DNA of 64,000 nucleotides, from assembly GCF_000264995.1 (NCBI RefSeq), contig NW_006767448.1, positions 186,001 through 250,000 on the forward strand, in the 5' to 3' direction. The notes below the pieces were generated by a model that made no database searches, was not told the origin of the DNA, and was given only the letters and a program-made list of their open reading frames with translations. A program made the translations under genes and the position numbers. This DNA is from Punctularia strigosozonata HHB-11173 SS5. Lineage: Eukaryota; Basidiomycota; Agaricomycetes; Corticiales; Punctulariaceae. Shown piece after piece: positions 1-64,000 of the stretch (positions are counted from its first letter, which is position 1; the number at the start of each line of letters is the position of its first letter).

Positions 1-246
1 TGACCTGCCTGACGTCATACGTCAGCCCGAAGGGCGGCAAGAACGTTTCTGCCATGTCACCCATTCAGATCGGACTTCCGGTTACATCAGTTTGACATGG
101 ACTCCAAGGGCGCGGCAAAAAGCGCATACAAAACCAGCGTTCATGTATTCGGTGTGGGTAGCGAACGCGACGATCCACCACAATCTACTCACCACCGGTC
201 CCTTCCTCCTCCTAATCCCTTGCACCCGACATCCTAGGCTGCCCCA

Positions 247-1301
247 ATGTCAGCCATGCTCCGCCGCGGCGCGCTCGCGACCGACCTCCAAGCGGCCGCG
301 CTCGAATACGTCGGCACGACGACGTTCCTCCTCCTCTTCTTCGGCGCCATCCAGGCCGTCTCGGTCCAAGACCCGAACGTGGCCTCCTCGCCTATCGTCG
401 AGACGCAGCTTTACATCGCCACCTCAGGCGGCATCTCCCTCCTCATCTCCGCCTGGCTCTTCTTCCGCGTCACTGGCGCGATCTTCAACCCCAACGTCGC
501 GCTCGCGCTCGTGCTCTGCAAGATCATCAGCCCCATCCGATTCGTGCTGTTTTGCATCGCGCAGCTGCTCGGCGGGATCACCGCTGCGGCGTTGATTCTC
601 GCGTTGACCTCAGGGGCCACGTCTTCGAAGTAAGCTCACCTCCCATTCGTCTTGTCGTGGATCTTTTCTGACTCTCTCACCCGCACAGCACCACGCTCGG
701 ACCGAATATCAACTCTGCCCAGGGCGTATTCATCGAGATGTTCATCACGGCCGCGCTCTGCCTCGCCGTGCTCATGCTCGCCGCCGAAAAGCACATTGCG
801 ACCCCCTTTGCACCGGTCGGCATCGGCCTCACCCTGTTCGCGGGCTTGCTGTGCGTCCAACGGCCCCCAATTTGATATTCCTCACCAGTACCCTGACGCT
901 TCTTCACCAGATTCGCGATACCATACACGGGCGGATCGATGAACGCGGCGCGTTCCTTCGGACCCGCCGTCGTTTCAGGCTTCCCGCACGGGAACCACTG
1001 GATCGTGAGTACTTGCCTCTCCCGCACACCTCACCCGTACCCCGATCTAACGCGCCTGCAGTACTGGGTCGGCCCCGGTCTCGGATCCCTCCTCGCCGTC
1101 GCCATCTACTGGGTATTAAAATAGTCAGTACCCCAGATCCGTTGCCCCCTACCCGCACGCTCCCACTGACCTCCGTACTTTTTCAGCTGCGAATACTGGA
1201 CCCTCGCACCGGGCCAAGACTCGATCGACTTCAACCACTCGCCTGACCCGCTACCATCGTCGATGACAGAGACGACGCGCCCGAACGATAGCGCCGTCTA
1301 A
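247..1301 (+). CDS. Aquaporin (MIP-family channel)
   Basis: MIP-family membrane channel for water or small neutral solutes, 271 residues. Five exons join in frame: 247-629, 689-850, 911-1004, 1062-1123 and 1187-1301, with introns of 57-63 bases. The first pore loop reads NPNVALAL (NPN at residues 81-83) and the second [15 protein letters not shown] (NAA at 193-195, followed by the filter arginine at 196). The canonical motif is NPA in both loops, so both are altered here; altered loops are known among fungal members, and the family call is safe. Hydrophobic segments fill the rest. The N-terminus is short and the tail after the last helix is polar. The start is the first ATG that keeps helix 1. 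Whether it passes water, glycerol or another solute cannot be read from the sequence. Confidence 0.93.
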
Positions 1302-1724
1302 GCCACTATCGCCCGCCCACGACACGACCCGCCAGCATCTCATGACCGAAAAGACCACACACACATGCACGCAGACACGACAATATGAATGTTGAATTTT
1401 GTAATCGCAAAAGGAGGGAACTGTGACCTTCCTTCATCTCCTCGCAATCTTATATCAGTATGGCATCCTTGGTGTATCATATAGTAAATCTCTTTCTGCC
1501 TCATACAATTGCATCACTTTACAGATTTTCAGCCAGGGCAATATCGTCGTTGGTAGTCAGCGAGTAATGTACAGGAAAAGCGCGCTTCCATAATACAGGG
1601 ACGATTACAGTAAGGTACAGTACACTATGTATATATGTATACATCATCCGGATCCGTCCATAGTGCCTCTTGTGTGTGCGTAGCGTGTGGTATACAAGTC
1701 CGCGTCAGCCTCCTATCCAGGGTA
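1302..1724. other. Convergent intergenic gap
   Basis: Space between the 3' ends of the aquaporin (+) and the membrane protein (-). It is AT-richer than the flanking exons, with TATATGTATACAT-like stretches near 1627-1643, and probably holds both 3' untranslated regions. I see no gene in it. Confidence 0.6.
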
Positions 1725-3586
1725 TCATTCAGGTGATCCGCTGTCACCGTCGCCCGCGTTCGGATCCTCCCGCCACAGCGTTTCCCAAAGCTGGATCACG
1801 CTCCCGATCAAGAACGCCCACCCGCCCCAGAACGTGCATAGCACGGACTGGTAGTTGACCTGCCGTTTCCATTCCATTACAGTCAGACAATTCCATCGGC
1901 CCGACTAACGAGTGCGAAACGAACGGACCTTCGTCGACACCAGGGACGCGTACCCCAGCGCACCGCAGAGCATGAAGCCGACGGCCCCGATCAGGTTCCA
2001 CAGCCCGATGTGCCTGTCAAATACAAAGCGCCAACTGAGCGGAAAGGGTCGAAAACGGGCAGAGAGGGGCGGTTTACCATCCTAAGCTCTTCAGGGCCGG
2101 GCGCCACCACGCTTTTTGCGTCTCGAGCATGAGCAACGACGAGGCTACGATGAAGCCCCAGCCACCGATGACCTGCATGACGGATGCGTCGGTACTTCCT
2201 CTCGTGAAAAGGGGTAAAACGGAGTCAGGGGACGCACCTGAGGCGTCCAGAAGAACACGTCCGTGATCGCTGTCGGAGGATCATCCGGGAAATCATGTAT
2301 GACGCCCGGTAACCCCGTTCTGTCACCGCCACGTCAGCATCACAAGTAGGACACACAGGAAAAGCCAGCGACGCACATCGTGGAGACCCAGAATATCGTG
2401 GCGGCGTACATTTGGATGTACGACGCGAGGAAGCCAATGTCGCGCCAACTGTTCAGGCCTCTGTATCACGGCGCGATTTCAATACTTGGGCGACGAGGTC
2501 ATGAATGAAAAGGTACCGACATCCAGCGAAAACGGCCGGGGCCCCATGGCGCATTCGGACCTGCAGCGTCAAGCGTCTCCGTCGATCCTGATGAACAACT
2601 GGGTCAGTGTCGGCACTAGCGAGGACGATGAAGGGCATCTTGGCAGACCTAGTGCGTAATCATGCGCGGGCTTGTCGATCAGGTTCCAAAGTGCTGGTCC
2701 GAAGAGGTTCTCGTGGCCCGTGTTGAGCGACTCGACGAGCATCAGGTACGAGCCAACCTGCAGGCGCGCACGATGAGCAAATATTGAAGGCGAACGAGAA
2801 CAGCGATGAAGTATACCTCGAACAGCGTTCCACCGGCGAACGCCCACCACGCAGCAGCAGTCTGGTGGTCCGATGCCTCGTTTAAGAGCGGGAGGAAGAG
2901 ATAAAAGCCATTCACCACCTGCATGCAACGGGTTAAAGCACGTCAGGAATCTCACAAAACAGAACGGACAGGCAAGACCCACTAACCCACGCTGTACTCC
3001 CCAGCACGAAGACGATCGCAACCCAGAAGGAGATGTCCCAAGCTAAGTGCACCTTGAGCTTCGTGTGGGGATGTCTCACGCGCTGCGCTACGAGCACGGC
3101 GTCCCTCGCCACCCCCGTCTTCTCCGCGTCGGTCACTGGCGGCGTGCCAGGTGAGTGGGATACGTGCACAGCGCCAGGCGCATAACGATTCTTGCGCGAT
3201 GCGCGCGAGCTCCACTCACTCGGCGCTTTGCCATCCTGTGCGCCGCTATGGATCGTTGGATGAAGCTCCGCGTGGGTTGGGTGGAAGAAAGGCAGCGGCG
3301 CCGTGTTCGTAGACCGATGCGTGGTGAAATGGCGCGCGGGGTGCGGATGACCGTGCAGCGTCCCGTTCGAAGGATTGTGGTGCGACGAGGGCACAGACGT
3401 CCGTGCATCCTCGTTCTGGCGACTCGACCTGCTGAGCCTCCATGAGCGTTTTTTCTTGGGTGCCCCGTCGTCGCCGTCCGCCGTCCCTCGCGGGGTCGGG
3501 CGCGGCCACGAGTCGGAGGAAAAGTGGGAGTGCGGTTCCGGGCGCTGCGGGATAGGTTCGCCGCTGGCGTCGTCTTGGGTCGCCAT
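1725..3586 (-). CDS. Fungal multi-pass integral membrane protein
   Basis: An integral membrane protein of a type annotated across filamentous fungi without a known function. Nine exons read in frame on the minus strand, from ATG at 3586 to TGA at 1725-1727, with introns of usual size. The first about 180 residues are polar, rich in Ser, Pro, His and Arg, and probably cytosolic. Then come hydrophobic segments: WDISFWVAIVFVLGSTAW, VVNGFYLFLPLLNEA, AAWWAFAGGTLFEVGSYLM, a segment around IGFLASYIQMYAATIFW, VIGGWGFIVASSLLMLE, HIGLWNLIGAVGFMLCGALGY and a final FWGGWAFLIGSVIQLWE. That suggests seven or eight membrane passes. I recognise no catalytic or transport motif. The last exon ends in an acidic tail. 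The exon joins are good evidence of an intact gene; the function is unknown. Confidence 0.85.
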
Positions 3587-4052
3587 TCCACGGTTTGGCT
3601 AAGCGGGTGAGGGGAAGAGGACAAGTTACAGGTGGGAGTTCGTTGTGGAGTGTGCAGTCCTTGAGAACGCGAATGCGGATGAAATCATGGGGTCAGAAAT
3701 CGTGCTGCACCCAGTCTGAGGTTAGGGTCCGCTACCTGCATACACACGTGAGTAAGGTGGCGCATTCCGCCTCCCCTTGCAGTTTGCTCGAGTAAATCTA
3801 TATCAATGCGCATGCGTATACAATTAAAGTGGTATCAGACAGTTGGTACAGTCAGAGCCGAGTCTGAACGGATGCGGGAACCTTGTTCTACCTGTTGTGG
3901 AGACACTTCGTCAGATCACTGTGGTCCGAGCACAAAATACCATCGTTTGATTCAATCCTGTTGGGCCCATGTGCTGTACATTGCCCTACACCCACAAGGA
4001 GGCTTGTTCGGAATGGCCCAAACAAATCTCGAGTCCTTGCATCAAAGCAGTG
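3587..4052. other. Intergenic gap
   Basis: Upstream of the membrane protein gene and outside the duplicated block that begins at 4053. It should hold that gene's promoter. No gene is supported. A TGGTATCAGA stretch at 3830-3839 resembles a primer-binding site but stands alone. Confidence 0.5.
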
Positions 4053-4235
4053 GCATCCATGTTATTAGGGTTGCTGAAACTACGATCTAAGTACTATATA
4101 ATGACTAAGATAACTCATTCCTTTGATGTTACAAGTCGCTAAAGTCCCAGATGCTTGTAAGTCCGTGATGTCTATGACTACTTGGTTGTCCAACATGAAA
4201 GGTCGTCGCCTAAAACCCTGTACGGTTGCACACCA

Positions 4236-5061
4236 CTAGCAGACGTGCGTGGTCGAACCCTCGCACCACTGCGACACGTCGTCGTTACCGTTGTGCCCAC
4301 AGACAGCAATGTCTGTGTAGCTCGGTCCGGTTGAGTCGCGGCGATGGATGACGTCCATCGTCACCGGGATCTCTTCAGCTGGGCCACTGTAGTCCGAATT
4401 GTAAACAGCCGGTCCTATGCAGAACCACGTCAATGGTGACTCCTCGTGAGCATCAATGACAACGTACCTCCGGTATGGTAGGTGTATGTCGCGACGAGGC
4501 ACTTGCCGCTCCCGTAGTCGTAATAAACACCACAGCCACAATCGCCGTACCCGCTATCCGCGCAGGTCTTGATCACGGCCTTCTCGAGGAGCGCGTAAGC
4601 ATAGCAGTCCATGATACCGTCGTTCCAGACATCGTACTGGCCGACGTAGGCACAGCCGGTCTGCGAAACGGCGTCGGCGGAGTTACAAAGCACGTTGTAC
4701 TCCTCGCCGTTCGTGCAGAACTGCCCGGTGTTCGAGCCGGAGAACCATTTCTGAACGGCGTCGTAGATGTCGGTGTATTCTGGAGACTGAATGGCGCCGG
4801 CACCGGTACATCCGATGTCAAACGTCCAATCGGTGCTTCTGGTTACACGACTGTTGAGACGAGGAGTGGGTCAGGTACACCATTACAAAAGGGGGCGGCA
4901 GAGTGAACGCACCTAGTGACATTTGTCCATTCCTGCGGCATGGTCCGCACGGCGTCAACGGCCTCGCTCCAAGAAGTATATCGTGTGTCGTGAGCTAGAG
5001 CTGTCGCAGCCCAAAGCGTTATCGTTGGTAGTAAGGTAAAGGTCGTAAAGGTCGTCTTCAT
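4236..5061 (-). CDS. Cysteine-rich small secreted protein, copy A
   Basis: Predicted secreted protein of 236 residues that I do not recognise. The start ATG (5059-5061) opens a signal peptide with hydrophobic core TLLPTITLWAATALA and likely cleavage near residues 22-24. Three exons and two introns have the same layout as copy B at 54527-55352. The mature part has twelve cysteines (for instance DIGCTG, GQFCTNG, CADSGYGDCGCG and the C-terminal THVC), enough for six disulfides, and ends on cysteine. By eye it differs from copy B at one residue (Thr29 here, Ala29 there) and about ten synonymous sites. A TATA box lies 55-61 bases upstream. It could be an effector-like or cell-wall protein, but no enzyme or lectin motif is visible. 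Confidence 0.85.
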
Positions 5062-5115
5062 CGAACTGAGTATGTTGTTGTGATTGGTGATGTTCAAAAC
5101 GAACGACAAGCCGCC

Positions 5116-5122
5116 TTTTATA
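5116..5122 (-). promoter_or_regulatory. TATA box of secreted-protein copy A
   Basis: TATAAAA on the minus strand, about 55 bases before the ATG, inside the duplicated block. The same element sits at the same place before copy B, so both copies kept a strong core promoter. Confidence 0.7.
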
Positions 5123-5284
5123 CCGACGCCATGAAGGGGTCGCACGGATGCAAGTTGTCGATAGACGGCGGGCATACACCCAGGAAGGGTGTAGGTCCTG
5201 GCTAGCCCGCCAGGGCTGTGCGCCCCGGTCTGAGAGAGCATGGGCAGTCGTCGCCGTCAGCCGATTATCGTTCGTTATTTCCGG

Positions 5285-5966
5285 AGCAAGACCGTGCACA
5301 TGACCACGAATATCTGAACGAGCGGGTATCGGCCACGGGTGAACTATGTATTTGGGCATCAAGCCGAAGACGAAATCATCCTGTCTTGGTCTTCATGACC
5401 CTTTCTACTGGACAGCTTGGGGCGGCAGTCATTCAAACACTGAGTGTGTTCTGTGTCCAGGAAACGGCTGTGGCAAGCGAGGGAACGTCGGAAGGAGTGG
5501 GTTATGGACGGATCTGGGTTGCGGATAGCGGACCAACGCGGAACCTCAACACGGGGGCTGCCAATTATGGGAAGTCCCGACGGAGAGTACTTGCGCCACT
5601 CGCTGACCAGTTCGAGGTTACGCCCCGCCGAGTCCCGCCCGGCAGAGCTATGGCCGCATCCCGTCCTATTTCTTCCGATTTCATGATGGATGCACTATGC
5701 GCACAGCCAGACTACTTCCTAGGCCTATGTGCCCTATGGTTGACTCATCTCACTTGGTTCACGTCGCACACAACCTGATCACTCTCAGATTACGCTTCCT
5801 TCCGGCGAGACTTTGCTCAGGAACTTGTGGATAAACCGTCGCGGACAGTCCAAACCGCACAGGACAACTTGAACTAAGCAGGCCGGACTGACACGACCGC
5901 GTTCATTTCACTGTACACGACAAAAAGCTCTCGCTGGGTATACTAGTCATACATCGCTCGTTCCAG
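5285..5966. other. Intergenic gap
   Basis: Lies between the end of the duplicated block and the 3' end of the F-box-like gene. Several short open frames occur on the plus strand, but none has splice sites, domain motifs or convincing composition. I see no supported gene. Confidence 0.5.
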
Positions 5967-7468
5967 TCATGCGAGCGGTCCTGCCTGCGGCGTGGGCTTG
6001 AGGGATGGGCTGCATAATCGAACATGTTCGGCTCCGATTCACAAATTTGAGAGAGAGAAGTAGGGCAACTCACGTGCCGGCGTAGATGCACGCTGCCAGG
6101 CGCGCGTCGCGCGCGGCTTCGCGCATGTACATCTCGACGCCAATCCCGAACGAGGCGTTCAGCAGCCGTTGGTGGTACGACATCGCGTTTGCAGAGGAGA
6201 AGCGGGAACCTGCGCCATCGCCCTTCGTGCGCCGCGTAAAGGCGAGGGGCGTCTGCGCCTGTGGCGGTAAGGGCGGCGATACGGAGGACGCGCCGAGGTA
6301 GATCGCCCGAGGATCGGAGATCGAGCGCGAGCGTTGCGGTGTCGAAGGTGCCGTTGTCGCCGTGCCGATCTGGTCAGGGGGCACCGGCGGGAACGCGGCG
6401 AGCGTGTGTGGAGGGAGGAAGACGACGCGTTGAAGGGCGGGGTTCGCGGCCACCAGGCTCAGTGCGGGGTTCCATACCTTAGAGAGCAAGGGGTGAGCAT
6501 CGCGCAGGCCCGCAGCGAGGGGTGAGATGAAAGGTCGCATGTGTGGGAGGAGGGGAGCTAGGGGGTGTGAGAGGGGCACTCACGGTGGGCAGCGCGGTGC
6601 GCACGGTTCGCAGCGCCGACGCACGCGCGAGAGCGTTGAGCAGTGCGCGTAGCTTGTCGGCATCGACCATCTTCGTGTCTTCATCCTGGTCCGCCGCCGA
6701 GAAGGGAATGCACAGCGGAAATGCAATCGTCAATGTTTCCTATAAACGCGAATGAAACTCGATCAGCGTCCGCACACGATCGGCCGCAAGCGACCGCTGA
6801 AACAGGCTACGTACCAGCGTTGAGCCCCAAGATTTGCTGTTGAGCGCCGTCGCTAGCGCGCCAAGCACTTCTTGCACGCGCGCACATGCGAGTGTGCTCG
6901 TGCCCCGCGCGCGGCGAAGAACGAGGTGCGCCGGTGCAGCGCCGCCTTGTCCTTGCCCAACTCTCTCCAGCGCCGCGACGAAGAATTCCAGCGCATGGGC
7001 GGACGAAACGTCCGAGAGCGAAGCGCGGCGTTGCACGGCGTGGTCCCGCGTCGGGGTGGGATACGATGCGTGTTGCGGGTGCTCGTCGTCGGCGTCGAGT
7101 GTGACATCGAGCACGTCCAGCGATGTCAGCGACCCGACTATATCGGCGAACGCCGCGTAGGCGCCCGTGATTGCGAGTTCGCGCACGAAGGTGCCCAACG
7201 CGGGGCGGGCGCGCAGGGAACGGGCAAGGAGCACAGCCTGCTGCTGCGAGGTGATGACAATGCGGCGATAGAGGAGCGGCGTCACGATGCGGCGCAGGGT
7301 GCGGTGCGCGAGGAGGAGCGCAAGCGCTGGGCTTGGCTTGGCGGTGGCATGTGATGATAGGAAGGACGGGAGGGGCGGGGACGGCGCAGGCGGGATGCAT
7401 ATCGCGAGGATGTGCTCGAGTAGCTCTTCGGGGAGCGCGAGCAGGTGCGCCGTGGGCCGTGTGTTCAT
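5967..7468 (-). CDS. F-box-like protein
   Basis: Probable F-box protein, a substrate adaptor of SCF ubiquitin ligases, of the expanded agaricomycete type. The N-terminus reads LLALPEELLEHILAICI, fitting the start of an F-box (LP.ELL..I), and is followed by TLRRIVTPLLYRRIVI, typical of the region just after it. The rest is leucine- and alanine-rich helical sequence without clear leucine-rich repeats. Exon 1 is 6815-7468. Removing an intron at 6740-6814 joins GSTL to ETLTIAFPLC in frame. A third exon starts VWNPALSLVAANPALQRVVF. The end is less sure: reading through stops at 6070, but a GTGAGT donor there and a TATGCAG acceptor 65 bases on give a short last exon ending at 5967. I prefer the spliced end. 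The substrate is unknown. Confidence 0.7.
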
Positions 7469-10400
7469 CTTGAACCGCGGTGCGGGAGGATGAAGCGTGT
7501 CGATTGTGGGTGGATGGGCGCCGTATATATGTGAGGGCGGGAGAAAACTGCACGGGCGCTGACAGCGCGATGTCGAGCCGGATCCGGACCAAGAGAATCG
7601 GGGTGTGGCGCAGGGATGAAGAGCCTGGAGCTCGAAGTTGGAGCGGCCCTGGAGTGAGCTATAGTCGCCAGTCGAATGACCGGTCCGTCGGGGACAGCCG
7701 TCGTCGGGAGAAGAGGCGCAGGGGGCGGGAAGGGGCGTCGATTGTGAATACGAGACACGTCCGAGATCCTCGCCGGACCCGGCAGGGGCGCTTATAAACG
7801 AAAATGGGGCCGTTCTCGGCGCTCCCTGTCGCGCGGTCCTGGGTCCTGAACTTCTGCCTTCGACGGATTCGCGTCCCTAAGACCCAATCCTGCCCTTGAT
7901 CCTGCCCAGGGTCATTCGTCCCCGCGAAGTGGCCTATCACGGCGTCCCGCGCAGTCGCCGAAGCACGCGCATATAGTCGGTCGCCCCGGCCGCGGAACGG
8001 CTGATTCGCTGGCTCGCGCCTCTTTGTTTGCTTCAGGCTATCTTCTCGACGATGTCGATGTCGACGCACACTACCACCGCAATGGGGCGTGGACTAGAGA
8101 GGACGCATATAGGTGCCTCCTACTGCAGCAATGGCCACGAGACATTGATCAGCGGCCGTTTTCCGTGGAGGTTTGAGGTCAGATGGCATACCGGCTTTGC
8201 ACGTCACCTGTGACATATGTTCGTGCGTCAGCAACTCAAGTGTGAACCGCAATGTCGTGTTTGAATTCGTTTCCATTGGTTTCGGGATCGGAGTTTGGTG
8301 ACCGGTGGTCTCGGTGAGGAACAAGGGCGAGTGGGAGAGGCGATGGGCAAAATTTCACGCGCATGCAACCACATCTCGACTCTTCTCGGTGTAGCGGTCG
8401 CATACCGTCCCCGATGTTCATGGCTACCTGCTCTAGTATCTACAGCTTCAGTTCCCCCACTCGATGCTGTTGTGGAGTTCCAGTGATATGAGCCTCTCGT
8501 GGATCTTGTTCTAGTGACCTTCTGCAGACTCCGTCAATACCGGGCTGCAAGCCCCAGCCTTGCAATGCCTCCACGGATATCGTTGCTGACTGTTTAGTGC
8601 CCACTGGAAGCACCTCGTAGGAACAATCAAGGACCGAGAACTCAATGTAAACAAGAATAGATACGCGCATTTTTGACCACAACAGGGAAGGAGTCTCACC
8701 CAGTACCTAACGCCCTCTTCTTTCCCTGCATTCTTCTGGTCTTTGGATAATGATTCAACCTTCGTGCATCCCTCCTTTCTTCAACGATACCATACCAAGA
8801 TCCGAACCGAACACTGTTGTCGACAACCCTGCAACCGGGCCGACGAATGCACATGCTGCCCATCGACCCATGCAGCGAATCTCACACTACACGTACGCGC
8901 ATACGCATTCTCGTTCTCGGAGACACACGGGTGTGCGACGTGTCACGCATATATACGTGCTGTATCACGGTTGCATCACTCCTCTCCCGGACACGAGCTC
9001 GCAGGGACGCTCAGATCGCCCTAACCGGTATTGCTGCAGCCGACCTCTCCATCCCCGCTCAGCGACGGGCATGCAAGTGGGCGTGGGGCGGCATTCAATA
9101 ATCCTGATGGGGAACATTCATGGCCGTCACTCCCACCGAAGCCCCGATGACCATGGCGTCCCCGCGCACTTCTGCCCCCTCCATATCGGTCTCACTGCAT
9201 TCAATGCAGAAGGCGAGATCCTGCGTGCTTTCGCTGGCGACCAGGGTTGCACATCGGCACAGCGTCCCAATCGCTCGACCGCATCCGCATCCACACCAAC
9301 TTCGTCGCAGGCACCATACACGCACCCTCGTTCGTAGACGGCCGATCTCGTGGCAGCTGCTGATAGGAGCGCGTGGGCGAGCCCCGGACCCAAATCACGC
9401 CAAGAATAGATACGCGTGCTGTTTACCGCACCAGGAAACGACGCGGGAGCCCCTCAGGCCTCAGGGTGCCTGCTCGTCTATTCTTCCGACAGCCTTCTGC
9501 CATCGATCCCAACAAGAACTCGGCTCGGCCATCCGCGAAAGCCCTCTCCCTGAAGACTCGGCCTTTTAGCTGATGGCATCGAACCTACCCACGTCCCACA
9601 GAGACCCGCGCACACGCTGCGTGCGCATGCGCCCATTTGCACGCCTCTCAGAGACACGTAGCTTTGTGACGCAACCCGCGTAAGGATATGCGTGCCAGAG
9701 CAGTACTGAAGTAACACGGCGCTTCCGCACCGAACGACGTCGTCCCGGTCCCCGCTCCCGTTCCGTGCGGCCGAGCACCGACAGCTCAGGACCATTCCAT
9801 ATATGACCGCATGGTATCAACCTACGCGAAAATTCCCATACCAGCCTCGCAAGCGATCGCTCGCGGTGACTCGACCTCCGTAAGGTCGCCGCCGGAATGG
9901 ATGGATATCTCGTCGGGCTTCTGCCCTTCCCCGTTTCTCCACACCCATACTATAGTACACGCAGCGTTCAGCCGTCCCGAATGACAGACTCGGGGGCTGC
10001 TCGCCGACTCGGACGCTCTCGGATGTCGACATCCCGCGTCATGTGCCCCTCCCTATTCCAAAGCTTCACGAACACTTCGCGTCCTTCGAATACTCGACTT
10101 CTATTCCAGGTCGCTGCGGCTCCACTGCTTCCGAGGGGCCCCCGATATACTCCTGATAATCGCCTCCCATCTGCCCTTCCTCCCCTGTTACAACAGCAGA
10201 AGTCGCGGTGACTATAGCGCTAGCAATGCAATCCCTTTTCTGCCTCCGACAGGACTGCGCAGCGCAGCGCCGACTGGGACGCGGGACACGGGTCAACCTC
10301 CATCGGCAATGCGGAGTTGACCCATCGCGTTCTCAGCCTCTTACTCCATACCTCGCAGGTTCAAAGCACACAATACGCATGCTATGGACGATGCATCTAT

Positions 10401-11262
10401 GCGGAGAAGCGGTGGGATGCGCTCGCCGGTCGGTGGCGTTCAACGCAACCTCAGCCGCGTCGCATCATGGGGCCGATATCAGTGCCACGTCGCATCCTGC
10501 GTCCGCGGAGAGCAATTTGAGCGTTGCGGGCCCCATGGGCATAGCAACTTCACCCGCCACTCTAGGGTGACTATACCGCGTTTGGCAACTCCGGACCAAG
10601 AGCTGTCTTCGAGATCCTTCCAGAGTTATTTTTGTCATCGGCGAGGCATCCGGTGACGGTTGAAGCGTGTGTGCGCTGGCTGGAGTACATAGGTGGACAT
10701 AGGAAGGCAAACTCCAACTGGGACCGGTCGACTTTTTTTTGGCGACACGTGCGATCTCATGACCGCTCGTAGTCGCTGCGCACCTCGTTCGCAAAAAGTA
10801 CTTGTTCAAGCCAAACATACCTCTTCTCCTGCGAATCCTGCCAGTAGCCGGAGCCAGACAAATTCCGGTGGAGGCGTGCCAAGTGCGTCGCGTCAAACAT
10901 GTATGCCTGGTCTTGAGTTCACTCTGCGCCATAGAGATCTCCTTAGCTCCAAGTTATTTGCTTCTCTTTCGGCGACACGAGAATCGTCATGAGATCCTCA
11001 GGGATCTTCGACGGCCGTCCCAGTGACCAGTGACCAGAGTTTACTACTTCCTTGGCACGGACGTTGTTTTACGTGCAGACACATGCAATTCCTCCGGTAC
11101 ATCGGCAGGCGCACGTATTTTTCAGTCATGGGAGAGAGCGCGTTCCGCAGCGGACCGATTGCACTGAGGCGCGGACAGCACTATGTTCATTCCCGTACAT
11201 GAAGCACACAACGAAGTCAGGGACAAGGACGAATCGTCGGGAGTATCCCAATATTCTCACGG
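7469..11262. other. Gene-poor stretch
   Basis: About 3.8 kb between the F-box-like gene and the GH12 gene. 7469-7800 probably holds the F-box gene promoter. From about 8750 to 10700 there are overlapping Ser-, Pro- and Arg-rich frames on the plus strand whose base composition resembles exons, but the frames are short, change often and show no domain. It may be a decayed gene or unannotated UTR. Nothing here is supported as a gene. Confidence 0.45.
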
Positions 11263-12394
11263 TCAGTTGACGACGACGCTGTATGCGGTCCTGCATAGAA
11301 GAAGAACATCAGCACCGATAGGTTCCACCAAAAAGTGCCACGTACGTCGTGAGGGTCGCCGAGCCGCTGGTCGCCTCCGTGCCCGCCTGCACGGTCGTCA
11401 GGTACTGAGATGAGCTAAGCGTCTGGCTCGTCGACAAGTACTGCAGGAACAGGTTTAGGTCCGCGCTGAAGCTTGTGATCGTCCCGCTCGTCGGTAGGAA
11501 CGAGTACACGTAGTTGGATCCATTCGAACCATAGTACAGGTTCCACGTGTGCCCTCCGAGCGAGAGATTGCTTGCGACCGGCGTCGGGCTCCCATCTGAC
11601 CCGTACGTGTAGGAGATCGGGCCTGCGTTGTAGTTCGCGAGCCAAATCATGATCTCGTACGCGTTGGAGCCACCGGGTGTTGCGGAGGTGAAGAGATCGT
11701 ACGCGACGTCGGCCACGACGGTGCCCGTCGAGCTCTGCGACCAGGTCCAGGTGGACTGCAGAAACTTCATGAACGTCGCACGAGAACCTGTACCCGTTCT
11801 GTACTCACCGGGATGCTCTTGATGGCAGTGAGCTGCTTGTTGAGACCTTGGTTGAGCATGATGTCCGTGAACGACTTGACGCCCGTTCCGCCTGTCCAAG
11901 TCCAGGTGTTCGTCCACGCGATGGTCGATCCGCAGAGCGACGTGAGCGATGCGCAGTCCGATCCCGAGCTCGCGCCGCCTGAGCCCCACTGGTCGAGCAG
12001 GAGCGAGTACGGACCAGCGGTAATGTTGTCCCACTGGCCGCAGTGCGAGGTCGTGTCGACCGTGAGGCACGTTGATGCTGGCGAGCTTGCACTCGTTGTT
12101 GAAGATGTTGTCGTGCGGCTCGTCGAAGTCGTCGATCCTACGGTCGTGCTAGCGGTGCCTGGAAGGCATTGCCACTACGCGACGGTAAGCCATCGCACGT
12201 GGCGGGACGGGCAACGGAACGCTCACGTAGTATTCGTTTTGCTCCGTGCAGACTAGGCCGGAGGCACATGTGGTGGCGCCAGTGTAGCCGGTCCCACCAC
12301 ACTGTCCCCAAACCGAGACCTGGGCCGTCGTCGAAGAGACGAAGAGCGCGAGAGCGAAGATCGATGCTGACCAGAACATCCTTGAACCCGCCAT
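11263..12394 (-). CDS. GH12 endo-beta-1,4-glucanase with N-terminal CBM1
   Basis: Secreted cellulose- or xyloglucan-cleaving endoglucanase of 323 residues. Four exons close exactly in frame: 12227-12394, 11809-12174, 11346-11755 and 11263-11290; introns are 52, 53 and 55 bases. A signal peptide ([16 protein letters not shown]) is followed by a fungal cellulose-binding domain starting [18 protein letters not shown], then a Ser/Thr linker, then the GH12 domain. The GH12 marks are clear: [16 protein letters not shown], the nucleophile region [12 protein letters not shown] and the acid/base region [10 protein letters not shown], so both catalytic glutamates are present. The last 28-base exon gives the family's usual end, TAYSVVVN. 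The start at 12394 is chosen because the signal peptide follows it at once; an in-frame ATG at 12478 would add 28 residues before it. It fits a plant-cell-wall-degrading fungus. Confidence 0.93.
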
Positions 12395-13134
12395 TGAGTT
12401 GATTTGCAAGGGCCAGGGCACTTCTCCTTCGGCTATTTGTACGCTCTCGGGCGATACCATGACGCTGCCGGAGGACACCGGTCCCTAACTGCTGGATTCC
12501 TGATGACCTTGTCCTGTGACTATGCAAGTCGCCCATGATGTTGCTCGCCACAGTGGCCGGAGTAATAGGCCATCTGGGACACGAGCGTAAAGCGTGATGC
12601 ACGCAGCAATCTCGGGGCAGGGGCAGCACGGAGTGCGTCGTTCGTTGTCAAGGAAGCGAGCTGGTTCGTCTTCGAACGAGGATGATGCGGAAGCACTTCG
12701 GGGCCGGATAATACGTTCGACGGTCCTCAGGGGCCGGTAGCAGAGGCGGTCCGCGGATGTGAAGACCATATGGAATGTTGGAGACATTGAACAACGCGAA
12801 GTTCGTAGCATCAGTGTTCGAGTATGCGCCTCCTTCGACTACTCTACGTGAATGCGCTCAAATGTTTGATCCGTGGTATGGCACCAGTTGTTCTGAATGT
12901 GATCTTCACGAATACATGGCGGGCCGGCCGCGATGCACGTTCATTACCGCCATCAGTGGTATGACGAGGTTGTATCCGAAGTTCTTACGGCAGCGAACGC
13001 ATGACTTGGGGTAACTGTCTTAGTTTCAGTAGTTGGTTTTAGCCTTTGGAATGAGGAGCGATTTAGTGGCATAAGACCGATCGCACCGTAGGGCTTGAAA
13101 CTCGAAAGCGGCGATGGGGCTCCAATGCAACGAA

Positions 13135-13227
13135 GAACCATCCAAGGAGGTGAACCCGACTGAGCATTCGGCGCCACCGATTATTCAGGAGGTCCTGATA
13201 CAGAAGCGGTGTCTCCTTGGATGGTTC
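13135..13227. repeat. 15-bp perfect inverted repeat
   Basis: GAACCATCCAAGGAG at 13135-13149 is repeated inverted as CTCCTTGGATGGTTC at 13213-13227, with 63 bases between. It could fold as a hairpin or be the ends of a very small non-autonomous DNA element. No target-site duplication was found next to it. Confidence 0.7.
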
Positions 13228-14847
13228 AATTATCGCAGCTAGCGCAGGTTCAACGTTCAACGTTTATTAGATGAGGGTCCGCGCTGTCCAGCGAGCGGCA
13301 AACCTCGCCATCACCGTCGCCGCACGCTCCGAGGTAGTAATGTCATGCCGAGGTTGCCGATTTTTGCGCCAATATTCGGCCGCTGTGGCCGAGAGCCGCC
13401 GAACCAATCCGATGACACGCAACTGTTCTTCACTTGCCGCCTACACGTTCGGCGATGAGTTACTTAGTGAACACTGAAGATTGTGTTACGTGCGTACTCC
13501 AACACTTGCACGCATTACCCAAGTTACACTTGCTTTACACTCGCTCTAACTCCGGGCTGCGTTTGCCCTCGATACTCAGCGCATCTTCTGGCGACTCGGC
13601 ACCTAAAATGGCGTCTGAACATCCAACTATCTCCATATGGACTGGTTGGAATATACCGGTGTTCGCTATATCTGGAGCGTCAGAGGTGGAATTGTTGCCA
13701 GGGATCTCTCAGACTTCCTCCGGTCAATGCTTCGATTGACAATGCGAGTCGAAAACCGACACTAGACCAAAGGGAGATAGGACAGAACTTCGTCATAGCA
13801 TAACGACCCGAGCGAGCTAGCAGTCGTAATACCGGAGCCGACAATTCAGTAAGTTCTCATTCTGGAGTTCGCTCTTGTTGTGTCATTCCCCTCGAAACGT
13901 ACATGTTCGGTGCTCCGAGCCATCGCGGACGGCACCGTCGATTATCGATCTGCAGGTGCGCCGCGACACTAGTCTTCTACACGTCATGGCACGGACGTGG
14001 ATAACATTGGATCTCCATCCTGAGGCGTGAGGAAGCAAGCAGCCGGCGAAGACTCCGCGATGACGCGATCCCAGCTAGCTGCGCTAGCCCACATTCATAC
14101 TGAGTCCTCTGATGCAGGTCGGTTCGCGGATGCAGTCAGGACTCAGAGACGTGAAGAGTGAAGCGTGCCATTTGGAATGGCTAAAGTTGGCGACACCTTC
14201 ATGGCCGACCCGTAGCGGCGAGTCTCATATCCAAATTCGCTCTAAATTCGCGGCGGTTCGTGTTCAATGGTCGAAAATGGACACCATTACTTCTGTTGCA
14301 TCAGTCCAAGTTCACTCCCCGCAATCCTGGATCCAACCAGGAACCTTGGGCCCAGGCTTCCGACTCATTGTGCCCGCCGCGTGCTGCTTCGGTATTCCAT
14401 CATGTCTTGGATGCTCATGTGGTTCCAGAAAATTACCTATCTTCTCAACGTGTGCTCATCCCGCGTCTGGTTTCAGATGGTGGCTATCACCTAAAGAGCT
14501 GCAAGAAAATAGCGATGACCACATCTGAATTCCCTCTTTGACCTTCAACATCGGTCAATCGATACCTGAACCTTAATCGGTGGTCCCGCGCGACGACGGT
14601 ATTTGTATCCCACCAGTTGCCACAATGAGCATATCGTTGATCCTCATGAGGATAGATTAGGGTGTACGGCATTGAAGGAAGGTCAGGTTATACGGCATTG
14701 TTCTCATAATCTTATGTGTTCTCGACAAACGTGCTATCGATACGCAACGGTGCTTCATGGCAGCCAGGGTATGGAGGTAGTACAGACGAGCAGCCGACAG
14801 TGCGAGAAGATATGTATAGGATACGTGGATTGTGAGAGATAGTGTGC

Positions 14848-14877
14848 GGGTTGCGACGGGTTGCGACGGGTTGCGAC
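14848..14877. repeat. Three-unit tandem repeat of a 10-mer
   Basis: The unit GGGTTGCGAC occurs three times in a row. It lies about 200 bases beyond the HYM1 stop codon, outside any coding region. Confidence 0.85.
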
Positions 14878-15075
14878 GGAGACGGTGGGAGAAAAACGGA
14901 GACGACACGCAAAAAGAAAAGAAAACAAGAAAGAACAAGCGTCAAAAAGCCACGGCGTAGATCTGGTTCTGAGTCCTCGAATGATGGAGGGTGAGCCGAC
15001 GAGGGTGTCCGCGAAAGGCTACAGTTGCTGAATCTGTACAATGAGGAATTGCTTCTCGTCCTGCACAAATCGACG

Positions 15076-17225
15076 TTAGACGTAAGCGTCCACGATGCGC
15101 GGCGGCACAAGAAAGCTCACGGTGAACTGTTCATCCTCCTTATCGTTGTGGAAGCCCTTCAGAAACGCGAGCAGCTTTTCCTTGTTCCGCCGGAGGATGT
15201 TCTCAATTTGCGGCGGTTTCTTCGGGTTCGCCACAAAGACCTGCGTGTCCATACATATCAATACAAAATGCATTATAAGTCCAGAGAAAGGGCGCAGAAA
15301 CGCGGGAGAGGGAGAGATGGAGAGAAGGCAGAACCTTGAAGACATGAAACGCTTCGAACTGGATGTTTTTGCTCTTATCTCGGAGCAGGTTCATCATCAT
15401 TTTCAGATTGGCTTCGGATGATATGTAACGGGTCATCACGTCTGCGGGAGGGCAACGTCAAGGAGATACAATTGTGAGCAAGGAGTGGATCAGTCAGGAT
15501 CGAGACCGAGGTCTGGGCCCTACGTACTGAAGTTGGCCCGGTCGAGGAGGATCTCGCCGAGGAGCTTGAGCGATTGCCGCTTGGTCACGTAATTGCTCGA
15601 CATAATCAGGGTTGTGAACGACGAGAAGAACTGCGAGTACCGCGAGATGGAGGATGAGCACGCCCGTTGAGGTCAGAAATCGCGGAAACAGCCGCGCGGA
15701 CGTAGAGGGGACATGACTTACACGGTCGTAGTTCTTCTCGAGATACTCGGCAACCATCGTCTTGTGTCGTGTTAGCGTCTCCTTGAGGTTGGTGTACGCG
15801 TCGCACGAAATGCCGAACGTCGTATTCTCGATGTAGTGCGGGAACATGTAGAATCTATGGGGATAACGAGGTCAGTCACAGCTATGGCGTATAGGGCGCA
15901 TGGTCTGGACTCACTGGTCGCTATAGAGCAATAACTTCGCCAAAGGTTCATGTCGAAGCATCTCCCGCAGTATCATCCCTGTGTTCAAGGCGACTTCTTC
16001 GTTCTCATAGCCCTACGAAACATAACTGTGTTCGATTCCTCGCGACGACCATCTGACAGAGATTGAGCTCACCTTTAGTGCACCGAAGATGATGTCGGGC
16101 TTTGTCGAGAGATACTCGACTGTCGGCCATCTGCGGAAGTCGAGGTCCAAGTCAGATGGTGGTCGATGGGGCAAGGAAAGTGAAGTCTTACCGAGATCCG
16201 ATCTGTCGCCGCAGCATGCTGTTGAATATCTGTACCACATCCTTGCGGGACTCAAACTCAAATCGGTGGATGTTGAGCACGAGATGAAGCAGAAGATCTG
16301 TCGCACGCTGCAGGTGAGTAAGAGGACGGAATGAAAACCAAGTCCACCGCAGGCGAAGGGGTATGAGCGGATGAGCACAATTCCCAAGTTGAGGGTGATG
16401 AATAGAACCACACGAAGCCAGAGATGCGTGCGGTGCACTCCAAAACGGAAATGCAAGTCGCCGAAGCGGATAGAGAAATAATCAAGCTGAGTAGTATCGA
16501 CGCCTCTTCGTCCTCATCAGCGAGGAATACAAGGAACGTGACGCGTCGAAATGACGTGACTGATAGCATAAGACCCGTCAAGGGCCATGCAAGCCTCCCA
16601 AGAGGGCTGAAGATACTCACCGGTGTTGTAGGTCTCCTGTGCCAACTGAGCGACAAGCTCGGGAGAAGGATCTACGGCAAGGAAATTAGTCCATTGCCAA
16701 CCGAAAGGGCGCGATGCAGGGTGATTACCTCCGTCTCCGTAAAGTATGGCTTTGATGTGTTGCAAGTTCTTGGATACATCGTCGTTGGCCTATAGAGGTG
16801 GTAGCACATCAGAATTCGCTCCAATGACCTTCGGTAACCCCTCGGTGATCGGACCGAACACGTTGGCCGTGAAGCTGCGTGCGTCCCGTCCGCATACCCA
16901 CAGGGTCTGATCCGCCACAACGCTACAGCAGTCTGGCCAATTCACTTGCGAAACCACAGAATGTCGCTTCTAGAATGCGGTTTCCAGTGTCCAACCAACG
17001 ATACGGTTTCCAATCCAGGGACCACGTCCCAAACTCTCTTTGCCATATCTCCCCAGCGGCGTCAAGCCTCGTGCAGCTCTGGCTGAGCCCGGTAAAAGTA
17101 AAACTAGCGCTCACCTTGCGTCGTGTCTCACTGCCCGGAGGGCCGCTTTCCAACTTGGGTATCGCGTCCCGCAGTTGCCTGACGAGGTCGATCGGCGTCC
17201 TTTGCTTCGTCTTGAAGAAATTCAT
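15076..17225 (-). CDS. HYM1: MO25/HYM1-like scaffold protein
   Basis: Armadillo-like scaffold of the MO25 (CAB39) family, about 330-340 residues. In fungi it supports the germinal-centre and NDR kinases of the morphogenesis (RAM/MOR) network at sites of polar growth and cell separation. The frame starts [20 protein letters not shown] and continues [92 protein letters not shown] and [16 protein letters not shown], ending PPRIVDAYV. The family pattern is kept throughout and there are many exons. The first intron, 16790-17114, is 325 bases, five to six times the normal size here; the protein joins across it as SETRRK to ANDDVSKN. No broken part is seen. Confidence 0.93.
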
Positions 17226-20200
17226 GGTGATATGTGTTCAGGATGAAAGCGGAAGGCGGGACCGAGGATCGCGCGCGGGAGAGCTTGGAGGCCTTATGAG
17301 TGTAATGAACAGCAATCAACCGAGCGGTGCGGGGGTGTCACTGGGCTGATAGACTAAACAACCCAGAAACGGTCGCGCCCGAGTGTGATGGAAAACTGTT
17401 GTTCCGGGTCTGATTGACGCTGTGGCCCAGGGCGAATCACAGTAACCGCGCGATGAAACGTCCACGGAAACGTCGGCGAGCGTCGCGCCACGTGCTGGTT
17501 GAACTTTCGGCTTGGAACAAGTTGGGTGACCGTAACCAGCGAAGACAGCGGGCTTCAATAAGTGAATAGGCCGGCAGCGACAGTAAAGACGAAAGGCAAA
17601 GTGACCGAGATAATGATAAGGCAGGACGAGACCAGAGGATTACAACCAGAGCTGAACTGAAGTCACTGATCACAATCTTATCACATGACTAACATTGATC
17701 ACACCCGTGACGTCAGAACGCAGGACGGGAGGCTTCCTACCACCACCGACATGCAACTACTGACTCGTCTCCCTGAGTCGGCTCTCAGACAATGACAGTG
17801 GACTTATAGTACACATTCGCTATCTCCCAGCGCTCTGCGAGTATGGAATCTCCATAGTCCAAGAGATTCCGGGACCCTGGAAATCGTTCCACTTTCCCGA
17901 CAATGGCGGAAAAGGGACATTATCCCTCAGCTAACTTGGTCTGACCATGCAATGTGTTTGATTCTGAAAGATTGACGAGAGCAGTAACACGATGTTGTGG
18001 AGTATGTGTCTGGAGAGGTCGACCTCCCTTGCTTCCTCTCATTCGCGCGCGTCTGGCCAACAACTCTGGCCGAATACTCACAGTAAGTCTCAATGTCTCA
18101 CTCAATGTGATAGGATCAACGCTTTTCCAGATAATAATACTTCCATCCCCAGGATTTGGAGTATCGCCTGGGATCTCGTCGGGGTAAGTGCACTTCTACC
18201 GGATTCGCCGTACGATCTCTTGAACGTCTCTGACTTCCGACGTAGTACCTACGCGGTGGTGTCATCACAAAATGCCGCAGTCTTTGTATACACGAACTCC
18301 CGGCGGCAAAATGCCTCGTTGATATGACCCACAAAGTCGACGCTTCGACCTACCGAGAAGCCGTCGCGTTGTCGCCTCGCACGATTCCGGTAGCTTCCAA
18401 AAACGTTGCTCCAGCGCCGTATGATCTTCCCCCCGTGGCTGGCCACTCGCGCACCACAGCGAGTACGGCAGACGCGCGAACGCATATGACTTACGGCCTC
18501 CCACATCAGTTAAAGGCGCGCCTCCCGATGGTCTGCGAAGCTTCTCGGCTAAGGTGCGCGACCGACGTTCGGACGTGCAGCGCGCCGCCTCAATCCTCAT
18601 GTGCCTGCTAGCGGTGGCGTCGCTAGCAGGCGTCTTCCATCGCAGCCTGCGACCCTACTCGACCACTATGCCCGAAGCCGATGGAGAGTAAGGATCTTCC
18701 GAACGGAGTGGCGTAACATTCCCCACAGACGAGCTCGCGCGTCCCGTGCTAGCCATGGCAGATTTACATACGACGCGTCGCACCGGATTGGCGGCCGCGC
18801 TGTACGAAACTTCGAGGGCCCGAAGCTATCTTGAGCACCGAGAATAACGATACTCACCTGTCTCGCCATCCGCAGCACAACAGTCCACGGCCGCCGCGGC
18901 TTGATGACCCGGATGGTCCAGAAGGCAGGAAAATTCTCTACAGCACCATTGATGCAGATTGTGCCCGTGCTGCTCGCGCTCGTCCTTGCATATACTGTGA
19001 GGCAAATCAGTCGTATATCTGCTGATTGCCCTGGAACTCCTGCCCAGATCAGCCTGCTTCTTGTGCAGATGACCCAATATGTACGTCTTCATGACTCTAC
19101 TGAAGACGATTCTGAAACCGCCACGATTAGCCACGAACCGCAACATCAACCATCTACGTCATCCCGACATTTTACGCATTCGCCAACATCAGGGTAGTGG
19201 CGCATAAGACTCGAAATACCGCTTGATGAGCATCTCCCACAGACTGTCAGTTATAGATCCATCGTGGAAGATTGCACGCAGAAGGATGCTCATGTGGGGT
19301 GAAATAACTGTATGTGTTAATCGAGGGGCCATCGATGGACTTTGATAACTCACTGTCTGCCAGGACCGCATGTTCTTGCTATCGAACGACGTGCTGGTGT
19401 CCGTAGATAGTGGCTTGCGTTAAGCGCCACCGGGCTTAGCCCACGCCGCCTTCGCCATTCGTGATCAAGACTGTCTGCGCTATAGCGCTTCCGGTCGTCG
19501 GTCGTCCACGAGCAACGTATGTGTATGTGCGCGACGGGACATTGAACCGTTGATACACGCTCGCGTGCCGCCGGCAAGCACGGATCCCTTCTTGTGGGTT
19601 CCTTCCCGCGAGCATGGCAGTGCACTGACGATGTCAGACATTCGAGGTCGAGTGGCGGAGGCTGAATTGCCACAATCCGGTTACGGATGCGCCGTACGCA
19701 GTTCTTACAGGTTCCGATCGCTTCGCCCCTGCTCTTCCCGGAGGATTCCGTGAGCCAATCGTAACATGCGCACAATTCGGAGTCAGCAGAACCCAGCGCA
19801 CCAGAAGTCCGACGGGAGACAAATACCACTTCACCACAAATTCAGGAATAGCAATCGCCATTCCACAGGGGCGCGCTTGCGTTATAACCCGTATCCGGGT
19901 TCCGGGACTGGTGGACCACTCACTCGGCGATACCGACAAAGTTTCGAGGATGTCCGTGCTGAATCTGGGTATGTGAGTACGGATGATGCTACGCTCTTGA
20001 GAGGCTTCTTCCTTAGGCTCCAATGCACATGTTCCCTCCCAAGTCCTCGGGGATACGGGTTCAAGCACTCGTGCACTTGAGAGATGGCCACACATGGTGG
20101 GTCGTCGTCGTCACGTACGTTAGACAGCTGTCAGAGATAGGATCAAAGTGTAACCTTGTGTTAAGATAAGTCCCTAGTTTCGCAGGGTTCCATTGCAATA

Positions 20201-21103
20201 TCTGAGCTTTGCGAACAGGGTTTGAAACATAGTCGCCGGATTTCGTAATCCCGAGGCAGCCTTTCGAGTTCACATCCCGGAAATATGGCGCGTTCACTCG
20301 AGAAGTGATTGAAGACACTTTAATGCATTCGGCGACGTGCCTGCAACCGAGAAACAGTATATATCCCTGGTTGGCAGGAGAGTCGGCGGATCGCTCTTGA
20401 AGTTATATTTGATTGAGATACTCTTGATCATGTGATGACCAAAGCACGACGAATTGACTACCAATTTCTTCTCCAGTGCTGCTGCTATCATCTTGCGATG
20501 ACGTCGGTCGAACATGAGATTTGATGTTCGCCAGCTGCTCCCTTCACCACCCATAGATTCGTGTCAGCGGCAGTGCGCTAATAGCCGGCTCAACGGCATG
20601 GTCTAGCCGAGACTAAATTTGCCTCCTCGCGGAATGTGTTCTATCCATGTTGAAGCTCGGGCGGGCTTCTACCAATGTCGAAACACGCATGCTCTCGGAA
20701 GCTCCAGGTCAGTTCATTCTTCTTCTGATTGCCCGTCACTATTTACGATAGCCGGAATACTTTCTCAGGAGGACGAAAACTGCTCGTTCGTCGGGACAGC
20801 ACCCCGACCTTGCCAGGATATTATTGTCCGGTTACGAACATCCCTCAGGAGGCAGCATCACCGGACCCGGACGCCTCGACTGGCCGAAGTTCTGGCGCGG
20901 CGTAAGTGTGAAGTCGCCGTCATCACGGCTTGTTTTCCACGAAGCCTGGGAATTTATCTCTATAAACCGCAGGTTCCCCGAGAATCTTGAGATTTACGGG
21001 TGGCGCACGGCTTATACGGATACCTGTCAAGCATCGATTGCTTAAGAACCTCGGTCCAAGATTCAGCACTTCTATCACCCCGCTTACTCCGACCTCTAGA
21101 GCC
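17226..21103. other. Gene-poor stretch
   Basis: About 3.9 kb between HYM1 (which reads away from it, so 17226-17700 should contain its promoter) and the zinc-finger gene. Minus-strand frames at 18265-18600 and 19350-20095 and plus-strand frames at 20619-20990 have coding-like length but no domain and no convincing exon chain. They may be decayed genes. I see no supported gene. Confidence 0.45.
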
Positions 21104-22375
21104 ATGTTTATGACCGTGCCTGTCGAGGAGCTAGTGCGCTCGCAGATCCTCTTCCGCTTTGTTGAAGAAGAAGGCGGTTTAATATACGAGATACGACCCC
21201 TCCCTGACACAATGCGACCACCCATGTCGTTGGCGTCGTCAGGAACGTCCCTGAACTTTCAAACTACGCTGGATGATGATGGCCGTGGACGTGGATTATG
21301 CGTTTTCGCGACTATGAACCTCCAAGATAATACCGTGACCCCCGACTACACCTCAGGTAATACCTCCAGGTACTATTCGATCATATGGCTGATCGCCCAT
21401 TTCTTGTAGGTTTACATCCCGTCGCGCTCGATGTACCAGACAACCATGCCATGTCCGCGAGTATCGGTATGGCATCTTTTGTATCGTATTCCTCAGTACT
21501 CGCTTATGCTCAAACAGGTGTTGATGCAATGCATGGATGCGCTTCTTGGGGATCTTCCAACCATTCGGCCATGGATTGCGACTCCGATGTGCAGGGCTTG
21601 ATTGGGTACCACCACGCTCTCGGCTTCCCGGTACCAATGCATACAATGCCAGCCACCGACACTCTGCATGCGTCGCTGAACTCCGCTGAACTAGCTAGTA
21701 AGCACTTCCCCAATGAGGCGCACGCCAGGCGGCTAACGAGTTGCCAGCTCTATTGTCCGATTTGAGCGGCGACCTAAACGACTACGACTCCGCTACCTTA
21801 GCGGACTGTTCGTTGTCACCAACAAGCACTACCCGATCTCGGAGTTCCATCAGCGTCTCAACGACCGACGGATCGTCCGATCCTAGTTCCCCGCCGCCTT
21901 CTGAAGTAGCCGAATTTTCCGACCGTGATGTGGACCCCAGTACACCGAGGTCACCCACTGATCAAGTGGTCCCCGAGTCCAAACCAGCACCCAAGACGCG
22001 TCGCAAACGTCATGCATGTTTGTATCCCGGTTGCGAGCGCATTCTGACGAGCGAGTCAGTGCCTGAATGCTTATATTATTCCCTTGTTTTCTTGCTGACT
22101 TCGGCGCCAACGCCACCAGATACACACGACGAGTGCATATGGCAACTCACACGAAGGTCCGCAAGTCGATACCATGCACAGTCCCTGGATGCGCCGAACA
22201 TTTCTCGCGTATGCACGATCGGTTAAGGCACGAAATCACCCAGCACGGCAAGATATGCGAGTTCACGTGTAACGTCTGCTCCCGATTTTTCTCGTCCGAA
22301 AAGTTTTTGAAGAGTCACAAATGCCCTGGACCAAGGACGAGCGGGACCACCCGGTGGCCACACCCTTGTGAGTAA
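21104..22375 (+). CDS. C2H2 zinc-finger protein
   Basis: Putative DNA-binding regulator with three C2H2 fingers at the C-terminus. An acidic, Ser/Pro-rich region (SRSSISVSTTDGSSDPSS) and a basic stretch (KTRRKR) precede finger 1 (CLYPGCERILTS, intron, YTRRVHMATH), finger 2 (CTVPGCAEHFSRMHDRLRH) and finger 3 (CNVCSRFFSSEKFLKSHKC). Introns join in frame near 21354-21410, 21699-21750 (ELA to TLLSDLSGD) and inside finger 1. The start is uncertain; I take the ATG at 21104 because no in-frame ATG lies further upstream. The end is also open: a stop follows at 22373-22375, but a GTGAGT there could be a donor leading to a short extra exon. The target genes are unknown. Confidence 0.72.
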
Positions 22376-23132
22376 TTCTGCCTCTAATCTTGGAGTGATG
22401 ACCTATTAACCCGCTCCACCATCAAGCACTTCAGCTACACTCTGATCGTGCCTTCTGACGACCGTACCTGATCTATGCCTTGTATCTTCAACGATTGCCA
22501 ACAATTACTGTGCAGCATGGGACCGTTCCTCTCATTTTATTGTTTATGATTTTTTGGTACATGTCCGCACTGGAGCCCTCATTGTAGCTTATTCGTTTCG
22601 TACTGCGCAACATGCGCTCGGCTCGCCACCGGATCCAGAGTGATGAACGAGAAAGAGGGCGGCAGAAGAGGAAGTCACACTGGAACTGTCTGTCTGCCGG
22701 TGGCGATCCTCATGGCAGCCATTGACGGTGAAGTCAAGAATGGCACGCTTCTTCACCGAAGGAACTGTTAGCCGATCACCTGGGAAGGTTCCAAGATCCA
22801 AGTCTAATGTGACGTAGGCCATCGTCCACTCCAATAGCAAGGACAACTTGAATGGCTGTGGATTAAGATTGGATGGGCTTGGGATTGACAAGGGCGCGTA
22901 CACTGCATGCGTCATTTGCGTGCATTATGCTTCTGAGCACTATCAGCCGTGCATTGCAGGTCGGCTCTCTTATCCTGACTGCCTTCGATGTTCGAGGGGA
23001 CAATCGACTCTCCACCTTGCTTCCAACACGCCCGAGATGGCCATTGGGAATCAATAGGTCTCACTTCTTTATTCTACATTTGGATCGCATCGCGTAAATT
23101 TGCCGTAAAGCTGAGCAATATCACCATATAGA
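22376..23132. other. Convergent intergenic gap
   Basis: Lies between the zinc-finger gene (+) and the oxoprolinase half (-), whose 3' ends face each other. It probably holds both 3' untranslated regions. No gene is seen. Confidence 0.5.
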
Positions 23133-25420
23133 TCAGAACTCTGCCTGCCTTGCAGCTCTCTCCGCAAAGCTACCCCGGGGTTCCCATGCGCGCCTGTGTC
23201 CGTGGTACGCGTCCATTCGATCCTCCTCACCTTCTGACACACCCCAAGCGCCACCGCCCGGGGTTTCAATGACCAGTCGATCACCTTTGCCCATCCACAC
23301 CGTAGCCTTCCCTCCTATATTGATTTCCCGCGGTTGTAACGGCATGGCGCGAGCCTCCGGTTCCGGTAAATCGCCGTCCTCGGCCCGAGGCTGCTTTACC
23401 CAAGTATTACGTCCCATCCCGCCTGGGCCGCCGCCTTCCATACCGTATGGCTGCCTCGTGCGTCGCTGTTGGTGCCGGAATCGAGAATTAGATGCATAGC
23501 GGGGTGTCGGAGTAAATGAATCAAACCTCGGAGAGAATCGAGACCTGCATGGGCTCCAGGATCTCTATATCGCGAACCACTCCTTCACCACCGCGCCACT
23601 TGCCCCGACCACCGGTCCCAGTGCGAAGCCCGAATTGATGAATCAAAACAGGGTAGCGTCGTTCAAGAATTTCGACGTCGCCTATGCGAGTGTTCGTAAT
23701 GTGGGTATGTACCCCCGATGTACCGTGCCATCCGGGCCCGGCGCCTGAACCTCCAGCAATGGTCTGCAGACGGAAGTGTCAGAAGAACCGTGGATCACGG
23801 AGGGTCGATAATGAAGTACTTCGTAGTAACCCCACCCAACCACATGTTTTCCGTCCTTATCCTTTCCGCCAGCACCGAAGGTGAGGTTACTAGAATACAG
23901 GTGAACGGTGTTCGGTCACATGAAAGCAACGAAGCATACTTAGTGCATCCTTGGCTAGCCGCGCAGGCGTGGAAGGCCTTCAGCACAACATCCACTATCC
24001 GCTGAGATGTGAGTACATTCCCAGCACAGACGGCTGCCGTCCTTGACGGCGAGAGCAGCGAGCGCTGAGGAATGTTGACTAGCCATGTAAGGTCAGCCAT
24101 CGATAACCATGTCAGATTGACTCGACGTGCTGGTTACTGGTACCAGGCAACCCGCATTGAGGGGTATATCGAGATCAAGCATCGCCCGCATACAGTAAAT
24201 AACGGCTGAATGTACTACCGAGATCGGGGCGTTGAGGTTGCCACGCACTTCGCAGCCGGTGCCACTGAAGTCGAGCGCGGCGGACCCATCGAACTCGTTA
24301 ATCTCGACTCGAAGGCATATCTGAGAAGCGTGTCAACATTTCCAGCTGGAGGTAGGCTACGCGATAACGACTGACCGGGGAGCCATCGTCAAGATAGTCC
24401 ACGGCTTCCAGTACATTGGTGCCGGCGCGCTTTGCAACATCCTTCAGCAAGTTCCGTACCGAGTTTTCGGCATTTTTGCGGATGTGTAACATGTACTCCT
24501 GGACGGTCTCCAAACCATAATCGTCGATAACTTAATGCCAAGGAAACAGAACCTTAGCTACGAGCCCAGAGACGGAGACAAAATCACCCACTTGCTTGAA
24601 TCAGCTTGACACCCTTGTGGTTAGCGGCGATTTGCTATGGAAGCGGGTTGGTTCTGGTACGGAGTCGTGAATGATGACTGCGCACGGCCTTCAAGTCGCT
24701 CTCAACGTCCTTGATGTTCCGGCAGCCGGAGCTTCCAGGATACTTTGCAGGTCTGTCGACCATATACTCAACGAGCCCTTCACGATCGAAGACCCCATCG
24801 TTCACGATCTTCAAGGATACTATCTCCGCGCCTTCCTCGAAGATGTTGGTCGACGTCGGGGGCATGGACCCGGGGAGAATACCTCCGATGTCAGCATGGT
24901 GCCCTCGGGACGCGGTAAAGAATATGATCTCCTTGGTCTTGGTATCAAAAACCGGAGTGATGATGGTAATATCGGGCAAGTGCCTATGGATGGATATCCG
25001 TTAGTCACTAGTGTCGGCCCTCGTCGAACGTCCGAGACTTACGAGCCTCCGGCATGCGGAGAATTGGTCATCAATACATCTCCTTCCTTCAGCGCCTTCC
25101 CGTAGAGATTCATTTGGTATTTTACAGCACTTATGAGAAGCGAGCCATCAGAAGACTGCAGAGGGCAAGATGGTCGAAACTCACAAACTCATGGAACCCA
25201 AGTGAATGGGGATGAACGGCGCGTTTGCTACTAAGTCTCCATCTGGGGCAAACAGAGCGCAGGAGAAGTCAAGTCGCTCTTTGATGTTGGTGCTGATGGC
25301 GGTCTGCTGCAGCGACCTGCCCATGGCTTCTGCAACACTCATGAATCGGTTCGCGAACAGAGTGAGCAGGATCGGATCCGGTCCTCCCCTGCTCTCGTTG
25401 ACTTGCGGTCCGTTCGACAT
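23133..25420 (-). CDS. OXP1: 5-oxoprolinase, HyuB half only
   Basis: The carboxy-terminal (hydantoinase B) half of 5-oxoprolinase, the ATP-dependent enzyme that opens 5-oxoproline to glutamate. All exons join in frame: [179 protein letters not shown] and [10 protein letters not shown]. The HyuA half (about 700 residues in the full fungal enzyme) is absent: about 30 codons of weakly similar sequence precede 25420, and then the permease gene ends at 25906. The start given is the ATG of MSNGPQV; it is a guess. It may be a stand-alone HyuB subunit or the surviving part of a broken gene with intact frame. Its neighbour, an anion-type permease on the same strand, could import a related substrate. 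Confidence 0.75.
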
Positions 25421-25905
25421 GGTTTCCGACGTGGTGGGCGTGGTACTGGGAGCCGAGTGCAGTATTACACGAACCGGCCTTGGTGGCCGCAACTCAATGA
25501 AGCCATCGCGAGCTCGAGCCAGCGCCTTGATATCGGGATACACGTGATCAACAACTCCGTCGGATCTCCGTGAACGGGCTGAAGGAGCGGAATCAAAATA
25601 GGCAGTGTAGTTATTGAACGGCACTGCAAACCATATACTGATGCGTACATAGATTATACATGAGGCTAGGAGAGGAAGCTTGTACTCAGAACTAATATTT
25701 TCCACGAAGGACAAAGGTTTATTCTCCATGAACGCCCAGACGCTTGGTAACTTGCTCGCCGACACGACGCCAATGTAGTCCGAGGGCTCCCGCTGCGTCC
25801 TGCAAGATACTGCATTTCTCATAGAACACTGTACCAGCATTCGACCCTTTCGCAGCGGCTCGCTCGATAAACATTTTTCCGAAGGAGCTAACTCAAATCT
25901 GCGAA
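25421..25905 (-). other. Junction between permease and HyuB half
   Basis: An open minus-strand frame crosses this stretch from the permease stop. The part closest to HyuB ([20 protein letters not shown]) resembles the last residues of a HyuA domain; the rest resembles nothing I know. It probably contains the break point where the HyuA half was lost. Confidence 0.5.
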
Positions 25906-28483
25906 TCATAGCTGGTATCGATACGCGACGTGCCGGTCACCTTGTCGAACGCCGTTGACGAACGTCGCACTGTCTTGGATGACCTTGTCCTTTGCCTCTA
26001 CATCGGTCCCAAGCTGACTCAGTCGGAGATCCCGGCGGCGGTTCGACTGTCGCATCCAGAACCAGAGGTAACTGGGAAAGACGGTTAACATTGGGGAACA
26101 CAATCATCCCGAGAGAACGTGGACCGACCCCGCTGCGAGGACACCGAAGAGCGTGTACCCGATGGCAACTGCGTCGTCGACGATGAGATCGTAGATCCAG
26201 GACCGTCATGAACGCGGCGGCTTACTCAGGTGAGGTTTGCGGTAGAAATGCTGAGCTAGGTTCGGTCTGTAGATCAGGACGCCGGCGATAGCTAGGAAAG
26301 CAGTGATGATCAGTGGATCGCCGTATGAAACCAAGGGCCATAGCTTACCACCGATGTCACCGACGAAGATCTGCATCGCAGTTACAGTCGCTCGCTTCGT
26401 CTGAGGAGACACGTTCTCGGCCGGCCACGATAGTAAGAGAGCTAACCAATATAGTGAGCCTCGAGTTTACCCTGAGACCAAGGGAGAGAAACCTACCATT
26501 CGCGCCATAGATTCCCATGACCGAGAGGTAGGTCCCAACGTAGCGTTTCCCGGCGGTGGACGTGGTGAGGATGACGATATAACCTGAGAGGCAACGATGT
26601 GAGGTTCGGACAGAACGCGTGGTGCGGAATCCACCAACCGATTATGCCGAGGAAACCGGACGCTACGATCCATGGTGCCCTGCGGTTGCTTCTATGCGAG
26701 AGCCAGGCCAGCAGAACGATGAAGGCGAAGGCAGCCTGGGCCGAATCAGTCATAATACGTCGATTAAGCGACATATCAGCGGACATACCGAGTATGTGGG
26801 CACAGTGAGAAGCTGTGCTTTCCACGATGCGAAGCCCAATCCGGCGATCTGATTAGGGGCAATATCAGCTCCTGGGCTTTATTGTCGTGGATTGAACGTA
26901 CAATCGTTGGAAGAAACAGCGAAAGCGAATCTGCGGGATGAAATAAGAATTCTGCGACACATGACAGCGAAGAACGATGCTCACAGAGGGGGAACGCAAA
27001 GCCGTGGAATAGGAAACCATATGCCCACACAAGGTGATCACTGAACGCGCTGACTATAAAAGAAACATAAGTACGAAAGTACTCGATGAAGACCACAAAC
27101 TGATCGTTCCGACTCACAGACGCCTTCAGCACGGAAGGGCTCGCGATCCGCCGCATCGCTGTCAGCCGCCAGCCTCGCAATGAGGATTTGGTGATCCCTG
27201 TTGCTGAGAAACTGCAGCGGTGCTCAGCGTATGCACATCGAGGTGATTGGGTCGAAGATACCTTGGCGTCGTGCGGGTACCCGGGTACCCAGTAGTATCC
27301 TGATAGCCCAACAAGTGTAGTGAGGATTCCTGCTAGGAGGTCAACGACCAAGAAGCGCAGGACTCAAAGAATCCTGTAGCATACCCTCGAGGTAGAAGAT
27401 CTGTCGCAGGACGGTTAGTAATCCGTCCGACCACGGCAGTAGTGCAACGTACCCAAGCCCATCCGGGTTGACCGCCGACGCCGTCCATTTTCGCAATCTT
27501 TCGGGGATATGAGTTTGATTCGAACAGTCATAGAGCCACCGGGTAGACGACGAACGTACAGCGAAAGCTAGAATACCTCCAAATGCTCCAGCGAGCGCCG
27601 CCCCACCAAAGAAAATGGCGACGCGCCAATGTCTTTCTCGTCGTTTGTAGTACATCGAGAAGACGCTAGATCACCAATCATGAGCTAGTTGATCGTGATG
27701 TGCACTCAAGTTCATACAAGATGGTTCCAGGGAATAGGCCCGCTTCGGCAACCCCAAGGACTGCGGGATGGAGTTTAGTCAGAATATCATCGTATACCAT
27801 GGTAACGTACAGAAACGTGCAGCATAGAATCCTGGTTGGGACCTAACCAATCCTTGCAGAGTAGCTGTGATACCCCAGCTAACGGTTATCGTCGGGAGCC
27901 AGATTTTGGGGTTGAGGCGTTTGAGACTAAGAAAGCGATGACGGTGAGTGGCAAATAGGTGTGTACTAGGCAATTAAAGGACTAACACGATATTGGCGGG
28001 AACTTCGAACAGGACGTAACCGAGCTACTCCATAACGTAAGCGCTCCAAAGGTCTTGCGGTACCGCCGGGACATACGAAATAGAGAGCTAGACCAGTGTT
28101 GTACGCGGCAGGATCCGTCGCGTTGATATCCACAAGCAGACCTTCGAGTTTAGCGTTTCCGACTGATAACGAAGACGATCTTCAGCAGCGGGTAGACAGA
28201 TAAAGTAAACCGATTGAGCATACCATTGCTTCGATCCAAGAAGGAAAGGAGGTAAAGCAACGTCAACCCTGGGAGGATGTGCCAGTCAACTGAACGCCAA
28301 TTGAATGTTTGTCAGAGGAGCCCGATAAGACCGTACAAACCCTAACATACCTTTGCGTACGAGCGCGCGTTCTTCCTCTTCAGTCCAGTTCAGCTGTATC
28401 TTCTCGATCTCTCCGTCTACGATTGAACTTTCGTCGCGCTGTGAGAGAGACGACTTTGCGCCGGTTTCTACGCCCACGGCCAT
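25906..28483 (-). CDS. MFS permease, anion:cation symporter (Dal5/Tna1-like) family
   Basis: Twelve-helix major facilitator of the fungal anion:cation symporter family, whose members import allantoate, nicotinate, pantothenate and similar acids with protons. The frame begins [13 protein letters not shown], with an acidic stretch [14 protein letters not shown] before helix 1, then [20 protein letters not shown] and [10 protein letters not shown], the family's first-loop signature. Later exons give [102 protein letters not shown] and [20 protein letters not shown]. The introns I checked close in frame, so the gene looks intact, at about 490-500 residues. The substrate is unknown. The HyuB half follows directly downstream on the same strand, hinting at uptake of 5-oxoproline or a hydantoin-like compound; that is only inference. 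Confidence 0.88.
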
Positions 28484-29566
28484 GCTTGTCGAGGAAGGGA
28501 GACAGGCAGAGGGTGCGCAGCTGTTATCATGGCGCCCTGGGATGTTTATGAGGACGAAAACGACGTGAACGCTTGACTATATTCTGCAATGAGCGCGACG
28601 ACCGCCCTGGCGCGACTACAGCCCGATATGGCGCAATCTGCATCTCATCAGGCGCGCCATGCCCTCATAAACCCTCGCGGATGGCGACACCGCGCGCGCT
28701 CATAGGAGTACTCAAGCACGGAGTGCCCTGTGTCTTTTTCACTCGAACACACAGGTGTGGGATGAAGTACTCAGCATTGCGGGCATGACGGTCGGAGTCG
28801 TGGAAGGCGATTTGCAATGAAGTCCAAACAGCGTCTGGATCTCAGCTTTGCCATAGCATGCATATCCAGCGATTCGAGTACCGTAAGGAATATACAGCCC
28901 AGAGAAGCTCGCACAGACATTTCACTGTGGTGGACATGAACGTCCGCGACAGCTCTGACCAGGACCAGGTCTGACCCAGGTCAAAAGTCGTGGAACAACC
29001 ACGTGCCTTTGTCTCGTGTCTTCCTGGAATCCTACGGCAAAGCTCGCCTGAATCTGTCCCTCTCATACATGAAAAGCGCCCAATGCCCCGGAGGCTCATC
29101 GTCGCTTGATTTTCCCATATTGGTCTTCCTCTGTCGAGATTTTGATAACGGTTCTCGAATAATACTAGGCTCGCAATGGCATACCCGCAAAGGCGAGTTA
29201 CGGCAGGTTACTAAATGTTATCCGATTGTTGCTACATCGAATTCTTTTTGTTTAAGGATCAGTGAGTGCGCACGCTCTTACCTATCAGTCCAGCCACTTC
29301 ACCCCAGCCAGCTTACGAAGTTAGCGAAGCAAGTTGGGGACGAAGCATACATAGGTCAGAGAGATGGCATGTGACGGGAAAGCGCGTGGGGCAAGTGATT
29401 CAAGCATCAAGAACGACGTCTTACACGTTGATTTCAGCATCCTCGGTTCTATTTCGCAAGCTTGTGATCATCAGAGCTCTGCCCGCGCCACGTCGTACAT
29501 AAAGTGGTAGGTAGGTAGGCAGGTATATCGGCACGTCCATCGATTCTACACTTTAGGCGATTAGAT
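28484..29566. other. Divergent promoter region
   Basis: About 1.1 kb between the divergent permease (-) and arabinofuranosidase (+) genes, so it should carry both promoters. A GGTAGGTAGGCAGGTA run lies at 29508-29525. No gene is supported. Confidence 0.55.
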
Positions 29567-31177
29567 ATGCCGCTGCATCTACGAGCCAGCTTGGAACGCA
29601 CCTGTGTGCTTGCTCTCAGCCTCTGCACTACGACCTCCCTTGTCTCTGGTGCGAGCCTTGCGGCTGCCGTCACCGGCCCGTGCGACCTCTACGCCTCCGG
29701 CGGCACGCCCTGTGTCGCCGCGCACAGCACCACTCGCGCACTATTCGGCGCCTTTTCAGGGTCGCTCTACCAGGTCAGGCGCCCACGCTCTTCTCATCTC
29801 GTAGTATAACTGACAGAAAGACATCTACCATACCACCAGGTCAGGCGCAACTCGGACAGCGCCACGCTCAACGTCGCACCGCTGTCCGCTGGCGGTGTCG
29901 CGAACGCCGCCGCACAGGACTCCTTCTGCGCTAGCACGACCTGCGTCATCACGACCATCTTCGACCAGTCCAGCAATGGCAATCACCTCACCCAGGCTTC
30001 GCCCGGTGCCTTCCCCGGCCCCGAGTCCGGTGGTCTCGACAGCCTGGCTAGCGCCACCGGCGCACCGGTCACGTTAAACGGCCAGAAGGCGTACGGTGTT
30101 TTCATCCCTCCCGGCACGGGCTACCGCAACGACGCTGCCAAAGGCACTGCGACAGGTGATGCGGCGGAGGGCATGTACGCCGTTCTCGATGGGACGCACT
30201 TCAACAACGTCTGCTGCTTTGACTACGGCAACGCCGAGGTCAGCGCCACCGACACGGGCAACGGCCACATGGAGGCCATCTACTTCGGCGACCGCTCGAA
30301 CTCAGGCTCCGGCAGTGGGCCTTGGATCATGGCCGATCTCGAAAACGGACTGTACTCCGGCGAGAACCAGGGGTTGAACAGCGCCGACCAAACCATCTCC
30401 TCCCGCTTCGTCACCGCGGTCATTAAGGGTCAGCCTAATAACTGGGCGATCCGCGGAGGCAACGCCGCGTCCGGGTCGCTGACGACGTTCTACAACGGCC
30501 CGCGGCCGAACGTTACGGGCTACAACCCGATGAGCAAGGAGGGCGCCATCATCCTCGGCATTGGTGGTGACAACAGCCACGGCGCGCAGGGCACATTCTA
30601 CGAGGGTGTCATGACCTCCGGGTTCCCATCCGACGCCACCGAGGACGCGGTGCAGGCCAACATCGTCGCCGCCGGGTACGCCACCACGGCGTTGACAAGC
30701 GGCCCAGCGCTCACCGTCGGCTCCTCTATCTCGATTCGGGTCACCACTCCCGGATTCGACACGCGTTACCTCGCGCACACAGGCGCCACCGTTAACACCC
30801 AGGTAGTCACGTCGTCCAGCAGCGCCGCGCTGAAGCAGCAGGCCAGCTGGTCGGTCCGCACCGGCCTCGGCAACAGCGCCTGCTTCTCCTTCGAGTCAGT
30901 CGACACCCCCGGGAGCTTCATTCGGCACTCCGGTTTCCAGCTTATGCTCAACGCCAACGACGGCTCCAAGCTGTTCTCCGAAGACGCCACTTATTGTCCG
31001 CATGCCGGCCTCAACGGCCAGGGCAACTCGTTCCAGTCCTGGAGCTACCCCGCTCGCTTTGTGCGCCATTTCAACGCCATTGGCTACATCGCGAGCGAAG
31101 GCGGCTTCGAAACGTGGGACGCCACCGCCTCGTACAACGACGACGTGAGCTTCGTTGTCAGTGCTGGCTTCGCATGA
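29567..31177 (+). CDS. abfB: GH54 alpha-L-arabinofuranosidase B with CBM42
   Basis: Secreted enzyme that removes terminal arabinofuranose side chains from arabinoxylan and arabinan. Two exons, 29567-29773 and 29840-31177, give 514 residues, the usual size. After a signal peptide (TCVLALSLCTTTSLVSG) the mature GH54 domain starts AVTGPCDLYASGGTPCVAAH. It contains the nucleophile region NNVCCFDYGNAE and the acid/base region IILGIGGDNS, both with their acidic residues, and the substrate loop TTFYNGPRPNVTGYNPMSKE. The C-terminal arabinose-binding CBM42 runs from ALTVGSSISIRVTTPGFDTR to the end, with repeats such as GSFIRHSGFQLML and ARFVRHFNAIGYIASEGG. The one intron (66 bases) is bounded by a 14-base direct repeat, treated as a finding. 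With the GH12 enzyme it fits a plant-biomass degrader. Confidence 0.95.
29769..29848 (+). repeat. Direct repeats at the abfB intron borders
   Basis: ACCAGGTCAGGCGC occurs at 29769-29782 across the 5' splice site and again at 29835-29848 across the 3' splice site. Each copy contains CAG|GT, so the intron starts inside one copy and exon 2 starts at the matching base of the other. Confidence 0.95.
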
Positions 31178-33239
31178 GCTCCGGCCCAATCCATGTATCG
31201 AGGCGCTACTTAGCTTGTCGAAACCATCTACCTCAGTGTATCTATTCATGCGTAGTGTGATCATTCAGGATTTTTCGAGTACACGATCGCCACGTTTTCT
31301 GTTTAAAATATAGAGGAATATAACTGCTAGCCACCTTCCAATCATTTCGGGGCAGAAACAAACAGGACTTTCGGAGGTAGCTAAACGATGTGCGTCGCTT
31401 GTCTCACGATAATTTGCGGCGCTCAAACCTGCGGGATCAGGATACCTCAACGTACTCATGCGTAGACACCTTCTCTCATCGTCGTTGATGTTGAGTCATG
31501 GCAGCTCATGTGACTGGATATCTTGCTAGTTAGCAGAAGCACATTTCAGAGATAAGCGTTGGGTTGACCAGAAGAATGTGCAGTAGAGATACGGACATGT
31601 AACATACAGCTCTATAAGCAGTTCGTTGAAATTTTGCCTGCGGACTTCCAGAGGGCTTACCCGCTGTGGTAGTTACACTGTCACATGTAAGATGAGTTGC
31701 ATTGTGCCTGGATGTCGTTGAACGACACGTGCCTTGCGAGTCGCGTGGCACCTTCCCACGGCGATGCTTACTCTTTACCTGTTACTCACCTCTCAATACG
31801 GGAAAGGCCGATGCATATCGTGGTTCATGCAACTCCCTATGCGAGATCAATTGCCTTTCCTAAGATCGAAAGCGAAGTTGATGCGCGTCCTCGTGGAGAT
31901 AGTATTCTCTACCTGGCGTTCCTTATGGTCGACAGTTCATGGATTCCCTCGGGTCAGACATAAATGAATCCGGAACTATAATATCCTGTCTTGATTGGTA
32001 GCGGCATACAATGTCGTTGCACTTTGCAGCTCGTCTTCGAACTCCACAATGGGGGCATCCGTGAACCCGAGACCGATCTCCGTGGGTACACCTGCTGAAT
32101 AAAAGGTTAAAGGAACGTTCGATTTTCTTGTGCTCACACGACTTCGCCAGGTGGCATCTCGGGATACGCCCTCAATATACGGGGCAAGGAATCCCGCCGG
32201 ATGCAAATGACCGAATCCTCGAATGGCTTCTTGTGCACAGGGTCTCTCGGGGCGGCTCCGCGGATCCGCGCCGGCTATTGCAGGAAGTATCTTCGTCTGG
32301 GTAGAGATGGTCTGATTGCATGTACAGACCGGATACCGCTGTGGGGCGCGAATCCCGAAAGCCATCGGCATGGCAGAAGACGAGGATGACCCGTCCGTCG
32401 GTTGCGGTTATCGCTAGAAGTGGTTCAGCCGGGAAGAAGGTCCTTCGGAGCGTATCATACATATGGCCCAGCCCTGGTTTGAAGTTTTGTGGCGCCGAGT
32501 CGCACGTTTTCGCGTCCTTCCATGGCTATATCAGCGCTTTCGCGCGACGGATGGCATGATCATCCTTGACCAAGGTTATAGTGCTCACCGTCGGCACAAT
32601 ATGACCGTATCCGTGTATTGCGTCCTACGATGAACTCGACTCGTGCCAGGGACCATTCGGCGAACATCAGACAACGCAACCAAGGCGGGTATCTGGAATC
32701 ACACGCGCTGCTTGAGCTGTGACTGTCGATGGAAAACGTGGCGATCCATGCTATTACCAACTCGGCAGACTTTTGCGGTAAAGCGACATCATGGCCCGCT
32801 CCTAGGCTTTCACGAGCAAACACTGAGTGGCCATGGTACAACGGGATGATGGACCCAGCATGTTATGCATGCAAGTAATCGCAGCTGTGGGCATTGCGTT
32901 CTGAATTCAGGAAGGTCTGGTGAATGACTTATCGTGTATCCTTTGCCCTTTCGGGTGCACTACCACTTGTAGCACGTTCGACAGGTAAGTGGTATGGTAC
33001 TATGCAGATAGACATGTCTATGGCTGGCGTGGCAGAGCTTAACTTGAGCGGAGAGTCGCCGGAGACCGAGCGGGGGTAAACGCGGCGATTGCCGAGATCC
33101 CCTCCATCAAGCGCCCGTGACTGCTCTGGCCTGATGCAGCTTGATGCAAGCTCCATAACCCTTGACCAGCACCGTCGTCAACGCGCTTGACGAACAACTC
33201 GATTCCCGACCCAGTACTTTCTTTGTCTGCAGTTTCACG
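31178..33239. other. Gene-poor stretch before calmodulin
   Basis: About 2 kb. 31178-31450 is probably the 3' untranslated region of abfB. On the minus strand, 31976-32841 has broken frames with repeated patterns such as ITATDGRVILVFCHADG and VEFIVGRNTRIRSYCADGE, faintly like blades of a fucose-lectin propeller; the match is too weak to name a gene. The last 400 bases should hold the calmodulin promoter. Confidence 0.45.
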
Positions 33240-34037
33240 ATGGCCGATCAATTGGTGAGGACTTTACTTGCGCGCCCACGGTTATCACAGTCACTGACAG
33301 CCCGTGTTTTCAGTCCGAAGGTATGCAGATTGCCGCAGTTGTTGGCTCGTGGTGTTGACGATCCTCCCGAACACTTCAGAGCAGATCTCTGGTGAGCTAG
33401 ACGCGTCTTTTTGAGATGAAACGGCGCTGATGGCGATCTGGCACTTCCAGAGTTCAAGGAGGCCTTCTCCCTCTTTGACAAGGGTACGTCCGCGCGCTTT
33501 CTGCGAGATCCACGACCAATGTGGTTTTCCTCAACCCGACAGACGGCGATGGCACCATCACCACCAAGGAGCTCGGCACCGTGATGCGCTCGCTTGGGCA
33601 AAACCCCACAGAAGCCGAGTTGCAGGACATGATCAACGAGGTCGACGCCGACGGCAACGGCACGATCGACTTCCCTGAGTTCCTCACGATGATGGCGCGC
33701 AAGATGCGCGATACGGACTCAGAGGAGGAGATCAAGGAGGCGTTCAAGGTCTTCGATAAGGACGGGAACGGGTACATTAGCGCGGCTGAGCTTCGGCACG
33801 TTATGACCAACTTGGGTGAGACTTTCGATCTTGAGGTCGCCTGTCTCCTTGCTGAATACAGAACGCGCACGAACAGGCGAGAAGTTGTCCGACAACGAGG
33901 TCGACGAGATGATCCGGGAAGCGGATGTGGACGGCGATGGTCAGATCAACTACGAAGGTACGCGGGGCTCCGTGCTTCTCTATGTAATCGTCTGATCTCT
34001 ATCTTTAGAGTTCGTGAAGATGATGCTGTCGAAGTAA
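33240..34037 (+). CDS. CMD1: Calmodulin
   Basis: The calcium sensor calmodulin, 149 residues, full length. Seven exons close exactly: 33240-33254, 33314-33320, 33380-33391, 33451-33483, 33543-33815, 33877-33957 and 34009-34037 (450 bases with the stop). The protein runs [34 protein letters not shown]... to EFVKMMLSK, with four EF-hand loops: [36 protein letters not shown] and [14 protein letters not shown]-type. Exons 2 and 3 are only 7 and 12 bases. Without the 7-base exon TCCGAAG the reading frame is lost, which makes it certain in practice. The first four introns are each 59 bases. Calmodulin activates calcineurin and CaM kinases; no odd residue was noticed. Confidence 0.98.
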
Positions 34038-34408
34038 TTGGTTGTGTATTGCTGTGTACCGCTACGACTATCGCTATTTCGCGGGAAAGGTACGATAGGT
34101 TGACGTGCTTCTTGACGTTGTATCATTGGCATAAAGCGAACGGGAAGGATACGATATTGCAAACAGTTAACCGTCTCGTTGTGCGCAAGTTCATCCGAAG
34201 CTTGGGCGAGTGCATGCCATGGCAGTACAGCATTGAGGATACAGCCACGGGGTACATGCTGCGGTGCTGCGGTGCTGCGCCACAGCACCAAGTGCGTCAT
34301 CGCAAAGCACCTCATAAAGGGGCTTTCTTGGACTGGATAAACGATCCCAACTCTCTGAAATCGCTGACACCCGCACCACTCTACATTTCAAATCCTTGAA
34401 CGGTCATA
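34038..34408. other. Short intergenic gap
   Basis: Holds the calmodulin 3' untranslated region and the promoter of the next small gene. The open frame that crosses it continues calmodulin intron sequence and is not a gene. Confidence 0.55.
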
Positions 34409-34807
34409 ATGAGCGCACTCATGAACAAGATCAAGGGCCGTGGCTCGAGCGAAACTCAGGAAACCAGCAATTCCGGCAGCGGCGAACAGCGGTTCGGGAT
34501 CTTGCCCCATCCTGCAGTACGTTGATCTTTATCTGCAGCCTCGCAGGAATAACTGATTGTGACATCGTGTAGAAGACCAACGATCCCCGCGATGTTGAGG
34601 GTCCGCAGCTCGGCGGTGGCCTGAACTCCAACCCCGAAGTCGGGGCATTCCATGCGCGCGACCCGCACGTTCCCAGTCAACAGATTGCGAACAATCTGGA
34701 GAAACCTTTGGTACGTACTGGATTTAGATGCTGATATAGTATCTTCTAATCCCGGCCATCAGTCTCGCGAAGAGCTCCGTGCGCGTGCTGCAGAGCTTAA
34801 CAAGTAA
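34409..34807 (+). CDS. Small conserved fungal protein, unknown function
   Basis: A 96-residue protein in three exons: 34409-34516, 34573-34710 and 34763-34807. It begins MSALMNKIKGRGSS and continues GILPHPAKTNDPRDVEGPQL, GGLNSNPEVGAFHARDPHVP and SQQIANNLEKPL, ending SREELRARAAELNK. It is polar, with no signal peptide, membrane segment or known domain, and its last 15 residues look helical. Two introns with clean GT...AG sites and exact phase support a real gene. I do not recognise it and give no function. Confidence 0.75.
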
Positions 34808-35220
34808 ACGCCCGGTACCGATTTAGGATGCAATTACTATAAATACTGGTTGTAACAAGATGGTACATGCACGGTTCGGATAAGTGGAAATGTATACGTA
34901 ATGTATCGATAGATGATGCAGATGAGCAGTGGATGGTATGTGATCGCGAGCCTGCCCGAAAAGATGCTCGAGTGACGGTCCGTCTACGTTATGTGATACA
35001 TTACGTACCGCTCCCTCGATTCGAAGAGTAGAGCAGCAAGCTTAATATACTGTTCATATATCAGACATGTTCCTCGACATCGATTCTTCGCTTGAGCGGT
35101 ACCTTCACCAACGAAGAGACGCACGAACGCTAAATATAGTCCATACGACGGCACAGCCACACCTTACGCGCCTCTCCTCAATCTCGCTACCTTGCCCTCT
35201 GGGTTCCTGCTCAATTCAAC
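34808..35220. other. Intergenic gap
   Basis: 3' region of the small gene and promoter of IES2. AT-rich near 34840-34910. No gene is seen. Confidence 0.55.
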
Positions 35221-36495
35221 ATGTCTGACGATGGTTCAACCGGGGACATGGATATCTCAGATGATGATCTTGTGCATGATGAAGATGAAGATGCCGAGGG
35301 AGAGGAAGACGAGGAAGTGAACGTGGACATGGAGGACGACGACGAGGCGGACCAGGTGGATGTACGTTGTGTGCACCTTGTCAATCGAACTGGTCTTACT
35401 GACTTCGCATTATTGCAACCAGGAGGTTGAAGATGAACCAACACCTGAAGTAGAGCCTCCAAAGGCCGCGCCCAGCAAGCTGAAGATCAAGCTCAAGCTT
35501 CCCAGTCGCACCACTCCGATAGAGACCCCGACACCTCCAGGTGAGCCGTATGCATCGTCAATCTGAGCGTTGATTGAGCACATTCCCAGAGGTTGAGATT
35601 GAATCGGAGGAGGAATTGTACGACGAAGATTCAGATGAGACGCCTGGGCCCTCGACGCGTCCGCTGACAGCTCGTCAGGCCGTCAAGCGAGGCGTCGTGG
35701 ACTCTTCTCATGTATCTCTCGGTGCGTATACGTCTTAACCATGCCGAGAAAATCATTTCTAATCGTCTTCGTCCCATAGATATCGACCCTACAATGAGTC
35801 GCAAGAAGAAGCAGCTGAACGAGACTGAGCTCGCCCTCAAGCGCGAAGAAACCGCGCGGAAACGCAAGAATTTGTCTGAGAAGAAGCTCGAAGACGAAAA
35901 GGTGCCCTCTTCTGCTGCTCGTTACTACAGCGTCTTGTGCAAAATGCTAACCTGAACTATCCCTCGATAGACAGAGACGATCAACCGACTCCTACGCAAA
36001 CAGTCACGGGCTCGAGGCAAACGGAACGCGCTGGCCACCGCCGACGACGCTGAGGCCGAGCAGGAAGAGGCCGTCGAGGAGGCACCGCCCGAGACGCCGG
36101 TGCCAACCATGTACCGATGGGTGTCTACCAGTCGACCACCCGCGTCCAGGACGCCGTCGGCCAACCCGAATCCTGACGGCGAAGCTAGCGGGCCGATCCC
36201 GCTCGAGCCGGACCAGACGAGCGAGGAGAAGAGGCTACGCCTCTCGTTCTCGGTGCCCCTGTGCGCGTTTCCGGTTCCCCCTGCTCAGAAGTCGCAGGTG
36301 GGCGGCGACGCGATGGATGTCGTTCCACCCACTGTCAAGGCACACGCCGCTCCACAACCTTTGACGTGCGCGGTATCAGGGTGCGGCGCGCCGAGGAAGT
36401 ATCGGCTCGTCAGGGACTGGACGAAGGGAGCTTGTGGTATGGGCCATCTGAAGCAGCTCGAGGCCGAAACCGATTCCTCCATCCGCATCTCATGA
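35221..36495 (+). CDS. IES2: INO80 chromatin-remodelling complex subunit IES2
   Basis: Subunit of the nuclear INO80 nucleosome remodeller, equivalent to human INO80B. The first about 60 residues are very acidic (DISDDDLVHDEDEDAEGEED). A PAPA-1-type region follows: QLNETELALKREETARKRKN, then LSEKKLEDEK joined by splicing to TETINRLLRKQSRARGKRN. The C-terminus has a HIT-type zinc-finger-like stretch, PLTCAVSGCGAPRKYRLVRD, ending CGMGHLKQLEAETDSSIRIS. The order acidic tail, PAPA-1, HIT finger is that of the family. There are five or six exons with short introns; the first ends at 35361. In yeast Ies2 stimulates the Ino80 ATPase. No defect is seen. Confidence 0.88.
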
Positions 36496-38798
36496 CCCCC
36501 AAGTGCCGTATTGCCGTTTCTGTCCTCATTACAAGAACGAACAAGGACCCTGCGTCGTGACAACACGAGCCTCTGCGTCCCTGGGTATGCAACAGCTTTC
36601 CAGTAGTGGCGCTCGTACCATGGATTGAATCACGACCCAGGCTTGCTGGCAATCCGATGATGTAAGGTGTGCACCCTGAATGATCTGTTTGGCAGCCCGA
36701 ATTCAGTGTATTGTTAGTCCTGTGGCAAATGTGCAGATATAATTGCTTGACCCTCATGTGCTTTGTCCTGACAGTAACGTATGTCAACCAGTTTGGCTCT
36801 TATCTCCTGTCCTCAAATAAAACCAAGATAGTGTTCGTCACTGCGCAGGATTATACACCTTGTGGACAACAACGCCACCGGCTGCGTAGCACACACGGAT
36901 CGCCAAAAATTGTCTTGTCTAGGGACGGACCTGAGCGGCAAGACGAATCCGCGTGTCTGAGTTTTCTATCAGACGCCTCGCTAGGGTTCGCTGAGCCCGC
37001 GCAGCTCACGCGAACACCGGACATGGACGGCCAGTGTTCAAAAGGAGCATGTGTTGCATCTACATATTTTCGGGCCGCAAATGCGTAAGAACACCGCCAT
37101 CTTGCCATGTGAGGAACTTGGATAGGACTACGTCCTACGTCCGGTGTTTAGAATCCAGATGCGATATGCCGCTGCGGTTTCAGAACTTTCTTTCCCATAG
37201 GGATCGGGCCCGGTGAACATGTCGGGATTCTGATTAGTAGTGCCCCCCTCGGCGGAAATTGCCATGGGGGGACTTAATGCTGGGATTGGAGGAGACAGAT
37301 TGAGTTTCCTCTGCTGCACATAGGCAAAACGCGGATTCAACATTATTGTTACGCGGGGATTTATATGAATTTGTAGTACCCCATCCCGCGGGCACGGAAC
37401 GTATAGAATTTATATGATAATGATTGATTCGACGCATCTCGACCCTCGGCAACATGCTCTCGGTGAGTTTCATTCGTTGTAATTTCTCATACATACTGAA
37501 CCATGTGTATACCCGCACTCAGGAACTCAAGGCACGCGTGCTGTCAGGCCAGGACGAACAGGAGAAAGGCGGTCGGGGAAAGATTGAGACACCGGCAGCC
37601 TAAATGGCACGACGGAGCTAGGCTGAGCACGAGAACCTCGCTGCAGCTGAAACCATTCGCCACGTTCGACGGGATTGAGTTCTTCGCCGATCCGTGCATT
37701 ATACGGGGGGAATGACATAGCTTTCCGGAGGTGAAGTGCGTTGCAGGTTATGCCATAAGGGATAAGAGCTAGAAACTGACCGAATCCTTCGGACGATTAC
37801 TTGCATGATGTTCGCAAGTAGGCGCGGCATGGAAGAAAAATCCGTTTAAGATGGAAGTCGCAGACTCGTGGTTGTATTCCGAAGAGAGGATGCCTTCCAA
37901 AAGCCACGGCGAGAGCATTAATGTACAATGCCTTCCGGATATCCAGAGAGATTCTTCTGGGCTTGTGCGGCTGCACGTTCCATTGTACCTCATTTAGCAC
38001 GTAGCGTTTGTATGTTCTCTGTTGCGCACGACATGCCGCGTGGATCAAGTCCTTATTTGATCCACGTTCATTCTATGATGCTGAAGCGGAGATACAACGG
38101 TCTAACGCGTTCATCACGCCTGCGAATGCTCAGGAATGACGCTGGCCTAGACGTGCGCAGCGCGTAATGTACGTGTCAATAAGCTCTGTAGACACTCATG
38201 CCAATGAAACGAAACCTGGCAACCAGGAGAAAGCATCTCAGCTGTGCGAAGCCGGACAATCGCGATTTCTATCCGGAGCCGATGTCCGAACGAGCGTGAA
38301 TCACCGTTGCATTCGAGGGGCCTAGATCACACCGGGCACGGATATGCCTGGCTGAGACCGAGTAGCAGTCTTCTCCATATCAGATAGGCGAGAGAACACG
38401 GCACGTAGTTCGATTCGTGCTGATCAGGGTGTAGGGTGCGATGAACGATCGATGCCTTGGAGTCGAGTCAGATAGCAGGCCTGCCCTCGATATAGCAGAT
38501 CCCTCTATTACTCCGAACAGGATACTCTGGCGCAGCTCTGGGGAACAACCAAGCCATCGGAGGTGGTGAGTTGCAAGGAGCACGCCATCAATGACTGCGG
38601 CAAGGTAGGCGCCTAATGCTACCCCGGCGCCTTTGCCACGTGGGACTGGATCCCTCCTGACGTCGGCACTCGCCCAGCACAGGCCGCCCCGCGAGCGTAG
38701 CGGTGTGCAGCCCCCTCACGTTCGCCTCCCACCCACCATGCTGGCCGCCTAACGACCTCGTAGCCCTGCTCTCCTCTTTCCCTCTCATCTTACGTTCC
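36496..38798. other. Gene-poor stretch
   Basis: About 2.3 kb between IES2 and ATG13. It includes one possible two-exon micro-ORF (37454-37603, listed separately). The last 200 bases are CT- and GC-rich and should be the ATG13 promoter. Other open frames show no domain or exon chain. Confidence 0.5.
37454..37603 (+). CDS. Possible spliced micro-ORF, 29 residues
   Basis: ATGCTCTCG is followed by a strong donor (GTGAGT), a 60-base intron ending CACTCAG, and an in-frame exon 37523-37603. Together they read MLS-ELKARVLSGQDEQEKG and end KIETPAA. The splice sites look as good as those of neighbouring genes, but the peptide is tiny, has no known relative and could be chance or the tail of a longer transcript. 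Confidence 0.25.
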   Translation: MLSVSFIRCNFSYILNHVYTRTQELKARVLSGQDEQEKGGRGKIETPAA

Positions 38799-41700
38799 AT
38801 GTCGACCGACGCGGCCAAGGCGGACCAGATCGCGTACAGGCTCTACACCAAGCTATACCTCCTCCTGCACGATGCGCGCACCACCGCTGCGGACGGCGCG
38901 AGCGGCGCGAAAGGCCAGCCGAAGACGGATAGATGGGTGCGTCGCGTTTGCGCTGCGTGATGACGGCAGTGGGAGCTTATCGAGCCCAGTTCAACCTAGA
39001 GACGCCCGACCCGTCCATTGACTTCGGGCGGGTATTCGCAGACCCGTCTCTGCGCGTCCTTAAGAGCGTGTCGTCGGCCACCGTGGCTCCCATATTTGTG
39101 GCCCAGATACTCCTGGCAGTGCCCGACCTCGGCAACAACCAAGTGCTCGTGTACAACTCGCCCCACCATGGACGTCTGCGGGTCGATCCCACTCCGAAGA
39201 ACGTACTGCTCGAGGAATGGGCCATCGAGTTTACTCCGACTCCCGTATACAGAAGGAACAGCCTTAGCGACGATGTCCCTCCTGCCATGACCTACAAGCA
39301 TGGAATTGCCGTGTTCAGGAGCATATATGCGCTCTTGCGGCTCATGCCCGCGTGGAAGCTCTACAAACGCCTACGAAGACGGAACGCGTACCCTGCGCTA
39401 GAAATCAAGCTCCGTATAACCACCGAAGAAGGCGTCAGCGAGCCCGGCGTGCTTGGCTTCGGTGAGCGCATATACGCAGACCCTAATCTTTACGTTTTAT
39501 TAACAACACATGGCCTGGTTCACCTAGATACGCCCTTCGCCCCCTCGTCGCCTTCCGATCGAAGACGACCCTCCTCTCCACCCTCAACATCGACCACAAC
39601 GCACTCATTCGCTCCTATCCCGCACGCAGCGGGCACTCTCGCCATCCGCACGACCTACCTTACACATCCCAACTTCGCGGTGGACGACCTGGAGTCTCTT
39701 CTCTCCGATCGCTTCCTTGCAGAAGGGCCTGACTTCACGCCGACGTTGAACAAGAACCTTCAGCGCGAGTCGCTTCAGGCGTTCCCCCGCGCCAGCAGTG
39801 CGATCGGCCGGTCCACGAGCATCTCCGGAACTGGCTATGGCGCCGGCGGGACGCCGTCCAGTCTCCCCTTCAGGACGGGTCTCCCTGGCTCGCCTCCAAG
39901 CGCGACGAGCATCGCAGATCGGTTTGTCTTGCCAAGTCAACCCCACACCCGGACGTCATCCTTCTCGGGCACGGGGAGTCCCCGCCAGCTCGCGGTCGGG
40001 TCTGGTACCGGTATCGGCACCGTTCCGCTGCCTGGACAGGGCGTGGCGGGCAGCCCCGGCGCGGTGTCCATCGTGAGTCATGCGAGTCATGCGTCGTCTA
40101 CCGGCTCCGGTTCGCGAGAAGGCATGGCCGTGGGTGCGGCCGCGAGGATAAGGAGGGAGAGCACCGGGACCGGACGCGGGGTAAGTCGCTTTTCTGCACG
40201 TTTTTCTCGCTCTTTTTTGCGCTCGCTATTGGACAATCGCACGGATGGAGGTTGGGCTATCGCCGACCCTTCTTGCGTTGGGGGCCGCGGCCTCTGATGT
40301 GTACTGCGTCGTGCGTGCGGCTGTTAGACGTTCGCCTTCCATTTTTGGAGGAGCTGTATGACTCCCTGAGTCAATAGCTTCGACTCTCTCCTGTTCTTTG
40401 GGTTATGGTCCCCGGATTGCGAATCTGATGCATCTCTGGCGCTCTGATTGAGCGCCAAGGCGCCCCCGCCGCAGTCTGGTTCATTGCAGACGCTGGCCAA
40501 TGCGGTACTCAGCGATCGGCGGCGCCTTCGTTAGGCGTTTATCTTATGCAGCTGCGCAGCTTTCATAGCTTAAGCACCCTTGAGGTTCTTATTTGATGGA
40601 CATTTACTTCCCGGCGCGGAGCTGTGACTCCTTCCTTCCATTTGGGCGCCAGCCATCTATACGCATCCATTTACTTCGTCATATTTGGGATATTGGAGAT
40701 GTGGACATGGACCCTTCAGCTTCGACTTCTGCGAGGTCGAGGTCATGATACGCGCCCCCTTGCATGGGTCACTCCCCCACTCTTTCTTTGCATGGTACCA
40801 TCCACGGCGGTTGCTGACCATGTCCTCCTCTTCTCAACAGGAGCTGTCATCCTCACCAGCTGCATCGAGTCCACTGTCCATGCGAAGACCCTCGCTCGTC
40901 AACCCCTTTAAATCGGGCACCGTCTCCTCCGGATCACCTTCAACTTCCCTTCGCAACGCGTCCCCGCTCTCCCCCGCAGTCGCAACAGGCACAGGGCCGT
41001 CAACGTCGTTCCGATCTCCGATCGCCACTGCATTCCAGTCTCAGTCACCTATTCAGGTTCAAGCCTCCACATCCGCGTCGCGCGTTCCTCCGTCACCCAG
41101 CGGCATACGCGCGGGCGCCTCCGCTTCGCCTCTGACGCAGCAAGAGTTCGCGCCAAGCAGTCTTGGCCAGCGGAGCTCGGTGTCGAACACGTCTGGCGAG
41201 GGCGAGAGCACGACGGCGACAGGGAAGACGAAGCGATACTCGAGCCCGTTCGCCCACCGATACAACCAACAACAGCAACAGCAAAGCTTCAGCCAAGCCG
41301 GGACGGGCGCGGGCGCGGGCACGGGCGCGGAGGGAGGCGAAGCCGGGTCGGCTCCGGCGCAGCCGCAGAGCGCGTCGTACATGAGCACGAACACGGAGGA
41401 CGACGATATCTCCGGATTCATGCGCGACAATGAGGCGGCGGCGCGGAGGCCGCTAGGCGGCCATCGGCGGCAGGAGTCGCCACTCAGCGGGCGGGGGAAC
41501 GTCGGTCCGAGCACGAACCACGACCGGGACGCGACGCAGCAGGGAGCACAGGGCGGGCACATGCTGATGCGGAAGGAGGAGGTGGACGAGCGCCTGAAGG
41601 CGATGAGCGAGGCGTTCAATGCAAGCCTGGAAGGTCTCGGAGGCGGGAGGCGCCGGGGAAAGGAGAAGGAGAGGAGGGAGGAGACCAGCAGCGAGAGCTC

Positions 41701-41908
41701 GGCGGCGCCTTCGCCATCGCGGGCGGACAATACCGTCGCTCGGGGACGGGGATTGACGATGGGTGTGCCTGGTCATAGGCTGCCGCTGCCACGCCGGGAT
41801 TCGGGCGGGAGCGGGAGTGGCCAGGCGAGCATGCGGAGCGGCGTCAGCATTGGGTCACAGGAGGTTATTGGCAAGATGGACCTCAGCGAGGGTCAGCGCA
41901 AACCTTGA
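38799..41908 (+). CDS. ATG13: Autophagy-related protein 13
   Basis: Regulatory subunit of the Atg1 kinase complex that starts autophagosome formation under TORC1 control. Exons 38799-38936, 38990-40180 and 40841-41908 join in phase to give 798 residues. The N-terminal HORMA domain spans about residues 5-200: KADQIAYRLYTKLYLLLHDA, FNLETPDPSIDFGRVFADPS, LVYNSPHHGRLRVDPTPKNV and FRSIYALLRLMPAWKLYKRL. The rest is Ser/Pro-rich and disordered, as in the family, with RRPSLVNPFKSGTVSSGSP and the typical KRYSSPFAHRYNQ followed by DDDISGFMRD near the Atg1- and Atg17-binding regions. The second intron is 660 bases, ten times the local norm. An upstream in-frame ATG at 38703 is possible but adds unrelated sequence. 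Confidence 0.92.
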
Positions 41909-42692
41909 GCCAAGAATGTCAACTCCAATAAGGGTTCATTCCCGTCAACTAGAAGGAACGGCGAGCCTAGTCCGGTCAAACTGGACGGCTCCTCGCCGTC
42001 CACCAGGTGTCATCTTACTATACATATGCGGATCTTCAGAATTCTGATTCGGATCGTGCCCCTTTGACTCCCTCCTCCCTCCACCTACATATGTAGCATG
42101 TTATCTACTTATCCTCAGTATTTGCGGGCATGCAACTCATTATTGTTGGTCTTGTGTATACACCACTGTAGTCTATGTACTGTACCATGACCCGGACTTT
42201 CAATACATACAAATCATCCAAATACGACGTATCTTGGTCCACGAAGATGATGAGCGGAGGCTGGCCATGGCACTGGCAGTGCGGCAAGAGGGCGGCATCA
42301 CATGATCTTCTTTCTTCGCTGTTCGACCTCGAGGTTGCTGCGGCAAGCTATCTCCCGACCACGACTTGCATATCAGCGGAGCTAGAACAACAAAGCTATA
42401 CCGTACCGGAAAACAGACCGCGTTCTTACGAATTCTAAGACCTTCTCTTCACGGCCAGTGGCTATCTCTGTGGTCTTCTGCAGCGTGAATCGGAGCAGGT
42501 GGGAGCCGTCGCGAATTGTACGTACATCTTCGTCTCACACCTCGCCGTCTATGAAACTCACCTAGATCTGCGATGGATACGATAGCAGAACGGAAAAGGC
42601 GTCATCTGTGAATACGCTTAAAAGACAGACACCCCGCGTCGTGCCCCGTAGTCGCTTGCGTAGCGCTTTGCCCCGCTAAACTACCTCACAAA
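41909..42692. other. Intergenic gap
   Basis: 3' region of ATG13 and promoter of the Argonaute gene. Some AT-rich sequence at 42010-42230. No gene is seen. Confidence 0.55.
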
Positions 42693-45600
42693 ATGCCTCC
42701 TCGCGCACGCGGCAGCACCAGCCGCGGTAATACCCAGCCAGCACGAGGTGCGCCCGCCCGCGGTGGCGGACCAGCTCGTGGTGGACGGGGTGGTACAGCT
42801 ATCGCCCTTGGGGGCGCTGCCGGTCAGCCAGGGCTCCCCGTGACGCACGTCGCCGCCGTCGGCATCAAGCGAACGGCCTTCGGTCGCGCTGGGAAACCTC
42901 TCAGGATACTCACGAATCATTTCCCCGTAACAGAGCCCAGCGGAACGGTGCGCCACTACGATGGTGAGGACTCATTTTGAGATGACCTACTTCGATGACC
43001 GATTAAGTTATCGTGGTGTGATCTTCGCAGTGGGTGAGTGTCCGGGATTTTATGTCGAGCTTGAGACAGATTCCCATGTTTCGTCGCATGACAGAAATTT
43101 CGCCGAGCAACAAGATATTGCCCGTCCCATTCAATCGCAAAATAATCAAGGCGATGCAAGACGGACATCCTGAGATGTTCAAGCCTCAGGGTTCCTACGA
43201 CGGCAGGAAGAACTTGTATACCATGCACGATCTTCCCTTCGGCAACGATGATCAGGGTAACCCGGTTTTATCGAGAATTGTACGTGTCTTCGAGTAGCGT
43301 GCGCTGTCGGTTGATTCACACTGGTCCCTACTCCTTAGTTCGAAGTTTATCTGCCGGATGATGCTCCGCGTGGCAAGGAGCAGAAGCCAAAGCGTCCTTT
43401 CCGGGTCAAACTAACAAGGGTCGCGCTGATCAATCTCGAGTATGATCATCAATAGCTATTTCCACTGTAATAGGCCGTTGACATCGTCGTGTAGGCCGTT
43501 GGTACGGTTCCTTGAAGGCAAGAAAACGTACGATCCCGACATGCAGACGGGCATCAACGTACGCGCATATCAAATGTACATTACACGGGTTGATCAACTT
43601 GTATGCAACAGGCGCTCGATATCGCGATCCACATGGCTCCCAGTTTGCTGTACCCGACCAATGGCCGGTCATTCTTCACAAGCCAGGAGACTCGGAGTCA
43701 GTGATGCGAGCCTCAGTCTTGGAAAAAATTCTGACAATGTCTGTCAGATATCGGTGGTGGCATGGAGTTGTGGCGCGGCTATTTCCAGTCGATCAGGCCG
43801 GCGATTGGTCGTATGCTCGTGAACGTGAGAGCACGACCGTCTCCTCGCTGACGATTGCTTAACCCGAGAATTTACTAGGTCGATATTTCTACGGGAATGA
43901 TGTTCAAGCCCGGCAGGTTGTTCGACCTCTGTATCGACCATCTCGGCCTGAAGCCCGGGGATTACGCGGCTCTGTCTCCAGCCAGAGGCATGCCCGACTC
44001 GAAGCGTCTTCAGCTCCGGCACTTCCTGATGGGAGTGCGCGTACAGGTTGAGGTTGATACCAGCGGACGACCGATAGGCGATGCCCGGCCCATCAGTGGC
44101 CTAAGCTTGGCGGGCGCCTCCCAAGAGATGTTCGAGATGCGCAGCGAGCAAGGTATGTGGAAAGTGTTCCCCACCCCGAAACCGTTGCCTGATGTTGCTT
44201 GTAGGAGGGCAGATGATTTCCGTTGCTGAATACTACCGCCGTTACAAGAATCGGACACTACAGTTCCCTCAGGTGCTTTGTGTTCGGGTGAGTTGTCGAA
44301 TGACCCTGCCTACATCCTGGTTCAATCAAACCTACATCCCGTAGCTTGGGCGGGCGTTGATCCCAATGGAGCTGTGCTACGTCCCTCCAGGGCAGGTTAT
44401 GAAGCGGCAGATGCCCCAGGACAAGGCGAATGATGTCGTTCAGTTCGCGACCATGAAACCTCCTGAGCGCCTCGCGAGCATCAGGCGCGGACTGACTATA
44501 TTGAACTACGGGCAGAGCCAGTATATCGCCAGCTTTGGCCTGCAGGTCTCTGAGGCGCCGGTCCAGATGACGGCCCGCCAGCTGGCCCCTCCGAGGATGA
44601 GATATGCTCCCGGAAGCCGCGAGCCTATGATTGTTAGCCGAATCCGTCATCGCCCCTTTCTTTCACGTGTGACTGATAGAAATATAATAGACTCCCAAGG
44701 GTGGAGCGTGGAACATGTATGTACACCCGCGATATTTTGCCCCTTATTGTGCTGAAGCAAGATGTCCAGGGTCGACAAGAAGTTCTGGAATCCCGCAACC
44801 ATCAAGTACTGGGCGGTGGTCATCTTCGAACGCCCGAACCGCTTCCGAGAAGATAATGCTGCAAGCACCGTAAGGGGCTTGATCGAAGCCGCGACTGCGT
44901 GTGGTAAGTCTGATATAGCTATAATTTGTCCTCAACTCATATCGGCTAGGCATGGTGGTGCATGACAAAAATCCCTTGGTTGACTACGCCAATGGACAAG
45001 GAAATATCCACCAAGTTAGCCGCATTGCGTACGCTCTGGCAGTCCCGGGCTGACTCAGGGGCAGCAATTATTGCAGATCGGGATCAAAATTAAGCAGGCA
45101 AAGAATGAATTGCCTAACTTGATCGTCTGTGTGATGCCTGATCAAAGCGCAGATCTTTACTCTGCGATTAAGCAGTAAGCCAGGTTTAACTTGTCGGAAC
45201 ATAATATGCTTATACGGGTTCTGATGCAGCTTCGGCGATATCACAGTGAGTTACCGATCTGCCAATCCTGACTATGCTGCTTGGTTTGACCGTCGGTTCC
45301 TTAGACTGGCGTAGCCACGCAATGCCTGAAAAGCTCGAAATGCTTCAGAGCAAATCAACAATACTTCGCCAATGTGTGTCTTAAGTGAGTCTTTCTCTAT
45401 GCAATTGGAGATCGTTACGTTGACGCTTGCAGGATCAACGGCAAACTTGGCGGAGTGGACCGCGTACCAGATCCGCAGTCGGTCCCTGCTTTGACTGACC
45501 CGGCCAATCCCGCCATCGTCATGGGTAAGGCGATCATGCAGTCTGTTGAGCCAGCGCTAAGGTGTTTTTGGTAGGTGCCGATACGATGCACCCGGCGCCC

Positions 45601-46718
45601 GGGGCCACCGGACGACCGTCCTATGCGTCGCTCGTAGCAAGCGTGGACTCTCATGCGTGCAGGTACATCGCTCAATCGCGAGTGCAAGTGTCTCGACAGG
45701 AAATGATAGCTGATCTCAAGGACATGTGCAAAGTATGTGCGAACACTAGTCGCTGATAATTGCATAAGTACTCACCCGGGAATCGTAGCATTCGCTGGAC
45801 ATGTATATGAAGAGTCCGTACCGCTCCGCGGAGGAGAGAGCTCGCAAAAAAGCCCCGGCTAGACTGATTTTCTACCGAGGTAAGTGAAGATCTTGTGCCG
45901 CATCCCGATGTGCCCTAAATGATGATCCCATCAGATGGAGTGTCGGAGTCGCAGCTGCAGCAGGTGCTCGACAACGAGCTGACACAAATTCAAGGTACCC
46001 GTTCCCACTCTTGCGGAGGACCGATCTCTCACGCATGCGTTGCAGAGGCTTGTAAGGAGCTTGGGATCGACCCGAAAATTACTCTGTTTGTTGTTGGCAA
46101 GCGGCACCATACCCGCTTGTTCCCGGAAGATCCGCGAGACGCAGACCGGTCGGGGAACTGTCCCGCTGGAACCGTGGTCGACAATGTGATCACCCATCCG
46201 GTGGAGTCCGACTTCTACCTCCTCAGTCACGGTGGTCTTCTCGGGACCTCGCGCCCCGCCCATTATAACCCTGTTTACGACTCGAATAATTTCACGTGCG
46301 TCCAGTAGCTACTTTGTGAGGCTTCGGTTGACTGAGCTCGGTTTCTATGCAGCGCGGACGATATTCAGGCGCTAACCTTTGCGCTCTGCCATAACTATGC
46401 TCGCGCAACACGCTCGGTGTCTATTCCGGCCCCGGTCTACTGTATGATATCTCCCGGTTCTCTTCGTTGTCACCGCTCATGATCCATCCTAGACGCGGAC
46501 ATAGTTTGTGCCCGCGCGAAGCATCACTATGCACCTGACGCCCATCTTAACTACACTGAGACGATGACTCAGTCTAGCGACCAAGCAGCAGCGACCCTGC
46601 GAAGTTTCACTGATTTGTTCAAGCCATTGCATACTCAGACGGTGGGCAGCCCCCAACTTGATCTTGACATTCTAACTCACATCTGTTCCTATAGTCACGA
46701 ACCATGTACTTCCTCTGA
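42693..46718 (+). CDS. AGO: Argonaute (RNA-silencing slicer)
   Basis: Argonaute protein of the RNAi pathway, roughly 930 residues in about 20 exons. After a Gly/Arg/Ala-rich N-terminus ([12 protein letters not shown]) come the N domain ([17 protein letters not shown]), linker 1 ([20 protein letters not shown]), PAZ ([37 protein letters not shown]), linker 2/MID ([40 protein letters not shown]) and PIWI. All four slicer residues are visible: Asp in VMGADTMHP, Glu in SRQEMIADL, Asp in YRDGVSES and His in [18 protein letters not shown]. The guide-binding RHHTRLF and [14 protein letters not shown] motifs are kept. The end is found by splicing: PLHTQT joins to SRTMYFL, stop at 46716-46718. Exon 2 is inferred to be only three bases (43031-43033). 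Confidence 0.95.
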
Positions 46719-47025
46719 TCTTAGTCGCCACGTCGCGTTGCTAAGATGCAAAGGCACCTGCTATCGACCGTTCAGTTGCATACTATCCGTTGTCTCTTGC
46801 TCGCTATATGCCACCGTCTCCTTGTCGAACGTGTCTCGTCATTGTGCCTGTGTTAATGCCGTATTCTGCTATGTCGCTTGCATATTGCGCAATCTGAACA
46901 ACGAGATGTATATCCGCGTACCATAATCCGCCATACAACACCGTCGCTTCGCTTGTAAACAAAATCGGAATGATCACCACTTGTCGATCCGCACACATAC
47001 GCCATATCCCTACTGTGGCCCCTTG
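46719..47025. other. Convergent intergenic gap
   Basis: Facing 3' ends of Argonaute (+) and the VHS-GAT gene (-), with room only for two short 3' untranslated regions. No gene is seen. Confidence 0.55.
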
Positions 47026-48816
47026 TTAAAATAACCCTGCAAGATCTGCGAACGGATCTTTCCCTGTTTGATTCTGGTTTTGACTTGCATGAGGTGCCTG
47101 CGTCTGAGGCTGCTGCGGTTGAGGCTGGATCGCAGATTGCGGCCTCGAACCCCCGTTCGCGCTGCCGGCCAGTCCGCCACCCATTCCCGGGCCCATCCTA
47201 AATTGACCAGGAGAAACGCCCCAAGGTGGTGGTTGCTGCTGCGGTTGAGGGGTGCCCGGGAGGTTGATCGCGCCGAGGGGCGTGCCGGGGGTGGAGCCGA
47301 CAGGAGGGGGCGAGTTCATTTGTGCGAGCAGCGGTGAAGGCGAACTGTACGTGGGAGCGTTGGCTCCGGATCCGATGGCACTTAGGTTACTGAAGGCACC
47401 CATGGCGTGGACGGGTTGAGCGTACGTGGGGGGAGGGCTTTGACCGAGACTGATACCACCTCCGGGGCCGGTGCCGCCGCCGAAGAGGTCGGCGAGCTCC
47501 GCGACGCCTCCTGAACCTGACCCTGATTGGTTGGCGGAGGATGATGGAGCAGAATCGTCAAAGTCGATGAGGTTGTTGGAGGCGGCGGAGGAGAGCTCGG
47601 AGGGGATGGGGTTTGCGGCGAAGGCCAGATCACCGCGTTTGTAAGCGTCGTAGCGGGCAAGGACAGTGTTGATCTGGTCATTGATCTGAAGGAAGGTGTC
47701 TAGAGGAGATACAAGGGGGGTGAGTCTGGGAAAAGGAGACAGGGAGGGGGGGTGGGGGGGGGTGGATGCGTACCGAGGGATTCGGGGTCGTGCGTTTCGG
47801 CATTTGATATCCACTGCTGGATTTTGGGGCGAGCGTTGGAAAGGATTGAGGCGACTTGCTGTACGACGGTCCCGTACTTGGTTAAGATCCGAATTTGGGA
47901 TTATACAAGGGGAACTCACGTCGTACGCGTCCCCAGGGGCAAAGCGCTCGCCGCGCTCAGTATCGACATTATCGAGCAATTCACCGAGGAGAACGACCTT
48001 CGACTCGAGCTTGTTCAGCTCCGTAAGCGCTTGAGCGCGGTAATCGGGCTTTTTGTCCGGCTCGGCGCCGGCAAGGGACTTCATAAGCTCCTGCGCGGCA
48101 GCGAGGTCGCGTGGTGTGCCTCGTCGGATGAGCTCTTGAAGCTTGGCCTGCTGTGCCTCGCGGTCTTCCTCCTCGAGCTCTGCGGCGGACTTGAGCTCCT
48201 CGCCGACGACTGCCGCGGCCGAAACGGGGTTCGGGATGAGGCCGAGCTCGTGCCGCCGCGAAGCGGGCAGATCGCGGAAGCGGTAGCCCTTGAAGCTGAG
48301 CAGGCGGTGCATGTCGCGGATGTTGCCCAGGTCTTGTTTCCAGCGCGAGGTCTTGCAGATCGTCTCGGCCCACTCGTGGATGAGGGCGAGAATGGCGTCC
48401 ATGACGGGGCCGGGGAACGGCGGCGGGCGCTCGGGAAAGCGCCGGACGAGTTCGTTGAGGAATTCTTTGGTGGCGATCTGGAGGTGGAAGGGGTAGCCGC
48501 ATGCATGGGTGAGGGTGGCGAGGAGGGAGAGAGCGAGCGAGCCGACATGCGGGTTGCGGTGGTTGGCGAGGCGGGCGAGGAGGAGGGCAGCTTCGCGGGG
48601 ACTGAGCATAGACATTGTAAGTTTTGGAGGATTACGCAGGCAGTGTATAGTCACGTACGTGTTAGCTTTCTTCTGGTTGATGTACTCGGCGACCTCGAGC
48701 TGCTTGGCGGGGTCAGGCCGGAACTGCGACGGATCGCAGGCGGCGGTGATGAGGCTCTCGAGTTGCGACGTGTTCATCCACGAAGGGCCTGAGCCAAAAC
48801 CATTTGCGCTGAACAT
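47026..48816 (-). CDS. VHS-GAT domain trafficking adaptor
   Basis: Clathrin-linked sorting adaptor of the GGA/TOM1 group, acting at Golgi or endosomes on ubiquitinated or signal-bearing cargo; about 535 residues. The VHS domain begins LESLITAACDPSQFRPDPAK and includes EAALLLARLANHRNPHVGSL, PFHLQIATKEFLNELVRRFP and DMHRLLSFKGYRFRDLP. The GAT helical bundle follows: RAQALTELNKLESKVVLLGE, then by splicing QVASILSNARPKIQQWISNA, SL and DTFLQINDQINTVLARYDAY. The rest is a Pro/Gly/Gln-rich linker with an acidic LIDFDD box and a C-terminal KDPFADLAGLF. No gamma-adaptin-ear domain is seen, unlike yeast and animal GGAs. The start is the ATG of MFSANGFG at 48816; the longer open frame upstream is probably 5' leader. 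Confidence 0.88.
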   Translation of the reverse strand: MFSANGFGSGPSWMNTSQLESLITAACDPSQFRPDPAKQLEVAEYINQKKANTYVTIHCLRNPPKLTMSMLSPREAALLLARLANHRNPHVGSLALSLLATLTHACGYPFHLQIATKEFLNELVRRFPERPPPFPGPVMDAILALIHEWAETICKTSRWKQDLGNIRDMHRLLSFKGYRFRDLPASRRHELGLIPNPVSAAAVVGEELKSAAELEEEDREAQQAKLQELIRRGTPRDLAAAQELMKSLAGAEPDKKPDYRAQALTELNKLESKVVLLGELLDNVDTERGERFAPGDAYDVSSPCIIPNSDLNQVRDRRTASRLNPFQRSPQNPAVDIKCRNARPRIPRYASTPPHPPSLSPFPRLTPLVSPLDTFLQINDQINTVLARYDAYKRGDLAFAANPIPSELSSAASNNLIDFDDSAPSSSANQSGSGSGGVAELADLFGGGTGPGGGISLGQSPPPTYAQPVHAMGAFSNLSAIGSGANAPTYSSPSPLLAQMNSPPPVGSTPGTPLGAINLPGTPQPQQQPPPWGVSPGQFRMGPGMGGGLAGSANGGSRPQSAIQPQPQQPQTQAPHASQNQNQTGKDPFADLAGLF

Positions 48817-49159
48817 GTTGCGCGAACAAACACAGAGTCCAACGTCGAAGTAAAGCGTAGGTGTTGAGTAGAGAAACAAGCGCGCTAGGAGCCCAACAAG
48901 ACACGTAGATATATGCCAATCCGCAGTCAACCAGAGTATTCGGACCAGATGTCGGGCGCAGTCACAGAGATCGATATGAATAACGTCGACCGACTATCAA
49001 GAGGAACTGTTCGCCGTCGTCGACATCGAGCGCGGCGGCGATGATGGCGGTGGATGCACAGGTCAGGCAGTCACAGCCGATCAAGTGGAAATACAAGAAC
49101 TTCAATAATCGTCCACACCTCCCTTCTCCTTGCCTCCCGCTACGACTACGGTCTCTTCG
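48817..49159. promoter_or_regulatory. Bidirectional promoter region
   Basis: 343 bases separate the start codons of the VHS-GAT gene (-) and the RING-H2 gene (+), which point away from each other. Both promoters must lie here. I see no clear TATA box. Confidence 0.6.
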
Positions 49160-52100
49160 ATGGCCTCAGGAGGTTCATCGGGCCCTCCAAGGCATCCCAG
49201 TCACTATGCGATTGACATTGACGGCGACAATAACCCGTTTGGCGACGCCCACGCCTCCAATAAGCGTTCCTATCGCGAATACGACGGCGACTCTGAGCAT
49301 GGTCGCCTCCTTGACGTCGCCGACCCCCTAGCTCACGGAGAATCATCCGGCTCGTCGAGCAGCAGCGGAGGCGGGAATGAGCGCAACAAGCGCCCGCGCA
49401 GCGAGCGGGGCGAGCACGACGATGCCGTCGACATCGACGCACCGGGCCCGTCCTCGTCGTCCTCGGGTGCGCTCACCCTCACTCGACCCTCAAGCGCGAA
49501 CGCACCACCCGACGAGCTCGAAACTCTGACTTATCCCGATACGCCGCAAGCCGCAAACCTGCCGTCGCCCCTTGCGCCGGTGCTCCCGCCTCACTCGCCG
49601 CGCTTCATGCCGTTCACGATGCGTCCGCCAACGCCCGACATGGCGCTCCTCGCTCGCGCGCGGCTCGATGACTCTCATCCGCCTCCCTTTGAGGCTTTGG
49701 TGGACAACAGAGAGGAGGAAAGGAACAGGCCGCTCCCCGAGCCGCTGCGTCGCTCGATGGAGCGCATGGCCGCATTCGATAGCGAGCTCGCCGCACTCCG
49801 ACGCTCGCCTGCCACCTCAACACACTCAAGCACGCACAACGCGCACGTACATCGATCAGCGGCCCCCACGCCCCCGCCGACGTTGCCCCCGCTCGCGTTC
49901 GAAGATGTGTCAGCGCCAGTTGGGCCGTCATCGCCCGACTCCACGTTCGGTGCCGCTCCCAGCCCCAGTAATCTCACTTCGTGGAACGCCTCTGCCTCCT
50001 CCTCTGCCGCAGGCTCTTCCGCCAGACATGCGTCAAGGACTGGTGTCGCGGGCGCCGCAGACGCTCGGGCGGTGGACGCTCGCAGGCGCGAGATGGAACT
50101 GAGATTTGCCAACGAGTTACCAAGTGCGTTTCCTATCAACTCATCTCCGCTTCTTGATCGCGGGATCACCGTGTGCGATCCATTGTGCCGTTCCGCACCT
50201 TATACCTACTATCGTTACTGACATATAACAATCGCCCTGCCAGGCGCTAACCGCGTACAAATGCAGATCCGCGAGGATCGCGACCGCGAGCTGCGCAACT
50301 TTCTGGAGGGCCTGCGTACGTCACATACCTCCCGAGCACATTCGCACTCGCTGACATCGTACCCTCGGTCGCAGCATCATCTCCAGCCCCACGCCCGCCC
50401 AGTGCACACTTGCACGTACGTATACCCGCTCCTCAAGCCTCGTCTTCTTCTTCGACGCTCGCGAACGCACTCGGGACCGCACCCTCCGCGCCAGTCGCCA
50501 CCGACGGCCGTTCTGGTACTCCGTCTGTGCCGCCGTCAATACCTGCGCCCACCTCGACGTCGACGTCTGCAGCACGCCCCGCCTCGTCGCCTGTGACAAG
50601 CACCTCGCCTTATGTCGACCGCGTCCGCGCCGCACGTGAACGTATCGCAAGCGCATTAGCGCTTCTCCGTCGACCGCCCTCGCCGCCTGCGCCTGGAGAT
50701 TACGTCGGCGGCCAGGCAGGCACCGACCGTCAGAGAGACTCGGATCGACGGGCCCAGTTGTGGAGGTCGGGGCAAGAGTTCATGAGCCACGTTGATCGCG
50801 AGGTCGCTGCGGTGACTGCCGCCGCTGGAGGCGGACAGCGCCAGGATCGTGATAGGGAGCAGGCGAGGTACAGAGAGCAAGACCGGAATCTGGAGATTCT
50901 TGGTAATCGGATCATGGAGGCACTTGCGCAAGTGCGGCGGTCAGTGCTTTCCAGTCTCCTCTCTCTCATCCACGCACGTTACCATATCTGACTTCATCGA
51001 TGTTCGTATGTTTTAACAGACACCGCCCGGACCCCGCTCCTACGCCCCGCGTTGAGCGCGTGATTGGCGACTTCGAGCGCACGCTCAACCGGCTGGGCGG
51101 CGAGATCGAACGGCTGAACCGTGAACTCAACGCCCCTACCCCACGCGAGGTGGCATTGGATCCGTGGGACGAGTTAATCCGCGACCTGGAGCTCGATGTG
51201 GAGCACGATGACGATCGGGCGACGAGGGAGCGCGAGCGCGAGGATCGGGATAGGCGCGTGGTCGAAGGCGTTGGCCCGGGTGCGACGGGCGGCGGCTGGT
51301 CCAGAAGATATATGGAAAGGCTGCAGAACGACCCGCGGCTTGAAGCTTGTGCGTTCTCTCTCTCGCCTCCGGATTTTTGTGAATCTAATGTTTCTTTCGC
51401 GTGTAGTCCGTGCCCAGTCGCCCGCCGCACCGACCACACGTGATGCAGGCGCCGGCGCCGGCGCCTTGAGTTCTTCTCGGACGGGCCTCGACAGGACCGA
51501 GGATCTCGGTCTGCGCATGTACCAACAGCGCGTGCCCGCGGCCGCCCCGCCTCCGCCCCGCTTCCTCGTGCCGTCATCGGACTCAAGCAACGCTGACACC
51601 GCTCGCACCTCGCCAGTGCAGCCGTTTGTACGCGAGCCTAGCCCCCACATGCACCTTTACCGCCATCCGCGATCGCAGGGTCGATCCATGCCTCGTCCGA
51701 CGGGGCACTCGCTGATGAGCGAGAATGCGACCGAGATGAGGCGCCGCGCCGCGAGGCAGCATATTATCGGGCGCGAGCGGGAGGAGGCCGAGCGAGAACG
51801 GATGGAGCGCGAACGCGAGCGCGAGCGGGACGAGGCGGTGCTGATGGACGTCGATGTGGACTCCAATGCCGATGTTGACACGAACCGGGAATGGGAGTCG
51901 GTCGCGGACCGTAGGATGGATCGGACCGTGCCGCGCGTGCTTGGGCTCCTCGTCCGCCCTCGTCCTGCCCCTGATCGTCCGGATCGGCAGACCCTGCGCG
52001 AGCGGCTGGTGCTTCCGCACCTGAACGCAAATTCGGAGGGCACCTCCTCCGCAGCGAACTTCATGCACTCTGCTCGCGGTTGGCCGCCTAGCCGCGCCGA

Positions 52101-54173
52101 GGGTTCGCAAGCGACGTCTGCGCCCACGCAGGATGCACCCGCTGGCAATAGCCGCGCGCAAGGCGTGGCGAGGATGCCGGCCTCCTCGAGCGAGGCCGCC
52201 GCGTTGTTCGCATCCTCGTCCGCCACGTCGTCACCGGCGCCCCCGCCTTACACTGCTCGTCTCTCGCAGACGGGCGGCTCAACCTCGAACGACGCGCCGA
52301 CGCTCCCGTCTCTCGCGGATACGCTCACCGGTGACGGTGCCGGAATGTTCGGCGACGGACTGTGGCCGGACAACTGGATGTCTGAAGACGCGCGTCTACG
52401 GTCGCGCGCGGACCTCCGCGACTCGTTAGAGCCCTTCTCGACGTTGTTCCCGTCACCTTCACCGTCGCCTCCGCCTACACGTGCGCCACTCCCACCTCAG
52501 CCGGCGAGCCATACCTCGGGTGACCGTGTAGCAGCCACGCCCGAGGTGCCCAGGCCGCAGGTATCGCACACACGCGCAAATATCAATCCAGAAGCGTATC
52601 ATGATGGACCGTTCCGGATGACGCTTGGACACCTGCTCGAGCTGGATCGGGGAGTGGAGAGGAGGAACCAGGCGGACGTGGAGCGGGCGCTGAGCGTGCG
52701 AGGGGAAGGAGTTTCGATGCAGGGCAGGGGCCCGTCGCCGCTCATCGAAGTCACCGCAAGCGGCGCGGACAGAAACGCGGGCCGGTAAGTGAAGGCGTTG
52801 CTCAATGGATCATGATTGTTCATCCTTTATTCTCCAGCGCGCCCAGTACTGATGCATCGTCTATGACTTCCCGTGTACACGAGCATCGTCGACGCGCTGT
52901 TCCGCTGGCCAGCGTCGACAGTCGCCCCTTGGCACGGGCTGATTCTGGACGTGACCGTGGCCAACTGCATGACATGCTCAGTCGGTCGACGCGGATGGAC
53001 GGATCGCGGCTCCCCAACGAGATCGATATCACCACGACGGGGAACGCCGTGGACTTTGCGCACGCCATGGACGTGCTCCGGACAGACGGGCTGACCACCG
53101 AGCGCGAGCAGCAGCTCATGCAGCAGTTCCAGCGCACGCGCGAACGTCAGGAGCGCGCGCGGCAGATCATGCGCTGGGGCGATTTCGACGGCAGCAACGC
53201 CCCGTTTGGGCACCGCTCGACCACCGTCAATACCCGCCGGAACCGCGAGCAGCTGACGATAAACACCAACGCCGGGTCAGATGCGGAGCGCGCGCGCGAG
53301 CCCCGGACGATCGGGGCGATGCTGCGCGGGCTGTCGTCGCCTACGCGCGCGTTGGCGGGACGGGATGAGGATCGTGCCCGCGCAGCAGCGACGGATCTGG
53401 CGGCGATGAGGGCTGAGCGGCAGGAGCGTCTTCGGGCGACGAGGCAGCGACTCGCGCAGCACCAGCACCAGCAGTTCTTGCAGGACATGGCGCCGACGAA
53501 CATGGGGTGGCCCCCGCCACGCCGCCGCGGCGGTCGCTTTGGCGAGATGATGGTATGTGGATTGTCACCGTGCTGTGAAATCGATGAAGGCTGACTCGCT
53601 TTTGCGCGGTCAGGGCGACCATGAGCATCAGTTCCATGGCTTTATGACGCTCGCGGCGGCAATGCAGGAGCGTGCGCCGCCTAGAGGCGTGCCTGACCAG
53701 ACGATTGCTTCTCTGCCTACTGCTACGTTCCAAGAGTGGGCTACGCCGGACAGCGACCAGATGTGCCCGATCTGTTTCGAAGATGTACGTCGCTCGTTTC
53801 CGTTGGATCGCTGCCATTTTACTCATTTACGGCATACGCAGTACAATGCTCCAGACCCCGTCCTGAAGCTGCCGGACTGTAACCACTGGATCCACAAGCC
53901 GTGCTTGGAGGTGAGCCTCTTCATCGCGAAGCTGCCAGCGAGAACAGATCTCACACACATTTGTAGAAATGGCTGAAGACGGCGAATACGTGCCCGATCT
54001 GTCGCAAGCGCGTAACGTCGCGTCGGCCAGAGGGAATTGCAACGGGGCCGAGTCGCGGACGACGAGGCGATGACTCTGACCGAGATGGTGGTGGCGGGCC
54101 TCCACCCCCGCCCCCACCTGCGAACGATGAAGATATTGTGATGCATTTCGTACCCGGGCTGTGGAGGGATTAA
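49160..54173 (+). CDS. Large RING-H2 finger protein, probable E3 ubiquitin ligase
   Basis: Large protein of about 1,480 residues (my estimate) in about nine exons, with one recognisable domain at its C-terminus. There, DQMCPICFED is spliced to YNAPDPVLKLPDCNHWIHKP, then CLE to KWLKTANTCPICRKRVTS: a RING-H2 finger (C-x2-C, C-x-H, H-x2-C, C-x2-C) that recruits E2 ubiquitin-conjugating enzymes. Everything before it is low-complexity, rich in Ser, Pro, Arg and Asp, with charged helical runs such as EREREEAERERMERERERER-like segments near 51770-51835, probably coiled coil or disordered. A Pro run (GPPPPPPPA) and EDIVMHFVPGLW close the protein. The start at 49160 is the first ATG of the frame. The substrate and site of action are unknown. 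Confidence 0.82.
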
Positions 54174-54465
54174 GTTGCTGATGCGGAGTGGAATCCTCGA
54201 TCTAAGCCGATAGAATCTTGTGTTTGGTCAGCGTATTTATTCCGATCCAGCTGTATTGTAGTATGTGTAAATATTGGATTGCCCTGCTCGGTGCCCAAGG
54301 CATGCAAGTGTCTTGGCCCGGAAATAACGAACGATAATCGGCTGACGGCGACGACTGCCCATGCTCTCTCAGACCGGGGCGCACAGCCCTGGCGGGCTAG
54401 CCAGGACCTACGCCGTTCGCCGTCTATCGACAACTTGCATCCGTGCGGCCCCTTTATGGCGTTGG

Positions 54466-54472
54466 TATAAAA
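54466..54472 (+). promoter_or_regulatory. TATA box of secreted-protein copy B
   Basis: TATAAAA lying 55-61 bases before the ATG, at the same place as in copy A. Confidence 0.7.
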
Positions 54473-54526
54473 GGCGGCTTGTCGTTCGTATTGAACATCA
54501 CCAACCACAACAACATACTCAGTTCG

Positions 54527-55352
54527 ATGAAGACGACCTTTACGACCTTTACCTTACTACCAACGATAACGCTTTGGGCTGCGACAGCTCTAGCTCACGA
54601 CACACGATATGCTTCTTGGAGCGAGGCCGTTGACGCCGTGCGGACCATGCCGCAGGAATGGACAAATGTCACTAGGTGCGTTCACCCTGCCGCCCCCTTT
54701 TGTCATGGTGTACCTGACGCACTCCTCGTCTCAACAGTCGTGTAACCAGAAGCACCGATTGGACGTTTGACATCGGATGTACCGGTGCAGGCGCCATTCA
54801 GTCTCCAGAATACACCGACATCTACGACGCCGTTCAGAAGTGGTTCTCCGGCTCGAACACCGGGCAGTTCTGCACCAACGGCGAGGAGTACAACGTGCTT
54901 TGTAACTCCGCCGACGCCGTTTCGCAGACCGGCTGTGCCTACGTCGGCCAGTACGATGTCTGGAACGACGGCATCATGGACTGCTATGCTTACGCGCTCC
55001 TCGAGAAGGCCGTGATCAAGACCTGCGCGGATAGCGGGTACGGCGATTGTGGCTGTGGTGTTTACTACGACTATGGGAGCGGCAAGTGTCTCGTAGCGAC
55101 ATACACCTACCATACCGGAGGTACGTTGTCATTGATGCTCACGAGGAGTTACCATTGACGTGGTTCTGCATAGGACCGGCTGTTTACAATTCGGACTACA
55201 GTGGCCCAGCTGAAGAGATCCCGGTGACGATGGACGTCATCCATCGCCGCGACTCAACGGGACCGAGCTATACAGACATTGCTGTCTGTGGGCACAACGG
55301 TAACGACGACGTGTCGCAGTGGTGCGAGGGTTCGACCACGCACGTCTGCTAG
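54527..55352 (+). CDS. Cysteine-rich small secreted protein, copy B
   Basis: Second copy of the 236-residue secreted protein. Exons 54527-54675, 54738-55120 and 55174-55352 (711 bases with stop) join in frame; introns are 62 and 53 bases. Signal peptide, twelve cysteines and C-terminal THVC are as in copy A. Recognisable stretches are HDTRYASWSEAVDAVRTMPQ, TGAGAIQSPEYTDIYDAVQK, GCAYVGQYDVWNDGIMDCYA and PVTMDVIHRRDSTGPSYTDI. Changes from copy A are almost all synonymous, which argues that both copies make a working protein. No domain is known to me; the family looks like a fungal small secreted protein. Confidence 0.88.
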
Positions 55353-55455
55353 TGGCGTGCAACCGTACAGGGTTTTAGGTGACGACCTTTCATATTGAAC
55401 AACCACGTAGTCATGGACACCATGGACTTGCAAGCAGTTTGGGACTTTAGCGACT

Positions 55456-55519
55456 TGTAACATCAAAGGAATGAGTTATCTTAGTACAACCTGTAACATC
55501 ACCAGAATGAGTTACCTTA
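55456..55519 (+). repeat. Imperfect 28-bp tandem repeat in the 3' region of copy B
   Basis: A unit beginning TGTAACATCA and ending in GAATGAGTTA followed by CTTA occurs at 55456-55483 and again, with a few changes, at 55492-55519 (36-base period). Copy A has one unit only, so the second arose in copy B after the duplication or was lost from A. Confidence 0.8.
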
Positions 55520-55584
55520 AACGCTATATAGTACTTATATCGTAGTTGTCCAACAGTTTCAGTATCCCTAATAACATGGATGCG

Positions 55585-55987
55585 ATTGTGCCAGGCGAGA
55601 AACGCTCTTGTCCAACTCGTCGCCAATTACCAGTCGCACGGTCCGTCATCAAACTGTCGCCGCAGAACATGCGGAGTCCACCGCGAAGAAGCAACCTATT
55701 GCCAACCGTGTGGTGTAGTGCCCACAAATAAGTTCACCCTGACTAGGCTCGAGAGTGGATTCGCTCCCTTTTCCCGAGTCACCCCGCCGATTCGGAGACA
55801 TAGTACATTCCGTTCCTGAAACTCCACAACATCAATGCATATTTTTACATGGGATTTTATTACGCCTTTTCTAAGTACCCCACAACGAAAGGGTGAAGAA
55901 TCCTCCCAACATTGATCATCTAGCTCAATTTGTGATGAATGCTGCTACCTTGAAGGACCGAGAGATGCTGACGGCTAATACGGCCAG
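55585..55987. other. Intergenic gap
   Basis: Lies between copy B and the 3' end of the P450 gene. No gene or element is seen. Confidence 0.5.
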
Positions 55988-58259
55988 TTAATCCGTATCG
56001 TTGATCCCTTCCCGGATGAGCTTTTTCGCGCTCTCTGAGCGCGGTACCACATCACACTCGAATGGTTCCGGATATCTGTGCACGCGTGTCAATGTTTCGT
56101 TTGCTGGCGCGATAGGTATGCTACGCTTACGAGATTACACCGGTTGTCATACTTGCTTTCAGCTTCTTCGGGTGACCTGCCTCGTCGACTGGAGCTTTGA
56201 TATCAAACACAGCCAATACAGTCGCCACTGTAATGAATAGCGCCTGTCCGCTGAACCACCGTCCTGGGCAGATCCTCTGCGCTGACATGAGCGGTATCCA
56301 AAGAATAAACCTTGTCACGTACTCGACCGAAGCCAAAGGCGGCGACGTTGGGGTCCTGAATCGTGGGGTCCAGTTTCCCATCCTTCAGAAAGCGCTCCGG
56401 TTTGAATTCGTGAGGTTCTGGATACACTTCCGGATCGTGGAGGATGGCCCTGACGAAACATCAGAATAATCTGTCGCATGCCATGCACATCCTGTCATGT
56501 ACCATGCATTCCCGAAGAACATGGTGCCTTTGGGCAAGAAATACCCCTCGTATACGTCGTCCGCGATGGAGCTATGAACAGCGGCTATGATGACTATCAA
56601 CGCGGCGGTTCATCCAGAAGACCGAATGGTAGTTCGTACCGAGCGGGCTTGGTGTTTGCCAACGCATGACTTCCTTGCATATCGCGGTGATGTATGGAAG
56701 ACGCTCTTGATCATTAAATGCTAGAGTGATGCTTGTCCAAGCGGTTTTTATGAGGAGGATGAACTGATAAACCTACCAGGAAGCCTCTGCCCATCAAGCA
56801 CACTGTCAAGTTCCTTCCACGCGATGCGGACTATTTCTGGATGCATGGCCATTGCCAGGAAGAATGTGCTCAATGCAGAGACGGTCTTGTGGAAACATGA
56901 GCTCGATTGCGATTCTATCATGCAGCACTCACAGTGTCTGCTCCTCCTGTTTCCGGTCGAGGCGATTCAGCCCTACGCTTCGTTCTGAAGACTTGATCAT
57001 CTTACCCGAATATGCTGCTGCCAAAACATTCTTGATTGTGGTCTCTTGCGTCTGGATATCTACCTCCGGCTGGTCCGCAACTTTGTCCAATAACGACAGA
57101 GCAACACAAGGCCTCGAGCTTCCATTTCTCTGTATACGCACAAGAATGACGAGCGTTTTCGAGAGGAAGAAGAGGTATGATATACGCACTGTTGCTTCTT
57201 TGACGTGTTGAAATGGCCAGTTGACGAATTCATCGACGACCTTCTTCCACGCGGCCGCCTGGCGCTTGAAATGTGCCCCAGGGAACCACGAAGGCACATA
57301 TTTTACTAGAAAGATGATTATGAGAAATACCCATACGCGGACCATTGACTTCGAAGAAGATATGCACGCCATGGGAAGGTATTGACCAGGTAAGCTGTTG
57401 GTTGAGCACTTTCGTTGAATCTTCGAGGCCCACAATCAGATGGAGCTTCGAAGAGCTGATGTAGAAACCCACGCCTCGAATGCTACCTCAGCCTTCCGGA
57501 TGTACTTGTCATCACGCTCAGTAACTTGAATGCCATAGAGAGCATCCATTATAGTGACACCAAGCATCCTGTGAGGATAGTTAATTGGGCTATCATGTGC
57601 GATCAATGTTCACGTACAGCCTGCAGTGTCCTTGCCACTGATCAGGATGCTCGAGTAGGTGATTTGCTAGCGCACGCGCATGTTGTAGCTGTTTAGGGCG
57701 ATATTGCGCCACTTGGTTGACATTCATAAACTGATGGAAGAGCCTTCGTTCCGTCCTCCAGCGGGTGCCATACTTCTGAAATCCAAATTGGAAGTCCCAT
57801 CCTGACCTACGATGCACCGTGCCAGTTAAATTGGTGATTCTCAAACCTTTGACATAGATGATCATGATATCACATACAGGTCGTTGAGCATCGGGACTTC
57901 GGGTCGGTCGGAATAGTTGGAAGATCGTCTTTCCAGAAGGTCCATAGTGGCTTTGAGCGATCCAAGGATGACATATCGTTTTCCGAACGCCTCGAAGGAG
58001 AGAATATCGCCTGCGCGTAAACGATAAGTGATGCTCTTAGCTTATCGACGAAGATCTCACCGTATATATCGCTCCATGATTTGTAGGTTAGCCACGGGCG
58101 TTCTGTGGGTATCTGAAACGCATGACGAATCCAGGGAATGCTGGCCGAAGGACTGGGTGGTAAAGGCAAACCAGAATACTTCGAAGAGTGACGGCGATGT
58201 ACCAACAAGGAGGCAGTTACGATAGCCAACAAAACCGCGAATAGTGTGACGAGTTCCAT
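55988..58259 (-). CDS. Cytochrome P450 monooxygenase
   Basis: Membrane-anchored class II P450, about 510-520 residues, resembling the basidiomycete O-methylsterigmatocystin-oxidoreductase-like group. It begins MELVTLFAVLLAIVTASLLV (anchor) then YSGLPLPPSPSASIPWI (proline hinge). Marks in order: GFQKYGTRWRTERRLFHQF (helix C, with the WRTER heme contact), I-helix AAAYSGGADTTVSALSTFFL assembled across a 14-base exon, K-helix ExxR in AICKEVMRW, PERF in HEFKPERFLKDGKL, and the heme loop FGFGRRICPGRWFS with its cysteine. The last exons end LKATNETLTRVHRYPEPFEC and then GINDTD. Every intron I checked closes in frame, so the gene looks intact. P450s of this group oxidise aromatic or terpenoid compounds; the substrate here is unknown. 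Confidence 0.9.
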
Positions 58260-59220
58260 CGCAACCCGGTGGACGCAATGTTTTCGTCTCCGTGGTCGAA
58301 ACTGTTCCTGGTTCGGTATATAAGAAAAACACGAAGATGAGCTGACCAGAAGGGAGCTCGAAAGAATCCCGCCCTGCGCTCTGGGCAGCAGCTATCCGCA
58401 GTTCAAATAGCCTCCAGTCCCACCGGCTTTCTTGTTCAACGCCCGCGGATCGCACAAGACGGCTTTCTCTGCTTTGTGGAGTGTATGATAAGTACACGCT
58501 ACCCGGGAGTGAATGTGATCACATTGTGTGCAACCACAGCAGTCACATTCCGTTAGAGGGAGTCGATATTGCATTCCTAGGAAGCTAGGTAATGAGTGTG
58601 AGCCTCAGTGAGATGGAAATGGAGGGTGCGAGCCATACGTCGCGTCCCATCCTTTCCGCCAGACGCCACCTTCCGCTAAGAGAATCTAACGAGTGTGTCG
58701 CGAGTTCTTCGGTGAAGGCACCAGAAATGTTGGCTTCAGTCTTCTCCACGCGTGCATGTGCGTCTTGCGGTTATCTCAATTCAGTTTCGCTAAAAACGAG
58801 CAACTGCAGCCTTGGCGAGAGAACATCTCAGATGCAAGGTTTGAGATACATCGCGAAATAGCACACCGTATGCCCTTCCCGCTAAGTCCTATCAGTCCAG
58901 ACACAGCACGTGAGCTGCATGCCTGGGACCTGCTGCTGAGAGAGTTAATGTGTAACCTTATTGGAGGCATAAACAAGGGCCAAAGAATGCCCCTAATGGG
59001 CGTCATGGGGTCACCAACACCTGTCGAATCTCAGGACCGCATGTCCCGCGGTGAACGTTCAGTGCGGGTTCAGCTTGGAAGTTCGTGGAATGCAGGCAGA
59101 GAAGTTCATCATTCGGATATTGTTGACAACCTGGGTGAGTGGATATAGAAAGAGCCTAGCATATATTCCAGAGAAGCCAACGATTAATGCATCGTACTAT
59201 AGTTATCGTCGTCGTTATCG
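58260..59220. other. Intergenic gap
   Basis: P450 promoter side, then the 3' side of the CSC1-type gene. A plus-strand open frame at 58693-59148 has no domain, no exon chain and no signal peptide; I do not count it as a gene. Confidence 0.5.
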
Positions 59221-62200
59221 TCAAGCGAACGTCCCGGGCATTGTCTGTGTTCTTCTCCTCTCCGGGTGGTGATAATAGGTGCCGTACCGTTTCGACGGCG
59301 AGCGAGGGAGGAGTGTCTGCGTTTCGGTCGCCGGGAACTGAACGTCATTCGCCTGGCTCGGCTCCCGCGACCCCGACGTTGACGCATGCCCCGGGCTTGG
59401 GAGGTCGTCGTCGCTGTCGCTGCTCTCGTCCTGATCTAACCATTCCCCTTCAGGCAGCATGATCACGCCGCTGGCGTCGTCGAAGCTTAGCCGGTGGTGG
59501 AGCGGGTTCGGCATGGTCGAAGACCGCCTCAAATGCGATTCGGCGCCATCTTCGCCCCATGGATTCGCGAGCGTGTCCTCCGCGCCGTCGGCTGGAGCGG
59601 CCGATGTGGACGCCGCACCCTCCGCGGGTGCGGAGTCCACCCTGGTGAGCAGTGCGCGGCTGGCTGTGCGGCTAGCGCGTCTGCTGGCTCTACGGAGCGT
59701 GCTCGGTCGACGGCGTAACGTGAGCACGACGGCGTCGTCCGCCGCCTTTCCGATCTTGTTGGTGCGGGGTCTGTCGCCGTTGACTAGGGTCTGGCCCTTC
59801 TTCAAGGGAAGCCACGGCTGGGGAAGGACGCCGTTCAGTGCTGGATGTCCATAGCGGCGCTTTCCGGTACTGCAGGTATCCTTAGTCGGATTCATTGGTG
59901 AGGAGGATAGGCGCTTACTTTAGGACACCAGGATACCAGTTCGCCATGGGAGGTTGCGACTAAGCTACTGTCAGAACTGCCAAGATGGTTGTCGACAGAG
60001 CAACGCACATAGTCAGTCCTATCATCCTCTGGAGCGACGTAAAGCGTCTCGTCATGCTGGGCATATCGTCTACGATGTAGGTTGCTGCAATCCTATTGTC
60101 AGATGGCAAGAAAGCTGGATACCATTGATGCCAACCTCTGTGACCAAGTCACTGGGTGCCCCGCCTTCAACCTCAACACCTCTGCGCTATCCTCACCCCT
60201 CTGCACCTCGTTCACCGAGCTCAAGCTGACGTACTTGCTCAGAGGCTCGAATTCCTTGCTGATATACCACGACCAGACCACCGTGCCACCCAGGAGAGGG
60301 AGGAGCAGGGATGATATGATCCACGCTTTGCGGAGGGTGAAGATCCCGGTCATGAATACGAGGAACATGACAACGCCCCAGATCAGGCGGACGAAGGTGA
60401 TCGGCCAGGCCTGGCCCTGGGATTCGTACGGTTTGTAGAACACTGAGGGAGCAAAAGGGGTCAGTACGGATCATGGGGCCCAGCACGGTCGCGCGTACCG
60501 AAAAGGAGTTTGTACTTGTACACCACATATGCAACACCGAAGTAGAGGGCCCCGAAGAAAAGAATGAGAGGTTGTATAACACTGTAGAGGAGGGTGATGA
60601 TGAAGATGAGCATGGCCTGCGGGTATACGACCCCGTAGTTGATCATCGGCGGAGCGTTAAGCTCGGCGAAATCTGAGGACGTTGGTTAGACAGGTTACCG
60701 ATGATGTAGACAACCACGCACCTCGCGGAGTCCTCGTGAACAGGGCACGTCGCACCACGTACGGGATAGCCACGCCTAGATTGAGAAGTTGGAGGGGCAT
60801 GAGGCCCATGCCTAAAAGCGGGGGACATGAGAGAGGTTTCGAGGACAGGTTGATGCGCAGCATACCTTGAAGGATGACGTAGGAAAGGAAGAAGTGTCTA
60901 TAAAAGGTTTTAGTCAGAAAACATCCCTCATCCTGGGAGACGGCAGAGGTCACCTTGCGCGACCCTTTGACAGGTCCTGCGCGAGCTTCTCCGGAATCCT
61001 TGCAGGCGAATTGGCCAGCTCTCGAACGAGCTGCCAGTACGTGCTCGCGAGGAGGAATATAAAGACCACGGTCGTGAGGAGGAACAGGAAGTACCTGGTG
61101 GCCAAAGTCACCAACGTGTTCATGACGAGTAGAGACACACGTACTTCTTCATGAGCGAATATTCAACCCAACTGCGCGCTCGGAAGCCTTGCATGTAGGT
61201 CAAAGCTAGAAGGAGAATCAGCGCGAGTCCGAGCGATCCAAAAGGCAATCGCCTCTCACCTTCCAGCAGGAACGGCAGCAACGCGTTCAGGCTGACCATC
61301 GCCACCGACGGTAACGAGTTCTGCACGACCGCGCGGATGTTGTCGTTCCTCTCGATCAGCCGCGCTAGCCACGGCATCACCTTCTGAATCTCCTTGTAGC
61401 TGAGCAAGGTCGAGAGCGCGGTGATGGGGAAGATCCAGGTGAAGAGGAGGAGGCCCATGCCGGCGACAACGACCCAATCGCGGAGGTTGATCGTCGACTG
61501 CGGGAGGGACATCGAGGACCAGACGATGTCCCGCGGCTCCGGCGCAAGGTGCGTCTTGCACTGGAACGGCGTAGACGCGGTCGCGGTCTGAACTGCGATT
61601 TGCTGAAATAGGCATGGTGTCAATAAGAATGACAGCGAGCAGGGCGTCAAGATTCGTTTTCTTACAGCGCTGGACATCTTCTCGAACGTGACGAACGCCG
61701 TCTGGGTCGCCTTGAACTTGCCCGTCCGGCGTTTCTTCCGCACGGCCTCGTCCGCTTCCTTGAACTTCGTCTCCAGGTACTCCAGCGCGTCCACCTTCGG
61801 GCCGAACCAGCCGACCCTGATCGTCGGCCGCGGCCGGTGCGGCACGACGACGCGCCCGCGCTGGGCCTCCGCGTCCGCCACGCCGTCGGCGACGTCCACG
61901 AGCGGCGGCGCGACGCTCTCCGCGGGGTCGTAGCTCTCGACCGTGCTCGGGTTGCCGACGTAGTCGACCCAGGCCTTCTCGAGCTTGAGCAGCGCCCGCG
62001 TGCGCGCGTCGATCAGCCGCTTGAGGCTGCCGACCTCGCGGCAGACGGACACGCTCTCGACGGCGAGGTCCATGCCCTCGAAGTACTCGGCGAGCGCGCG
62101 CTCGCCGCGGAGGTGTGCCGGGAGCTGGGTGATCATCACCGTCCGGGCGGGGATGGAGTGCACGAGCTCGAGCGAGAAGAGCTGCCGGGCGCGGATGAAG

Positions 62201-62904
62201 CGCTTGTAGTTCTTGTAGATGAAGTAGAGGGAGAGGAGGGTGAAGAGGTAGGTAAAGAGGAGGTGCACGGAGAGGTAGGAGTTGGCGTCGGAGATGAGGT
62301 CGAGCCAGTCCCGGCCGGGTTGGGTGCCGTTCGTTGGCGCGGCAGAGATGAAGGGGAAGCGCACGGAGGATATGTTCGGTCCGGGGCCAATGGGCCAGTC
62401 GTCGTCGGCATCATCGCCGCCGTTACTGATGTTACTCTGGAAACGCGGTGAATAACATGTTCAAGTGGGGAGCAAGGGTATATGCGTACCTTCAGGTTGA
62501 TGGGCATAAGAATGGCGGCAGCAAACAGCGAGCAGAGCGAGAAGAGGTAGAACGACATCTTGTAGAAGTTCAGCAGCTACAGTGCCATGGTCAGCATCTT
62601 GAATATGGAACAGAGTAGCCTGGCAACGTACGACTGCCGCATCCAGCCCCACGATCTGAAGCACAGTGAACTCGGACGTGCGTATAGTCGGCAATATCCA
62701 GCCAAAAAACCCCTGTTGCGCATGCGACTCGTGGGGTGAAAATCCTGTGGACGACGCTTTGACATCAAACCATGGTCGCGCCGCTCTATGCGTGTATTGC
62801 GCACCTTTCAGCTTGGTACGCGGCGCGAACAGCAACGGCCATCGCGTCCTCGCGTACGAGAATATCAAGAACGACGTAATTCCGATGGAAGACGCGAGCA
62901 CCAT
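59221..62904 (-). CDS. CSC1: CSC1/OSCA-type calcium-permeable channel (DUF221)
   Basis: Multi-pass channel of the CSC1/OSCA/TMEM63 family, gated by osmotic or mechanical stress; about 1,030 residues. N-terminal helices (SSIGITSFLIFSYARTRWPL, MSFYLFSLCSLFAAAILMPI, YLFTLLSLYFIYKNYKRFI) precede the cytosolic domain with its RNA-binding-like fold (ARTVMITQLPAHLRG, FVTFEKMSSA). Then comes the 7TM pore region: LRDWVVVAGMGLLLFTWIFP, VAMVSLNALLPFLLE, FLFLLTTVVFIFLLASTYWQ, INYGVVYPQAMLIFIITLLY and ITFVRLIWGVVMFLVFMTGI. A long polar tail (PSTLRRASRRASRTASRAL, an acidic DESSDSDDD) ends RRRTQTMPGTFA. The start is unsure: codons before the ATG at 62904 also read in frame (TFEGPWFQTQ), so a further upstream exon near 62950-63120 is likely. 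Confidence 0.9.
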
Positions 62905-63551
62905 CTGCGTCTGAAACCATGGTCCTTCGAACGTATCTAAACTCGCGAAGCATCAGGGACCTTGGGTTGCCCTTTGATCATGCATGAAGTGCGCATACGC
63001 GTGGGAGGCGAGCCAGGAGGCGCTCCTCCTGGTTCATCTTGTCCTGGGTCGTCGGGGCCGTCAGGGTCGTCAAGAAGAAACCGAAAGAAAAGCTTGAGGA
63101 TGGGGTCCATGCCTCAGACGTCGCCGGAGACCAAGCTTGCGAGCAGCTCTCGGTTGCCGCGAGATATGCCGCATCACGTGCATGAAGCACAGAATGGCTG
63201 TGTCAGGCGCCTTTTCGGACGATTAGGTTAAGCGCCGAAAATGAACGCTCGCGTCATACTTATCCGACGACGACTTGCAACCGACGATGTGTTGTGCAAC
63301 GTACGAAAGTGACTCTCTCCTGATATTGCTCTGTGTTTCCCGGACAGGACTAACACGTCGATAAGAATAAACCTCCTTCCATGGGCGATGACATCACCAC
63401 AAGATCCTCCGTTCCCACTGGGGAGTAACGCGTCATAACTGATGGCGCAGTCCTCAGCGCACATATAACGGAGTAAAAACAGCCTATTCTTACATCGTTA
63501 GTTCCACCTCGTGAACCATATACTCTTCTCTTTTTTGCGATCACCAAGATA
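62905..63551. other. Divergent promoter region
   Basis: Lies between the CSC1-type gene (-) and the next small gene (+). 62905-63120 may still contain a first coding exon of the channel gene. The rest should be the two promoters. No other gene is seen. Confidence 0.5.
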
Positions 63552-64000
63552 ATGCCGACGCCAACCACTCAAACCCAGGACGCGCCCCCGACCGCGCCCG
63601 GCGGTGAGCCGTACCCCGAGCAGAAGCACGCGGGCGCTGTCGGTTATGGACCGGAATACCACAAGGGAGCAGTGAGTCGCCGTGGACTTTTCGCGCTGTT
63701 TTACTTTGCACGCTGACGACATTCGTTTTCAAGACCTTTGGGGACAAGATGGAAGGTATGAAGGAAGAGCTGAAGGGCAAGGTGACGAAGAACCCCGATC
63801 GTGCCCAACATGGACGCGAAATGCGTACTGGCGTATTGAAGGAGAAGCACGAGGAGGTACGCCGTTCGCTCATGACTCTCATACCCAGGGCGTGAATCTG
63901 ATTCGGCTTTGATGCAGGATGATGTGGACCCCTTCGCATCTGCGCAGGACCAGCAGCAGCCGAGCACACCGGCCTCTGGTGCTGGCGGCGATTCCGAGCA
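63552..64000 (+). CDS. Small conserved fungal protein, cut by the window end
   Basis: Polar protein of unknown function, incomplete at its 3' end. Exon 1 (63552-63671) reads MPTPTTQTQDAPPTAPGG, then EPYPEQKHAGAVGYGPEYHK. Exon 2 (63734-63856) reads TFGDKMEGMKEELKGKVTKN, then PDRAQHGREMRTGVLKEKHE. Exon 3 starts at 63918 with DDVDPFASAQDQQQPSTPAS and is still open at the last base. It has no signal peptide or membrane segment. The middle is a charged helix reminiscent of stress-related hydrophilic proteins, but I cannot assign it to a family. Confidence 0.75.

What the first reader, a model, noticed from the sequence alone, without database searches (positions are those of the whole stretch)
42964..43094. 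Three-base exon inferred in the Argonaute gene
Exon 1 ends CAC TAC GAT G before GTGAGG, and exon 3 starts AA ATT TCG after GACAG. Between them TGG (43031-43033) is framed by an exact acceptor (CTTCGCAG) and donor (GTGAGT), giving two introns of 67 and 61 bases, the normal size here. Including TGG reads HYDVEISP, keeping the Val that usually follows His-Tyr-Asp in this family. Skipping it also stays in frame (HYDEISP), with one unusually long 131-base intron. A 3-nt exon is near the lower limit known for any eukaryote, and being frame-neutral it could be alternatively included.
Basis: partly seen in the sequence, partly recalled or inferred. Interest (0 to 1): 0.75.

Follow-up and report, generated by a model that had tools for sequence, protein, structure and literature searches.

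The report
Conserved three-base exon in fungal Argonautes
A fungal Argonaute gene very probably contains an exon of only three bases, and a three-base exon sits at the same place in three other Argonaute genes of the same fungus, so it looks real and long kept rather than a chance match, although no transcript has been seen.

Summary
Exon 1 (42693-42963) ends in GAT G, TGG (43031-43033) lies between CTTCGCAG and GTGAGT, and exon 3 starts at 43095. TGG is the only frame-keeping, stop-free internal exon that GT-AG rules allow in the 131-base gap; the other 20 introns of my gene model are 44-59 bases. Inclusion gives HYDVEISP, aligning without a gap to AGO4 (HYDVDIKP), and beats skipping by 5.3-7.1 bits against 24 of 24 matched PDB sequences.

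The strongest evidence comes from the same genome. Six Argonaute loci were found. In three besides the window's, the homologous place reads AG|TTG|GT, AG|CTA|GT and AG|CTT|GT: same position, phase and length. Exon letters differ, and the flanking introns of the closest pairs show no similarity. Chance for three of three is about 2e-7 if independent. The remaining two loci have no intron there. Inferred exons of 8 and 10 bases in these paralogs cannot be skipped in frame, which argues for constitutive inclusion.

No RNA was available, and I found nothing that argues for alternative splicing. This is a new, old-looking member of a known kind (microexons; one-base exons are published).

The parts
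42693..46718 (+). Argonaute gene, coding span from ATG to TGA; 23 exons with the 3-base exon counted (ArgoN, ArgoL1, PAZ, ArgoL2, Mid, Piwi domains)
   Evidence: hand splice model; Pfam
42693..42963 (+). exon 1, 271 bases, ends ...CAC TAC GAT G (phase 1)
42964..43030 (+). intron 1, 67 bases, GTGAGG...CTTCGCAG
   Evidence: site scores
43031..43033 (+). three-base exon TGG; with its neighbours it completes GTG (Val) and starts GAA (Glu) of HYDVEISP
   Evidence: paralog copies
43034..43094 (+). intron 2, 61 bases, GTGAGT...GACAG
   Evidence: site scores
43095..43279 (+). exon 3, 185 bases, starts AA ATT TCG (phase 1)
45230..45245 (+). another short exon of the same gene, 16 bases; the paralog L011 has a 10-base exon at the same place

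Best explanation
TGG at 43031-43033 is a genuine, constitutively included three-base coding exon of a fungal Argonaute. Two short introns (67 and 61 bases) are each recognised by intron definition and removed one after the other, leaving GATG-TGG-AAATT and so HYDVEISP in a conserved stretch of the N domain. The exon arose before the duplications that made the window's Argonaute and three others in this genome; its length, position and phase were kept because the residue count at this place of the protein is fixed, while its letters and both introns changed. Shown: the sites, the frame, the protein fit and the shared anatomy in four paralogs. Inferred: actual inclusion in mRNA, the order of splicing, and constitutive rather than regulated use.
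For: (1) Coordinates and frames check exactly. (2) TGG is the only open frame-neutral internal exon possible in the gap. (3) Inclusion aligns without a gap to AGO4 HYDVDIKP and AGO1 HYEVDIKP; skipping forces a gap in all 5 displayed alignments (1 AGO4, 4 AGO1) and lowers 24 of 24 matched PDB sequences (argonaute-1, -2, -3, -4 and -10 by name) by 5.3-7.1 bits; Pfam ArgoN 92.1 against 90.0 bits (the skipped form was given only as its first 261 residues, which hold the whole domain). (4) L011 (70% Piwi identity to the window) has HYD[G|TTG|TA]ISP with introns 53 and 67; L012 (48%) QYD[G|CTA|TA]ITP with 61 and 49; L013 (51%) QYE[A|CTT|CG]ITP with 56 and 56. No other exon length from 1 to 30 is shared by even two of the four gaps. 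(5) In the spliced alignment of L011 at the lowest intron penalty, 23 of 24 introns are 46-61 bases and only the one here is long (123). (6) The eight internal sites (acceptor and donor beside the 3-base exon, four copies) score at the 41st to 77th percentile of 83 curated introns. (7) Background 54 of 9359 windows, about 2e-7 for 3 of 3; shuffles of the three paralog gaps give 0.35%, 0.075% and 0.175% (4000 each). (8) In 10 of 12 flanking-intron comparisons, including those within both close pairs, there is no similarity above shuffles. (9) Inferred exons of 8 bases in L012 and L013 and of 10 bases in L011 cannot be skipped in frame.
Against: No transcript or peptide data could be obtained. 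Of the eight introns that flank the 3-base exon in the four genes, three (both of the window's and the second of L011) lack a YTNAY branch-like motif starting 9-45 bases before their end, against 13 of 83 curated introns; the window's second has one at 46. The 43094 acceptor is at the 24th percentile, though the skipped form needs it too. My spliced aligner never placed the 3-base exon by itself: in L011 it chose one 123-base intron at all three penalties, in L012 it drew one 239-base intron across the region, and in L013 it did not reach this part of the gene. The L012 and L013 copies were therefore read by eye with the window's pattern in mind, which leaves some freedom, for example in the L013 end acceptor. 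The intron-length argument holds only for the window and L011; the L012 and L013 alignments contain other long gaps. With any GT donor allowed the chance figure is about 8e-5. Two of 12 intron comparisons (both window with L012) reached P of 0.01 or less, so full independence is not proven. No sequences from other species could be compared at the DNA level.
Confidence: 0.88

Rival explanations
1. There is one 131-base intron (42964-43094) and TGG between AG and GT is a chance match; the protein is HYDEISP, one residue shorter.
For: The skipped form stays in frame and needs no very small exon. YAG-NNN-GT alone is common: 1.45 per kb over both strands. A spliced aligner prefers the single intron in L011.
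Against: It needs the only over-long intron in the window gene and in L011, a one-residue deletion in a conserved stretch, and matching coincidences at one homologous place in three more genes.
Confidence: 0.05
2. The exon is real but regulated: it is included or skipped to make Argonautes that differ by one residue in the N domain.
For: All four copies are 3 bases long, so skipping never breaks the frame. A 3-base alternatively spliced exon is published for Drosophila homothorax (PMC7392893, abstract seen), and a switch-like fungal microexon for Trichoderma Xlr2 (PMC11121469, passages seen).
Against: Length 3 is also what a fixed protein length demands. Internal splice sites are of ordinary strength, flanking introns are short, and the inferred 8- and 10-base exons of the same family must be constitutive to keep the frame.
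Confidence: 0.06
3. The exon letters or the gap are an assembly or gene-model artefact, or the locus is a pseudogene.
For: One assembly only; no reads seen.
Against: The gene reads open through 23 exons (2847 coding bases) to a C-terminal MYFL and stop, with six Pfam Argonaute domains, and the same anatomy recurs at three other places in the assembly.
Confidence: 0.01

Closest known systems
One-nucleotide exon of Fusarium CYP621A (PMC12940212; parts 1 and 2 of 3 of the text read)
   Same: Fungal gene; inferred from a protein motif plus a double-length gap (139 bases against a median of 56 in F. graminearum); reported in 20 orthologs; 18 RNA reads from two species confirm it.
   Different: 1 base, ascomycete, breaks the frame if skipped; ours is 3 bases, frame-neutral, seen across paralogs of one genome and without RNA.
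Single-nucleotide exon of Arabidopsis APC11 (PMC4674806; abstract and introduction seen) and plant APC11/VPS55 1-nt exons (PMC8831610; passages seen)
   Same: Ultra-short exon in a conserved protein, missed in annotation; some gene copies there are intronless, as L009 and L010 are at this place.
   Different: Plants; other genes; 1 base.
3-bp exon of Drosophila homothorax (PMC7392893; abstract seen) and the 3-nt Ncam exon (named in PMC8042270; passages seen)
   Same: Exon of exactly 3 bases.
   Different: Animals; the homothorax one is alternatively spliced, whereas here inclusion is probably constitutive.
Phanerochaete chrysosporium P450 microexons (PMC1184071; passages seen)
   Same: White-rot basidiomycete genes with many 45-55 base introns and tiny exons.
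   Different: Shortest reported there is 6 bases; P450 genes.
Trichoderma virens Xlr2 microexon (PMC11121469; passages seen)
   Same: Microexon in a filamentous fungus, absent from most gene models.
   Different: Ascomycete transcription factor; regulated by glucose; no regulation is shown here.

Membership tests
Microexon (exon of 30 bases or fewer) | size, flanked by canonical GT-AG introns | tested here: met
   3 bases between CTTCGCAG and GTGAGT; acceptor at the 54th and donor at the 77th percentile of curated introns
Microexon (exon of 30 bases or fewer) | present in spliced transcripts | not testable with these tools
Microexon (exon of 30 bases or fewer) | conserved in related genes | tested here: met
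   3 of the 5 other Argonaute loci found have it; the remaining 2 have no intron at this place
Alternatively spliced (switch-like) microexon | both inclusion and skipping observed | not testable with these tools
   frame-neutral in 4 of 4 copies, but no expression data
Eukaryotic Argonaute | N, L1, PAZ, L2, Mid and Piwi domains in order | tested here: met
   six Pfam families over their cut-offs, in order
Eukaryotic Argonaute | catalytic residues of the Piwi domain | not tested
   not examined

The most novel reading that the evidence does not exclude
A three-base exon has been kept through old Argonaute duplications not only because it is needed for protein length but because its frame-neutral skipping is used: all four Argonautes can be made with or without one residue in the N domain, giving an on/off or specificity setting for RNA silencing.
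Probability: 0.06. Interest if true: 0.8.

Novelty: new member of a known kind. Interest (0 to 1): 0.5.

Why it matters
If it is spliced as inferred, it is a very small and probably constitutive exon in a fungus. Four copies in one genome, with different exon letters and unlike introns, would show that neither the exon's own sequence nor shared intron sequence is needed for its recognition, which makes a clean natural test of intron definition. In practice, Argonaute proteins predicted from this genome, and perhaps from relatives, are likely to lack one conserved residue wherever gene finders skip such an exon.

Tried and rejected
De novo intron catalogues from about 299 kb of the genome, masked stretches included, were too noisy: codon bias is weak (0.12 bits per codon on this gene), and decoy motifs, which allowed more acceptor triplets, gave more hits than the real ones (2251 and 2035 against 778). 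I therefore used introns of the Argonautes themselves. That set of 83 is filtered: window 20 (the two at issue left out), L011 23 of 24 (the 123-base one left out), L012 19 of 27 and L013 21 of 24 (only lengths 41-70 with start beyond 1400 kept). Its length range is therefore informative only for the window and L011.

Searches for relatives outside this genome found nothing: 27 pattern matches in viral contigs and 293 in genome contigs, none a relative. The metagenome collection has a cap of zero and was not tried. Ten paper searches showed no report of a microexon in a fungal Argonaute among the papers listed; several lists were cut (for example 30 of 61, 15 of 40, 15 of 1,120), I saw titles and starts of abstracts, and the library holds open-licence PubMed Central papers only.

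Considered and rejected: other frame-neutral exons in the gap (3 of 4 carry stops); duplication of an intron with its exon bases (would add a residue, yet the protein has the family length); a shifted GT or AG supplying the missing codon with a single intron (none lies at the needed places in the list). In L012 a second, overlapping candidate, AG|TAC|GTCTCT, also keeps the frame but has a poor donor. In L013 I took the acceptor TATCAG; the earlier GCTGTAG would add residues; both readings use the same 3-base exon.

Full report
What is there. The window lies in an unnamed 33.6-Mb genome; many short introns and the kind of Argonaute suggest a basidiomycete (my inference, species not determined). 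The gene runs from ATG at 42693 to TGA ending at 46718 in 23 exons, and carries ArgoN, ArgoL1, PAZ, ArgoL2, Mid and Piwi in order. Exon 1 ends GAT G at 42963. Next come a 67-base intron, TGG at 43031-43033, a 61-base intron, and exon 3 from 43095.

Why TGG should be included. The other 20 introns of the gene are 44-59 bases, so a single 131-base intron would be the outlier. Of 14 internal exons that GT/AG pairs allow with introns of at least 40 bases, 4 keep the frame and 3 of those contain a stop; only TGG is open. Inclusion reads HYDVEISP and aligns without a gap to AGO4 (HYDVDIKP) and AGO1 (HYEVDIKP). That these two are human proteins is recalled, not shown in the output. Skipping opens a gap in all 5 displayed alignments and costs 5.3-7.1 bits against 24 of 24 matched PDB sequences, which go by five names, argonaute-1, -2, -3, -4 and -10. 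ArgoN falls from 92.1 to 90.0 bits. A deletion of any aligned residue would cost something, so this alone is supportive rather than decisive.

The paralogs. Searches of the genome with the Piwi, ArgoL1, PAZ and ArgoN models point to six Argonaute loci (the tool scores only its best candidates, so six is a lower bound). I examined this place in all six. Two, L009 (C1) and L010 (C10), read straight through it without an intron (YDVSITP; YYDYVIEVKP). The other three besides the window each have a gap of 113-123 bases after [HQ]Y[DE], and in each the middle holds a 3-base exon in phase 1 between canonical sites. L011 (C4, minus strand, TTG at 4728-4726) gives HYDVVISP. L012 (C12, plus strand, CTA at 1045-1047) gives QYDAIITP. 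L013 (C12, minus strand, CTT at 6205-6203) gives QYETSITP. Of exon lengths 1 to 30 with a YAG acceptor and GTRNG donor, length 3 occurs in 4 of 4 gaps and the only other hit is length 26 in 1 of 4. These placements are mine. The spliced aligner, which pays a penalty for each intron, drew one 123-base intron in L011 and one 239-base intron in L012, and did not reach this region in L013. At its highest penalty it also merged two other L011 introns across the 10-base exon into one of 95, so it drops small exons in general.

How unlikely is that by chance? The window copy was chosen because it has the motif, so only the other three are a test. In 9359 windows of 123 bases from the fetched genome, both strands, 54 have the motif with at least 44 bases on each side (0.58%), giving about 2e-7 for three of three; with any GT donor it is 405 of 9359 and about 8e-5. 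Dinucleotide shuffles of the three gaps give 0.35%, 0.075% and 0.175% (4000 each; 3.35%, 2.65% and 3.3% with any GT donor). These products assume independence and fixed gap borders. Flanking introns of the closest pairs (window-L011, L012-L013, at 70% and 72% Piwi identity) show no similarity; of all 12 comparisons two, both window-L012, reach P of 0.01 or below. Independence is therefore reasonable but not proven.

Splice-site quality. Against 83 curated introns of the family (filters in Tried and rejected), the eight internal sites score between the 41st and 77th percentile. The weakest point is the branch site. 70 of 83 curated introns have YTNAY starting 9-45 bases before the end, but only 5 of the 8 introns flanking the 3-base exon do; both window introns and the second of L011 do not.

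How it probably works. A model from work on C. elegans PRP-40, called speculative by its authors, holds that recognition across a microexon is sterically infeasible, so that such exons depend on intron definition, which is the default for short introns (PMC8378409, passages seen). Here both introns are short, so each can be paired across itself, one after the other. Order of removal is unknown. The same family also contains inferred exons of 8 bases (L012, L013), 10 bases (L011), 12 bases (L012, L013) and 16 bases (window). The 8- and 10-base ones would shift the frame if skipped, so this organism presumably includes tiny exons constitutively.

History. On an unrooted Piwi-region tree the six fall into three pairs, window-L011, L012-L013 and L009-L010. 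The exon is in both intron-rich pairs and absent from the pair with fewer introns. The simplest reading is presence in the ancestor of the four, before duplications now at about 50% Piwi identity. Whether L009 and L010 lost it or never had it depends on the root, which was not tested.

Place among known things. Exons of 1 base (Arabidopsis APC11, PMC4674806; Fusarium CYP621A, PMC12940212) and 3 bases (Drosophila homothorax, PMC7392893) are published. The Fusarium paper used the same line of reasoning, a double-length gap inside a conserved motif, and then found RNA reads that confirmed it. This is thus a new member of a known kind. Its distinction is its presence across old paralogs with differing exon letters, in a core RNA-silencing gene. 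The absence of RNA keeps the confidence below certainty.

Noticed in passing
L012:4687-4698 (+) and L013 reverse-complement coordinates 4932-4943: A 12-base exon in both paralogs codes the HHA (and parts of the two flanking Arg codons) of the Piwi KRHHARF motif; in the window gene this motif lies inside one exon. The downstream introns end in AAG and GAG, less usual acceptors.
   Followed up: partly
L012:5261-5268 (+) and L013 reverse-complement coordinates 5485-5492: An 8-base exon near the C-terminus (VYYAD) in both paralogs; not a multiple of three, so it must be included for the frame.
   Followed up: partly
window 45230-45245 and L011 reverse-complement coordinates 4031-4040: A 16-base exon in the window gene and a 10-base exon at the same place in its closest paralog: the small exon has changed length by two codons.
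   Followed up: partly
window 46695-46718: The last coding exon is only 24 bases and encodes SRTMYFL and the stop.
   Followed up: no
L012:1049-1051: L012 has a second, overlapping 3-base candidate, AG|TAC|GTCTCT, in frame but with a poor donor; the two could compete.
   Followed up: no
L009 and L010: Two further Argonautes of this genome look much poorer in introns (10, one of them a doubtful 1140-base gap, and 7 in the spliced alignments) than L011, L012 and L013 (24, 27 and 24, the last over only part of the gene).
   Followed up: no
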